Source: a virus
Strand: one strand, 5' to 3'
DNA length: 43,808 bases
Virus record (IMG/VR): IMGVR_UViG_3300027659_000068
Span: 1 to 43,808 of that record
Part shown: positions 1 to 43,808 of the stretch, piece after piece
Numbering within the stretch: the first letter of the stretch is position 1
Layout of the letters: every line of letters begins with the position of its first letter
Position numbers and translations under genes: made by a program
Notes under the pieces: generated by a model
Databases searched by the model: none
The model's input: the letters and a program-made list of their open reading frames with translations, nothing else
Told to the model about the DNA's origin: nothing

Positions 1-976
1 ATTCGTGGGATCCCTTGATGTTTGAGCGAAAAGTCACGCCATCTTCACGTTTCATTACGGCATAGCCCGCCATTCCAGACTTATTTCCGTTGCCTTCGTG
101 AATCCCAACAATTTCATATTCCTCGTCCTGAAACTCCTTACGCTTGAGCAGGGTAGCCGAGCGCTTAAACTCATATGGTTTATCAATACGTATCATTTGA
201 CCCTCAAATCCGTCCTCCATAAATTTACCATAGAGGTTGTCTAATTCTAACTTAGTCGCAACCTCGTGGGTGTCAACGAGAACAATGCTGCCTTCGTTAA
301 GGTTGAGTTGATCGTATGCTTCTCGAATAAATGCCGTACGTTGCTTAAAACAGCGAGTTGAGTCAGCGACATCATACCACCAAAACTCGATAATTTCAGA
401 GGATTCGATAATGTCTTCCAGAGTCGGTTTAGTCTTTTTAATCAACGAAGAAATTTTGTTGAAATCGTCGTGCAAGCCATGACAGTAAAGTTCGCCATCT
501 AAAATGAGATCAGGATAGCGCTCAAAGAGCGGAGCAAGATCAGCTAAGATATGGGGGATTGTCAACCACGGTTTTCCGTTGCGCGTGAATGCCCCATGAC
601 GACTAATCACTGCTCGCATGCCATCAAGCTTTGGTTGACAAAAGAGTGGAAACGATACCTTTTTCTCGACATCTTCCCACTTTTTAGCGAGCATTGGCTC
701 GATATAGAAAGACTGATCAATGTCGCCAATTGACTCGAAGCAGCCACTCTCATTTTTCTTTTTCCAAAGTGCAGTTGCTTCAAAAAGTGCTTGAGCTGAA
801 ATGTCGCGCTCATTGGCTCGGCCGACATTGGTGGCTTCGCATGTGGTCCACAGTGTGGTCACAATCTTGCCTCCAACCTTGCCATGATGGGTACGACACC
901 GCCCATCTTCGATTTCAATGGTCCATTCTTGAACGCTACCGGTCGACGTGCGACTGTATAGTGTAGGTAATTTCAT
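1..976 (-). CDS. ATP-dependent DNA ligase, 3' end outside window
   Basis: Reading from the ATG at 976 gives 325 codons without a stop to the window edge, so the C-terminus is missing. The adenylation domain shows the nucleotidyl-lysine motif PKLDGMR, then LILDGELY (motif III) and GFEGQMIR (motif IV), followed by LLKRKEF near motif V. This is the set expected of an ATP-dependent polynucleotide ligase that seals nicks in replicating phage DNA. The first ~60 residues (around HHGKVGGK) resemble a WGR-type domain, which is an inference. The start overlaps the stop of the upstream gene as TAATG, indicating coupled translation. It is the last gene seen of the operon beginning near 1512. Confidence 0.88.
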   Translation of the reverse strand, partial: MKLPTLYSRTSTGSVQEWTIEIEDGRCRTHHGKVGGKIVTTLWTTCEATNVGRANERDISAQALFEATALWKKKNESGCFESIGDIDQSFYIEPMLAKKWEDVEKKVSFPLFCQPKLDGMRAVISRHGAFTRNGKPWLTIPHILADLAPLFERYPDLILDGELYCHGLHDDFNKISSLIKKTKPTLEDIIESSEIIEFWWYDVADSTRCFKQRTAFIREAYDQLNLNEGSIVLVDTHEVATKLELDNLYGKFMEDGFEGQMIRIDKPYEFKRSATLLKRKEFQDEEYEIVGIHEGNGNKSGMAGYAVMKREDGVTFRSNIKGSHE

Positions 977-1257
977 TAGTGGTGGTTGTATATGCGTACT
1001 GGGGTGCCATTCCAAACTCGGGCAAATCCATATGTTCCCATGTCAAGCGCTTCGCCCTTTAGGCGTTTAGTCATTACTTTTCCCATTCTTGACTGGGGGT
1101 TTGGGATGCATGTGCCGTCATCCCAATTTCCAGTGTTGAGTGTATCGATAAATTGCGCAACTTTTACGCTTTTTGGCGTAAAGCCGACGACCTTATAAAA
1201 GGTTGCAATACGGGCGTCATAGCCAAAGATTGATACTAGAGTGTCTCCAATTTTCAT
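976..1257 (-). CDS. hypothetical protein, 93 aa
   Basis: No family recognised. A soluble mixed protein beginning MKIGDTLVSIFG. It lies between a 78-aa gene and the DNA ligase; its stop overlaps the ligase start codon (TAATG), so the two are translationally coupled. The plus-strand reading of the same stretch has no promoter or neighbours to support it. Confidence 0.75.
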   Translation of the reverse strand: MKIGDTLVSIFGYDARIATFYKVVGFTPKSVKVAQFIDTLNTGNWDDGTCIPNPQSRMGKVMTKRLKGEALDMGTYGFARVWNGTPVRIYNHH

Positions 1258-1275
1258 ATAGTTATTAGGTTAGAA

Positions 1276-1512
1276 TTAGCGCATACCGCGGGAATATTCC
1301 TTTTCGCGAAGCTTATGATAGGTTCGCTCAAGCGTTCTCAATCCAGTATTGATGCATACAATCCAACCATCAGGCTGGCGAGTAAACGTCCAAGCGGCTC
1401 CGACGCCAAACCTACCACGTTTCATGAAGATGCCGAGGGCTTCGGCGGGGGTCCGACCGAGAACAGTCACTTCTTCACCAGTTTTTGTCTTTACGATGTA
1501 TTCTTTATCCAT
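1276..1512 (-). CDS. hypothetical protein, 78 aa
   Basis: First gene of the ligase operon, directly behind an early promoter. It begins MDKEYIVKTKTGEEVTVLG and ends in a basic tail. No family recognised. Overlapping plus-strand ORFs of similar length are judged shadows because promoter and operon order fit the minus strand. Confidence 0.75.
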   Translation of the reverse strand: MDKEYIVKTKTGEEVTVLGRTPAEALGIFMKRGRFGVGAAWTFTRQPDGWIVCINTGLRTLERTYHKLREKEYSRGMR

Positions 1513-1537
1513 ATTAGTTGCTATTGCTTACATAGTC

Positions 1538-1566
1538 ATTATAGCATGAAATCAGGGCTTTGTACA
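1538..1566 (-). promoter_or_regulatory. early promoter, TGTACA-17-TATAAT
   Basis: Minus strand reads TGTACA (1566-1561), 17 nt, TATAAT (1543-1538). It is followed by the conserved start of transcript GACTATGTAAGC and the gene starting at 1512. The same architecture recurs at nine other places in the window. Confidence 0.8.
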
Positions 1567-1608
1567 CATTTATTTTCGAAAACGTGCATTTTGTGTGAAA
1601 ATAATGAG

Positions 1609-1881
1609 TTAGGACAAGACCCACACGAGTATTTGGAGAACTATTAGGATCCACAATGTGTGGGCAGCAAGTTTTTCAGACAATTCGTCATTAACTGAGT
1701 ATGCTGCCATATTTAGCATAATTACGCCAATCCAAAGTAAAATATCGTTTGGGTAGAGCCCGCAAATTTTCCCAAATAGGTGGCTGATCCAAATTGACGG
1801 CAACAGCCAGAAAATTCCAAACCCAAAGATCTGTACTGGAATCGAGTATTTAGGAGATTCTTCAGTATTCTTCTGAGGCAT
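1609..1881 (-). CDS. small membrane protein, 90 aa
   Basis: Two to three hydrophobic segments are visible: IFGFGIFWLLPSIWI near residues 18-32, ILLWIGVIMLNMA near 47-59 and a C-terminal stretch WILIVLQILVWVL. It is therefore predicted to sit in the host inner membrane. The start overlaps the end of the upstream gene by 20 nt. No family recognised. Confidence 0.7.
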   Translation of the reverse strand: MPQKNTEESPKYSIPVQIFGFGIFWLLPSIWISHLFGKICGLYPNDILLWIGVIMLNMAAYSVNDELSEKLAAHTLWILIVLQILVWVLS

Positions 1882-2158
1882 AAAAATTAGCGAGGCGGAG
1901 TTGTTTAGCGGTACGTTCCTCTTTTTCGACCAATATTGTGTTGATCTTATTTGTAGTCGAAGAACAGGTAATGGTTACACCAGCCTGTTCCTCGCTAATG
2001 GCGTCCTTTTTCGTAACTTCATATGTTCCCTTTTGATAGTCATGAAAATATCCAGTAACCCTATAAGGCAAACCGTCTACAACAACAAAATCGTTGAGGG
2101 ATTGGCCATTTGAAGCAATGAAGTTAATCGCCTTTGTTAGTTTTTCAATGTTTGTCAT
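1862..2158 (-). CDS. hypothetical protein, 98 aa
   Basis: Soluble small protein (MTNIEKLTKAINFIASNGQS...) with no recognised domain. It starts 13 nt beyond the 3' end of tRNA-Arg and overlaps the downstream membrane-protein gene, so all three are probably on one transcript with the gene at 2261-2596. Confidence 0.7.
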   Translation of the reverse strand: MTNIEKLTKAINFIASNGQSLNDFVVVDGLPYRVTGYFHDYQKGTYEVTKKDAISEEQAGVTITCSSTTNKINTILVEKEERTAKQLRLANFYASEEY

Positions 2159-2171
2159 ATTGTATAGCGTA

Positions 2172-2246
2172 TGGTGGGTCGTGCAGGAATCGAACCTGCA
2201 TTGGCGGATTAGAAATCCGAAGTCCTATCCGTTGAACGAACGACCC
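2172..2246 (-). tRNA. tRNA-Arg (UCU)
   Basis: Full cloverleaf of 75 nt: acceptor GGGTCGT/ACGACCC, anticodon loop TTTCTAA with anticodon UCU, T-loop TTCGATT, and an encoded CCA. It reads AGA, a codon favoured in AT-rich phage genes. It is isolated from the main tRNA island and sits inside an early operon. Confidence 0.95.
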
Positions 2247-2260
2247 AATATTAGATTTAT

Positions 2261-2596
2261 TTATCGATTTCTAATGACGCGCACATAGACGTCAATAGTT
2301 GCAGCATCAGCAATGGCAATACGCTGATAGGCGCCAGCACCAAACCATCGGTTCTTATTCTTTTTTGCTGAGTCACGATAACATTGAGCATTGGGGTTAT
2401 TCTTGCCGAGACGACCAAAGAGATCAACCTTGGCGGTGTGCCTAATAATATTAGGATCCTTCAATGACTTGATCTTTTCCTCAAGGTTCCAAATGCGAAT
2501 TTCCTTTCGAAGTTGAGCAATTTTGTCATGACCCACAGTGTCATTTGTGGTCGTGAAGCGATAATTGTGTGAACGTGCGTTGTTTGTCATAGTCAT
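2261..2596 (-). CDS. hypothetical protein, 111 aa, paralogue of 34238-34561
   Basis: The central motif VDLFGRLGKNNPN is shared almost exactly with the protein at 34238-34561 (VDLFGRLGRNNPN), preceded in both by a charged helical N-terminal half. No characterised family recognised. Transcribed from the promoter cassette at 2622-2708. Confidence 0.75.
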   Translation of the reverse strand: MTMTNNARSHNYRFTTTNDTVGHDKIAQLRKEIRIWNLEEKIKSLKDPNIIRHTAKVDLFGRLGKNNPNAQCYRDSAKKNKNRWFGAGAYQRIAIADAATIDVYVRVIRNR

Positions 2597-2621
2597 AATG
2601 TAATAGTTGGCTTACATAGTC

Positions 2622-2708
2622 ATTATAGCATGAAATGCATCACTTGTACACAACTATTTTCATAGATGTGAAAATAGGCCCCGGACGTATACCCCGTATA
2701 TAGAAAAA
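2622..2708 (-). promoter_or_regulatory. composite promoter cassette, copy A
   Basis: Minus strand order: box TATTTTTCT, palindrome-like GGGGTATACGTCCGG, AT-rich hairpin CTATTTTC...GAAAATAG, then -35 TGTACA (2650-2645), 17 nt and -10 TATAAT (2627-2622). The arrangement and sequence recur at 15031-15120, 35021-35102 and 37756-37850. It separates the operon ending at 2718 from the gene starting at 2596. Confidence 0.8.
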
Positions 2709-2717
2709 TAGTCTGTT

Positions 2718-3035
2718 TTAGAAGTTTTCCTTGATAATTTCACGAAAAACTTCGCAGTCAGTAAAGTATCGATCAAATGAATATACGTGACCGTCATAGA
2801 AAATAAAGGCAATCTCGCCTAAAAACATGTGTGTGTAAAATACTGATCCACGATACTCAACTCGTTCAGCAGTATTTACGTCTTCAAGAAAATCATCTTT
2901 CCAATTCTCTGGTTCTCCATTGTGCGTATAATAATCCTTAAACTTATCTTTTACGGCTACTGCGCTTCCACGTAAGATACATTCATACAATATATGGTCC
3001 TTAAAGTTATTTAGAGATATAGCAAATTTATCCAT
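2718..3035 (-). CDS. hypothetical protein, 105 aa
   Basis: Last gene of the early operon that begins at 5261. Acidic, soluble, beginning MDKFAISLNNFKDHILYE. No family recognised. Its start codon follows the stop of the 54-aa gene upstream within 1-2 nt, implying coupled translation. Confidence 0.72.
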   Translation of the reverse strand: MDKFAISLNNFKDHILYECILRGSAVAVKDKFKDYYTHNGEPENWKDDFLEDVNTAERVEYRGSVFYTHMFLGEIAFIFYDGHVYSFDRYFTDCEVFREIIKENF

Positions 3036-3036
3036 A

Positions 3037-3201
3037 TTATTTTCTATTAATTCTAAACGAAGCTGCGAGGGTGAGGAATAGCCCTCCTAATAGACCGTAT
3101 GTATTATCAAGTGAGTCGATCATTAGGAATATTCCTGCTACAAGTGTCATTGTATCAGATAAATCAAATGAACCGTGTTTGTTGTTGGGTGGGGTAGACA
3201 T
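3037..3201 (-). CDS. small membrane protein, 54 aa
   Basis: Short gene found by reading the minus strand between two larger genes. It begins MSTPPNNKHGSFDLSD and carries a hydrophobic stretch (MTLVAGIFLMI, then GLLGGLFLTLAA), suggesting two short membrane helices or one hairpin. Its stop is adjacent to the next start (TAATATG), which supports it as a real operon member. Confidence 0.6.
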   Translation of the reverse strand: MSTPPNNKHGSFDLSDTMTLVAGIFLMIDSLDNTYGLLGGLFLTLAASFRINRK

Positions 3202-3212
3202 AATTAGTTATA

Positions 3213-3818
3213 TTATAGTTGTGGAATATCGCGTCTCAAGTAACGATAAAGTTCAAGTGTTTTTGTGATGTCATAAGATGCATCGTGCGCAGCTGCCTCG
3301 TCCCATCCAAGTTCAGCACATTGACATAGTGTACCAAGTTTGAAATTTGGGAGGGCACCCCGGACTCGAGTAGTCATCCATGCTGCGGCTTGCATAACAC
3401 AAATTGGTGGGTTCCAAAACCAACTACCGAAGTAGGCGTCTCCATTCTTTTCAAAAAATGCTCGAATAAAATCAGCATCAAATCGCGCGTTGTATGCGAC
3501 AAAATGAAGTTTATCTGCTTTGTTGTATCTATCGCAATGTTTTTCTAAAATAGAGATAAGGTTTGTATAGGCTTCGCGTGGTGACAACGGTAATGCAGCC
3601 AAACTCTCAAGTGTCATTCCAGTTTTTTCGAGCGCCTGAGGGTCCGCGCCATCAAGAGAAAAGAATGGAGTAAACCGGTAGTCAATTGTTTCAAGAACAT
3701 TTAAATTTGCATCAGTCAATATTCCGCTAATTTGAAAAATATTGTGAATGCGAGTATCAAGTCCAGTTGTCTCGGTGTCTAGAAAAAAGTATTTGTATCC
3801 AGGATATTTAGCGCTCAT
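3213..3818 (-). CDS. DEDDh 3'-5' exonuclease (DnaQ/RNase T-like)
   Basis: Exo I motif FFLDTETTGL at residues 11-20 supplies the catalytic Asp14 and Glu16; Exo II is YNARFDADF; Exo III is HDASYD, whose His makes it the DEDDh subtype. About 200 residues, a single exonuclease domain without polymerase. The family trims 3' ends of DNA or RNA, and oligoribonuclease-like or proofreading roles are both possible. The start overlaps the end of the upstream HD-like gene by 11 nt. Confidence 0.88.
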   Translation of the reverse strand: MSAKYPGYKYFFLDTETTGLDTRIHNIFQISGILTDANLNVLETIDYRFTPFFSLDGADPQALEKTGMTLESLAALPLSPREAYTNLISILEKHCDRYNKADKLHFVAYNARFDADFIRAFFEKNGDAYFGSWFWNPPICVMQAAAWMTTRVRGALPNFKLGTLCQCAELGWDEAAAHDASYDITKTLELYRYLRRDIPQL

Positions 3819-4347
3819 ATGTTTTGAATGGGTATAGTTGTCGTGATAGCGAGATTGCTGACGAAAGAAGAATTGACTCTGCGCTAGACTCAGTCTGAGT
3901 CGCCTGCGAAAGTATATTATGTAGTATATTGGTATAAGATATATTAAAGTCAGTTTCCACTAACTCATTAGTTTGAACATGTTTTTGAAACTCAAGTGCG
4001 CTGCGCCAAGATGTGTTTAATTTAGACGCTGACGCAACCCTACACCACGAGTCATCTACAACTTCATATTCAAAACATTTTCCATAGTTATACCACACCG
4101 CACTCACAATATACTCTAATACATTAATACGAGTGGCGTTATAGTTTGTATAGAGTGAACTCATCAGCGTTCCATAACTTACAAGTTCAGCGGTATTATG
4201 TAAAAGTCCACCTTCATATGCGCCATGCGAATTTTCTTGAAGGTTTAGCGGGCACACCGCAAATCGACTGTCATCGAGTACAGGTAAACATAGTTCCAAT
4301 ATATAGGAATCAGTACAAACCTTTCTAAGATCATCTAATGTTAACAT
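3808..4347 (-). CDS. HD-domain-like protein, metal motif degenerate
   Basis: The segment SHGAYEGGLLHNTAELV matches the first metal motif of YhaM/HD-type phosphohydrolases (HHAYEGGLLEHT). The expected LLHDIGK is here AVWYNYGKCFEYE, so the His-Asp pair is replaced by Tyr-Asn. The fold is therefore probably kept while hydrolase activity is doubtful. The start at MLTLDDLRK (4347) is preferred because a longer reading would overlap the lipoprotein gene. The stop overlaps the exonuclease start, suggesting that the two products are made together. Confidence 0.7.
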   Translation of the reverse strand: MLTLDDLRKVCTDSYILELCLPVLDDSRFAVCPLNLQENSHGAYEGGLLHNTAELVSYGTLMSSLYTNYNATRINVLEYIVSAVWYNYGKCFEYEVVDDSWCRVASASKLNTSWRSALEFQKHVQTNELVETDFNISYTNILHNILSQATQTESSAESILLSSAISLSRQLYPFKTYER

Positions 4348-4358
4348 AAAGTGTGTAT

Positions 4359-4619
4359 TTAATGCCCGGAAGAATATATACAACCGTCCCAACCAATGTA
4401 GTTGAATCTTTTCACCGTTCGTGTCGTGGGATAAAGATCAATATCATTACATACTCGCGAAGGACGATAATAACTCTTATAGTAACTATGTGGTCTTAAT
4501 CGGTGAGAGTAAAAATAATGACTGGAGTATCCAGGAGTTATCAAATAATTAGTGGGAACATACTCGACTACGCAACTAGTTAAGCAGCACGCTAGGCAAC
4601 AAATAGAGATTAATTTCAT
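4359..4619 (-). CDS. putative lipoprotein, 86 aa
   Basis: The N-terminus MKLISICCLACCLTSC is a short lipoprotein signal with lipobox LTSC, cleaved before Cys16. The mature part is rich in Tyr, Ser and Arg (SSHYFYSHRLRPHSYYKSYY). A phage early lipoprotein could act at the cell surface, for example in exclusion, but nothing in the sequence proves this. The start at 4619 is chosen because the signal begins there. Confidence 0.6.
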   Translation of the reverse strand: MKLISICCLACCLTSCVVEYVPTNYLITPGYSSHYFYSHRLRPHSYYKSYYRPSRVCNDIDLYPTTRTVKRFNYIGWDGCIYSSGH

Positions 4620-4630
4620 ACTATAAGAAT

Positions 4631-4777
4631 TTATACATTTATAAACCCCTCGGCCACAAGATAGGACACAATTGACTGCAGAGTCACTAAGTCTGGTTGG
4701 GGGTCCAATGTAAAGCACCCGTTTGAATAGTAGACATCATAGCCACGAAGGTGCGCAATAAAAGTTGGAGTTTGCAT
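4631..4777 (-). CDS. hypothetical protein, 48 aa
   Basis: Short minus-strand gene between the membrane protein and the lipoprotein, beginning MQTPTFIAHLRGYDVYYSNG. No family recognised. Supported by tight spacing on both sides (6 nt from the gene above, 11 nt to the gene below). Confidence 0.5.
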   Translation of the reverse strand: MQTPTFIAHLRGYDVYYSNGCFTLDPQPDLVTLQSIVSYLVAEGFINV

Positions 4778-4783
4778 GTTAAC

Positions 4784-5035
4784 TTAAGCCAGCAAAAAAA
4801 TATAAAGAGTCATTAAAATTAAAATAAGCAAGGTAATGCCCTTCATAGACTTTGGTGCCGCTGCCTCAACAGCAAGCAGCGCTGCATAAATTAAAAAATT
4901 GTTAAAGTCCTTTTTAAAAATTTCATGTACTGCCCAGTCTGTCCACAATACTTGGAGATAAACTCCAGCACACATAAGCGCAAAAAAGATGCCTATCAGC
5001 GTCAGTGCCCATGGCTTTGATGTAATTCGTATCAT
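4784..5035 (-). CDS. small membrane protein, 83 aa
   Basis: Three hydrophobic segments: ALTLIGIFFALMCAGVYL, FLIYAALLAVEAAA and a C-terminal ITLLILILMTLYIFLLA. Predicted inner-membrane protein of unknown function in the early operon; it starts 1 nt after the stop of the upstream gene. Confidence 0.7.
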   Translation of the reverse strand: MIRITSKPWALTLIGIFFALMCAGVYLQVLWTDWAVHEIFKKDFNNFLIYAALLAVEAAAPKSMKGITLLILILMTLYIFLLA

Positions 5036-5036
5036 A

Positions 5037-5261
5037 TTATAGATTAGGCAAAGTTTTCACTTTTGTTTTTTTACGTGGTTTTGCTTCAATGCTAGCAATT
5101 TCCAGTTCTATGGAAAGAATAATCTTGTCATAGGAATGAATGACTGCGTCGACACTATAGCCTTCACGTTTGATAAAAAAACCAGAGGTGCCATCTTTCA
5201 ACTTTTCACGACTTTTTACAAGAAGTTCAAGGTCCGTCTTTAATGTTTCGAGGTGTGTCAT
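5037..5261 (-). CDS. hypothetical protein, 74 aa
   Basis: First gene of an eight-gene early operon running to 2718. Predicted mostly helical (THLETLKTDLELLVKSREKL) with a lysine-rich C-terminus. No family recognised. The promoter lies directly upstream at 5280-5308. Confidence 0.75.
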   Translation of the reverse strand: MTHLETLKTDLELLVKSREKLKDGTSGFFIKREGYSVDAVIHSYDKIILSIELEIASIEAKPRKKTKVKTLPNL

Positions 5262-5279
5262 ATTGTTGCTTACAGGGTA

Positions 5280-5308
5280 ATTATATCATAAACCGCGACA
5301 AATGTACA
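5280..5308 (-). promoter_or_regulatory. early promoter, TGTACA-17-TATAAT
   Basis: Minus strand TGTACA (5308-5303), 17 nt, TATAAT (5285-5280), then CTGTAAGCAACA. It drives the operon 5261-2718 and lies back to back with the plus-strand helicase promoter. Confidence 0.8.
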
Positions 5309-5345
5309 CAACTTTTTACCATATTATAAAAAATAATTTTTCTTA

Positions 5346-5374
5346 TTTACATCAAATCGCATTCTTGATACAAT
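5346..5374 (+). promoter_or_regulatory. promoter of the helicase gene
   Basis: Plus strand TTTACA (5346-5351), 17 nt, TACAAT (5369-5374). The ATG at 5384 is only 9 nt beyond the -10 box, so the mRNA leader would be about 3 nt. Confidence 0.65.
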
Positions 5375-5383
5375 ATTAGCATA

Positions 5384-7099
5384 ATGGAATTACGTAATGC
5401 ACAAAAGGAGGCGCTCGAGGAAATACGCGTGGCTATTGAAAATGGTAAACGCGACATTTTTATTCAGGCCCCAACTGGCACCGGCAAAAGTCTTATTGCG
5501 CTTGAAATTTCTCGCCTGCTTAAGGCGAATGGGCAAAAGTCGTATATTTTGACGAGTGAAAAAAGTTTGCAGCAACAATATGAAACTGACTGCACGGGAA
5601 AATTCTCAACACATCATTCTGATGTTATGAGTATTTCGGGCATTGACACATACACATGTGACGTAAATGGCGAAAAATTCTCATTAGGCGTTTGCCGCAA
5701 TTTGGGCCTAAGCAACAGAGAAGCAATAGCTTCAATGCCTTGCGCCGCGAGTTGTGGCTATTTAACACGGTGGGACAAGGCTCGACAAAGTGATCGAGTC
5801 CTAATGAATTATTCCTATTGGCTAATTCAAATGAATTATGTATTGCCCAAAATGTATAAAAGCCCGCCATTTAATCGACGCGATGTTGTTATATGCGATG
5901 AGGCTCATAAAATACCTGATATTATCGAAAATCATTTTGCATGTCGTCTCAACGAGAAAATCGTTAATCGTGTTGAAAGCATAATAGGCGCATTAGGCAA
6001 TTTAGGTTTTAATTTTACCGTCTCCACAAAGGAGCTGCAAACGGCATTAAAACACGCTTTAGGGCATGCTGAAGGCGCACTACCGGCCGTGCATCATGAC
6101 GCACTCAAACGTGTTTATGAAGCCTACACAAAGTTACTAAACTCGGTGTATGAAGTAAAATCAGCAATCACCGCAAAATACTTGCCACTCAACCTATCGC
6201 CTGAAGCATTAAAACAATATAGTGCTAAACTACCTCGTGAAGCTCGTGCGCTATTTGTACTCGCTGACGACATTAAAGACCAACATTGTAAAGTTGAAGA
6301 CTATACAAACATGATTGAAGTGCACGGCCTTAAAAATCTTGTTGCATGTAACGGTGATGGCGGCGATCGCTCATATCATAATCTTTCTGACTATAACCTG
6401 TTTCATAAACATTTTCGTCGTCATGCAAACGTGCGAATATACATGAGCGCGACGCTGCAGCCTGAATTGCTAATACAGCGGTGGAACTTAAACCCAGCCA
6501 CAACACATATAATTGATATACAAAGCGACTGGGACCCACTTAAAAGTCCAATTGTTTGCTGCGCGACAAGCAACATGTCATACGGCAATGGTCGCGCCAG
6601 CGTTGATGCTGCTATAAAGAAAATTGATCGATTGCTTGATTCCCATAGCAGCGAACGCGGCGTTATTCATACAACAACCAACCTAATTATGAATACCCTG
6701 CTTGTCAGCTCACGACACGCTAATCGTTTATACACTTACAGCGGGACAAGTGAAAAACTCGACTTGTTAAAGCGATTAAAAGAATTGCCGCATGATGCTG
6801 TATTGTGCGGGCCCTCGCTATACACCGGCATCGACTTGAGCGACGAGCTTGCACGATTTAATATTATATTTAAGCTAAGCTTTCCAAATGTAAGCAGCCA
6901 ATTATGGAGTCGCCGCTATAAATTTCAAAAAGACGTGTACTTTGGCGAAACAGCTGCTGTGCTTGAACAAAGTGCTGGGCGTAGCACGCGAAATGCCGAC
7001 GATTATAGCACCACCTATATTCTCGATAATCGAGCCGAAAAGTTTATAAGTGGCAATAAACGATACTTTAGCAAATCGTTTTTAGCCCGGACGTTATAG
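5384..7099 (+). CDS. Rad3/DinG-type superfamily 2 DNA helicase
   Basis: A 571-residue protein with Walker A APTGTGKS (29-36), DEAH box (172-175) and motif VI QSAGRSTR (about 529-536). Four cysteines between them (92, 104, 120, 124) are placed like the iron-sulfur cluster ligands of XPD/DinG helicases. The expected activity is ATP-driven 5'-3' unwinding in replication, recombination or repair. It is the only plus-strand gene in this early region, has its own promoter and faces phoH across a bidirectional terminator. The start at 5384 matches the family, with the N-terminal Q-like region right before Walker A. Confidence 0.9.
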   Translation: MELRNAQKEALEEIRVAIENGKRDIFIQAPTGTGKSLIALEISRLLKANGQKSYILTSEKSLQQQYETDCTGKFSTHHSDVMSISGIDTYTCDVNGEKFSLGVCRNLGLSNREAIASMPCAASCGYLTRWDKARQSDRVLMNYSYWLIQMNYVLPKMYKSPPFNRRDVVICDEAHKIPDIIENHFACRLNEKIVNRVESIIGALGNLGFNFTVSTKELQTALKHALGHAEGALPAVHHDALKRVYEAYTKLLNSVYEVKSAITAKYLPLNLSPEALKQYSAKLPREARALFVLADDIKDQHCKVEDYTNMIEVHGLKNLVACNGDGGDRSYHNLSDYNLFHKHFRRHANVRIYMSATLQPELLIQRWNLNPATTHIIDIQSDWDPLKSPIVCCATSNMSYGNGRASVDAAIKKIDRLLDSHSSERGVIHTTTNLIMNTLLVSSRHANRLYTYSGTSEKLDLLKRLKELPHDAVLCGPSLYTGIDLSDELARFNIIFKLSFPNVSSQLWSRRYKFQKDVYFGETAAVLEQSAGRSTRNADDYSTTYILDNRAEKFISGNKRYFSKSFLARTL

Positions 7100-7198
7100 T
7101 TTGGATAAATGTCTAATCCACCTTAACAGATACTAGATCATCCGTTCCGGAACCGTTGGGCAATATTAAGATTGACCAGTATTTATACTCCTCTTCTA

Positions 7199-7252
7199 TT
7201 GGGTTTTCTATATACCATAGATTATCTATATGGAAAAACATAGAAAACCCAA
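7199..7252. terminator. bidirectional terminator between helicase and phoH
   Basis: Inverted repeat TTGGGTTTTCTAT (7199-7211) and its complement (7240-7252), a 13-bp stem with A/T runs on both sides, placed between two convergent genes. Confidence 0.75.
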
Positions 7253-7278
7253 ATAAAAGTGAAAAAAGTTTATTTTTT

Positions 7279-8037
7279 TTATGCCTCTAGAACCTGTACA
7301 ATATAACGCAATATTTTGCTACGCACAATTTCACTATCACCAAACTTAAAGGCGTGAATATTGTTTCTTATTGCACTTTCGGTATTAAATCGAGAGTATA
7401 CGTCCGAATAACCTGAGAGTTTGCCAATGTCTGACTGCTTAAGATCTCCGCATATTACATATTTGGTATTTTTTCCAAATCGAGTTAGTATTGTAACAAG
7501 TTCACTGCGAGTTAAGTTTTGAGCCTCGTCGACAATTACAATACTGTCATTAAACGTAAGGCCGCGAACAAAATTTACTGGAGTCGCACTCACGACATTT
7601 GCGTTGCGAAGTTGCAGACAGGTACTCTCGTCAGTAATCTCACGAATCTTTTCAAGGCATGGCATTGCGTATGGCAAAAACTTATCATCAACCTCTCCAG
7701 GCAAGGCTCCTATGCTGCGAGAGGCACTTTCAATTACGCTGCGTATATAGTTTATATGCTTAATCTTTTTATCTTTAAAAAGTTCAAGTGCAGCAAGTAC
7801 AGCAATATAACTCTTAGCGCTCCCGGCTGGACCATCAACAAATACCATGTTTGTGTCTTCAGCTTTTATAGTATCATAAAAAGACTTATGAGCCTCATTA
7901 AAGTGAAACGGCTTTTTAATCTTAAAATTAAAGCAGAAATTTAAAGCAATCGAGGACTCAATAGTTGAGTCCTCGGTTACGAAATCAGATTTTGGTGTAG
8001 ATACTCTTTTCTTTCTTTCCTTTTTTGCTGTAGACAT
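7279..8037 (-). CDS. phoH: PhoH-like ATPase
   Basis: A P-loop protein of 252 residues with Walker A GPAGSAKS (69-76), Walker B VIVDEAQN (167-174) and the sensor-like GDLKQSD (197-203), all typical of the PhoH family. A basic N-terminal extension (MSTAKKERKKR) precedes the domain. PhoH is common in marine T4-like phages; proposed roles in RNA metabolism or phosphate stress are not proven. It ends at the terminator it shares with the helicase. Confidence 0.92.
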   Translation of the reverse strand: MSTAKKERKKRVSTPKSDFVTEDSTIESSIALNFCFNFKIKKPFHFNEAHKSFYDTIKAEDTNMVFVDGPAGSAKSYIAVLAALELFKDKKIKHINYIRSVIESASRSIGALPGEVDDKFLPYAMPCLEKIREITDESTCLQLRNANVVSATPVNFVRGLTFNDSIVIVDEAQNLTRSELVTILTRFGKNTKYVICGDLKQSDIGKLSGYSDVYSRFNTESAIRNNIHAFKFGDSEIVRSKILRYIVQVLEA

Positions 8038-8097
8038 AATGTTATGTGTTGGGGTTATAATTTTCTATATCAGACGAAATCTATTATTTTTACACCG

Positions 8098-8928
8098 CTA
8101 ACCATTTGCTATAAGATTAGCATTGGCTTGCATGCGCTTAACTACTCCATCAGTTTTTATAGATGAGCGTTTTTTATATTCAGAGTGGTCTAGGTATTGT
8201 TTTGCCGCAGTTTTAAACATTCCCTTTTTTATAGATGTTACAAAGTCAAAATCCTTTGCCCCAACTTTATCAAGATCTCCTCGATATGATATATCAACTA
8301 GTGCTACTTTTAGCGGTAAAGATAGGCCATCCCATACGCCCTTAAACAGTATATTTGCCCGCTTATAATGTTTTTCGACGTCGGCATCAAACATTTGCAG
8401 CGCCTCGGCACGAGATAGAGTCGTAGATTTGTTAGACGCAACTCTATCTTTTACCCATGCTGCTTTTGCGGCATCAGAGCCATTTCCTATCAAATGGCCA
8501 ACTCCAACAGTCCATAGACCCACGTCATCACGATATGGAGTCATAAAGCGATCATTTTTTTCATTTTCTATATTTCTACCAAATACCTCGTTTGGTAGTA
8601 TATGAGACCGCGCCTGCTTTAGCACCTGAGATTTACTACTTGCACCAACCTCCTGTTGCTGTAATTTACCTATAACTTTTTTTGCGGTAGAGGTAAATTT
8701 AGCATCTTTAACCTGATGCTGCAATTGTTGTACGAGGTCAACTTGTTGAGTAACTGGAACACGTTGCTTATCCAATAGATCCATTACATAGTCAACTTCA
8801 TACATACTCGCTCCAAGCGAAAATAATGCAAATAATACCTCCTTAAAGCCCTCATCTAATTGTGGCGACTCAAGAATGACTCGAGCAACCTTTACCAGTG
8901 AATCATCTTGTATGTTTATAGAATTCAT
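8098..8928 (-). CDS. lysozyme-like muramidase with packaging-type leader
   Basis: Residues ~105-270 form a T4-lysozyme-like (GH24) domain. Glu121 or Glu123, Asp134 and Thr140 (in DDVGLWTVGVGH) correspond to the Glu-Asp-Thr triad, with the Asp-Thr spacing of 6 conserved. The first 26 residues (MNSINIQDDSLVKVARVILE... ending LDE) belong to the leader family shared with the genes at 8930, 18836 and 20963, suggesting transport into the head or virion and cleavage after LDE. The start at 8928 rather than upstream is chosen because the leader begins there, one base after the previous stop. It would digest peptidoglycan during entry rather than lysis, by inference. Confidence 0.78.
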   Translation of the reverse strand: MNSINIQDDSLVKVARVILESPQLDEGFKEVLFALFSLGASMYEVDYVMDLLDKQRVPVTQQVDLVQQLQHQVKDAKFTSTAKKVIGKLQQQEVGASSKSQVLKQARSHILPNEVFGRNIENEKNDRFMTPYRDDVGLWTVGVGHLIGNGSDAAKAAWVKDRVASNKSTTLSRAEALQMFDADVEKHYKRANILFKGVWDGLSLPLKVALVDISYRGDLDKVGAKDFDFVTSIKKGMFKTAAKQYLDHSEYKKRSSIKTDGVVKRMQANANLIANG

Positions 8929-8929
8929 A

Positions 8930-9610
8930 TTAACGACCCACCGCGCGTTTTTGCGCATACTTGAGTTCCATTGCATTGCCGATATATTCGGCCTTAACTT
9001 TGCTTAGTCCTTTTTTAAGTTTACTTTTTACATCGCTTTCGCTGTTGCCAATTGCCATAAGAAAACTGTCAATGACTCCTTCGCCAGCATGAAAACTATA
9101 GTCATATGATGTATTACCAATTGTGTCCTGCGGCAATGCCTTATAGGCTGCTTCGTCAACAATTAGTCGATAGCTTTCTGTTGTACGAACAACTCCTACA
9201 TGGGTGTATGTTTCCTTTACCTCATCAATCAAATCATATTTTTCCGGAGTATTTTTAAATGGAGGCCATTCACTCATACGCTTTGCAAAGGCTAATAAGG
9301 TCTTGCTCTTAGGAGTAAATAGATCAAGCATATAACCAAATACAGTAGAACGCAAGTCGTTTGCTTTATAGAATTTCTCCCATTGTTTGTCAATAAACAT
9401 ATCTGCTGTACCGCCACCACCACCTTCAGTAGGATCAAGGTATTGACTAAAGTTGCCCTGCCTGTGGTCAAGCTTGTCAATTTCATATACTAAGTTGTCG
9501 GAATTAATACTAGATGCTGGCACAGTATCACCAAACTTATGAGTGCTGCCTTCAAGCATTGCACGCGCAATCTCTACCAATGGGTCGTCTTGTATGTTAT
9601 GAGTTTGCAT
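8930..9610 (-). CDS. unknown protein with packaging-type leader, 226 aa
   Basis: The N-terminus MQTHNIQDDPLVEIARAMLE is nearly the same as the leader of the downstream lysozyme-like protein. A Gly-rich linker (GGGGG near residue 63) precedes an unrecognised domain. It sits in the late block after the tail-fibre-like gene and is probably co-expressed with it from the late promoter at 10518. Function unknown; inferred virion cargo. Confidence 0.7.
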   Translation of the reverse strand: MQTHNIQDDPLVEIARAMLEGSTHKFGDTVPASSINSDNLVYEIDKLDHRQGNFSQYLDPTEGGGGGTADMFIDKQWEKFYKANDLRSTVFGYMLDLFTPKSKTLLAFAKRMSEWPPFKNTPEKYDLIDEVKETYTHVGVVRTTESYRLIVDEAAYKALPQDTIGNTSYDYSFHAGEGVIDSFLMAIGNSESDVKSKLKKGLSKVKAEYIGNAMELKYAQKRAVGR

Positions 9611-9614
9611 ATAT

Positions 9615-10508
9615 TTAAATTAGATCCCAGGTATTTAAACCTACTCTTTTTAGAGCAAAATTTTGATTCTCTAAAACAGTCGGCGCAAAAGACTTGCCAT
9701 TCACTATAACTTCAGGGCTTGTAGTTATATAAATTGGACCGGCGCCAGACAGTCGTCTAAAATAGACAATAGAATCTATTGACCAATTAACTGCTGTTTG
9801 AGAATTAATAGTAACATTAGTTTGTGTGACATGACTGCATTGAATATATTTATTGACATGTATAAGTCCTAAAGTTAGTGTAGATGTGGAAACTGGAAAA
9901 GCCGAATATCTAAACGAGTCTAACTGTGTTTGAATATTACTAGTTACGGTATCCAAGTAACCTAGTTCAGCCGCAGTTATTGATGACGCTGCAACATTGC
10001 CACTAGCAGTTGACACTAAAACTGCATTCGCCGTTAATAGATTTGTAGCTATAGTTATTGCCGCGCCAGTAATCAATGGTTGTTTTGAGTCTAACTGTGT
10101 TTGAATAGGACTAGTAACACTATTCAAATGAGCCAATTCATCGCTAGAAACGTTTCCAATCGAAGTTGTAATTGGCAAATTTACTAACCCAGTAAATATT
10201 GGGTTGGTGAACATTGTTTGTTTACTCTCGTTTGTAACCGCGCTAAGACCGACTGCAGCCTTATCTAACTTTTTCCAAGTCTTGGTTCCAGCATAGTATT
10301 GATCCGCGGCGGCAACCGGGATATTACCTTGCACCCCGCCAAATGTAATTAAGCCAGTCGCCAAATTACCTAATGTAATTTTTTTATTTGTGCCGGCGCC
10401 GCCAGTCATTGTAGTGTTATCGCTAACATCAACAATTTGTACTAAATCTGTTTCGGCTGGACCGGTGGGCGCTGTTGTTAATTCGTTTAACTGTGAAGTC
10501 TTTGACAT
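9615..10508 (-). CDS. tail fibre-like structural protein
   Basis: The N-terminus (MSKTSQLNELTTAPTGPAETD) resembles the head of phage tail-fibre or baseplate appendage proteins. Two copies of a fibre-type repeat follow (SVTSPIQTQLDSKQP and TVTSNIQTQLDS), embedded in a Ser/Thr/Ala-rich beta sequence. No trypsin-like or chaperone domain is seen. It is directly behind a perfect late promoter. The receptor-binding role is an inference. Confidence 0.7.
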   Translation of the reverse strand: MSKTSQLNELTTAPTGPAETDLVQIVDVSDNTTMTGGAGTNKKITLGNLATGLITFGGVQGNIPVAAADQYYAGTKTWKKLDKAAVGLSAVTNESKQTMFTNPIFTGLVNLPITTSIGNVSSDELAHLNSVTSPIQTQLDSKQPLITGAAITIATNLLTANAVLVSTASGNVAASSITAAELGYLDTVTSNIQTQLDSFRYSAFPVSTSTLTLGLIHVNKYIQCSHVTQTNVTINSQTAVNWSIDSIVYFRRLSGAGPIYITTSPEVIVNGKSFAPTVLENQNFALKRVGLNTWDLI

Positions 10509-10509
10509 A

Positions 10510-11271
10510 TTATACTTTATTTATAGGTTGTACGTCAGCGTCTAGTTCAGTAGTTGCTGCCAACGTAAATTGAAGGGTTGGGTCGTAGCGCGCACTTTCA
10601 ATCCATACGCCGTCAAACGTAGTTATTTCTTTATGAGTCTTTAGTAACTTTGTTGCTGCTGATAGGGTATAACCTTTTTGCTTTATTACGTACTCTATAA
10701 CTGGAACTTCAGTGCTTGTGATAGAATGTGGTGCTGGAGTCGTAGCTGTATTTGATTGCATCAACGAAATAAACCAATCCTTTTTAACTTTTTTACCTGG
10801 ACAAGTTTTGTTCGTCTTTGGGTCATCGCGATGAAACTTTAGAGTGTTTTCATTGGCGGGAATATCAAGCCACTCGAAGAGAGCTTTTGCTGTTGCAGCT
10901 GCATTTTTCATGCATGCCAAACCGCGACCACTACATGGATCTTCAGTGTCATATTCACCCAATACTTCAATGCCTATAGAACTGCGATTAAATGAAACTG
11001 CGTGTATGCCAGGGACATTCAACGGGGTCATACCAAAAATCTGATCGTCATCAGTAAAAAGATGCGGCCCACGATTCCAGCCAAGTGACATATAGTACGA
11101 CTTTATGTTTAGTATATGTTGAGCCAGGAAACCGTTTGGCCGCTGTGCTAGGGATGGAGCTCCAGTGTGGTGTATCGTAACACTCTTCACATATGCAGGG
11201 CGCTTAACTCCCTTTAGATATTCTCTAAATGACTCTACAGTCCAAACTTTACCAACGTTTGCGTATGACAT
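10510..11271 (-). CDS. N-acetylmuramoyl-L-alanine amidase (endolysin)
   Basis: An Amidase_2/PGRP fold: the first zinc His is in VTIHHTGAP, the second in KFHRDDP, and the Cys ligand in TCPGKKV; GIHAVSFNRSSIGIEVLGEY is the typical central strand. A C-terminal extension of ~85 residues (from SNTATTPAPH) may bind the wall. It cleaves the bond between muramic acid and L-alanine. Its place next to spanin-like and holin-like genes makes it the likely lysis enzyme. Confidence 0.9.
   Translation of the reverse strand: MSYANVGKVWTVESFREYLKGVKRPAYVKSVTIHHTGAPSLAQRPNGFLAQHILNIKSYYMSLGWNRGPHLFTDDDQIFGMTPLNVPGIHAVSFNRSSIGIEVLGEYDTEDPCSGRGLACMKNAAATAKALFEWLDIPANENTLKFHRDDPKTNKTCPGKKVKKDWFISLMQSNTATTPAPHSITSTEVPVIEYVIKQKGYTLSAATKLLKTHKEITTFDGVWIESARYDPTLQFTLAATTELDADVQPINKV
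10518..10525 (-). promoter_or_regulatory. late promoter TATAAATA
   Basis: TATAAATA on the minus strand, 10 nt from the start of the tail-fibre-like gene and overlapping the end of the amidase gene. Confidence 0.8.
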
Positions 11272-11276
11272 ATGTC

Positions 11277-11522
11277 TTAATTATTGGAGTTTCCTATAAC
11301 TATCGCGCGACGATATGACCAGTCACTATGAAACTTTTGTCCACGACCAGTAATTGATCCCTCTACAAAATTATATTGAGTATCTGGCAACAACGTTATT
11401 GTTACCGGGTCATAGAGCGCCGAATTGTTCACGCTTTCTTTTTTTGCGTTGAGCGAGTCGTTCAATGCGCAACTTTGAAGCAGCGTCACCAATAGCAGCA
11501 AGTTTATCAATTTCATCTTCAA
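11277..11522 (-). CDS. Rz1-like outer-membrane spanin (lipoprotein)
   Basis: The N-terminus MKMKLINLLLLVTLLQSC is a lipoprotein signal with lipobox LQSC, giving a mature outer-membrane lipoprotein of ~64 residues. Its first third overlaps the end of the Rz-like gene in another frame, the classic nested Rz/Rz1 arrangement. With the inner-membrane partner it would fuse the two membranes at lysis. Confidence 0.62.
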   Translation of the reverse strand: MKMKLINLLLLVTLLQSCALNDSLNAKKESVNNSALYDPVTITLLPDTQYNFVEGSITGRGQKFHSDWSYRRAIVIGNSNN

Positions 11523-11610
11523 TTCGATCTATTTCAGTTTCTCTTTGCCACTGCACCCATGCAGCATATGCATTACATGCTGCTGAGATTGCAAGTAGCA
11601 AAGCATTCAT
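11410..11610 (-). CDS. Rz-like inner-membrane spanin
   Basis: 66 residues: an N-terminal membrane segment (NALLLAISAACNAYAAWVQW) followed by a charged coiled coil (ETEIDRIEDEIDKLAAIG... to a basic tail). This is the topology of i-spanins, though short. It begins on the stop of the holin-like gene and contains the Rz1 start. Confidence 0.6.
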   Translation of the reverse strand: MNALLLAISAACNAYAAWVQWQRETEIDRIEDEIDKLAAIGDAASKLRIERLAQRKKRKREQFGAL

Positions 11611-11798
11611 TAAAGTCCCTTGTCCTTAGCCTTGCCAATGTTAAGCGCGAGTAAGTCAACAATCGAATAGAGCTTGGCTAGAAATGTTCCTGGAGCTGGA
11701 GTTGGTGTCGCAGCAGCAATTGCGCTGGCGAGAGCTATGGCTGCGGTAACAATTGTAAACCATGATTGGTCCTTAAATAGTGTGATTAATGTTTCCAT
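11610..11798 (-). CDS. holin-like membrane protein, 62 aa
   Basis: One strong hydrophobic helix (FTIVTAAIALASAIAAATP) and a second weaker one (LYSIVDLLALNIG), ending in a basic tail AKDKGL. Size, topology and position as first gene of the lysis cassette support a holin, which would set lysis timing by permeabilising the inner membrane. Confidence 0.6.
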   Translation of the reverse strand: METLITLFKDQSWFTIVTAAIALASAIAAATPTPAPGTFLAKLYSIVDLLALNIGKAKDKGL

Positions 11799-11848
11799 AT
11801 ATTTTTATTATTTGTTATTAAACATAATATAAATGCATTCACTAATAG

Positions 11849-11856
11849 TATTTATA
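11849..11856 (-). promoter_or_regulatory. late promoter TATAAATA for the lysis cassette
   Basis: Perfect TATAAATA between an upstream terminator and the holin-like gene, 50 nt before its start. Confidence 0.72.
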
Positions 11857-11861
11857 CAAAA

Positions 11862-11884
11862 AGGCATATCAAAATGATATGCCT
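11862..11884 (-). terminator. rho-independent terminator
   Basis: 10-bp inverted repeat AGGCATATCA/TGATATGCCT with a 3-nt loop followed on the minus strand by TTTTT. It ends the operon 12801-11894 just before the late promoter of the lysis cassette. Confidence 0.85.
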
Positions 11885-11893
11885 CTTCAATTG

Positions 11894-12106
11894 CTATAGG
11901 TCTAAACTCGACCATTTTAATTTGTCGTATTCACTCTTTAAATATTTTTTTACTTTACACTCTAAATTTAAACCACGATTTTTGCGGTTTTTTTGCTGTA
12001 TATATTCATCAATGGCAACCGAGTCATTTTCAAAAAAGCAGGCATGTGATCCATCAGACCACTTCATAAGTACAACAATTGCGTCTTTTATTGCGCTCTC
12101 GCTCAT
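11894..12106 (-). CDS. hypothetical protein, 70 aa
   Basis: Begins MSESAIKDAIVVLMKWSDGS; basic C-terminal half. No family recognised. Overlaps the upstream gene by 4 nt (ATGA-type) and ends at a terminator. Confidence 0.7.
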   Translation of the reverse strand: MSESAIKDAIVVLMKWSDGSHACFFENDSVAIDEYIQQKNRKNRGLNLECKVKKYLKSEYDKLKWSSLDL

Positions 12107-12360
12107 GCTCCATTATATATTTTAGAGATAATTCCTTCAAAGGACTTTACCTTATCAAGCCGATTTGGCCAATAAATGTAATCCTTCTCTGGGTTTTTCT
12201 TTAAATTTGCGACGAGTGGCAAAATTGATTTATACAAAGAATCAAGACGAGCTTGAAGTTCAATCACCTCATCACCCTTCGCATTTGCTGCACGAACTAC
12301 TTCAAGTTCGTCCTCAGCTACAGCAGTAAATCCAAAATCAAATACTTCTTCTTCTAACAT
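12103..12360 (-). CDS. conserved T4-like phage small protein, 85 aa
   Basis: The N-terminus FDFGFTAVAEDELEVV resembles short acidic proteins often seen in marine T4-like phages, named only as hypothetical. The remainder is a predicted helix. Coupled by overlap with the 70-aa gene that follows. Confidence 0.72.
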   Translation of the reverse strand: MLEEEVFDFGFTAVAEDELEVVRAANAKGDEVIELQARLDSLYKSILPLVANLKKNPEKDYIYWPNRLDKVKSFEGIISKIYNGA

Positions 12361-12375
12361 AACTGGTTATATTTA

Positions 12376-12801
12376 TTAAGAACCAAAGTCAAAACGAATC
12401 AGTTGGCGACCACCAACAGTACTGTTTTCTAGTGTAAGTCCCTCGAGAAACAATTCATAGTTGCATGTGTGCACCAGCATATCATTTGCGGCATTGATAA
12501 TGTCCTTCCATGTTGGGTTTGTAAAGAATTTAGAATACACCGTTTCTTCATCAGTATACTCCGTGATGCGCCAATAATTAGAATGGAACACTACATTTCC
12601 TTCAATAACCGGTTTGGTTGATTGGATGTCTGGAGACTTTACCATCCAAACACCATTTGTAGTGCCAGCATCAGTAAAGATTGAAAATGTAACGCGTTTT
12701 TTGTTGCTATCAATAAGTGCATTACACTTTTTAGTCAGTTCGTCATATGATATAAGCTTAACGGCTGTTTTGTACAGTTTTGGAGTATCAATAGTTTGCA
12801 T
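12376..12801 (-). CDS. hypothetical protein, 141 aa
   Basis: Soluble mixed protein (MQTIDTPKLYKTAVKLISYDE...) ending RQLIRFDFGS. No recognised domain. First or second member of a short operon ended by the terminator at 11862. Confidence 0.72.
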   Translation of the reverse strand: MQTIDTPKLYKTAVKLISYDELTKKCNALIDSNKKRVTFSIFTDAGTTNGVWMVKSPDIQSTKPVIEGNVVFHSNYWRITEYTDEETVYSKFFTNPTWKDIINAANDMLVHTCNYELFLEGLTLENSTVGGRQLIRFDFGS

Positions 12802-12820
12802 AGTTTAGTGGTGTTGTTAT

Positions 12821-12988
12821 TTAGATCTTAAATTTTGCAATCGCAATCCGAGCAGCCATGGCTGGACCATAGAAGAGATCAAAAATCTCTTGCGGTAACT
12901 TCTGATTTACCGATAGGCCGTTTTCAGTTTTTGTGTCGAGTACTGCATATAAATTTTCTAGCGCTTGTAGTAATTCAGTGTTGTCCAT
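12821..12988 (-). CDS. hypothetical protein, 55 aa
   Basis: Short gene directly behind the promoter at 13018-13046, beginning MDNTELLQALENLYAVLDTK. Predicted helical. The promoter and the gene downstream support it over the plus-strand ORF on the same DNA. Confidence 0.62.
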   Translation of the reverse strand: MDNTELLQALENLYAVLDTKTENGLSVNQKLPQEIFDLFYGPAMAARIAIAKFKI

Positions 12989-13017
12989 ATTTTGTGGTTG
13001 CTATTGCTTACATAGCT

Positions 13018-13046
13018 ATTCTATCATAAACCGCAGCAAATGTACA
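13018..13046 (-). promoter_or_regulatory. early promoter, TGTACA-17-TAGAAT
   Basis: Minus strand TGTACA (13046-13041), 17 nt containing GCGGTTTATGA, TAGAAT (13023-13018), then AGCTATGTAAGC. A partial copy of the upstream hairpin of the composite cassette lies between it and the rtcB stop. Confidence 0.8.
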
Positions 13047-13074
13047 CCTTTATTTTCACTTTGGTAAAAATAGT

Positions 13075-14259
13075 TTAGTCTTTATACGGGTCATAGACAT
13101 CGGCTCCTGCCATAGCAACGCCTAATGGAGTTAACTGATGCAAGACTTGTATAGTGTCTCCTTGAGCGGCCAATACCTCGGTAAGGCGCTTATAAGCGTG
13201 AGGACTTTCGTCGCATCCTCCTCCACGTAACTCAACACATGCCTCGGTTAACCATTCGTCCATCATACTTTGCGAAACTTTACCTCCGCTGATGCGGACT
13301 TTTTGGCCACCTTTCCACTTAGATTTACCGGCAGCCTCAGTGCGTGACATCACTCGACCGGCGCCGTGTACGGTCGAATAGAGTGAATCACGTGATAGGT
13401 CGCTTTGCATGCCTTTTAAGATGACACTATTTTCGCCCATGGTACCACCGACAAATCCACGTTGGTCTGGCCAAGCAGGAGTCGCCCCTTTACGAACGAC
13501 CCACAAGTCAACGCCATCATGTTGTTCTTGCCAAGCATAGTTGTGATGGTTATGAACTTCGTCGATTATGTTTCCACCAAGGATACGAGCAACCTCAGAG
13601 CATACCCAATCGCGACCGGCATAGGCATAATCTCCGGCAAGTTGCATTGCAGCGATATATTCACTGCCAAGATCAGTATTTACGTCAAGCAACACTGGAT
13701 CCACAAGGATTCCGTCAGTCCCACCACCAGCCTTGATGTAATGCGAGGCAATTTTGTGGCCAAGACCGCGTGATCCGAAGTGAACCCCGATCCATACTCG
13801 CTCTGCCTCGTCAACGAAGATGTCGACATAATGGTTACCGCTTCCTACGGTACCAAGTTGCGATCGAGCCATATCTTTAAGAGGCGACAACATCTCAATG
13901 TCATCCCACTCTGAAGCATCAAAAAGGGAATGATCGACCTTAGTCTTGTTGACGCGACCTACACCAAACGAGATATTGGCAACAACCTCATCCATGATGC
14001 GTGAGATATCACCCTTCACGTCCGATAAGGTAGCATCAGTGAGCACGGCCTTGTTGCCGCATGAAATATCGAACCCGACTGCGCTTGGTGAAATATATCC
14101 CTCATACGCAACGACTCCACCGACAGGTACCGAGTAACCTAGGTGATGATCTGCCATTAAGGCAGCTTTGTGGGCTCCTTTACGAAGGCAATTATCCATT
14201 TGATCCACTGCGTTCTGAAGAGGATCGCCAAAAACGGCTATGTCATTTATGATTTTCAT
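13075..14259 (-). CDS. rtcB: RtcB-type RNA ligase
   Basis: Nearly the whole RtcB fold in 394 residues: VGFDISCGNKAV (Asp64, Cys67 metal ligands), GVHFGSRGLGH (His160), DEVHNHHN (His236 region) and TVHGAGRVMSR with His298, the site of GMP attachment in the family. RtcB joins 2',3'-cyclic phosphate ends to 5'-OH ends, so it could repair tRNAs cut by host defences, fitting this tRNA-rich phage. The start at MKIINDIAVFG (14259) fits the family; a longer reading runs into the upstream 44-aa gene. Confidence 0.93.
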   Translation of the reverse strand: MKIINDIAVFGDPLQNAVDQMDNCLRKGAHKAALMADHHLGYSVPVGGVVAYEGYISPSAVGFDISCGNKAVLTDATLSDVKGDISRIMDEVVANISFGVGRVNKTKVDHSLFDASEWDDIEMLSPLKDMARSQLGTVGSGNHYVDIFVDEAERVWIGVHFGSRGLGHKIASHYIKAGGGTDGILVDPVLLDVNTDLGSEYIAAMQLAGDYAYAGRDWVCSEVARILGGNIIDEVHNHHNYAWQEQHDGVDLWVVRKGATPAWPDQRGFVGGTMGENSVILKGMQSDLSRDSLYSTVHGAGRVMSRTEAAGKSKWKGGQKVRISGGKVSQSMMDEWLTEACVELRGGGCDESPHAYKRLTEVLAAQGDTIQVLHQLTPLGVAMAGADVYDPYKD

Positions 14260-14263
14260 AGTA

Positions 14264-14398
14264 TTATCGGCAGGCTTTCTTAGCAGCTTCTTTTTTGCGG
14301 TCTTTAAAATAGACAGTAGCGGGGGCACACTTGTGGCGAGTTAACGCACGAAGTGCTATTGGGCTGTAATCAAAGGTAACTGTCTTATTCTTTTTCAT
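14264..14398 (-). CDS. small basic protein, 44 aa
   Basis: Begins MKKNKTVTFDYSPIALRALT and ends in a Lys/Arg-rich helix. Unrecognised. It fills the space between two operon genes with 4-nt spacing to rtcB. Confidence 0.55.
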   Translation of the reverse strand: MKKNKTVTFDYSPIALRALTRHKCAPATVYFKDRKKEAAKKACR

Positions 14399-14413
14399 GT
14401 TTTTAAACTTTCT

Positions 14414-14770
14414 TTATGCTGAGAAGACCATCTCATCTTCTTCGACGGTAAACTCATTCATCTCGTCCTCATCCTCGTCGTCATTACGATAATCTTCGAG
14501 ATTGAGCGATTCCCGCCATTCAGTATTGTATTGATCGCAAACACCGTCACGAATAAACTCAACCAGCAGTTCAACTGCACCGGGATTATCCGCGAGGAAA
14601 TTAGCAATGTAATGTCGACCAACAAATTGGCCTTCACCATAACCAATTCCCTCGCAAAGCTGTTCCAAATTGTGAACACCTTCGGTACCTTCAGTCCGGA
14701 AGGATGCGCCGAATTCTTGGTCAAGATAGGATTCAAATAAGTCGTGATTGTCTTCAGTCATGTTTTTCAT
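14414..14770 (-). CDS. acidic hypothetical protein, 118 aa
   Basis: Very acidic, especially the C-terminus (DDEDEDEMNEFTVEEDEMVF). The middle (IGYGEGQFVGRHYIANFL) is predicted structured. Highly acidic small phage proteins can mimic DNA, but no known family is visible. Confidence 0.7.
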   Translation of the reverse strand: MKNMTEDNHDLFESYLDQEFGASFRTEGTEGVHNLEQLCEGIGYGEGQFVGRHYIANFLADNPGAVELLVEFIRDGVCDQYNTEWRESLNLEDYRNDDEDEDEMNEFTVEEDEMVFSA

Positions 14771-14856
14771 ATTTTGCAGTGGTTGTTTATGCGGTTATTC
14801 TATCAAAATTTGTATATGCCTTTTTACATCAAAGGCGAAAATACTTTGGACCAAGT

Positions 14857-15006
14857 TTAGCCGAGAATCTTGGCCATAATGGCTTTAACTTGGGCTTTAG
14901 TCAGAACGACCTCGCGACCGTCGACGAGTTGACCGATAGGGGTATTTCCATCATAAAAGAGGAACTGAACTTGGGCTGCGACATCTAGCGATTTCATGTT
15001 TTTCAT
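14857..15006 (-). CDS. hypothetical protein, 49 aa
   Basis: First gene of the rtcB operon, beginning MKNMKSLDVAAQVQFLFYDG. Unrecognised. The start with the MKNM pair matches the gene at 14770, which also starts MKNM. Directly behind the cassette at 15031. Confidence 0.6.
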   Translation of the reverse strand: MKNMKSLDVAAQVQFLFYDGNTPIGQLVDGREVVLTKAQVKAIMAKILG

Positions 15007-15030
15007 ATTTTGTGGTTGGCTTACATAGTT

Positions 15031-15120
15031 ATTCTATCATAAACCGCGGCAAATGTACACCTTTATTTTCGAGAAAGTGAAAATAGTTGCCGGACGTATA
15101 CCTGGTATAGAGAAAAATAG
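15031..15120 (-). promoter_or_regulatory. composite promoter cassette, copy B
   Basis: Same order as copy A: AGACTATTTTTCT, TATACCAGGTATACGTCCGG, hairpin TATTTTC...GAAAATA, -35 TGTACA (15059-15054), 17 nt, -10 TAGAAT (15036-15031), then AACTATGTAAGC. It begins right at the uvdE stop and drives the operon ending with rtcB. Confidence 0.82.
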
Positions 15121-15122
15121 TC

Positions 15123-16040
15123 TTAGGATGCAAAATATGTGCTCAAAATATGAGCAATTGCATTGTCTTTTGCCTTTAATTCGACTTCCCATGTGACGTC
15201 CCTGTTGAGATCGACCATGTGTGGAAGGTGGGTGACATAGTCTGTGTGACTGCGTTTGCTGCCAATACCTTCGCTCCAATGAAACACTGGAACATATTTT
15301 CCCCAACTTTTGCGAAAACGGTCAACACTTTGCCCTGGATCGCATGACGGATTGCACATGTCATGAAGGTTATCATAGACTAGTGGGAGATGACCAGCAA
15401 AATGAGTGTACAGGTTTTCGCAGTTCCAATATGCTTTGTCTTCATTTTCTAATACAAGACGGGCACGAACGCCATCGCTACAGCGTGCAAGGTTTGTGAG
15501 AAAGCGACTGACATATTCTTCGACTGTCTCTTGTTTAAAGTCGGGTGTTTTATTTAGATGCAGACACATTGGTGACGTATAGTCCTGCTTACAACCCATC
15601 ATATCAAGCGCATACGACTGGTGATCCAGTTCTCGAATAGTTTTGTCTACTACGTCTGGCCTATAACTCGATAAGACATTAAACTGGTCTGGATGGGAGC
15701 TTAGTGTAATGTCATGTGCCCTAGAATAGTCACCCGCTGCCTTTAAGTTTGCTACAATAGCGTCAAATTCGTGTATATCAGAATATTTGAGTTCGAGAGT
15801 GTGGTCGGTAATCAGTGGGAAAAGTGAACTGCTTACGCGGTAGTGCCGAGCACCCGATTCATTGCATGCTTGTAACGTGCGCAGTAGATGCTGAGAATTA
15901 TGTAAGATTCGCTGAGAAAGAACTTGTAACCCAGCAGTGCGTCCCAATGAGCAAAACTGCTTTCGAGTCATCGTTTTTGCGGTGAGTTTTTGCTGAGTTA
16001 GTCTTTCACTAATACAAACTAGGCCAAGTCGTGGTGTCAT
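15123..16040 (-). CDS. uvdE: UV damage endonuclease UvdE
   Basis: 305 residues of a TIM-barrel UVDE family protein: N-terminal RLGLVCISE, LSSHPDQFNVL, LVLENEDKAY (metal-ligand Glu) and VFHWSEGIG. The family nicks DNA 5' to UV photoproducts, giving light-exposed phage a repair route apart from host nucleotide excision. The ATG is only 5 nt after the -10 box of its own promoter, so the mRNA is probably leaderless. Confidence 0.9.
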   Translation of the reverse strand: MTPRLGLVCISERLTQQKLTAKTMTRKQFCSLGRTAGLQVLSQRILHNSQHLLRTLQACNESGARHYRVSSSLFPLITDHTLELKYSDIHEFDAIVANLKAAGDYSRAHDITLSSHPDQFNVLSSYRPDVVDKTIRELDHQSYALDMMGCKQDYTSPMCLHLNKTPDFKQETVEEYVSRFLTNLARCSDGVRARLVLENEDKAYWNCENLYTHFAGHLPLVYDNLHDMCNPSCDPGQSVDRFRKSWGKYVPVFHWSEGIGSKRSHTDYVTHLPHMVDLNRDVTWEVELKAKDNAIAHILSTYFAS

Positions 16041-16045
16041 GATGT

Positions 16046-16074
16046 ATAATACACCATTTTTCAGGGTTTGTACA
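16046..16074 (-). promoter_or_regulatory. uvdE promoter, TGTACA-17-TATTAT
   Basis: Minus strand TGTACA (16074-16069), 17 nt, TATTAT (16051-16046). The predicted transcription start coincides with the uvdE ATG at 16040. Confidence 0.72.
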
Positions 16075-16082
16075 CAAAATTA

Positions 16083-16637
16083 TTAGAGACGTTCAAACGT
16101 ATATTGAAACTCTTCTAATTCTATAGAAAACAGCTTCTCTATAATACTCACAGATTGCTCGTCATAATATGCTGAGTAGTGTTTGTGTGAACTCTTATTT
16201 CTATGCTCAAGCCGGCCGTCATATAATTCAATTTTATTGCATACAACGTCAAAATCACTAACAATATTTTCGTAACGGCCAATAAAGTCTATTGGTCGAT
16301 CGATAAAGCTAAATACTGACCTAAAGTGAATATAGGATTGTAACTTTTTGTTTGTTTCAAATTCCCTCACAAAATCGTTAAAATCAGTAAAGCATGATAA
16401 ATTAGATTGTGCCCAACTCGTGTCGCCATTGTTGCCATAACCGCCCCGCAGATAGTTGTATGCGCTTAAAATTCTATCAAACGGATTTCTAACAAACGCA
16501 AAGGTAAAAACCTTCTCAGTTAAATATCTCGGATACTTTGAAATTGGTTCATGACAACAGTGTCCATACAAGTTTAGAGCGTGCGATATAGAAGTTCCGC
16601 CAGTCTTTGGAACATGAATAAAGATGTATGGTTTCAT
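16083..16637 (-). CDS. sulfotransferase family protein
   Basis: PAPS-binding signature PKTGGTS at residues 10-16 (5'-phosphosulfate loop) and FVRNPFDRI at 48-56 (3'-phosphate loop) define a carbohydrate sulfotransferase of the Sulfotransfer_2 type. At 184 residues it is compact. Placed beside two sugar transferases, it probably adds sulfate to a glycan, but acceptor and location are unknown. Confidence 0.85.
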   Translation of the reverse strand: MKPYIFIHVPKTGGTSISHALNLYGHCCHEPISKYPRYLTEKVFTFAFVRNPFDRILSAYNYLRGGYGNNGDTSWAQSNLSCFTDFNDFVREFETNKKLQSYIHFRSVFSFIDRPIDFIGRYENIVSDFDVVCNKIELYDGRLEHRNKSSHKHYSAYYDEQSVSIIEKLFSIELEEFQYTFERL

Positions 16638-16645
16638 ATTTTGTA

Positions 16646-17296
16646 TCAGATGCTTCTTATGTATGCCAACAGTGCCTTTTTATTTTCTAAACCTTTCGTA
16701 TAGTTCGCATGAAATGCCAATACGCTGCTATCCAACTCGAATTCTGCAGAATTTGGAGACCATGCTGAGTGAGCGATGTTTCCGTATGTAGTAAACCTAT
16801 CGCTCAAAAACGAATAGCGTAAACCGCTGTGCGGTAAAAGTTCATTGATAGTGCCTTGATCGTATGTTCTATCTACATAGTATTCTTTGTTTTCTATGAG
16901 AGCAGAGCGTACTGTCTTAAAGAAATTCAAAACTTCTGGACACGCTTTACAGACAAACATGCCAGCACAATATACGCTGGAATCACGTTGAAATGCGATA
17001 TGACTATCACCCAATTCGTCTATCATTGCTGACGCTATATCTCCTCGAACGCAGATGTCTGCATCTAGATAGATAAGCACGTCTCCTAGCTGTTTTTTCT
17101 CTAGAGCACACACAATGTTACAAATTTTGTTGTAGCAAGCATTAAAAAAGTTAGACGAATGAAAGTCTCCTTCGCAATCTTCGTCTAAAGACAGTGACGT
17201 CGCGTGTATTCTGCAATATTTCGACAATTCGCTTTGTAAAGTTTTTGCAAAATCTCTATGTCTAGCTGTCGACATCGTTAGTATTGTAGTATTCAT
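16646..17296 (-). CDS. GT-A type glycosyltransferase
   Basis: LIYLDADI places a DxD motif at residues 78-80 for metal-nucleotide sugar binding; the surrounding layout (KQLGDVLIYLDAD, then YDQGTINELL) fits the nucleotide-diphospho-sugar transferase group. It would add a sugar to an unknown acceptor together with its neighbours. Confidence 0.75.
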   Translation of the reverse strand: MNTTILTMSTARHRDFAKTLQSELSKYCRIHATSLSLDEDCEGDFHSSNFFNACYNKICNIVCALEKKQLGDVLIYLDADICVRGDIASAMIDELGDSHIAFQRDSSVYCAGMFVCKACPEVLNFFKTVRSALIENKEYYVDRTYDQGTINELLPHSGLRYSFLSDRFTTYGNIAHSAWSPNSAEFELDSSVLAFHANYTKGLENKKALLAYIRSI

Positions 17297-17313
17297 ATAC
17301 AGCGTGTTTAAAT

Positions 17314-17931
17314 TTAACCTAAGCTTCTTAGCAGCGGAATATGCTCTTCTCTTGGAAGTTTTTCTTGCATCGCTCCACTTGGATAGTGAACCACTGGAAA
17401 ATTATCCCACCCAATGTCACCGTATTGCGAACAGATAGGAATGTTGTGATAAAACTTATCGACCCTTCCCAAAATATTTTGATCAGATGCGTGAGGTCTG
17501 CCATTTTCCGTATTTGTTTCTCCATTCCATTCGGCGAACACTTTTGCAGCGTAGCTGTAGTGTTCGCTGCTGCCCGACACCAAACACGGACATATGCCTC
17601 CACCGTACGACCAGATAGTCAACATTTCAGGTGGAGAGTTTGGCTTAAAACCATAAGGAATTACATCACTGTCACTCATCCAACCACCTCCAACAACTGC
17701 CATTGCAAGCCACCGCAGGTAACACGCTAATTCATAACCCGGCGGATTTACCGATGGCAACTGTTTATATTTTTCTACATATTCTGAATAGTTTGGGTGC
17801 TGTTCTGCATGAGAACGATCCAAAACGATAGGCTCCCAGCCAGCTTTTTCCCAACTACATTTCCAAAAATCTAGCAACTTATGCGCATTTGGAATTTCAG
17901 GTACAAATTCATGGTATGTGTGTATTTTCAT
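17314..17931 (-). CDS. GT32-like glycosyltransferase (DxD sugar-binding)
   Basis: LRWLAMAVVGGGWMSDSDV is the typical DXD-containing region of GT32-like proteins, with Asp87 and Asp89; a conserved tail with ASDQNIL follows. Transcribed from the minus half of a divergent late promoter pair, so it is a late gene, unlike the early genes to its left. Confidence 0.72.
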   Translation of the reverse strand: MKIHTYHEFVPEIPNAHKLLDFWKCSWEKAGWEPIVLDRSHAEQHPNYSEYVEKYKQLPSVNPPGYELACYLRWLAMAVVGGGWMSDSDVIPYGFKPNSPPEMLTIWSYGGGICPCLVSGSSEHYSYAAKVFAEWNGETNTENGRPHASDQNILGRVDKFYHNIPICSQYGDIGWDNFPVVHYPSGAMQEKLPREEHIPLLRSLG

Positions 17932-17941
17932 ATGTCATTAT

Positions 17942-17953
17942 TATTTATAAATA
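17942..17953. promoter_or_regulatory. overlapping divergent late promoters
   Basis: TATAAATA is present on the minus strand (17949-17942) and on the plus strand (17946-17953) within 12 bp. The minus copy is 10 nt from the GT32-like start at 17931; the plus copy is 8 nt from the ATG at 17962. Confidence 0.8.
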
Positions 17954-17961
17954 ATCTAGTT

Positions 17962-18762
17962 ATGTTAGTACAGTCATATTTTATAAAAGAAAAGGGAATG
18001 GGACTTGGAGACTTTATACGCGGTTGCATAGCAAGCCAGGAATTTTGTATTGAGCGCGGGTTACCGTTTCAAGTTGACTTGTCTCATCATCCAATGGGAA
18101 AGTATATAATACAACGATGTGATGCTCCAGCACCTTTAGCAAACTCTATAATAGACTTACAAGATATACCTAATTTTACTATTCGCGCGCTCAAAACGCG
18201 ACTAAACGAAATTATAAATTTTAGGGAATTACAGCGTAAAAATTTATACATCTATACAAATGTATGGCCAACGTTTAAAATTTCTTCAATAGTTTCAAGG
18301 CGAGTGCGAGAATTTTTTACGCCAAATGAATGTTTAGAAACAGCAATTAAAGCGTCATGTGATGAAAATACCAACTATGGAATAATACATATACGTGCAG
18401 GTGATCTACTGTCATTTGGAATACAACTTGGAGATGTTGTTCATAATTCAATTGATGAGTTATTAGATATGCTTCATCCACATATACAACAACTTGTTGG
18501 TAAAAATTATATAGTTATGTCAGACTGCGCCGAGTTAAAAGTAACAATAGCAAGTCGTTACGGTTTCCGCTATACTTCTTCTAAACCAGCTCATTTGGCA
18601 ATTGATGATGGAAGTGGTGTATTAGACACACTAGTGGATTATTTTATCATGTCACGAGCGATGCACATACATCAATTTAGCGTACACGGTTGGGGTTCTG
18701 GATTTAGTGATTCCGCAAACTGGTTATATGGTGTGCCAGTAATACAACATAAAATACTGTAA
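17962..18762 (+). CDS. fucosyltransferase-like glycosyltransferase
   Basis: The motif GIIHIRAGD (His143, Arg145, Asp148) matches the donor-binding HxRxxD signature of GT11/GT23-type fucosyltransferases; the N-terminus GMGLGDFIRGCIASQEFC also fits that fold. 266 residues from the ATG at 17962, chosen because the late promoter lies just before it. One of only three plus-strand genes. Confidence 0.7.
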   Translation: MLVQSYFIKEKGMGLGDFIRGCIASQEFCIERGLPFQVDLSHHPMGKYIIQRCDAPAPLANSIIDLQDIPNFTIRALKTRLNEIINFRELQRKNLYIYTNVWPTFKISSIVSRRVREFFTPNECLETAIKASCDENTNYGIIHIRAGDLLSFGIQLGDVVHNSIDELLDMLHPHIQQLVGKNYIVMSDCAELKVTIASRYGFRYTSSKPAHLAIDDGSGVLDTLVDYFIMSRAMHIHQFSVHGWGSGFSDSANWLYGVPVIQHKIL

Positions 18763-18773
18763 TAAAAACAACA

Positions 18774-18817
18774 AACCCCGGGAATTTCGCATGCAAGCAG
18801 AGGCGCCCGGGGTTTTC
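18774..18817. terminator. bidirectional terminator
   Basis: AACCCCGGG (18774-18782) pairs with CCCGGGGTT (18806-18814) around a 23-nt loop containing GCATGC; T-run follows on plus and A/T-rich sequence on minus. Lies between convergent late genes. Confidence 0.7.
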
Positions 18818-18835
18818 TTAATGTATTAATTAAAC

Positions 18836-20947
18836 TTACTTAGTAAGTTTAGAAAAGGCAGTCATAAACTTTGTTATGTCTGCATATCGAGTAACACCCT
18901 CGGCATCAATGATTCCAAAAGGTTTATCAGAGGAGTCATCCCAGAGGCCTACAAATGTATCAGCCCATTTGCCTGCACGCATTTGTACGCCCCATAGTTT
19001 CTTAAGACCTTGCGATGTGGCAGTATCTTTGCCAATAGGAGCTGGTACCATATCAGCACCTGGACGAAAGACTTCTTCAAGTTCATCGGATTCATCAGTG
19101 GCTTCTTTAAATTCACGAGTTTTCCAAATCTTATATGCTTTTTCAAGATGATCTGCGACTGCAACCATTTCATCAAAACCGGACTTTTTACCTTCTGCCG
19201 CGAAAGTTGTCGCAAGTACCTTTAGAAACTGTTCAAACTCGTATGTGTCAAGAGCAAACACAACATCAAGTGCCTTTTTACTTAGAGGATATACACCTTC
19301 TTCGAGAGTCTGTGTTTCGTCTTCGACACCCTCACTCATCTTTACCGGACGAGCGTCATATGCCTTTGCAGCGTCAAGAATGCTGTCTGCAACAGCCCTC
19401 CATGCCTTTGCATTTGTTGGAACTCCTGGATTGATTCTTGAATATGCACTAGCAGTACTTGTTGCAATGCCAAATGCATTGTCAGAGAGCGCATGCAAGA
19501 AATTTGAATATTCCTTCGGGCTCATTTCATCAATCTTGGCAATAATCTTTTGAACCGTTGGCAACGGCACGGCCTCTTCGAGTGTGTCCTCTGTTGTCTC
19601 TACACTCTCTTTTTTCTGAGCTGCATACCACGCGCCGAGTGCCATCTTGATGCGCTCATCTTTGCTTTTGCCATCAAACTTAGGGTCGTCGCTCTTTACA
19701 AAGTCATCGATCCAAACACTGGCTTCTGCATCCGGGTCAAGAACTTCATCCATGCTATCGGCGTCTTCACCGAGTGCTTTAAGTTTTTCTTTTGCATTTG
19801 CAATAGCAACCTTATGAAATTCTTTTGCGCTAGGAGTAGTTGCTTTTGTGAGTAATTGAGTGTGATTGCTAATTATATTGCGCAGATCCACAGGATTTAC
19901 ACCCTTTGCTTCATCTAGCTCAATGGATTCGGTCTCTTCCCACAAGCTTGTGCTAGAATTATATTTTAATCCTAATTTTTTCGCATTTTGCGCGGCTTTA
20001 CCCATATCTGGATCATGAATACCTTTATATTGCTTATCAAATGTTAATCTATACATATAGTCATTTGATAAACCAGTATTGCCATTTGGATTTGGATTTG
20101 ATCGCTTATCAGCAGCAGTCATTTTCCATCTATATACAGTCACAGTAACTGGCACGCCTGATATTGTAACTTTATAATCTTTTTCCTCTTGACCATTTAC
20201 TAGCTGCTTTGATTTATTCATATCAATCTCAGCTTGCTTTAAAATTTTGTCAGTTTCAGTTTGACTTAATACTGGTTGAACCCAAGAATAGTTATCTTTT
20301 GCAAATTCTTCAGCGCTAGACAAGTTTGAAAATCCTGCTTGCGTTTTATTATTGCGTCCTCCACTTAATTTTAGAATATATGGAACTAAGTATTTTTCTG
20401 CTTCTTGAAGTTCAACGCTCTCCTTAAGTTTAACAAGTTTGTCAAGTACATAATCCGAACTGCCCATCTTGCGTTGGTTAAAGGGGATCTTTGTAATTGG
20501 AAGATCCTTAGCCTTAAAACTAATGCTGTTTGAACCAATATCAGTAACTACACCAAAGTTTGTTTTGTCACCCTTCTTAAGGCCTTCAACTGCAGACGAA
20601 ATTGCTTCTAGACCTTCTTCAAGCTCTTCCTCTTCAGTCATCTTCATAATCTTCTTTTCGCGAGCAATAAGCTTCTTTAAGTCAGCGTTGTGCATGTCGA
20701 TGATACGTAACCAATCTCCACGAGGACCACGAGAATCTTCTCCAGCCGATTGATCTTTACGAATCTTAGCGATTCTCTCCTGAGTTTCTTTAATACGATC
20801 TCTAACATTTTGTAATTTTTGTGCCTTAGTTTTATGCGGTGACTCATATTCATCAAGCTGATCAATCTGCTCGTCGAGTGTTTTGCCTGCAAGAATTGCT
20901 GCAGCTGCAGCATACAATGGGTCTTGGTTATAATGGAAGTTATTCAT
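18836..20947 (-). CDS. candidate head-packaged polyprotein, 703 aa
   Basis: The N-terminus (MNNFHYNQDPLYAAAAAILA then GKTLDE) is the shared leader ending in LDE at 24-26. Further LxE sites lie in acidic linkers at about 109-111, 180-182, 344-346, 456-458, 548-550 and 623-625 (ELDE|AKG, TLEE|AVP, TLEE|GVYP, ELEE|VF), matching the T4 prohead protease consensus (I/L)xE. The modules after 458 and 550 look like duplicates (KIDEMSPKEYSNFLHAL and ALDTYEFEQFLKVLA). The final ~75 residues form another small domain. Inference: a precursor cut in the prohead into several internal proteins. No enzymatic motif recognised. Confidence 0.72.
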   Translation of the reverse strand: MNNFHYNQDPLYAAAAAILAGKTLDEQIDQLDEYESPHKTKAQKLQNVRDRIKETQERIAKIRKDQSAGEDSRGPRGDWLRIIDMHNADLKKLIAREKKIMKMTEEEELEEGLEAISSAVEGLKKGDKTNFGVVTDIGSNSISFKAKDLPITKIPFNQRKMGSSDYVLDKLVKLKESVELQEAEKYLVPYILKLSGGRNNKTQAGFSNLSSAEEFAKDNYSWVQPVLSQTETDKILKQAEIDMNKSKQLVNGQEEKDYKVTISGVPVTVTVYRWKMTAADKRSNPNPNGNTGLSNDYMYRLTFDKQYKGIHDPDMGKAAQNAKKLGLKYNSSTSLWEETESIELDEAKGVNPVDLRNIISNHTQLLTKATTPSAKEFHKVAIANAKEKLKALGEDADSMDEVLDPDAEASVWIDDFVKSDDPKFDGKSKDERIKMALGAWYAAQKKESVETTEDTLEEAVPLPTVQKIIAKIDEMSPKEYSNFLHALSDNAFGIATSTASAYSRINPGVPTNAKAWRAVADSILDAAKAYDARPVKMSEGVEDETQTLEEGVYPLSKKALDVVFALDTYEFEQFLKVLATTFAAEGKKSGFDEMVAVADHLEKAYKIWKTREFKEATDESDELEEVFRPGADMVPAPIGKDTATSQGLKKLWGVQMRAGKWADTFVGLWDDSSDKPFGIIDAEGVTRYADITKFMTAFSKLTK

Positions 20948-20962
20948 ATGTTATTTAGTTGG

Positions 20963-21466
20963 TTATTTGGTTATTTCCTTTTCGCTCTCGATATAGTCTC
21001 GCGCACTCACAACGGCTTCTTCCGCCTTTACGAGATTTGCTTGAACATGTTCTGGAAGATTTTCATCGTCTGCGAGCATGTCATGCAGACCTTGTGCATT
21101 ACGAATAATTGTGCGCAGTGCATTTTTAGCCATTGATCCCTCAGCGTCATATTCACCTCGATCTTGCTCTGCTGCTTCTTTATAGGTATAGGAGACTGGC
21201 ACGTTGTCGCTTGATGAGAACATTTTAACTTCACCCTTTATTGCAGTCAAGCCCTTTATAAGAGCTGCAATAACTTTTGGATCAGCATCGTTGCCATTCT
21301 TTTGACTGTCGTAGAAAGCTTGCCATGCTTTGTTTAGTGTGTAGAGTTCGTTGTTGATCACGTTTCCAGGGAGTCTACCGAAAGACTCAACCAGGTTGCA
21401 ACCAGACAATATTGCCATAGCTGCGTCAGTTAGTGAATTATTTGTATAGTCATTGAAACTGTGCAT
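20963..21466 (-). CDS. leader-bearing late protein, 167 aa
   Basis: MHSFNDYTNNSLTDAAMAIL followed by SGCNLVE is the shared leader, with LVE at 25-27 as likely cleavage site. The rest is a helical acidic protein of unknown function. The start at 21466 is chosen because TATAAATA lies 6 nt upstream. Probably a virion internal protein. Confidence 0.7.
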   Translation of the reverse strand: MHSFNDYTNNSLTDAAMAILSGCNLVESFGRLPGNVINNELYTLNKAWQAFYDSQKNGNDADPKVIAALIKGLTAIKGEVKMFSSSDNVPVSYTYKEAAEQDRGEYDAEGSMAKNALRTIIRNAQGLHDMLADDENLPEHVQANLVKAEEAVVSARDYIESEKEITK

Positions 21467-21471
21467 ATACT

Positions 21472-21479
21472 TATTTATA
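21472..21479 (-). promoter_or_regulatory. late promoter TATAAATA
   Basis: Perfect match on the minus strand, driving the leader protein genes 21466 and 20947. It faces away from a plus-strand late promoter 22 nt further on. Confidence 0.8.
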
Positions 21480-21500
21480 CTTTTTAAAAACTGCACATAT

Positions 21501-21508
21501 TATAAATA
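21501..21508 (+). promoter_or_regulatory. late promoter TATAAATA
   Basis: Perfect match on the plus strand, 4 nt before the ATG (21513) of the ADP-ribosyltransferase gene. Confidence 0.78.
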
Positions 21509-21512
21509 TATT

Positions 21513-22208
21513 ATGAATAAAAATAAAAGACTACTTGATTTAATCTTTGACGGATCAACTGGTAGTGTAAGCGAGGCATTCAAGGCTGCTATGGTTGCTA
21601 AGGTGCATACGCTACTAGATATACGTCGTATTGAGACTGCTTCGAAAGTTTTTAATCAGATAGATGAAGTTACATCTCCAGTTGAGGAGTCAAACAAACT
21701 AGTTGAAAGTAAAAATATACTAAAGGCTTTGTCAGAGGAAGTAATTAATTTTCTACTATACCTGGTCCATGATAAGAGCCATGTTATGGGTAATACCTAT
21801 AAAGATTCTCGCATGGAAAAAGTATTTGCCTTGACGAAGAACGAGTCATTTAATAAGCCACTGTATCGTGGACTCTATAGTGAAACCCTCGATGATTTTA
21901 CCGTAGGAGAAATTACACCAATGGACCGCTATCAAAGCTTTAGTGAACATGAAGCTATCGCAAAGCGATTTTCTAGACAAGGATTAATTTTAAAGGCAAC
22001 TAAAAGTAAAGGTGGATTTAACTATGGTGGATTCTTAGTTGACTATTATAATGACCTTAAGATACGTGACCCTCGGGACTATAACATGGAAGATGGCGAC
22101 TTTATGATTGAAAGCGCTAAAGAAGAAGCCGAACATATTTTTCCGATTGGCGCGCAGTTTAAAGTAACTGCCATCAAAGGAAACCTTATTGAAGGAATGT
22201 TTGTATAG
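21513..22208 (+). CDS. mono-ADP-ribosyltransferase, Alt-like candidate
   Basis: The R-S-E signature of mono-ADP-ribosyltransferases is visible: Arg119 in PLYRGLY, the Ser motif YQSFSEHEAIAKRF (140-153) and the ExE loop EEAEHIFPIGAQFKV with Glu205 and Glu207. The family transfers ADP-ribose from NAD to proteins such as host RNA polymerase (T4 Alt, ModA). The first ~25 residues (LLDLIFDGSTGSVSEAF) resemble the packaging leader of its neighbours, which would fit an Alt-like enzyme injected with DNA; this is an inference. Late promoter supports virion loading. 231 residues. Confidence 0.8.
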   Translation: MNKNKRLLDLIFDGSTGSVSEAFKAAMVAKVHTLLDIRRIETASKVFNQIDEVTSPVEESNKLVESKNILKALSEEVINFLLYLVHDKSHVMGNTYKDSRMEKVFALTKNESFNKPLYRGLYSETLDDFTVGEITPMDRYQSFSEHEAIAKRFSRQGLILKATKSKGGFNYGGFLVDYYNDLKIRDPRDYNMEDGDFMIESAKEEAEHIFPIGAQFKVTAIKGNLIEGMFV

Positions 22209-22222
22209 GTTTAATTAACAAA

Positions 22223-22297
22223 TGGTACCCGTTGTAGGATTCAAACCTACGACCTTCGCCATGTAAAAGCGCTGCTCTATCGCTGAGCTAAACGGGC
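22223..22297 (-). tRNA. tRNA-Val (UAC)
   Basis: Acceptor GCCCGTT/AACGGGT, D-arm GCTC/GAGC, loop TTTACAT with anticodon UAC, T-loop TTTGAAT, CCA encoded. 75 nt. Confidence 0.93.
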
Positions 22298-22323
22298 ATT
22301 TATTGTATAAGTTATCTATATGA

Positions 22324-22400
22324 TGGTACAAGTGATAGGACTCGAACCTACACTACACAGATCCTAAATCTGTCGCCTCTGCCAATTGGGCTACACTTGC
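22324..22400 (-). tRNA. tRNA-Leu (UAG), short variable loop
   Basis: Acceptor GCAAGTG/CACTTGT, anticodon loop TTTAGGA with UAG, T-loop TTCGAGT, CCA encoded. Unlike normal bacterial tRNA-Leu it has a short variable loop (class I form). The HNH gene at 22353 reads 48 nt into it. Confidence 0.9.
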
Positions 22401-22763
22401 ATCAGATGGAGGATTATCCTTACGACTATTTCTCTCCTTAAGTTTTGCATTCCACGTATCAACATCAATTACGGCATCATTATTAATATTACGATAATTG
22501 CCTAAGTGTCCAACCAATAGGTGACAATTAATACCGTAACTTAAGCATTCACATAGTGTAATAAGATTGGTTGGTTCCAATTCAAGTTCAGGATGTGTGT
22601 GAAATGGTTTGATATGATGCACTCTAAGTTTTTTAGTGCCTTCACATAATTCACACCGCGGGTTATTTTTAAGATGCTTTTCTCTAACCTTACGCCAGCG
22701 TGAACTGCGTCGTACACCAACTGGAACTTTTCCCTGAAGAACTTCTTTAATACGTATTAGCAT
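22353..22763 (-). CDS. HNH endonuclease
   Basis: 136 residues: CELCEGTKKLRVHHIKPF gives a CxxC and the HH of the HNH motif; EPTNLITLCE and GINCHLLVGH give the Asn and final His. A small HNH nuclease, probably a free-standing homing-type enzyme. The last 14 residues are encoded inside tRNA-Leu(UAG). Confidence 0.85.
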   Translation of the reverse strand: MLIRIKEVLQGKVPVGVRRSSRWRKVREKHLKNNPRCELCEGTKKLRVHHIKPFHTHPELELEPTNLITLCECLSYGINCHLLVGHLGNYRNINNDAVIDVDTWNAKLKERNSRKDNPPSDASVAQLAEATDLGSV

Positions 22764-22788
22764 AATATACGATTAATTGCAAAATCAA

Positions 22789-23001
22789 TTAATCAAGCAA
22801 ATCACGAAACCAACTGACGGTTGGCAGGTCGCCTGTATTTTTATCGGCGCGAGTTAAACCAGATTGTACTTCACGATCGGTTAGAAGGAGTGACCGTTCA
22901 GTGCCGTCTGGAAACTGAACACGAATGTGATTATATTTACCCAATGCTGCCCAGTGTGGGTTTTCGTTTATTACTTCAGAAAGGTCGCCTAATCTGTTCA
23001 T
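22789..23001 (-). CDS. hypothetical late protein, 70 aa
   Basis: Begins MNRLGDLSEVINENPHWAAL; contains NHIRVQFPDGTERSLLLTD. Unrecognised. The start at 23001 is set by the late promoter 6 nt upstream. Confidence 0.68.
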   Translation of the reverse strand: MNRLGDLSEVINENPHWAALGKYNHIRVQFPDGTERSLLLTDREVQSGLTRADKNTGDLPTVSWFRDLLD

Positions 23002-23006
23002 ATAGT

Positions 23007-23014
23007 TATTTATA
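23007..23014 (-). promoter_or_regulatory. late promoter TATAAATA
   Basis: Perfect match just upstream of the 70-aa late gene and downstream of a terminator. Confidence 0.78.
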
Positions 23015-23034
23015 TAGAGACTGTCTTGACACAA

Positions 23035-23068
23035 AATAAAAAAGGGAGGTTCCTTTACAGAACCTCCC
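23035..23068 (-). terminator. rho-independent terminator of the beta-barrel gene
   Basis: GGGAGGTTC/GAACCTCCC, a 9-bp stem with a 7-nt loop, followed on the minus strand by TTTTTTATTTTG. Confidence 0.88.
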
Positions 23069-23087
23069 CATTGAGAATCAAGTCGTA

Positions 23088-23828
23088 TTAGAACGAGCGC
23101 TTAAATTGAACTCCACCGAAGAAGTTATCTCCAGAGAAATTATCAATAAACTCGCCGCCGAGATCGGTGCTATAAGCAACGAATGGCTGAGCTACGATTC
23201 CTTCAATGACTGGGAGGTCGGTTGAGATACGAGCTTCAGCGTGTGTAAACGTTGAGTCTTGAGCAAGATAACCAACCCTTGCAGAAAAGTCGAGCTCAAT
23301 AGGAAGCACATTAAAGTTACTTGAATATGCACCTGCAAGTTCGCTGTAAGCATTGTTATCACCTTCAACAGCAAGATACTGTGTCAATGTGAGGTTAACT
23401 GGTCCGACCTTCTTACTAACAGAAAGTCCAACTTCTTGTGCTCCACCATCGCCAGACTGATCAAAGCCTTCAGAGTACCAGGTATAGCTAAGCGACAGGA
23501 GATAATCAGACACACTCTTCGAAAAGACTGCTGTAAGATCAGTAGCCTCATCCGAGGTTGTAGTTCCGTCTACCGTGCTATAGTCAGCACTCAACTGCAG
23601 ACCAATTTCGGCGGGAAGCTCAAGATCAGTTGTTACTGTTGCAGCAGCTTCATTCGCGCCGACATCAGAACCACGCCAGACCTTTTCAGAGCTGTATTCG
23701 GTTGTAACGTCTACAATAGCCGCAGCGGGGGTAGCCGTCACTTCAGTAATTGTGCCAGCAGTAGCATTCATGGTTGCAAAAAATGCTGCGAAGGTACCAA
23801 TTTTAATCAATTTTGTCATGTTTGTCAT
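23088..23828 (-). CDS. outer-membrane beta-barrel protein
   Basis: 246 residues. A cleavable signal peptide (basic MTNMTKLIK, hydrophobic IGTFAAFFATMNATA) is followed by alternating beta strands such as GLQLSADYSTVDG and YLLSLSYTWYSEGF. The protein ends in Phe (QFKRSF), the signal for outer-membrane insertion. The segment TTEYSSEKVWRGSDVG resembles TorF-type putative porins. Its monocistronic unit has a strong terminator and a ~150-nt leader. Phage-encoded surface barrels might block superinfection or change permeability; no direct proof. Confidence 0.75.
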   Translation of the reverse strand: MTNMTKLIKIGTFAAFFATMNATAGTITEVTATPAAAIVDVTTEYSSEKVWRGSDVGANEAAATVTTDLELPAEIGLQLSADYSTVDGTTTSDEATDLTAVFSKSVSDYLLSLSYTWYSEGFDQSGDGGAQEVGLSVSKKVGPVNLTLTQYLAVEGDNNAYSELAGAYSSNFNVLPIELDFSARVGYLAQDSTFTHAEARISTDLPVIEGIVAQPFVAYSTDLGGEFIDNFSGDNFFGGVQFKRSF

Positions 23829-23981
23829 ATTTTATATAGTTAGTTTTTTGGGGGAGATTGTACGTAACTGTCATTACGCATAAATTATATATACACGCCC
23901 GTGTGCGTATAGATGAAAATTTTATAGGTTGTGTAATAATGTTACACTGTGGGACCTATGACTCCAGTATTTAAACTTTAT

Positions 23982-24254
23982 TTACTTGCCTTCAATAAAT
24001 TGATATAACTCTTTAGCCCGAGTAATAATATCAGTACTCGTTGGGAATAGCTTATCAATCGTCTCAGACGTGCACTTACTAATAAATGGCTGGCCGGGTG
24101 CAGATCGGCCATCAGCTGTTGCTGTAACATAAGCATCATAGTCTCTACAGTCTGCTTCCTTTAACAGGTTAAGCTTTTCATAGAAGCGATTTTGAGCGTC
24201 ACTGTGGGCTAAGTTTAATAATTCAAGGCGGATTTCAAATGCATTTTTATTCAT
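23982..24254 (-). CDS. conserved hypothetical protein, 90 aa
   Basis: Begins MNKNAFEIRLELLNLAHSDA; a helical protein of a type often seen in marine T4-like phages without assigned function. The late-promoter variant CATAAATA lies at 24312-24305, after the tmRNA. Confidence 0.68.
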   Translation of the reverse strand: MNKNAFEIRLELLNLAHSDAQNRFYEKLNLLKEADCRDYDAYVTATADGRSAPGQPFISKCTSETIDKLFPTSTDIITRAKELYQFIEGK

Positions 24255-24317
24255 ATGTGTGTTTGTTTGTGTTTGTTAATAATTGATTATTCAACTATCG
24301 ATGTTATTTATGTAGAT

Positions 24318-24622
24318 TGGTGGACACGAGGGGAGTCGAACCCCTGTCCTATACGTGTTTCTATAGATCTTCAAACATGCTTATAGTTTCTCAAGTTGCA
24401 TGCTAGACAGAGCATGCGCTGTTTTGGGTTGCCTGATTTGTACTCGGAGTAGAGCAGGCATGTCTCCGAGCGTGTTTAGATTAGGCCGCTAGAGCGAGTC
24501 CAGAATCTACGACGTTGTTTTTGCCGTTTAGTTTTTTGAAAGGCTTTTAAAGAGGCCAACCTTATCATTCCTCTGCATGCTAATCCATAGAGCACTCGTA
24601 AAGTCGAAACCAGAGCGTGCCC
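24318..24622 (-). ncRNA. ssrA: tmRNA (transfer-messenger RNA)
   Basis: 305 nt. The 5' end GGGCACGCTCTGGTTTCGAC and the 3' end GGGGTTCGACTCCCCTCGTG...TCCACCA are diagnostic of one-piece tmRNA. Acceptor stem GGGCACG/CGTGTCC keeps the G3-U70 pair used by alanyl-tRNA synthetase. Helix P2 pairs CTATGGAT with ATCTATAG. The mRNA-like part reads GGC AAA AAC ... GCC TAA, giving tag GKNNVVDSGLALAA, ending in ALAA as recognised by ClpXP-type proteases. It would rescue stalled ribosomes with SmpB. Its first base is the last base of the exostosin stop codon, so it is probably cut from that transcript. CCA is encoded. Confidence 0.95.
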
Positions 24623-25467
24623 TAAATTTTACTTAATGTTTGTAGAGTTTTTAGTATATTTTCTGACATTCCTTTCATAGTAAAATATTCAGAATATATT
24701 CTTTTTCCAGATTTTAACATAGATTGATATTGGCTGTCATCGATTTGAAGCAGTCTGTCTTTGATAGTTTCTATTTCATTGCAGTGCACGAGAACACAAA
24801 AACTACTCCAATCAATTCGATCTTCAAAAGCAAACCATCTTTTATCATATACCACAACAGGTACAGATTCTAATTGTAACGCTTCATAGAGCCTAAAACT
24901 TTGAGCTCCATAGCCGCGAGGACAGAGTGTAAATTTTGATCTTCTTGTGGTATTGATAAACACATTAAAATCATCATTGCATACTTCGAGAGTCCACGAT
25001 TTATTCACAAAAACAAAGCTAGAATCTCTACCATACAGATCAGCTATCTGATTGCGTATATTGTGAGTAGTAGAGCCTACAAATGAACAGAATATGTCTT
25101 TTTCTAAAGTTTCGTATTGTGGCAAAGGAGAGCATATCAATGGCAAAGGAATCCCGGTGCCATTGCCTCCAGCTTCGAAACTTATTGTGTTTTCTGGAAG
25201 AACTTCTCGTACGGCATCATCATGTTGAGATACTGTAAAATATTTGTCATTAGGCAATGAGTCTAGATATGGTTGCACCAAATTTATATTTTCGTGCGTA
25301 TGATAGATATTCGTCCAAAATACAGGAATTAAAGTATAGCCAGTTTTATCAAAAGATATTTTATTTTTCTTGTAATAAGCATAAAAATATTCTTCTAGAT
25401 ATTCTCCTGTGTGATACGGAGGATATGAAGAATAGTTTGATTCGGGTCTTAAATTTTTAAAATTCAC
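24622..25467 (-). CDS. exostosin-family glycosyltransferase
   Basis: 281 residues; the C-terminal half has the exostosin/GT47 signature SKFTLCPRGYGAQSFRLYEA followed by LQLESVPVVVYD. It probably adds a sugar to a surface or virion glycan with the nearby WcbI and methyltransferase genes. Its stop codon abuts the tmRNA. Confidence 0.8.
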   Translation of the reverse strand: MNFKNLRPESNYSSYPPYHTGEYLEEYFYAYYKKNKISFDKTGYTLIPVFWTNIYHTHENINLVQPYLDSLPNDKYFTVSQHDDAVREVLPENTISFEAGGNGTGIPLPLICSPLPQYETLEKDIFCSFVGSTTHNIRNQIADLYGRDSSFVFVNKSWTLEVCNDDFNVFINTTRRSKFTLCPRGYGAQSFRLYEALQLESVPVVVYDKRWFAFEDRIDWSSFCVLVHCNEIETIKDRLLQIDDSQYQSMLKSGKRIYSEYFTMKGMSENILKTLQTLSKI

Positions 25468-25483
25468 TTCAATAAAATTAAAA

Positions 25484-25571
25484 TGGCGGGTAGAGTAGGA
25501 TTTGAACCCACGGTGACTTTCGCCACTTCAGTTTTCAAGACTGACGCAATAAACCGCTCTGCCATCTACCC
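25484..25571 (-). tRNA. tRNA-Ser (UGA)
   Basis: 88 nt class II tRNA: acceptor GGGTAGA/TCTACCC, loop CTTGAAA with UGA, long variable arm, T-loop TTCAAAT, CCA encoded. Confidence 0.94.
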
Positions 25572-25579
25572 TTAAAAAT

Positions 25580-26365
25580 TTATAAATTGACTACTAGCAT
25601 CAGTCCTCCGCTGCTAATTAGCCGGGCATTATAGCCACGAGCCTTTAGTAGAGAAGTTACCATGCCCCATGAGTGTTCAATGTCAGTGAGGTCTTCTAAA
25701 ATTATGGTTCCGCCCTTTTTAACAGTTCGTAACGCAAAGTTTAAAGTGTTTAGACTAGAGACAAATGAATGCAAGCCGTCTTCAATAAAGATATCATAGC
25801 TCGGAGAATCGAAATTTTTATGCATATCATCAAAAGTCGCAGGGTTTAGCTGATCTACATACGATGTTCGTATTCTCTCTTCAGCGAATAGAGTTCCATG
25901 GTCAACATCCGCTCCAAATATTTGTGCATTTGGAAAAAATTCTTTGTATGCACGAATCGAAGAACCGACTGTAAAGCAGCCGCTCATGCGAGATGGGGTC
26001 GAAGGATTTTGTGATCCTAGTCCAATTTCAAGTATATTAAGAGGTGACTTTTTATCTGTTTTTTTAAAAATTTCTCCATAAACCAAGTGATAGTCATGCG
26101 ACACACTTTTATCTGAGCCGTGTCGTGTGAAAAGTTCTTTAAGAACTTCTGTAGTTTTAGTTTTATTGATGCTCTCAGTGTAAGATTCTGGAGCTTGGGG
26201 AACGATGCCAATCTCTTTTAAAAGTGAGTTGATAGACGGCAACAGATTCTTGATGCCAAGCATAGTTAGTTCTAAACCCATTTTGTTTAGCGTATCGCCA
26301 TCGCGTACTCCACCGCAGTTTGGTGCAAATGCGTATATACAATCAGATATAAATTTTTCAGTCAT
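25580..26365 (-). CDS. class I SAM-dependent methyltransferase
   Basis: LNILEIGLGSQNPSTPSRM (around residue 110) is motif I; IFGADVDHG supplies the acidic residue after strand 2; DIFIEDGLHS and GGTIILEDL follow in order. This resembles macrocin/TylF-type O-methyltransferases. Substrate probably a sugar, from its glycan-gene neighbours. Confidence 0.75.
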   Translation of the reverse strand: MTEKFISDCIYAFAPNCGGVRDGDTLNKMGLELTMLGIKNLLPSINSLLKEIGIVPQAPESYTESINKTKTTEVLKELFTRHGSDKSVSHDYHLVYGEIFKKTDKKSPLNILEIGLGSQNPSTPSRMSGCFTVGSSIRAYKEFFPNAQIFGADVDHGTLFAEERIRTSYVDQLNPATFDDMHKNFDSPSYDIFIEDGLHSFVSSLNTLNFALRTVKKGGTIILEDLTDIEHSWGMVTSLLKARGYNARLISSGGLMLVVNL

Positions 26366-26374
26366 ATTATAAGT

Positions 26375-26382
26375 TATTTATG
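26375..26382 (-). promoter_or_regulatory. late promoter variant CATAAATA
   Basis: One mismatch to TATAAATA, 9 nt from the methyltransferase start. Confidence 0.5.
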
Positions 26383-26390
26383 TAAAGTTT

Positions 26391-27245
26391 TTAATTAGTT
26401 TGTGAGTAAGATTCTATTAAAGATTCATCAAAAATTAGATCTATATTTTTCTTTAAGCGCAATCGATGTTTTGGTTTTTGATGTATAGCTATGTTTGGAA
26501 AAGCATTTCTAAAAAATAACATGTGAGTTACATCCAGTACATGCGTTAAATTTGGATATTGTAATAGACTTATTTTATTGCCTATATATGATTCATCAAG
26601 TTGTTCAAACAATTTTTTAGCAAGTTCATCCCAATATATGCCTGCAGGATGATTATGAGTGCCAAAAAGTAGATGTTGTCTCCAGTTTTCAGATATAAAT
26701 GAGCACATGTCTATATTGTTTTTATAGACGAGCGATGATTCAGCACATCTTTTTATATTTTCTTTCATGCTAAAATCATACATTTCTAGAATAATTTTAT
26801 TTAATTCAGGATCGTCAACACAAATTAAATAATCTAAAATTTTGTATTTATCGCTAGAAATGTTGTTATACGCGTATTTGATAAACGGAATAAAACTACG
26901 AGTACATAATGGATATGCAAAAAATCTGGGATTTGGAATACATATACTTTTACCGCTCGCAACGTTGTTTACTAAAAAATCTGTCTTCAACTCATCTATC
27001 ATTGAATTATTGACATGTTGAAAAACAAAATAGTCAACTTCTTCTATCTTTTTATGTAGACGACTTAAATAGTTTCGTTGTTGTTCCTCGCTATGTGCCC
27101 AAGTAGCAAACACTTTCGTGGTATGAAACTCTGGCACATCACACTCTCTACAATCAACTACTCTGAATCGATCACTATAATTGTCATGCAACCATTTAGC
27201 TATAACCGACGAATGGCAATTGCCATAAAATAATATTGTCTTCAT
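26391..27245 (-). CDS. WcbI-like polysaccharide biosynthesis protein
   Basis: The N-terminal ILFYGNCHSSVIAKWL is the WcbI family signature (GNC..S), followed by a VFATWAHSEEQ region and YFVFQHVNNS. WcbI proteins are putative acetyl- or acyl-transferases in capsule synthesis. 284 residues, full length. Part of the second glycan cluster with exostosin and methyltransferase. Confidence 0.72.
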   Translation of the reverse strand: MKTILFYGNCHSSVIAKWLHDNYSDRFRVVDCRECDVPEFHTTKVFATWAHSEEQQRNYLSRLHKKIEEVDYFVFQHVNNSMIDELKTDFLVNNVASGKSICIPNPRFFAYPLCTRSFIPFIKYAYNNISSDKYKILDYLICVDDPELNKIILEMYDFSMKENIKRCAESSLVYKNNIDMCSFISENWRQHLLFGTHNHPAGIYWDELAKKLFEQLDESYIGNKISLLQYPNLTHVLDVTHMLFFRNAFPNIAIHQKPKHRLRLKKNIDLIFDESLIESYSQTN

Positions 27246-27248
27246 AGA

Positions 27249-28043
27249 TTAGTTGTCTGACAGGTCATAGATGCGATCAGACAAGTCGACTGATCTATCT
27301 TTAGGAATCGTTCTCGTTAGTGTGCTGTTGTATGCTAGCAACAACGCTATAGCGAGCGGATCAAATACCGCTATGATGATTGCAACAAACCACATCACTA
27401 CGGTATCTAGAGGAACGTTTAGATGATCTGCAACAAACTTAAAGGTGCCAATATCTTTTGCTGCGCTGATTTGCCCCTTTAGATTTGCAATCTCGTTGTC
27501 AGCTGCAATTTTGCTGTCTTGCAACGCTCGGCTGCGATCACTGAGGGTTGCAATCTCTGCTGCTGTGCGTTCGATGTCTGCATAGATAGGTTTTGCATTT
27601 GCTGCAGACATCTTTGGCAGTCTTTCTTCTTGTGAACGTCGTGCAGAGTTTAGCGTTTCAATGCGAGCGCGTATCTGCTCCAATTCAGAGTCTGTTGATG
27701 CTTTACGAGACGTCTCTGCTTCTATGCGAGAATCAACGACTGCAAACTTTGATGAGTTGCTTGAATATGCCGCGGACAAGTATCCAAAGATGCCGAGCGA
27801 AGTGATGCACATAAGCATCGCAACCGCAACGAGCAGATAGGTTTTTAGCAGCGCACCTGTCTTGCTCCAGTAGTGGTGGAGATAGGTTGTAGCGACAAGC
27901 TTGCCAAGTTCTAATGAGCTTGCCATTACGAGAACTGAAGTGTAGCTGCCACTGAAAAGTGTAGCGATGCCAAGCACAGAAAACCATGCTGCGCAACCAG
28001 CTACAAGCAAGCTGCTAAAGAAACACAAGACTCGTAAAATCAT
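27249..28043 (-). CDS. membrane protein with periplasmic-type coiled coil
   Basis: 264 residues: three N-terminal membrane helices (LCFFSSLLVAGCAAWF, SVLVMASSLELGKLV, LLVAVAMLMCITSLGIFGYL), a ~100-residue coiled coil (IEAETSRKAS...ADNEIANLKGQ) and a C-terminal membrane helix (VVMWFVAIIIAVFDPLAIALLL). No family name known; similar architectures occur in marine phages. Behind a perfect late promoter. Confidence 0.75.
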   Translation of the reverse strand: MILRVLCFFSSLLVAGCAAWFSVLGIATLFSGSYTSVLVMASSLELGKLVATTYLHHYWSKTGALLKTYLLVAVAMLMCITSLGIFGYLSAAYSSNSSKFAVVDSRIEAETSRKASTDSELEQIRARIETLNSARRSQEERLPKMSAANAKPIYADIERTAAEIATLSDRSRALQDSKIAADNEIANLKGQISAAKDIGTFKFVADHLNVPLDTVVMWFVAIIIAVFDPLAIALLLAYNSTLTRTIPKDRSVDLSDRIYDLSDN

Positions 28044-28050
28044 TATGTTT

Positions 28051-28058
28051 TATTTATA
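28051..28058 (-). promoter_or_regulatory. late promoter TATAAATA
   Basis: Perfect match 7 nt before the coiled-coil membrane protein gene and 3 nt after the 3' end of the chimeric tRNA-Ile. Confidence 0.8.
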
Positions 28059-28061
28059 AAA

Positions 28062-28138
28062 TGGTGGGCCCGGTTGGGTTCGAACTAACGACCTTCGCGT
28101 TATCAACACGAGGTTCTAACCAACTGAACTATAGGTGT
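28062..28138 (-). tRNA. tRNA-Ile (GAU), chimeric and mispaired
   Basis: D-arm GTTC/GAAC and anticodon loop TTGATAA (GAU) are normal. The 5' acceptor strand ACACCTA cannot pair with the 3' strand CGGGCCC, and the T-stem GTTAG/CCAAC has an A-C mismatch. The last 24 nt are identical to those of tRNA-Met at 32897. The 5' half would fit a 3' end CTAAC-TAGGTGT, so this looks like a recombinant of two tRNAs joined in the T-loop. Function doubtful. CCA encoded. Confidence 0.85.
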
Positions 28139-28145
28139 AATAAAA

Positions 28146-28231
28146 TGGAGCTGAAGGTGGGATTCGAACCCACGGCGCGGAAACCATCCTGCTTACAAGG
28201 CAGGTGCAATCGACCACTATGCGACTTCAGC
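28146..28231 (-). tRNA. tRNA-Thr (UGU), long variable arm
   Basis: 86 nt; acceptor GCTGAAG/CTTCAGC, loop CTTGTAA with UGU, T-loop TTCGAAT, CCA encoded. The variable region (about 14 nt) is long for tRNA-Thr, a class II-like shape. The HNH gene overlaps its 5' end by 15 nt. Confidence 0.88.
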
Positions 28232-28921
28232 TTTGTTATACAAATCAAGAAATTTTTTGAATAGATTACTATTGTATGCTATTCCATTAGATGTAAATGC
28301 TTTGCTTAAACATTTATGTTTTTCATATTCTAACTTCAAACTATCAAAGTTAGTTTTAACTATATTTGGTTTTGAATCGTTTTCGCATTGTTTAGAACAA
28401 TACTTTTTCTTTTTATTATTAGAAAATGTTGAATTACATGCACAACATGTAAAATACTTTTCCTTTTTATTTAGTGTTCTTCCTAATTTCCATTGTTCTG
28501 GAATTATGAAATCTTTAGAAACTTTTAAATTGTCAATACCATTGGTTATCCATACAGATCCATATTGACTATTACGTTCTCCTTTAGATGTAATTTTAGC
28601 GTTTTTAGACACATATTTTACAAACTGTTTGCGTGCCCATTCGTACATATGACCAGTCTTAATGCATGGCCGATCACAATTTTTTGAAGACTTCATTTGC
28701 ATTGTCCAAAGAGCGTATACTGTTTGGCTGCATCGGTTAAATCTCGCAAGCAATAGGTGTGCAATATAATGTTCACGGCCAGTTAAGGCTACAATGTTTA
28801 AACTTTCATTTGTGCCACCAAGCGATCGAGGGAGGATATGATGACGTTCGATATAACCCGTCATCAAGATATTTTTCCGTCGATAGTCTATGAGACTATC
28901 GTATATCCTCTTGTAATCCAT
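28217..28921 (-). CDS. HNH homing endonuclease
   Basis: GYIERHHILPRSLGGTNESL then NIVALTGREHYIAHLLL is the HNH pattern of phage homing nucleases (HH...N...H). The C-terminal part has CCACNSTFSNNKKKKYCSKQC, a four-Cys zinc site, followed by an IxxAF-like DNA-binding tail (CLSKAFTSNGIAYNSNLFKK). 234 residues, full length, with its own late promoter, between tRNA genes. Confidence 0.85.
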   Translation of the reverse strand: MDYKRIYDSLIDYRRKNILMTGYIERHHILPRSLGGTNESLNIVALTGREHYIAHLLLARFNRCSQTVYALWTMQMKSSKNCDRPCIKTGHMYEWARKQFVKYVSKNAKITSKGERNSQYGSVWITNGIDNLKVSKDFIIPEQWKLGRTLNKKEKYFTCCACNSTFSNNKKKKYCSKQCENDSKPNIVKTNFDSLKLEYEKHKCLSKAFTSNGIAYNSNLFKKFLDLYNKAEVA

Positions 28922-28926
28922 AAGTT

Positions 28927-28934
28927 TATTTATA
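28927..28934 (-). promoter_or_regulatory. late promoter TATAAATA
   Basis: Perfect match 5 nt upstream of the HNH gene start. Confidence 0.75.
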
Positions 28935-28969
28935 TAAAACGAACTTTTAACTTATGCATTACAATAAAA

Positions 28970-29044
28970 TGGCTCCCAAGATTTGACTCGAACAAATAAC
29001 CTAAGCATTAACAGTGCTCCGCTCTGCCATTGAGCTACTTGGGA
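28970..29044 (-). tRNA. tRNA-Asn (GUU)
   Basis: 75 nt; acceptor TCCCAAG/CTTGGGA, loop CTGTTAA with GUU, T-arm ATTTG/CAAAT with loop TTCGAGT, CCA encoded. Confidence 0.94.
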
Positions 29045-29065
29045 ATTATACAGTAAAACTACTTA

Positions 29066-29281
29066 TCAATGCGTGATTGTTTCAACCTTAACGATCTTTC
29101 CACCTAACGCAATAATCGTACGAACCTCTTCAGCCTCTTTTGCTGGACTAACTTCGGTAACGCGAGTATTACCGTGTTTGGTTTTGTATGTGATTTCTTT
29201 TGAAATTCTAGGTTGTGCAGTTGATTCTCCCATAAGAATTTCGGCTGCGGCATTAAAAATACTTCCTGGTTTGTGTTGCAT
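29066..29281 (-). CDS. leader-bearing small late protein, 71 aa
   Basis: MQHKPGSIFNAAAEILMGE resembles the shared leader (small-residue helix ending GE). The remainder (ITYKTKHGNTRVTEVSPAKE...) is short and basic/acidic mixed. Late promoter directly upstream. Candidate packaged protein; function unknown. Confidence 0.65.
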   Translation of the reverse strand: MQHKPGSIFNAAAEILMGESTAQPRISKEITYKTKHGNTRVTEVSPAKEAEEVRTIIALGGKIVKVETITH

Positions 29282-29286
29282 AAGTT

Positions 29287-29294
29287 TATTTATA
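29287..29294 (-). promoter_or_regulatory. late promoter TATAAATA
   Basis: Perfect match 5 nt upstream of the 71-aa leader protein gene. Confidence 0.78.
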
Positions 29295-29371
29295 AGAAAG
29301 CTAATCTATCGCTGAAGAGGCGCGGTGTCATTTTTCAGACTCTCACTTTTCATTGATCCCTCTTCACTTTT

Positions 29372-29596
29372 CTACAAGTACTCACTCGCCGAGATCTCCC
29401 AGTCCGTTTTCTCTGAATACTTCCGCTGATCAAATGCACGATAGAAAATTGACCAATTGTCTGATCCGAAGCGCGCTACTTTATCAGGTATAGCCACTTG
29501 CGACCAGACAATTGGAAAGTGTTTACGGCTCAGGTCGCTATATCGTGTAATGTGTTCCCAACCGAAAATCGCCTCGAAAGACTCGATTTCTACCAT
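29372..29596 (-). CDS. hypothetical protein, 74 aa
   Basis: Begins MVEIESFEAIFGWEHITRYSD; acidic and aromatic-rich. No family recognised and no clear promoter. Kept as probable because codon use is ordinary and no competing gene fits. Confidence 0.5.
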   Translation of the reverse strand: MVEIESFEAIFGWEHITRYSDLSRKHFPIVWSQVAIPDKVARFGSDNWSIFYRAFDQRKYSEKTDWEISASEYL

Positions 29597-29675
29597 ATAC
29601 GCAAGCGTGTCTTCCTATGGCTACCTTACACAAACGTCTTAGTGGACGAATACCCCTCAATGACCGTAAAATTGT

Positions 29676-29897
29676 TTATGATGCGATTACAATGAAATCA
29701 TTTTCAACCAATCTTCTTACTAGTGGATTACCGTCCTCATCCTTAGTTGATGTTTCTAAAAAATAAAATACCATTCCAATAGATTGAATAGCATCCAATT
29801 GTTCTTTGAATGTTTTTCCCACTGGTTTGTAATCTTCATATTTTGCTTCAAACTCTTCACGAGTTCCTTTGTATAATGTTACTTGTTTGTTTGTCAT
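29676..29897 (-). CDS. hypothetical protein, 73 aa
   Basis: Begins MTNKQVTLYKGTREEFEAKY. Upstream AATAAATAAC is a weak late-promoter variant. No family recognised. Confidence 0.65.
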   Translation of the reverse strand: MTNKQVTLYKGTREEFEAKYEDYKPVGKTFKEQLDAIQSIGMVFYFLETSTKDEDGNPLVRRLVENDFIVIAS

Positions 29898-29952
29898 GTT
29901 GTTATTTATTATAATATAGTTTTGCTACTTTGTAAATGGAAAAATGATTTAT

Positions 29953-30096
29953 CTGTCAGACCTTAGAGTCCTATGCCCCTCGCGCATAGAAAGCATCTTC
30001 GCCGGTTCACGGAAGGGCCACTTTGTAGCGATTCTCATCGCCTCAGACGGATAGCCGGCATAGGTCTTCACAGCTGTGTGTAGATATTCTCGACAG
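29953..30096 (-). ncRNA. candidate structured RNA, ~145 nt
   Basis: Gene-free stretch that folds as nested helices: outer CTGTC/GACAG, then AGACC/GGTCT, then GCCGG/CCGGC, with hairpins GCGAT-GAGA-ATCGC and CTATGC...GCATAG. The GC content is clearly higher than in the flanks. I do not recognise the family. Confidence 0.55.
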
Positions 30097-30098
30097 AT

Positions 30099-30178
30099 AA
30101 AAAAGGCGGCTAGAGTGTGCGTGGAATCTCAGGAATTGTATCCTGTTATACTAGTAACTTGCCAGATTCCCTCTAGCC
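30099..30178 (-). ncRNA. candidate small structured RNA or elaborate terminator
   Basis: GGCTAGAG pairs with CTCTAGCC, GGAATCT with AGATTCC, and CAGGA with TCCTG, forming one long interrupted hairpin that is followed by TTTTTT. It lies after the leader protein gene ending at 30219, so it may end that transcript or be a separate RNA. Confidence 0.55.
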
Positions 30179-30218
30179 ATTGAAAGCGAATGAATGATCG
30201 CGTGTTACATTAAAAATC

Positions 30219-30683
30219 TTATACCTTTGCAGCAACTGCAAGGGCTTTTGCGATGTTTTTAAATTCGCTTGCAGAAGCGGAAATATAAGCATCACCAGAA
30301 AAGCTTTTGAATTGTGACCAAGAGACTGTACCATCAGACGTATTAAGCAAAGGAGCATTCATTTGAATGAATACCTTGTTGCCTCTTTCAGTAAAGGTAA
30401 TGCAACCAGCTCCAACATAAATTATGTCATCAACTGGTTGGCCATTTACTTTATCTGCGTTTGGTCTATCAACTTTTAGGCCACCATCAATCATTGGTTT
30501 ACCAACTCTATCTTCGTTTGCAGCCAAAAAGCTATAATAATTCTGATTGCCTTTTTTAGTCCAAACGGTAATGTCTGGATCAGATTGACCGCTCGCTTCT
30601 TCAAGAGAAGCAAGCTCGCATTCAGCTAACATTGCACGGTATGCGTCAGCTGCAGATGGCGGGATTGAGATATTTGGATTCAT
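30219..30683 (-). CDS. leader-bearing late protein, 154 aa
   Basis: MNPNISIPPSAADAYRAMLA, with LAE at 19-21 and LEE at 27-29, is almost identical to the start of the next gene upstream; the DNA repeat is 93 bp long. The rest (ITVWTKKGNQNYYSFLAANE...) is a beta-rich domain without known family. Candidate packaged protein trimmed after an LxE site. Confidence 0.7.
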   Translation of the reverse strand: MNPNISIPPSAADAYRAMLAECELASLEEASGQSDPDITVWTKKGNQNYYSFLAANEDRVGKPMIDGGLKVDRPNADKVNGQPVDDIIYVGAGCITFTERGNKVFIQMNAPLLNTSDGTVSWSQFKSFSGDAYISASASEFKNIAKALAVAAKV

Positions 30684-30694
30684 ATTCTTTATTT
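30602..30694. repeat. 93-bp direct repeat, copy 1
   Basis: Encodes the leader of the 154-aa protein plus its upstream sequence; nearly identical to copy 2 296 bp further on (30898-30990), including the leader, start codon and ATTCTTTATTT upstream. Confidence 0.9.
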
Positions 30695-30979
30695 TTTAAA
30701 GACAAAGTCAATATTAGAGCCAAGGTATTGAACAATATTGTCACCATCAAGAAGGCCTGCTTTAACTTTTTCGTCATGTGTGCCACGAATGACAACATCT
30801 GGAAACTCAGCGCGAAGAGTATTAAACTTTTTCATAAACGATTCAAGGCGCGCCTTGTTTTCTTTAGTTGGTAAAATGGTTTTGAGTGCTGCCTCAGCAA
30901 GAGAAGCAGGCTCGCATTCAGCTAACATTGCACGGTATGCGTCAGCTGCAGATGGCTGGATTGAGATATTTGGATTCAT
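30689..30979 (-). CDS. leader-bearing late protein, 96 aa
   Basis: Leader MNPNISIQPSAADAYRAMLA with LAE at 19-21 and 27-29, then an unrelated ~65-residue basic domain (KENKARLESFMKKFNTLRAE). Sharing only the leader with its neighbour points to module exchange behind a fixed targeting segment. Confidence 0.7.
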   Translation of the reverse strand: MNPNISIQPSAADAYRAMLAECEPASLAEAALKTILPTKENKARLESFMKKFNTLRAEFPDVVIRGTHDEKVKAGLLDGDNIVQYLGSNIDFVFKK

Positions 30980-30990
30980 ATTCTTTATTT
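30898..30990. repeat. 93-bp direct repeat, copy 2
   Basis: Second copy of the leader-coding repeat; includes the complete late promoter TATAAATA, which copy 1 has lost (it reads ATTTTTTAAA there). Confidence 0.9.
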
Positions 30991-30993
30991 ATA
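30986..30993 (-). promoter_or_regulatory. late promoter TATAAATA
   Basis: Perfect match 6 nt upstream of the 96-aa leader gene. Confidence 0.78.
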
Positions 30994-31402
30994 AGAAAAT
31001 TTTGTCAGGCTCGCTTGAAATAAGAGCTGGAGTATATAAGTTATTGTCGCTAGCAACGGTAAACCAACTTCCCTTTTCATCATTATCAATTTGTGCAATA
31101 CCATATTCAGCCAAGTCTTCACCAACTGCAACCTTTACGCTATACCACTTTTGCACGCCAAGCGTAGCCAATTTGCCGCTGTTTCCTACATTTTTATAGG
31201 GGCTAACTTTATACAAGAGATCATCATCAGGAAAGTATATATAACCATCTTTAATGATTTTCGTTTTGACTGCTTGTTCAGTTAAAGAAACTTCTTCAAG
31301 AGAAGCAGATTCAAGAACAATAGTTTGTGCTGCAATCGCCTCGTCATAAGAGTCTTGAGCCATTTTGCGGTATGCGGTAGTAATGTTGCTACGAGTATTC
31401 AT
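30989..31402 (-). CDS. leader-bearing late protein, 137 aa
   Basis: MNTRSNITTAYRKMAQDSYD with LEE at 35-37 and LTE at 40-42: a divergent member of the leader family. The C-terminal ~90 residues (YIYFPDDDLLYKVSPYKNV...) form a beta-rich domain of unknown function. Preceded by a perfect late promoter. Confidence 0.7.
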   Translation of the reverse strand: MNTRSNITTAYRKMAQDSYDEAIAAQTIVLESASLEEVSLTEQAVKTKIIKDGYIYFPDDDLLYKVSPYKNVGNSGKLATLGVQKWYSVKVAVGEDLAEYGIAQIDNDEKGSWFTVASDNNLYTPALISSEPDKIFL

Positions 31403-31411
31403 ATTATATCT

Positions 31412-31419
31412 TATTTATA
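31412..31419 (-). promoter_or_regulatory. late promoter TATAAATA
   Basis: Perfect match 9 nt upstream of the 137-aa gene; it also marks the 3' border of the ncRNA region. Confidence 0.78.
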
Positions 31420-31429
31420 TAAACTAAAA

Positions 31430-31890
31430 TCTCAAGCGCATTGAAAGTGATTTAACGGGTGTTGTTATTACACCAAAGGAGTTATGATTGTCTAGCGTCC
31501 TAGAGTCTCATCCTATGAAACGCAATTCACGAGTATCGCAGTACCTTTGCAACAGTGTAATGAGAGAATTCACCCACATTTCTTCTTGCGAGGATGTATG
31601 TCTTGGTTGAATTGTATACATACGAATTACCTCTTCTTCACATCTAGTTCCACTTCTTACATGATGGCTACTTCTAAGCCAACATACCCGTTAAATATTT
31701 GTCCATAGAGTATGCACTCTCAATGCGTTATGCAGGACTGGCACTAGCTATATGAATCCTTATAGCTGGAGAAGGAAGCCCGTAACCTTCATATGGCTTT
31801 TTGGTATCTACAATGTATGGATATTGACCCACACGGAATTTCAAGCCTTTATCCACTACGCATGTGGTAACTCACCGATTTCCATTGCAA
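31430..31890 (-). ncRNA. large structured ncRNA with 23S rRNA helix-43-like hairpin
   Basis: No credible gene in 460 nt. The minus strand at 31685-31661 reads ATGTTGGCTTAGAAG-T-AGCCATCAT, matching 24 of 25 bases of the 23S rRNA L11/thiostrepton hairpin (E. coli nt ~1055-1080, from memory). A GGTAAT at 31631-31626 follows as in the neighbouring helix-44 loop. A weaker match (GAAATTCC-GTGTGGG, 31842-31828) resembles 23S helix 71. Clear hairpins include AGCTATA/TATAGCT, AGAGT-GCAT-ACTCT and GGTGT/ACACC near the 3' end. It may belong to a large phage RNA class such as GOLLD, often found beside tRNAs; not established here. Probably transcribed from 33596. Confidence 0.6.
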
Positions 31891-31896
31891 AATTTA

Positions 31897-31971
31897 TGGT
31901 GCGGGATGTGGGAGTCAAACTGACCTCACAAGTTTGGAAAACTCATATATTAACCGATATACGAATCCCGC
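31897..31971 (-). tRNA. tRNA-Gly (UCC), weakened T-stem
   Basis: Acceptor GCGGGAT/ATCCCGC pairs fully; loop TTTCCAA carries UCC; CCA encoded. The T-stem GTCAG/CCCAC has two mismatches, so stability is questionable. Confidence 0.82.
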
Positions 31972-31980
31972 ATAAAATTG

Positions 31981-32079
31981 ACAATGTAGACAGAATCGAA
32001 CTGTCGCCTCGACATGTCTGCCTATCCGAAGGATAAGAAGCCCTTTGCTTGGGTTGTGCTACCACTACACTATACATTG
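31981..32079 (-). tRNA. tRNA-like gene with enlarged centre, anticodon unclear
   Basis: Acceptor CAATGTA/TACATTG, D-arm GTGT/GCAC and T-arm GACAG-TTCGATT-CTGTC are sound. Between D- and T-arms lie 49 nt instead of the usual 22-35, with several alternative hairpins. One reading (stem AAGGG/TCCTT, loop CTTCTTA) gives anticodon UCU for Arg, leaving ~10 extra nt. No CCA is encoded (TCA). May be an inserted or decayed tRNA. Confidence 0.5.
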
Positions 32080-32084
32080 AAAAG

Positions 32085-32190
32085 CATTAAACGACATAGC
32101 CTTGCACCTAGCAGACGCTGCTATAGTTCGCGACCATCAAGCGTTGGTTTGGGTTGGGGCTATACTTACGTGGTTCGACCCGCCGTTTAA
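32085..32190. other. spacer in tRNA island, structured
   Basis: No gene. The palindrome TAGCAG-ACG-CTGCTA and a longer pairing ATAGCC/GGCTAT are visible. The minus strand starts TAAACGGCGG (32189-32180), a 10-nt string also in 23S domain IV, and later CTAGGTGCAAGG. It may belong to the same ncRNA as 31430-31890. Confidence 0.35.
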
Positions 32191-32193
32191 AAT

Positions 32194-32262
32194 TGGTGGA
32201 CACCGGGGAATCGAACCCCGTCCGCAATGCCGAAACATCACGTCGAACTCCTATGAGTGCCC
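32194..32262 (-). ncRNA. tmRNA-like RNA lacking the mRNA domain (69 nt)
   Basis: The 5' end GGGCACTCATAGGAGTTCGACG and the 3' end GACGGGGTTCGATTCCCCGG...TCCACCA match both ends of the full tmRNA at 24318. The acceptor GGGCAC/GTGTCC keeps G3-U70. In place of tag frame and pseudoknots there is only a short hairpin GTGATG-TTTCGG-CATTGC where P2 would be. There is no normal anticodon arm (69 nt total). CCA encoded. Candidate alanine-accepting RNA without tag. Confidence 0.7.
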
Positions 32263-32276
32263 ATATAAAAAATGTA

Positions 32277-32324
32277 CGCAGGATACGGACTTGCACCGTG
32301 AAACTTTTGAACGCTCGCCCTGCG
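32277..32324 (-). other. tRNA-like minihelix remnant
   Basis: CGCAGGG pairs with TCCTGCG around 34 nt containing a T-arm-like hairpin ACGG-TGCAAGT-CCGT. There is no room for D and anticodon arms. Probably a decayed tRNA or part of the island's structured RNA. A perfect palindrome AGGCTGCAGCCT lies upstream near 32357. Confidence 0.3.
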
Positions 32325-32379
32325 CAGACGTGTCTCGTTCCGTGTTCTGATAGGGAGGCTGCAGCCTACTCCTAAAAAT

Positions 32380-32454
32380 TGGCGGGCAGGCAGGAATCTA
32401 ACCCACGATCTTTAGCCTATGGGGCTAACGCTTTATACACTAAGCTACTGCTCC
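32380..32454 (-). pseudogene. decayed tRNA-Met-like gene (CAU)
   Basis: tRNA-like 75 nt with encoded CCA, but the acceptor GGAGCAG/CCTGCCC pairs only with a bulge, the T-loop is TTAGATT (C56 lost), and position 33 is C instead of U. Anticodon position reads CAU. Judged non-functional or strongly diverged. Confidence 0.6.
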
Positions 32455-32462
32455 AATAAAAA

Positions 32463-32548
32463 TGGTGGGTAGAGATGGATTCGAACCAACGTAAGCTTAC
32501 GCTAGCAGATTTACAATCTGCCCCCTTTAGCCACTCGGGCATCTACCC
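32463..32548 (-). tRNA. tRNA-Tyr (GUA)
   Basis: Class II, 86 nt: acceptor GGGTAGA/TCTACCC, loop TTGTAAA with GUA, long variable arm, T-loop TTCGAAT, CCA encoded. Confidence 0.93.
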
Positions 32549-32556
32549 ACATAAAT

Positions 32557-32633
32557 TGGTTGCGGAGGCGGGATTCGAACCCACATGCTTAACGTTATGA
32601 GCGTTACGTCTCCCAGTCGACATTCACTCCGCG
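32557..32633 (-). tRNA. initiator-type tRNA-Met (CAU)
   Basis: 5' CGCGGAG and 3' CTCCGCA-A-CCA leave the C1-A72 mismatch that marks bacterial initiator tRNA for formylation; loop CTCATAA. The three G-C pairs of typical initiator anticodon stems are missing (TAACG/CGTTA) and the D-stem is only 3 bp (GTC/GAC), so it is an unusual initiator. CCA encoded. Confidence 0.8.
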
Positions 32634-32640
32634 ATTAAAA

Positions 32641-32896
32641 AATTTGAACGGCTTTAACAAGCATACAACCACGGCAGTCCGAAGACAGGAACTTAATCCA
32701 AACCGAGAGCATCGCTACCGTTCCTGAGTGCAGTTGCAATTGTTACCCGTTTAATGGTAGGCTTTTTCATGTTATAATCCCTACGCCGTCAAGCAGTTTC
32801 AGGATCTTTATTCATTTACAGCACGGGGCATGAAGCCCCTTGTCCCATTAAAGGGTAGAGTTTAATAGCATCAAACCAAGATGCACTAATATAAAG
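32641..32896. other. 256-nt spacer in tRNA island
   Basis: No large gene. Hairpins on the minus strand: GGGGC-TTCAT-GCCCC, CAGGAAC...GTTCCTG and the UUCG-type GTC-TTCG-GAC. It contains a possible 25-codon reading frame (listed separately) and the string TACAACCACGG, repeated at 33507. Confidence 0.4.
32693..32770 (-). CDS. possible 25-aa peptide
   Basis: ATG AAA AAG ... TAA encodes MKKPTIKRVTIATALRNGSD plus ALGLD. It is the only start-to-stop frame in the spacer with a protein-like composition, but it overlaps the stem CAGGAAC/GTTCCTG and has no ribosome-binding site. Low certainty. Confidence 0.25.
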   Translation of the reverse strand: MKKPTIKRVTIATALRNGSDALGLD

Positions 32897-32972
32897 TGGT
32901 GGGCCCGGTTGGGTTCGAACCAACGACCAAGGGTTTATGAGACCCCTGCTCTTACCACTGAGCTACAAGCCC
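32897..32972 (-). tRNA. tRNA-Met or tRNA-Ile2 (CAU)
   Basis: Acceptor GGGCTTG/CGGGCCC fully paired, D-arm GCTC/GAGC, loop CTCATAA with CAU, T-arm GTTGG/CCAAC, CCA encoded. Not initiator (G1-C72). Elongator Met or lysidine-modified Ile cannot be separated by sequence alone. It is the donor-like partner of the chimeric tRNA-Ile. Confidence 0.92.
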
Positions 32973-32978
32973 GAAAAG

Positions 32979-33058
32979 TAGCCATGGTCGGACTCGAACC
33001 GACAAGCTTACGCGAGCGATTTTAAGTCGCTTGAGTTTACCAATTTCTCCACACGGCC
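32979..33058 (-). tRNA. tRNA-Leu (UAA), CCA not encoded
   Basis: Class II: acceptor GGCCGTG/CATGGCT, loop CTTAAAA with UAA, variable arm TCGCGTAAGCTT, T-loop TTCGAGT. The DNA after the discriminator A is CT, so CCA must be added by host enzyme. Confidence 0.9.
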
Positions 33059-33145
33059 ATTTAGAAAATTTGAAGGTTGCCGTTACGTAATCGGGCTTTA
33101 GGGACCTTCCGCTCCTGTAAGCGATACCACCACGGTATCGAAATT
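33059..33145. other. spacer between tRNA genes, hairpins
   Basis: Perfect 7-bp hairpin CGATACC-ACCAC-GGTATCG and GAAGGT/ACCTTC pairing; the minus strand ends CTTCAAATTTTC before tRNA-Leu, like GTTCAAATTTTTT before the initiator tRNA. Possibly processing signals. Confidence 0.35.
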
Positions 33146-33219
33146 TGGCACGTTGTGTAGGAATCGAACCCACGTTTATTGGTTTGGAATCAATAGTCTT
33201 GCCATTAGACGAACAACGC
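33146..33219 (-). tRNA. tRNA-Trp (CCA anticodon)
   Basis: Acceptor GCGTTGT/ACAACGT, loop TTCCAAA with anticodon CCA, T-loop TTCGATT, 3' CCA encoded. One A-C mismatch closes the anticodon stem. Confidence 0.88.
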
Positions 33220-33225
33220 ATTTTG

Positions 33226-33298
<73 letters not shown>

Positions 33299-33305
33299 TA
33301 AAAGT

Positions 33306-33379
33306 GGTCCTCCTGGTTGGTGCTGACCCAACTACCCGCCCCTTATAAAGGAGCCGCTCTTCCGATGAGCTACAGGAGG
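33306..33379 (-). tRNA. tRNA-Ile (UAU)
   Basis: Acceptor CCTCCTG/CAGGAGG, loop TTTATAA with UAU, T-stem GTTGG/CCAAC, CCA encoded. The T-loop GTCAGCA lacks the usual TTC. It reads AUA, rare in many hosts but common in AT-rich phage genes. First tRNA after the island promoter. Confidence 0.85.
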
Positions 33380-33595
33380 AAAAAATGTATCGGTTATACT
33401 GCTTGGCTTTTTGATGTGGAGCGTTTGCTGCGACACATCAAAGCAGATTTTATAGGGACCGAAAACTCCTATTTAATCCTTGTCATTGCATCACTGAGTG
33501 ATCCAAGCCGTACAACCACGGACGTATTCAACTTTCAGTAGCAGTTGATGGGGCGTTATGTTTTAAAGATTTTACTCTTTGTTGCTTACAAGGTT
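33380..33595. other. leader of the tRNA island, structured, no gene
   Basis: 216 nt between the promoter and the first tRNA. Visible pairings on the minus strand: TTTGATGTGTCG...CACATCAAA, GGATCACT-CAGTGATGC region (ATCACT/AGTGAT) and the repeat CCGTGGTTGTA. No supported gene. Confidence 0.45.
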
Positions 33596-33624
33596 ATTAT
33601 ACACTAAAAATCAAATAATGTACA
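33596..33624 (-). promoter_or_regulatory. early promoter of the tRNA/ncRNA island
   Basis: Minus strand TGTACA (33624-33619), 17 nt, TATAAT (33601-33596), then AACCTTGTAAGCAACA, the same start-of-transcript motif as the other early promoters. Confidence 0.8.
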
Positions 33625-33639
33625 CATCTTTTGTAAATT

Positions 33640-33647
33640 TATTTATA
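33640..33647 (-). promoter_or_regulatory. late promoter TATAAATA before the tRNA island
   Basis: Perfect match overlapping the end of the HNH gene and pointing at the tRNA island, which could therefore be expressed both early and late. Confidence 0.6.
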
Positions 33648-34236
33648 GAAGAAAAAGTTTCCATTCACTGCGAATCGTAATTTTTTCACTGAGTGCAGTA
33701 AACTCAATGTCCCTTAGTGCCTTTGGCTTTACTTCCGAGCCGTGAATGTTATGATATGGAAAGTTGTTTGATTTTTTCGTGTTACACTTTTTGCATGACA
33801 ACACAATATTATCGTCTTTATTTCCACCACCCTTGCTATGAGGAATTAGATGATCCCGCGTCGCTGCAGTATATGGAATCTTTTTAAGACAATACTGGCA
33901 CTCGCCGTCATAGATATAGTAGAGTTGACGCAAGTTAACCGGGCGAGACTTTGTCTTTCCGTTCTTTTTGTCATGTCCAAAATAACCAGGAACAATTACA
34001 ATTGTCGGTACTGCCCATAGTGTATCAACACTACGAAGTGCCGGGTGAGAGTCGTCAAGGTTGTGGTCATGCGCAATCCAACTGTTCCAGTTATGGATGT
34101 TTCCATACGAGTCATAGGCCTTTACACCGCCGACAATCAAATTCCTAATACTCGACCGGGCAGAAAAAAATCCGCATGGCCGAAATGACGCATTAAGAAC
34201 GAGTGTAGTTTTTGATGATGGCGCAACTGGAACCAT
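33643..34236 (-). CDS. HNH endonuclease
   Basis: TTLVLNASFRPCGFFSARS is the usual N-terminal strand of this HNH group; CQYCLKKIPYTAATRDHLIP and SKGGGNKDDNIVLSCKKCN give CxxC, the D-H of HNH, the Asn and a second CxxC zinc pair. 197 residues from MVPVAPSS (34236), which follows the previous stop directly (TAAAATG). Could nick DNA or act as a homing nuclease. Confidence 0.85.
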   Translation of the reverse strand: MVPVAPSSKTTLVLNASFRPCGFFSARSSIRNLIVGGVKAYDSYGNIHNWNSWIAHDHNLDDSHPALRSVDTLWAVPTIVIVPGYFGHDKKNGKTKSRPVNLRQLYYIYDGECQYCLKKIPYTAATRDHLIPHSKGGGNKDDNIVLSCKKCNTKKSNNFPYHNIHGSEVKPKALRDIEFTALSEKITIRSEWKLFLL

Positions 34237-34237
34237 T

Positions 34238-34561
34238 TTATCGAGCCCGCAGCCTAAAGCCTCCATACTGAGAACGAACTGTGTCATTATAATATACTGC
34301 AATATACTGCGAGTCTTCTAGAGGGATTCGAATAGCGCGGCCAAATGGAGACCTCAACCCCGCACGGGAATATTTTCCACGATTTGGATTATTGCGGCCA
34401 AGTCGGCCAAAAAGATCAACCCTCTTAAAGACTGCCTCATATGCGGGGTCAAGCAATTCTTTCGCTCTCTCCATAAGGTTATGCGCCTTTGCTTTGTTTC
34501 TCAACTCATCAATAATTTGCTTGCCGTGCGCGTTGTTGTCTATGTGTAGTACTGTTCTCAT
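34238..34561 (-). CDS. hypothetical protein, 107 aa, paralogue of 2261-2596
   Basis: Shares VDLFGRLGRNNPN and general layout with the protein at 2261-2596. Start MRTVLHIDNNAHG at 34561. Unknown function; coupled to the HNH gene by adjacency. Confidence 0.72.
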   Translation of the reverse strand: MRTVLHIDNNAHGKQIIDELRNKAKAHNLMERAKELLDPAYEAVFKRVDLFGRLGRNNPNRGKYSRAGLRSPFGRAIRIPLEDSQYIAVYYNDTVRSQYGGFRLRAR

Positions 34562-34670
34562 GTTGATGTATATAAAGTTGTTTGCTCTAGGCTCGTTGAC
34601 TCGCGGATAGCTGATCCCGCCGGATTTCATCGAGCCGGACTAATCCGGTTCCCTTTGTCAGCAAAAATTA

Positions 34671-34757
34671 TTACCAGTTGCCATTCATGTTTTGCACGAA
34701 GATGACAAGCCAGACGATGGCATTAATTCCAATAAGTATTCCAAGTGTTTCTTTCAT
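34671..34757 (-). CDS. 28-aa membrane peptide
   Basis: MKETLGILIGINAIVWLVIF then VQNMNGNW: one transmembrane helix. It fits between operon genes with 12-nt spacing. An inverted repeat GAGCCGGA/TCCGGTTC lies downstream. Confidence 0.45.
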   Translation of the reverse strand: MKETLGILIGINAIVWLVIFVQNMNGNW

Positions 34758-34769
34758 ATTTTTTGTTGA

Positions 34770-34991
34770 TTAGTCAATCCAACCTTCGCTGATCAACTTG
34801 CCAGCCCGCTCAAAGCGGATGAAGGTAAGTTGAGGACAGTCACAATCACCGCGGACGGTGCGAACGATGGTGCCCATTAGAGCAGCTGCCAGTTTTGGTG
34901 ACCGACTGAATGAAACTTTAGTTTCGACTCCGGTACCGCCGCCCATCGAAGGAGGGGTGTGGCAATATTCTGTCTTAGTGAACTTGTACAT
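34770..34991 (-). CDS. hypothetical protein, 73 aa
   Basis: First gene behind cassette copy C. Begins MYKFTKTEYCHTPPSMGGGT; contains DCDCPQLTF. Unrecognised. Confidence 0.7.
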   Translation of the reverse strand: MYKFTKTEYCHTPPSMGGGTGVETKVSFSRSPKLAAALMGTIVRTVRGDCDCPQLTFIRFERAGKLISEGWID

Positions 34992-35020
34992 ATTTGGTGG
35001 TTGCTGTTCCTTACATAATT

Positions 35021-35102
35021 ATTCTAACATAAAACCGGCCGAATGTACACAACTATTTTCGAGAAAGTAAAAATAGTTGCCGGGCGTATACCCGGTATAG
35101 AA
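35021..35102 (-). promoter_or_regulatory. composite promoter cassette, copy C
   Basis: CTATACCGGGTATACGCCCGG, hairpin CTATTTTT...GAAAATAG, -35 TGTACA (35049-35044), 17 nt, -10 TAGAAT (35026-35021), then AATTATGTAAGG. Lies between the operon ending at 35114 and the gene at 34991. Confidence 0.82.
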
Positions 35103-35113
35103 AAGTCGCGTCT

Positions 35114-35254
35114 CTATTCAGACTTCCATAGGTTCAGTGTCCGTAGAAATGCTTCTGCGCGTTGGGCGGCGGTTGCATGTATAGCTAATAAGCATGCTGA
35201 CTTAAAACCATATTTTGGTCTCATCATATCTACTAGCTCTCCTCGGAATTTCAT
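35114..35254 (-). CDS. hypothetical protein, 46 aa
   Basis: MKFRGELVDMMRPKYGFKSA then an Ala-rich helix. Last gene of the operon starting at 37729. Unrecognised. Confidence 0.5.
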   Translation of the reverse strand: MKFRGELVDMMRPKYGFKSACLLAIHATAAQRAEAFLRTLNLWKSE

Positions 35255-35258
35255 ATGA

Positions 35259-35642
35259 TTATTGTTTGATACGTAGTTGCTCTACGCTGATACCTAACTT
35301 GGTAGCAATATCTTTTAGTGTTAATTCAACGATAGCTTTTGGACGTTTGTCAATGATGACACCATCGGAATTTTCAAAATAGATTTTATTGCCATCGATA
35401 TCATATTCGCATTTATACCAAAAACCTCCAGAATCTACGAGATAGATTATCTTTCCATTGGTATCATGTTGACGTTTCCTCCAATAACCACCACCATTTT
35501 CATAATAGATTTCATTGCTATTAGTATCATATTCGCGTTTCCTCCAATAACCATCAGAATCTTCATAATAGATTTCATTGCAGCCTTTATCTTTAACGGT
35601 GAATGGAAAGTCTTTGATCTTTAATTGTTGTGCAATTGTCAT
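35259..35642 (-). CDS. YWRKREYD repeat protein, 127 aa
   Basis: Four ~20-residue repeats of the type NEIYYEDSDGYWRKREYDT between an N-terminal segment (TIAQQLKIKDFPF) and a C-terminal helix-turn-helix-like tail (IATKLGISVEQLRIK). It is a tandem duplicate of the next gene upstream. Repeats of Tyr/Trp/Asp suggest a beta-structured binding surface; ligand unknown. Confidence 0.75.
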   Translation of the reverse strand: MTIAQQLKIKDFPFTVKDKGCNEIYYEDSDGYWRKREYDTNSNEIYYENGGGYWRKRQHDTNGKIIYLVDSGGFWYKCEYDIDGNKIYFENSDGVIIDKRPKAIVELTLKDIATKLGISVEQLRIKQ

Positions 35643-35646
35643 AAGG

Positions 35647-36030
35647 TTAGTCTTTGATTCTCAGTTGCTCTACGCTAATTCCTAACTTGGTTGCGATATC
35701 TTGCAAGGTTAGTTCTATTGGCTTTGGTCTCTCGCACATGATGAGACCATTGGAATCTCCGTAATAGATTTTATTGCCATTGGTATCATATTCGCGTTTC
35801 CTCCAATAACCATCGGAATCTTCATAATAGATGTCATTGCCATCGATATCGTATTCGCGTTTCCTCCAATAACCATCGGAATCTTCATAATAGATGTCAT
35901 TGCCATCGATATCGTATTCACTTTTACTCCAAAAACCTCCGGAATCTTCATGATAGATTTCATTGCCGCCTTTATCTTTAACGATGAATGGAAAGTCTTT
36001 GATCTTTAATTGTTGTGCGATTGTTTTCAT
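35647..36030 (-). CDS. YWRKREYD repeat protein, 127 aa (duplicate)
   Basis: Same layout: KTIAQQLKIKDFPF, four repeats (two identical copies of GNDIYYEDSDGYWRKREYD), and the tail ATKLGISVEQLRIKD. The repeats are 66-bp tandem DNA repeats, so copy number can change by recombination. Confidence 0.75.
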   Translation of the reverse strand: MKTIAQQLKIKDFPFIVKDKGGNEIYHEDSGGFWSKSEYDIDGNDIYYEDSDGYWRKREYDIDGNDIYYEDSDGYWRKREYDTNGNKIYYGDSNGLIMCERPKPIELTLQDIATKLGISVEQLRIKD

Positions 36031-36031
36031 A

Positions 36032-36193
36032 TTAGTCTTTGATTCTCAGTTGCTCTACGCTAATTCCTAATTTGGCGGCGATTTCTTCAAGTGTCATATC
36101 GGCTACTTGACTATAGAGATCTTCAAGCGCTTCATCCGATTTAAACTGGTTGTGAGTCCATTGGATCGGTGAACGGAATGATAATCTCTCCAT
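36032..36193 (-). CDS. small protein sharing the repeat-protein tail, ~53 aa
   Basis: Ends MTLEEIAAKLGISVEQLRIKD, the same tail as the two repeat proteins that follow, but has no repeats. Start uncertain (MERLSFRSPIQW at 36193 overlaps the gene upstream by ~50 nt). Possibly a third copy that has lost its body. Confidence 0.5.
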   Translation of the reverse strand: MERLSFRSPIQWTHNQFKSDEALEDLYSQVADMTLEEIAAKLGISVEQLRIKD

Positions 36194-36449
36194 CGACGAA
36201 CGTGGCCACTTCAGGTGCAAAATAGAACTCGATTTCTTTTGCCTCGTATCGAAAGAACCGACCAACACGATCGTACTTTGCGTTGAACTGTTTGATCAAC
36301 GTTCGGTCCTGCGTATACAAGCCGTCAACGCCCTCGAAGATAAACTCCTGCGCTCCCTTGTTTTTGTAGCGACCATGCTCTGGATTGCCAATATGGCCGG
36401 TGTCGCCATACCACTCTTTAACCCGCGTGTAAATGATAAACTTTGTCAT
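36141..36449 (-). CDS. hypothetical protein, 102 aa
   Basis: Begins MTKFIIYTRVKEWYGDTGHI; mixed alpha/beta, ends FTDPMDSQPV. Unrecognised. Good operon spacing supports it. Confidence 0.7.
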   Translation of the reverse strand: MTKFIIYTRVKEWYGDTGHIGNPEHGRYKNKGAQEFIFEGVDGLYTQDRTLIKQFNAKYDRVGRFFRYEAKEIEFYFAPEVATFVDGEIIIPFTDPMDSQPV

Positions 36450-36461
36450 GTCATTATTTTA

Positions 36462-36593
36462 TTAGAGTTCCTTAACACTCACTTTAAAGCCCTGCTGTCG
36501 ATAAGCTAAGGCACATTCTGCTGCATTACCATAATCATCATAATATACAGAGAACTGCTCATCTCCTTCACCGACTTCAACGCTATAAGTCAT
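36462..36593 (-). CDS. hypothetical protein, 43 aa
   Basis: MTYSVEVGEGDEQFSVYYDD then a helix. Start overlaps the stop of the 47-aa gene (ATGA). Unrecognised. Confidence 0.5.
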   Translation of the reverse strand: MTYSVEVGEGDEQFSVYYDDYGNAAECALAYRQQGFKVSVKEL

Positions 36594-36733
36594 AGCAATA
36601 GGAGTGCTTGTTTGCGTTGAGCTTCTTCAACACGTCGCGTAAGACCAATCTTGTCGTCAAGAGCAAAGATTGTAATTCCGTAATGCACAGTATTTTTTTG
36701 CTTGCGCCCAATTAGTTTTAGTAGTTTTTGCAT
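36590..36733 (-). CDS. hypothetical basic protein, 47 aa
   Basis: MQKLLKLIGRKQKNTVHYGI; basic and helical. Coupled by a 4-nt overlap to the 43-aa gene. Unrecognised. Confidence 0.5.
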   Translation of the reverse strand: MQKLLKLIGRKQKNTVHYGITIFALDDKIGLTRRVEEAQRKQALLLL

Positions 36734-36770
36734 CATACAGTTTTTTATTATAGTTCCTTTACCCACAGTG

Positions 36771-36878
36771 TTACATCAAGATGGCAATGATCCACGACCA
36801 GCACGCCAGGCAAATCACAATCATTAGTATCCATGCGATGAATACGTCCCAAGTCTTAGGTTGCTTCTTATTGGTCAT
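36771..36878 (-). CDS. 35-aa membrane peptide
   Basis: MTNKKQPKTWDVF then hydrophobic IAWILMIVICLACWSWII: a single transmembrane helix. Start at 36878 is inferred from operon spacing. Confidence 0.5.
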   Translation of the reverse strand: MTNKKQPKTWDVFIAWILMIVICLACWSWIIAILM

Positions 36879-36900
36879 ACAATTATTATATTGGAGTTCC

Positions 36901-37095
36901 TTAATTAAACAGTTTGTTGTGGTGGCGGACGATCCAGACATCAGCCGCACCCCCTTTGAGCGCAGCATAGACTTCCTCGCCCTTGCCTGTGGTGGCGCGG
37001 ACAGTTTCCTTGTCCTTCTCAATCTTGAACAACTTAGTGTTCTCGAGCGCCTTGGTCATTGCCTTAACGTGTGTGGTTGTTAGTAGTTTTGTCAT
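36901..37095 (-). CDS. hypothetical protein, 64 aa
   Basis: Basic soluble protein beginning MTKLLTTTHVKAMTKALENT. Unrecognised. Confidence 0.68.
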   Translation of the reverse strand: MTKLLTTTHVKAMTKALENTKLFKIEKDKETVRATTGKGEEVYAALKGGAADVWIVRHHNKLFN

Positions 37096-37102
37096 ACAAT
37101 TA

Positions 37103-37264
37103 TTATATTAGAGTTTGGGTAAACATCATCTCCATAATATCTTTGATGATATCTTCCTTGGTCATTGCATCCTCTTCCCCAGTGATAAAACTATTGAGGT
37201 CCCCCTCGTAGAAATTAGCGAAGGTTTGAGTCATCAACATGTCTAAGATTTGTTCAGCTGTCAT
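37103..37264 (-). CDS. hypothetical acidic protein, 53 aa
   Basis: MTAEQILDMLMTQTFANFYE, then an acidic helix. Fills the gap between neighbours with 7-9 nt spacing. Unrecognised. Confidence 0.55.
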   Translation of the reverse strand: MTAEQILDMLMTQTFANFYEGDLNSFITGEEDAMTKEDIIKDIMEMMFTQTLI

Positions 37265-37273
37265 ACTATTATA

Positions 37274-37477
37274 TTAGTGGCCCGAGTAACTCACTGGCTC
37301 GCCCTCTTCCATTTCCTCAGCCACGCACCAGCCCTTCTTAGCTGATTGTTTCTGCCATTTGGTCCAAGGTTTTGGACCAAATGCATCCTCCCAAGCAGCC
37401 TTTTCAGTGAGGCCATCGCCAAGGTTACAGGTTCCATAGTGTGCACCGCTCTCTGATTTGATAATGTATCTCTTCAT
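37274..37477 (-). CDS. hypothetical protein, 67 aa
   Basis: MKRYIIKSESGAHYGTCNLG, then a Trp-rich middle (PKPWTKWQ). Unrecognised. Confidence 0.7.
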   Translation of the reverse strand: MKRYIIKSESGAHYGTCNLGDGLTEKAAWEDAFGPKPWTKWQKQSAKKGWCVAEEMEEGEPVSYSGH

Positions 37478-37510
37478 ATCTTTATTTGTTATGCAATTTT
37501 GGGGTGGAGT

Positions 37511-37729
37511 TTACCATTCCTTATAGGAGCCAGCGTCCTCATTGTCAGAATAGCCAGCATTATATTCAGCTCGCTCAGAGGCATCAAGATCAGTTATCCG
37601 CGTACCCTTATACGTTCCTCCTGGATACCAGTGTGGCGAGCATGAGCGGCGATAGTATGAATCACATGAACCGCGATCATATAGAGATCCATGCAGTTTG
37701 CGATCGAATTGTGGTTTAGTAGCAGTCAT
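37511..37729 (-). CDS. conserved phage protein, 72 aa
   Basis: The block GSLYDRGSCDSYYRRSCSPH and ERAEYNAGYSDNE matches a small protein family widespread in phages (pattern GS.YDRG..DSYYRR), without known function. First gene of a 12-gene early operon behind cassette copy D. Confidence 0.78.
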   Translation of the reverse strand: MTATKPQFDRKLHGSLYDRGSCDSYYRRSCSPHWYPGGTYKGTRITDLDASERAEYNAGYSDNEDAGSYKEW

Positions 37730-37755
37730 ATTGTGGTTGGTTGGCTTACATAGTC

Positions 37756-37850
37756 ATTATAGCATGATTCTCGGCAAATGTACACAACTATTTTCATAGG
37801 TGTGAAAATAAGTCCCGGACGTATACCCGGTATAGAGAAAAATAGACTGG
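37756..37850 (-). promoter_or_regulatory. composite promoter cassette, copy D
   Basis: TATTTTTCTCTATACCGGG then TATACGTCCGGG, hairpin TATTTTCACACC...GAAAATAG, -35 TGTACA (37784-37779), 17 nt, -10 TATAAT (37761-37756), then GACTATGTAAGC. Drives 37729-35114. Confidence 0.84.
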
Positions 37851-37869
37851 TTATCGTAATTTCAGCATA

Positions 37870-37906
37870 AAAATACCCAATACCCCGTTATGAGAGGGGT
37901 ATTGGG
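37870..37906 (-). terminator. rho-independent terminator
   Basis: 11-bp stem CCCAATACCCC/GGGGTATTGGG with a 9-nt loop, followed on the minus strand by TATTTTTA. Ends the clpP-like operon. Confidence 0.88.
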
Positions 37907-37949
37907 CGGTATTTAAATAAAAGTAGATTATACGAGTTGTGCGTGTCTA

Positions 37950-38591
37950 TTATGCTTTTTTCTTTTTTTCCTCAGCCTGGATACGCTTCTGAATAGTCTT
38001 TCCTCGTTTTTCTAACCGATCGAGTACCTGTACAGCGTCCATCCAAATATCTTTGTCTTCAAGCATGTCTTTAATTTCAGACTCCGTGAGAAAGTCTGAA
38101 TACATATCCTTAAAGAGGTTTGCACTCCACTTATGTTCATGCAGGATTCCACGATACATTTCTCCACCTTTACCAGCAGTGCCTGCACTGTAGTTATGGA
38201 ATAAGAACATACTATGATCCGTTATCATATACTCATCAGCCATTAAAAAGATAAGAGTCGCCGCGCTCATACATGCGCCCTCAACACTTACCAAGATGCG
38301 TGCAGGAGTTTCAGAGAGAGCCTGCATAAATTGAATTGTAGTAAATAGGTTGCCGCCAGGGCAATTGATATGAATTTTAATAATATCAGACTCGCGACTG
38401 TTTCGTATGTCGTGAAACCACTCTATATAGTCGGTCGCGTCACCAATCTCGTCTGATAGGTAATATTCCTTAACTGATCCATATTCGCTTGTAAAGCAAT
38501 CAGTAACACCACCCTTTAGCAAATCGATTAGGCCTTTATTTTGTATAGTTTGTTTATGCATGTCCAAATAATTTTTTCGTGTTGTATTCAT
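37950..38591 (-). CDS. ClpP-like serine protease
   Basis: 213 residues of the ClpP/crotonase fold: INCPGGNLF (oxyanion glycines, 76-83), GACMSAATLI with nucleophile Ser109, and MFLFHNY with His132; DIWMDAVQVL replaces the usual Asp region. A lysine-rich tail ends the protein. No Clp ATPase is in the window. In T4-like phages such proteins may serve as prohead or regulatory proteases; with tmRNA present a link to tagged-protein turnover is possible but unproven. Start could also be Met11 (38561). Confidence 0.82.
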   Translation of the reverse strand: MNTTRKNYLDMHKQTIQNKGLIDLLKGGVTDCFTSEYGSVKEYYLSDEIGDATDYIEWFHDIRNSRESDIIKIHINCPGGNLFTTIQFMQALSETPARILVSVEGACMSAATLIFLMADEYMITDHSMFLFHNYSAGTAGKGGEMYRGILHEHKWSANLFKDMYSDFLTESEIKDMLEDKDIWMDAVQVLDRLEKRGKTIQKRIQAEEKKKKA

Positions 38592-39249
38592 TTATAATTT
38601 CTAATAAAGCTGTTGTCCAAACATCTCGTTTTTGCACAAAGACCAGTGGTTCTGGATGACTTTCTACAGCCATAACAATTACACCCTGATCCACTGGAAC
38701 GCCCGTGCGCTCCTCGCACATAATTGCATATGCTGCCATTTGAATAAAGTAATTATCAATCTCACTGACAGTCTTTACTCGAGAGCTTGTCTTAAAATCA
38801 ATTATGCTCTTACGCCCATCAAACTCCGCAACAAGATCAACACGTCCAGCCAAACCCAGGTGGTCAGAGTAGAGCGGAGACTCTTGAAGATATATGTTGT
38901 CAACCCTAAGATCTAGAATTGGCTTTATGACATTAAACATATCCTTTACATGCGGCATCTCAGTGTCAGAAAAATACTTTTCTTCATTGTCAATATACCG
39001 TTCAGCAACTAGATGTAATGCAGTACCTCGTGCACTGGCGTGTCGTGACACTCTATTTGCTTCGGCCTCACCAACACGAGCACGCCACTCGTGCAATGCA
39101 TCTTTGCCTCGAACACCAAGTACTGTAGTAATACTAGGGTATGACTTTCCAGTTGGTGTCTTATAGACTCGCCCAGACGCAGATGTTACTGCCTCGAGAT
39201 CTGAATACCCTAAATCAATTGGGGTATGAGTGAAAATCTTTCTATTCAT
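38554..39249 (-). CDS. PD-(D/E)XK (RecB/Cas4-like) exonuclease
   Basis: 231 residues: RGTALHLVAERY (motif I His/Glu), GLAGRVDLVAEFDG (catalytic Asp) and SIIDFKTSSR (D-x-K motif), then FIQMAAYAIM (QxxxY motif). Typical single-domain phage nuclease for DNA processing or recombination. Overlaps clpP-like by up to 38 nt. Confidence 0.86.
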   Translation of the reverse strand: MNRKIFTHTPIDLGYSDLEAVTSASGRVYKTPTGKSYPSITTVLGVRGKDALHEWRARVGEAEANRVSRHASARGTALHLVAERYIDNEEKYFSDTEMPHVKDMFNVIKPILDLRVDNIYLQESPLYSDHLGLAGRVDLVAEFDGRKSIIDFKTSSRVKTVSEIDNYFIQMAAYAIMCEERTGVPVDQGVIVMAVESHPEPLVFVQKRDVWTTALLEIINEYNTKKLFGHA

Positions 39250-39413
39250 TATATGGCATCCCAGTCAACAAACATTTTTTGTTGTATTTCCTTGTCTTTT
39301 CGACTGTTGTCAAAGCGACTCTTCTTATGTTTTTTGTTATTTGCCTGATCATTATTGTCATCATAATAACCATTTTGCTTTTTCTTATCTCTATTTTTTC
39401 TGCTTCGTCCCAT
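39249..39413 (-). CDS. small highly charged protein, 54 aa
   Basis: MGRSRKNRDKKKQNGYYDDN, rich in Lys, Arg, Asn and Asp, ending FVDWDAI. Its stop overlaps the nuclease start (TAATG). Probably nucleic-acid binding, disordered. Unrecognised. Confidence 0.6.
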   Translation of the reverse strand: MGRSRKNRDKKKQNGYYDDNNDQANNKKHKKSRFDNSRKDKEIQQKMFVDWDAI

Positions 39414-39416
39414 AAC

Positions 39417-39674
39417 TCAACGGGTTTCTATTTTAGTTTGTCTTCCACTTGCTTTTTTTACTTTGTTTAATACATCATTCCAACCAGAACCGGCTCGCTG
39501 AAGGACGGTCTTTCCTCCCTCATAAGATACAGCAAGGGAAACTACTCCTCGCTTAACGCAATTCGTCTTGCTACATTGCGGGCACGGCAGAGCGATCGGA
39601 GCATCACGATCATTCATAAACTGTGTTTCTTCCCAGCGTGCGTTGCATTCGGTGCAAAAGTAATCGTATCTCAT
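39417..39674 (-). CDS. zinc-ribbon protein, FmdB-like
   Basis: MRYDYFCTECNARWEE and LPCPQCSKTNCVKRG provide two CxxC knuckles 25 residues apart, as in FmdB-type ribbons. 85 residues. Function unknown, probably regulatory. Confidence 0.72.
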   Translation of the reverse strand: MRYDYFCTECNARWEETQFMNDRDAPIALPCPQCSKTNCVKRGVVSLAVSYEGGKTVLQRAGSGWNDVLNKVKKASGRQTKIETR

Positions 39675-39675
39675 A

Positions 39676-40128
39676 TTATTCTATTCCTAAATTTGGAAAA
39701 GCTTTTTTAACCAATGAAGTTGTAAGTAATGGATATTTCTTATGCAGCTGTTTATCCTTCATTGCTATCAAAATTTCGGCGTCGAGTGCATGCACGTTTT
39801 CAAGTAGCTTAATAAACGCTGACTCTTTTTTAATCTTATTGTATGTATTGTTGCCAACTACTAGTCGAACTAGCACATCAATTTGTTTTCTAAGAGGAGA
39901 ATAGTTTACGCCCGCCGGGTTTGGACTTGGGGTGTATGGTGGAGCTCCTAGAGGAAGGTCAAATTTAATATCAGATCTGAATGCAGCCTGAAGTATAGTC
40001 TTTAACTCATACGACGCATTTTGCTGGAGAATGAGTATACGTTCTGCGGATTTTCCCGCTGCCTGTACCTTTTCAAAAATTTCAAAGGGGTGTTTTGCTT
40101 TGTTGTTTGATGCTGTTTGAGTTCTCAT
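39676..40128 (-). CDS. DUF6433-like T4-phage protein, 150 aa
   Basis: The stretch FDLPLGAPPYTPSPNPAGVNY with a helical context (ILQQNASYELKTILQAAF) resembles a T4-like conserved protein of unknown function. Located between rnh and the zinc ribbon, behind a late-promoter variant. Confidence 0.68.
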   Translation of the reverse strand: MRTQTASNNKAKHPFEIFEKVQAAGKSAERILILQQNASYELKTILQAAFRSDIKFDLPLGAPPYTPSPNPAGVNYSPLRKQIDVLVRLVVGNNTYNKIKKESAFIKLLENVHALDAEILIAMKDKQLHKKYPLLTTSLVKKAFPNLGIE

Positions 40129-40139
40129 AATGTATGTTT

Positions 40140-41009
40140 TTATTTATGTGTAAAAAATTCTTCTGCGCAGGACATAAGCATATTGCAACGTTTTGTAATA
40201 AGATAGTTGAGTACCTTAGAATTTCCAACATTTGGGCATGCCGAATAAGCAGACGAGATTGCAGACTTTATATTTTCTGGTGTTTTACTAAGGTCAATTA
40301 CAGTACTATTTCGGATATAATTGCGATACACAACTTCTGGAAGAACTGTTTCTAATTTGCCCTCAATTGCTGCGGTGACCCATGTAGCCATCTTTGTTGA
40401 ACTTAGTGGAGTTTGGCGGGTGCCATCAACAAATACGGTATCACCCGACAAGACATTTGGAATGCCGTCACCACTATCGCCACGGAAAATATGCTCATAC
40501 AAATATCGAGCAGGATCTTTATCATTAAGTAATTTTTTAGTCATTGGACTGTACTGAGAAACATTATCATATTTTTGAAGTTGAATAAAGTCTTTGTCTG
40601 CGCTGATAATCATTACCGGCTCGTGTTGTCCAAATTCCTGAGTAGACTCTACTAGTGTACCAATAATATCATCTGCTTCTGCGCCTTGTACAGTTACGAC
40701 CGGATAAGGCATATGCTCAGTTATTTCATCACGTACCTTATTTACAATTGTAAAAATTTCTTTCCAGTCAAGGTCAGATGCCTCACGACTTTTCTTACGT
40801 GATGCCTTATATTGTGGGTAATAATCTTTACGCCAACTGCCGCCATCACATGCTATAATCATACGACCATACTTTTCTCTATACTTGAGATTATACATTC
40901 TCAGCGAGTTTAAGATAATATGCCGCATAAAATCTTCAGTGATTTTCCCAGGTCGTGATTGAGAAAATACCGCGGAGATTGCGATTCCAGAATAGTCGAT
41001 TAGTAGCAT
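40140..41009 (-). CDS. rnh: RNase H / 5'-3' exonuclease (T4 Rnh-like)
   Basis: FEN-type fold: MLLIDYSGIAIS (first Asp), RMIIACDGGSWRKDYYPQYK (catalytic Asp and Arg/Lys arch), GAEADDIIGTL (acidic cluster) and ISADKDFIQLQ, then GDSGDGIPNVL (helix-hairpin-helix). 289 residues, as in T4 Rnh (305), which removes RNA primers from lagging-strand fragments. The ATG is 6 nt after the -10 box, suggesting a leaderless mRNA. Confidence 0.92.
   Translation of the reverse strand: MLLIDYSGIAISAVFSQSRPGKITEDFMRHIILNSLRMYNLKYREKYGRMIIACDGGSWRKDYYPQYKASRKKSREASDLDWKEIFTIVNKVRDEITEHMPYPVVTVQGAEADDIIGTLVESTQEFGQHEPVMIISADKDFIQLQKYDNVSQYSPMTKKLLNDKDPARYLYEHIFRGDSGDGIPNVLSGDTVFVDGTRQTPLSSTKMATWVTAAIEGKLETVLPEVVYRNYIRNSTVIDLSKTPENIKSAISSAYSACPNVGNSKVLNYLITKRCNMLMSCAEEFFTHK
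40141..40148 (-). promoter_or_regulatory. late promoter variant CATAAATA
   Basis: One mismatch to TATAAATA, 12 nt before the gene at 40128; inside the end of rnh. Confidence 0.5.
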
Positions 41010-41015
41010 AATGTG

Positions 41016-41044
41016 ATTATACAATATAGTGACTTAAATGTACA
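41016..41044 (-). promoter_or_regulatory. rnh promoter, TGTACA-17-TATAAT
   Basis: Minus strand TGTACA (41044-41039), 17 nt, TATAAT (41021-41016). The expected transcription start falls on the ATG at 41009. Confidence 0.75.
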
Positions 41045-41476
41045 CTACTTTTTCCATAAAACTTTAACGTGAGCGCTGTGTATTTTAACGCCAATAAATT
41101 CGTTGTAAAAATCGTCAGTTAGCAACACTTCTCTATCAAATTGTTCCTTTGCTTCCATATAAGACAACTCCCCCTTAGACTTGCCGAGATATATTATTCG
41201 TCGAATAAAGTCTGATTTACGAGTCTCTACAAGTTCCTTTACCTTTTCACTACTGCCATAATATTTCTCCCAATCACTCTGAACACACTTTTTTCTCTTA
41301 CGAGTTTGCCCCTTTAGGGGAGCTAGTTTTTTCACACTGGATATCAGCTTTTTTCCGATATATTTTTTACCGTTTGCGCTATCAGTTATTTCATACACAA
41401 ACCCGATGTATCCTTCATCAATTTTATCTTGGGCGAGTTCACGAGTAAATGGAAGTTCATTGTATAACCAAGTCAT
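41045..41476 (-). CDS. GIY-YIG-like protein, 143 aa
   Basis: GYIGFVYEITDSANGKKYIG followed by KKLISS and KYYGSSEKVKELVE fits the GIY-YIG-like domain found in T4-like phages, although the first motif is altered (GFVYEI). Endonuclease role possible; catalytic state uncertain. Confidence 0.68.
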   Translation of the reverse strand: MTWLYNELPFTRELAQDKIDEGYIGFVYEITDSANGKKYIGKKLISSVKKLAPLKGQTRKRKKCVQSDWEKYYGSSEKVKELVETRKSDFIRRIIYLGKSKGELSYMEAKEQFDREVLLTDDFYNEFIGVKIHSAHVKVLWKK

Positions 41477-41486
41477 AATCTATATA

Positions 41487-41687
41487 TCAAAGGTCATCAT
41501 CACTAGAGTCATCTTCTGTTCCATAGGCTCGATGAGTTCCACAAAATGGGCAATATTCTGGGTATAACTCCTCGGGTTCTAGATCTTCAAAATCTTCTTC
41601 ATCGTCACAATAATATTTATCAGTTTCGTCGTCCCAAGAGACTTCATAGACATATTTACATTTGGGGCATCGATTATTTTCTATCAT
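41487..41687 (-). CDS. acidic zinc-ribbon protein, 66 aa
   Basis: CPKCKYVYEVS and YCPFCGTHR supply a CxxC pair each, separated by ~40 very acidic residues. Probably a small regulatory or anti-restriction type protein; function unknown. Confidence 0.68.
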   Translation of the reverse strand: MIENNRCPKCKYVYEVSWDDETDKYYCDDEEDFEDLEPEELYPEYCPFCGTHRAYGTEDDSSDDDL

Positions 41688-41696
41688 GAGTAGTGT

Positions 41697-41704
41697 TATT
41701 TATC
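41697..41704 (-). promoter_or_regulatory. possible late promoter variant GATAAATA
   Basis: One mismatch to TATAAATA, 9 nt before the zinc-ribbon gene. Confidence 0.4.
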
Positions 41705-41888
41705 AATTAAAATTTTCATCGTTATATTCGTCACGTCTTTCAAAATAACAACACATTGTCACAATTGGCCAACATGTCAGCATTAAAAGAGCAGCCACTA
41801 TCATGAGTATTGCTGCAAATGGTATTACTATAAACACACCAAGGGCATACCAAAGGGGTGGAAGTTTTATACAGTTTTTACCCCTCAC
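41703..41888 (-). CDS. small membrane protein, 61 aa
   Basis: One long hydrophobic region (YALGVFIVIPFAAILMIVAA then LLMLTCWPIVTM) followed by a charged cytoplasmic-type tail. Overlaps the end of nrdA by 11 nt. Confidence 0.65.
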   Translation of the reverse strand: MRGKNCIKLPPLWYALGVFIVIPFAAILMIVAALLMLTCWPIVTMCCYFERRDEYNDENFN

Positions 41889-43533
41889 ATGTACTACAAG
41901 TTAATATTGAACGAGCAAGTTCCTGAGAAGGGTTTGCGCTGCGTTGATAGTATAATGATTTAATCCCTTGTTGCCAAGCAAAGATCATCAATTCGCTGAC
42001 TTCCTTTGGTTTGGTGTTGGGTGGGATCATTAAGTTCAGCGACTGTCCTTGATCAATAAACTTCTGACGAGACGCGGCCTGAATAACAATCTCTTTTTGA
42101 GAAATTTCACCAAATGTTTTAAAGACATCCTTCTCGCCCTGAGTCAAAAATTCTAGATGTTGAACAGAACCGCCATGAGACAGCACATCCTTCCAAACTT
42201 CAAGAGTATCTTGCCCTTTGCTCTTAAGAAGCTTAGAGAGGTAAGGATTTTTAAAGGTAAATTTACCTTTAGCAAGGTCTTTTGTAAAGTAATTACTATT
42301 TAGCGGTTCGATTGACGGGGACACCTGTCCGAGGATAAATGAACTTGAGGTTGTAGGCGCTACAGCCAACGTAGTAGTGTTACGACGGTTATAACCAGTC
42401 AATAATGGAGGCTCTCCATACATCGTTGCCATTTGGGTAGAGGCCGAGTCGCTTTCGCTGCGAAGAGTGGAAAAGATTTCGGTATTGAGCAGTTTGGCTT
42501 CCATCGATTCAAACGCGATCATCTTACTTTGCAGTAACGAGTGCCAACCAAGAACACCAATCCCGATCGCGCGCTGATTGATTGCGAACTTACGCGGCGC
42601 GTCCATAAATGGAACATCGGCAGTCTTGTCAATAAACTCAGTAATCACTGAATCCAGGAAAAGGTTAAGCGTCACAATAGCATCAGTGTCTTTCAATTCG
42701 TCCCAGCGCTCAAGGTTAATTGATGAAAGGCAACAAACAAATGATTCGTCAACGCCATTTGACAAAAAGATTTCAGTGCAAAGGTTACTATGATTAATCT
42801 TAAGACCCTTATCCTTATAAACCTGAGGAGCCGCGTTGTTAGCAGCATCAGTAAAAAACAAGTAGGGATAACCAGATTCGAAACGCTTTTTGATGACCTG
42901 ACCCCAAATCTTACGCTTGTCTTTATCACCCTCAAGCATACTATTCATCCAATCATCTGTGATGGTAACACCAATCGAGAGGTCTTGAATTGAGTTGCCT
43001 TCTCCACGAATCTTCAAAAATTCTTCAATATCGCCGTGGTCAATTGGCAAATAAGCAGCAAATGATCCTCGACGAACGTTTCCCTGTGATACGACATTCA
43101 TCAACTTATCATAGAGTTCCATAAAATGGACAGATCCAGTAGATGTTCCACCCGTCGAAATAGGTGCTCCGCGAGGACGCAAGGCTCCAAAATAAGCCGA
43201 TGTACCACCACCAGATTTTGTCATCATGCCAATCTCGGCAAGCTTATTTCCTACAATTTCCTCGAGGCGGTCATCGATATATGAACCAAAGCAAGAGATT
43301 GGGAGGCCACGCTCACGACCAAAGTTACTCCAAACAGGTGAAGACAACGAGAAAAATCCCGCATGCATATAAGATTCAAACTTATCTGCAAATCCAGGAA
43401 TATGTAGATATCGTTCAGCAGCCTCGGCAATATCGCGAATTCGCTGTTCTGGTGTTTCTCCCTCAATTAAATATCCACGCTCTAAAAATTTTAGCGAATC
43501 TTTGTTTAGCCAATAAATGTCCTTGTTACTCAT
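41878..43533 (-). CDS. nrdA: ribonucleotide reductase class I, large subunit
   Basis: 551 residues: Cys81 (LPISCFGS), the active-site NLCTE with Asn250, Cys252 and Glu254, Cys267/268 (SFVCCLSS), the radical-transfer YY near 530 and C-terminal redox pair Cys546-Cys549 (LTCSTCEG). The N-terminal ATP-cone of ~100 residues is absent, so dATP feedback inhibition is probably lost, which would favour dNTP supply for phage replication. Confidence 0.94.
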   Translation of the reverse strand: MSNKDIYWLNKDSLKFLERGYLIEGETPEQRIRDIAEAAERYLHIPGFADKFESYMHAGFFSLSSPVWSNFGRERGLPISCFGSYIDDRLEEIVGNKLAEIGMMTKSGGGTSAYFGALRPRGAPISTGGTSTGSVHFMELYDKLMNVVSQGNVRRGSFAAYLPIDHGDIEEFLKIRGEGNSIQDLSIGVTITDDWMNSMLEGDKDKRKIWGQVIKKRFESGYPYLFFTDAANNAAPQVYKDKGLKINHSNLCTEIFLSNGVDESFVCCLSSINLERWDELKDTDAIVTLNLFLDSVITEFIDKTADVPFMDAPRKFAINQRAIGIGVLGWHSLLQSKMIAFESMEAKLLNTEIFSTLRSESDSASTQMATMYGEPPLLTGYNRRNTTTLAVAPTTSSSFILGQVSPSIEPLNSNYFTKDLAKGKFTFKNPYLSKLLKSKGQDTLEVWKDVLSHGGSVQHLEFLTQGEKDVFKTFGEISQKEIVIQAASRQKFIDQGQSLNLMIPPNTKPKEVSELMIFAWQQGIKSLYYQRSANPSQELARSILTCSTCEG

Positions 43534-43549
43534 AATCTAAAGTTATATA

Positions 43550-43603
43550 TCAATTTTCTAAAGCCAATTTTGCAGCCTTTCGACGAGCCCATGCTTCACT
43601 CAT
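43550..43603 (-). CDS. possible 17-aa peptide between nrdB and nrdA
   Basis: MSEAWARRKAAKLALEN with its own ATG right after the nrdB stop, preceded by an A8 run that could serve as translation-initiation or slippage site. Very short; low certainty. Confidence 0.3.
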   Translation of the reverse strand: MSEAWARRKAAKLALEN

Positions 43604-43613
43604 TTTTTTTTAC

Positions 43614-43808
43614 TCAATCACCAAATATCGAATCTTCGTCAAAACATTGATTTTTCTTAGAATATTCTACTGGTCTAGACGAGAAAAAATCGGTCATATT
43701 GTTTCCGAGTAATTCTTCATCAAACCATACTGTCTTTGAGAGCAGCTCTTGATCTATATCTACGAATGGCGCTGGCATTGAGATTTGTTTCATGGACTCA
43801 TTGATACG
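43614..43808 (-). CDS. nrdB: ribonucleotide reductase class I, small subunit (C-terminus)
   Basis: The last 64 codons only; the start lies outside the window. NNMTDFFSSRPVEYSKKN and the acidic tail FDEDSIFGD fit the C-terminus of NrdB, the part that docks with NrdA. It precedes nrdA in the same direction. Confidence 0.82.
   Translation of the reverse strand, partial: RINESMKQISMPAPFVDIDQELLSKTVWFDEELLGNNMTDFFSSRPVEYSKKNQCFDEDSIFGD

Follow-up and report, generated by a model that had tools for sequence, protein, structure and literature searches.

What could a hairpin of the large ribosomal RNA be doing in a phage genome, outside any gene? The stretch of DNA analysed here (the window, 43,808 nucleotides) is a fragment of a T4-like phage with genes for a phage DNA helicase, ribonucleotide reductase, T4-type RNase H, RtcB and lysozyme, besides tRNA genes and a tmRNA. 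On its minus strand lies the sequence ATGTTGGCTTAGAAGTAGCCATCAT, which a preliminary description had taken for 23S rRNA helix 43, altered at a single base out of 25. Comparison with Salmonella 23S rRNA confirms this: over positions 1057-1081 (E. coli numbering) the sole difference is at 1072 (C to U), and the loop keeps A1067, as claimed. Helix 43 belongs to the L11-binding region or GTPase-associated centre (GAC), from which a 58-nt fragment of 23S rRNA (1051-1108) folds by itself and tightly binds uL11 through the C-terminal domain of this protein; thiostrepton and factors contact the GAC at A1067, and the conserved helix 42 is used by uL10. The resemblance was recovered without prior choice of a target, since a BLASTN search of 31400-31900 against all 50,697 phage records returned 23S rRNA regions as matches. 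The minus strand is indeed gene-free here: no minus-strand ORF of at least 60 amino acids exists in the region, and the single ORF touching 31430-31890 runs on the opposite strand into a tRNA gene.

The resemblance in the window is not limited to one hairpin. The RNA, which we term GAC-mimic RNA, comprises the whole GAC (1055-1104), i.e. a helix 42 foot and helices 43 and 44, and its ends are joined by a perfect 10-bp closing helix that is kept in constrained and free folds alike (Table 1). Two points of the preliminary description had to be revised on this basis. A GGTAAT 30 nt after the hairpin had been likened to the helix 44 loop, but the true helix 44 (GU-GUAAUA-AC, 31473-31464) follows about 180 nt further on, within an exact pattern match that spans 31477-31458 (-). 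The extent of the RNA had been given as 31430-31890, but the part from 31885 to 31705 falls outside the closing helix and is a separate RNA or tRNA-like sequence.

Table 1. Parts of the GAC-mimic RNA in the window, with E. coli 23S rRNA numbering in brackets
Feature	Position	Strand	Remarks
GAC-mimic RNA, ~247 nt	31450..31696	-	closing helix AUUUAACGGG/CCCGUUAAAU; direct sequence
Closing helix, 5' strand (helix-42-like foot, ending at the G1055 equivalent)	31687..31696	-	pairs with 31459-31450
Helix 43 equivalent (1057-1081)	31661..31685	-	A1067 equivalent retained, C1072 to U
Junction and helix 44 5' strand (1082-1090)	31652..31660	-	GUAAGAAGU; diverged at 1082, 1086, 1087
174-nt insert between U1090 and G1091	31478..31651	-	short closing stem GGA/UCC
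Linker UUUG, insert to helix 44	31474..31477	-	conserved; no counterpart in 23S
Helix 44 equivalent (1091-1101)	31463..31473	-	G-U-GUAAUA-A-C-A; alignment
Closing helix, 3' strand	31450..31459	-	direct sequence, folds

The window copy is diverged, with 11-13 differences from 23S rRNA over 50 positions. U1060 and A1088 are retained and a compensated U1092-A1099 stands in place of C1092-G1099, but the pair 1082-1086 is a G.G, position 1087 is an A, and there is one extra nucleotide near 1102. As this copy is among the more diverged ones, it might itself have an altered function. It nevertheless shares the architecture described below, namely a stemmed insert with UUUG at 1090/1091 and a closing helix (~9 bp in the family), and covariation of the insert stem is found in its relatives. 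The plain minimum-free-energy z-score of the region (-1.0) is uninformative, and comparative evidence was used in its place.

The BLASTN search also matched an unannotated stretch of the complete Aeromonas phage 4_4572 (75091-75127), and this match led to the family. A general form of helix 43, GGNTGGCTTAGAAGCAGCCANCNT, was found in 29 IMG/VR contigs; the exact hairpin of the window had no match in IMG/VR, and this variant is rare. After the hairpin, most copies run on as ..UUUAAAGAGU and then diverge completely, until the family converges on UUUGGCGUARYAGCACAC roughly 80-395 nt downstream of the hairpin. An independent scan with this 3' block gave at least 120 contigs, and in 101 of the 111 new loci a helix-43-like hairpin (at most 4 mismatches) lies within 1200 nt upstream; several of the remaining ten stop at the contig edge or are detected by a covariance model. 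Altogether, at least 100 viral contigs share this design, and isolated phages have it too, including unannotated gaps of the complete genomes of Pseudomonas phages pf16, UNO-G1W1, Astolliot and Milchi, Cronobacter GAP32, Pectobacterium CBB, Serratia BF and related Erwinia jumbo phages, Xanthomonas XacN1 and Aeromonas 4_4572. In UNO-G1W1 the RNA gene (PP551948.2, 70501-70608) is annotated as a hypothetical protein on the opposite strand, which is probably spurious. A 20-base form of the 3' block occurs only 14 times in 85,000 bacterial and archaeal genomes. Three of these occurrences (L147, L148, L151) have no helix 43 and were rejected as probable chance matches. Another is a CRISPR spacer of Thiothrix fructosivorans (L149:5941-5972), in which the first 22 bases are identical to the 3' block plus the start of the closing helix (22/22 to L062); by its sequence, this spacer provides evidence that phages with GAC-mimic RNA infect Thiothrix. 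Further variation was observed in a sub-class (L119, L039, L082, L101, L115, L117) with an additional hairpin inserted around 1078/1079 of helix 43.

How close is this family to the ribosomal domain? When the insert is removed, the core aligns to E. coli 1055-1104 without gaps. The phage consensus consists of GGAGGTTGGCTTAGAAGCAGCCATCCTTTAAAGAGT and GCGTAACAGCACAC, which meet at the insertion point between U1090 and G1091, and its Paenibacillus 23S counterpart is GGATGTTGGCTTAGAAGCAGCCATCATTTAAAGAGTGCGTAATAGCTCAC; 46 of the 50 positions are identical (49 of 50 in the best single member), and two of the four changes form one compensated pair. What is inserted there is a domain on a stem, 51-365 nt long with a median of 138, and UUUG follows it. 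In 49 divergent copies, with the window copy left out, 93.5% of the cells are paired, compared with 67.5% after shuffling, compensatory cells number 331 versus 104, and double changes occur in 18 of 24 pairs. The covariation score is 0.651 versus 0.10-0.18 for slid-structure controls (0.184 or less throughout the controls), and RNAalifold recovers nearly the same helices unaided. GAC-diagnostic pairs vary as pairs (1055-1104 as GC/AU, 1057-1081, 1058-1080 as GC/UA/AU/CG, and 1082-1086 as UA/CG/AU), and the counterpart closing helix (~8-9 bp) covaries as well. Among the features of the GAC fold, the following are present: helix 43 with its loop 1065-1073, helix 44 with the GUAAUA loop and the pairs 1091-1100 and 1092-1099, and family-wide the 1082-1086 pair and U1060/A1088. 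Positions 1060, 1095 and 1098 do not vary in the family, nor does 1088 within the gap-free class, and we take all four to be GAC tertiary-contact nucleotides; in the aligned class, 1083-1085 and 1087-1090 are constrained by the filter used. The helix 44 loop is partly constrained by the search pattern in copies found via the 3' block, but in those found via the 5' block, positions 1093-1095, 1098, 1099 and 1101 are likewise invariant (22/22). The A1067 equivalent varies, with 76 A, 9 G, 3 C and 1 U among the 89 copies found without using that block.

The relationship also holds in the reverse direction. A covariance model trained on the 49 phage copies only recovers the true 23S GAC of Salmonella (L033; 49.6 bits, E 8.6e-10) and Paenibacillus (L003; 52 bits, E 2.2e-10), in both cases over the full model. 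As the model does not cross long inserts, the window halves were scored separately and no single match spans the window insert; the 5' half scores 31.2 bits (E 7.3e-6), and no other match in the window comes close. The match to 23S rRNA is not due to chance, because a model built without the window detects it and because the two blocks recur in the same order, with covarying helices, in more than 100 phages. A covariance search that revealed another fold, with a hairpin free to vary among related phages, would have spoken against the preliminary description; instead, the hairpin and the nucleotides of the three-dimensional fold are the most conserved ones, and it is the 23S secondary structure that covaries. 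The idea of a phage non-coding RNA with an L11-binding hairpin is supported more strongly than originally stated, as the family has the whole GAC, in which the foot of helix 42 is joined by both helices 43 and 44 and by the 1082-1086 pair. Descent of the family from the uL11-binding region of 23S rRNA is the best explanation, and to the reading as a whole, according to which these RNAs would bind host uL11 via a genuine GAC fold and probably act as decoy or recruiter, we assign a probability of about 0.6.

GAC-mimic RNA is non-coding, because insert lengths are spread evenly modulo 3 (44/41/39) and 119 of 126 copies have stops in all sense frames; only 7 of the 126 have a stop-free sense frame. 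It has defined ends, as pairing in the closing helix, about 0.8 up to the eighth pair, then drops to a background level near 0.4. In 55 of the 104 copies with enough flanking sequence a tRNA lies within 500 nt on the same strand, and in no copy on the opposite strand (0/104); a same-strand tRNA is met at 36% of random positions in the same loci. The immediate neighbours are more informative: in 23 copies the RNA starts -3 to 8 nt past the 3' end of a tRNA, and 23 copies end at most 15 nt ahead of the next one, from which we infer that the closing helix sits where tRNA maturation would leave the RNA end.

With a structure that is near certain, which function may be inferred? At the RNA level the anatomy is established: a short closing helix takes the place of helix 42, and helices 43 and 44 are kept as in 23S rRNA, together with the 1082-1086 pair. 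The RNA would share its transcripts with the phage tRNAs and be freed from them by the enzymes of tRNA processing. It is quite likely that such an RNA adopts the GAC fold and binds uL11 of the host, since an isolated piece of 23S rRNA of this size is known to do both. A uL11-binding RNA would also be the simplest reading of the sequences, since the requirements of the fold are kept, helix 42 is lost, and a change at 1067 is tolerated. The insertion in the 5' strand of helix 44 could disturb uL11 binding. Once bound, uL11 might be titrated or redirected, or the same might happen to factors like RelA that have their docking site on the GAC-uL11 surface, and the outcome would be an altered translation control in infection, for instance of the uL11-dependent stringent response. 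RelA activation by starved ribosomes requires uL11 (PMC7058999). This titration or redirection step is tentative, and we consider it somewhat more likely to be wrong than right. The broader proposition, that a trans-acting copy of a ribosomal centre captures uL11 in many phage lineages and reprogrammes host translation or the stringent response, has close to an even chance, and perhaps the capture extends to the stalk or to RelA-type factors. The insert may add a second activity or anchor the RNA.

What alternatives exist to this reading? uL11 could be a structural chaperone or anchor, with the RNA recruiting uL11 (or ribosomes) into a phage RNP whose activity resides in the variable insert; this would be recruitment rather than a depletion of the host. 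For other large non-coding RNAs, association with ribosomal proteins or ribosomes has been suggested by an RpsU-like pocket in OLE and by ribosomes in GOLLD pull-downs (PMC12286853), and the inserts are large and lineage-specific, with a second conserved module beside the core in about a quarter of the copies, but some inserts have just 51-60 nt, and we regard this possibility as unlikely, if the most serious of the alternatives. The module, CACCCCGNAAAYGGUAAGG, was observed in 31 of 126 inserts (e.g. L013, L161, L096), 10-12 nt before the UUUG linker; it is strongly conserved, but as another 23S mimic it is not supported, since nhmmer against 23S rRNA gave only E 0.08. Distinctly less probable is a decoy for agents that attack or modify the GAC, such as a thiopeptide, a 23S methyltransferase or a ribosome-directed host defence protein. 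The near-23S sequence kept in the loops of helices 43 and 44 would fit such a role, but the A1067 equivalent is changed in about 15% of the copies, which makes a strict decoy less plausible where a drug or factor contacts A1067 (and has no bearing on uL11 binding), and we know of no phage-defence nuclease aimed at the GAC. Ribosomal-protein autoregulation works by rRNA mimicry (PMC10931766), and in the window an ORF begins 47 nt downstream of the RNA, so that a cis-acting leader regulating the downstream gene could be envisaged; however, unrelated genes or tRNAs follow in different phages, the terminal helix is closed and of defined length, and no ribosomal-protein gene was seen in the phage neighbourhoods examined, including the window, where the neighbour at 30989-31402 has no Pfam or PHROG match, which makes this very improbable. 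That a decaying piece of host 23S rDNA was picked up by chance, or that the assemblies are contaminated, can practically be dismissed: true 23S contamination does exist among phage records (Paenibacillus Pd_22F, L003), but apart from L003 the fetched loci hold no 23S sequence beyond 30-37 nt, loci L004-L032 lack any other 23S sequence and hence are not part of a complete 23S gene, and the identical architecture recurs in more than 100 contigs and complete phage genomes with massive covariation.

In comparison with known systems, GAC-mimic RNA shares with the 23S GAC (helices 42-44, 1051-1108) a gap-free 50-nt core and the identical set of helices, but it is free-standing and phage-encoded, has a terminal helix in place of helix 42, a large insert plus UUUG between 1090 and 1091, and an A instead of U1101. 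With GOLLD and ROOL, large phage or prophage non-coding RNAs of tRNA arrays, it has in common this location and a function that is not known (PMC12286853), but it is shorter and its core is an rRNA domain. The suggestion that the hairpin is used within a larger RNA such as GOLLD did not hold: in scans with Rfam (copy of Sept 2026), run at the gathering as well as at permissive thresholds, neither GOLLD, ROOL nor any other known non-coding RNA family matched, the only signal being sub-threshold LSU matches at the GAC. Such LSU matches in GAP32 (7.5e-5) and pf16 (4.6e-4) are far below the gathering scores, which would be the reason why annotation pipelines miss this RNA. The T4 stable RNAs rnaC and rnaD are similar as discrete small RNAs without known function in a phage tRNA cluster; as family members they were rejected, since inspection by eye showed no GAC motif and the covariance model did not match them. 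Leaders of ribosomal-protein mRNAs (L1, L10) likewise mimic rRNA, presumably for ribosomal-protein binding, but GAC-mimic RNA is trans-encoded by phages and detached from any ribosomal-protein operon.

A description of GAC-mimic RNA was not found in the open-licence PMC literature, and a prior description elsewhere is possible. A phage RNA that reproduces a ribosomal functional centre is, to our knowledge, of a new kind, and its presence in many large bacterial viruses, usually among tRNA genes, suggests a widespread, apparently undescribed viral route to engaging the host translation machinery. If this is true, GAC-mimic RNA would be the first viral RNA known to imitate a domain of the ribosome. 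Mimicry of rRNA has so far been known as a cis trick of ribosomal-protein mRNAs, and a trans-encoded viral copy of the GAC would be a new viral way to act on translation. The roles of uL11, the GAC and the stringent response in infection would be open to direct tests, more than 100 GAC variants with insertions represent a natural library for a classic RNA-protein complex, and uL11 becomes a concrete candidate partner for the unexplained large phage RNAs of tRNA arrays.

Several minor observations concern the surroundings of the RNA. An RtcB-type RNA ligase is encoded at 13075-14328 (-) of the same tRNA-rich phage, and a 2'-5' RNA ligase gene lies directly upstream of the GAC-mimic RNA of XacN1. 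In the window, the stretches 32380-32090 and 31885-31705 (-), located between tRNAs, are structured and tRNA-like, with T-arm-like pieces lacking recognisable D or anticodon arms. A tRNA-like gene at 32079-31981 (-) has about 45 bases between D and T arms, where the consensus has 17, and what may be a GCA anticodon loop. Besides a normal tmRNA (24318-24622), the fragment contains a “mini-tmRNA” at 32262-32194 (-), adjoined by tRNAs, in which the tRNA-like domain of tmRNA (G3-U70, CCA, tmRNA-type T arm) is present and a short hairpin replaces the whole mRNA and pseudoknot domain; this layout recurs in at least seven IMG/VR contigs (L168 and L170-L175).
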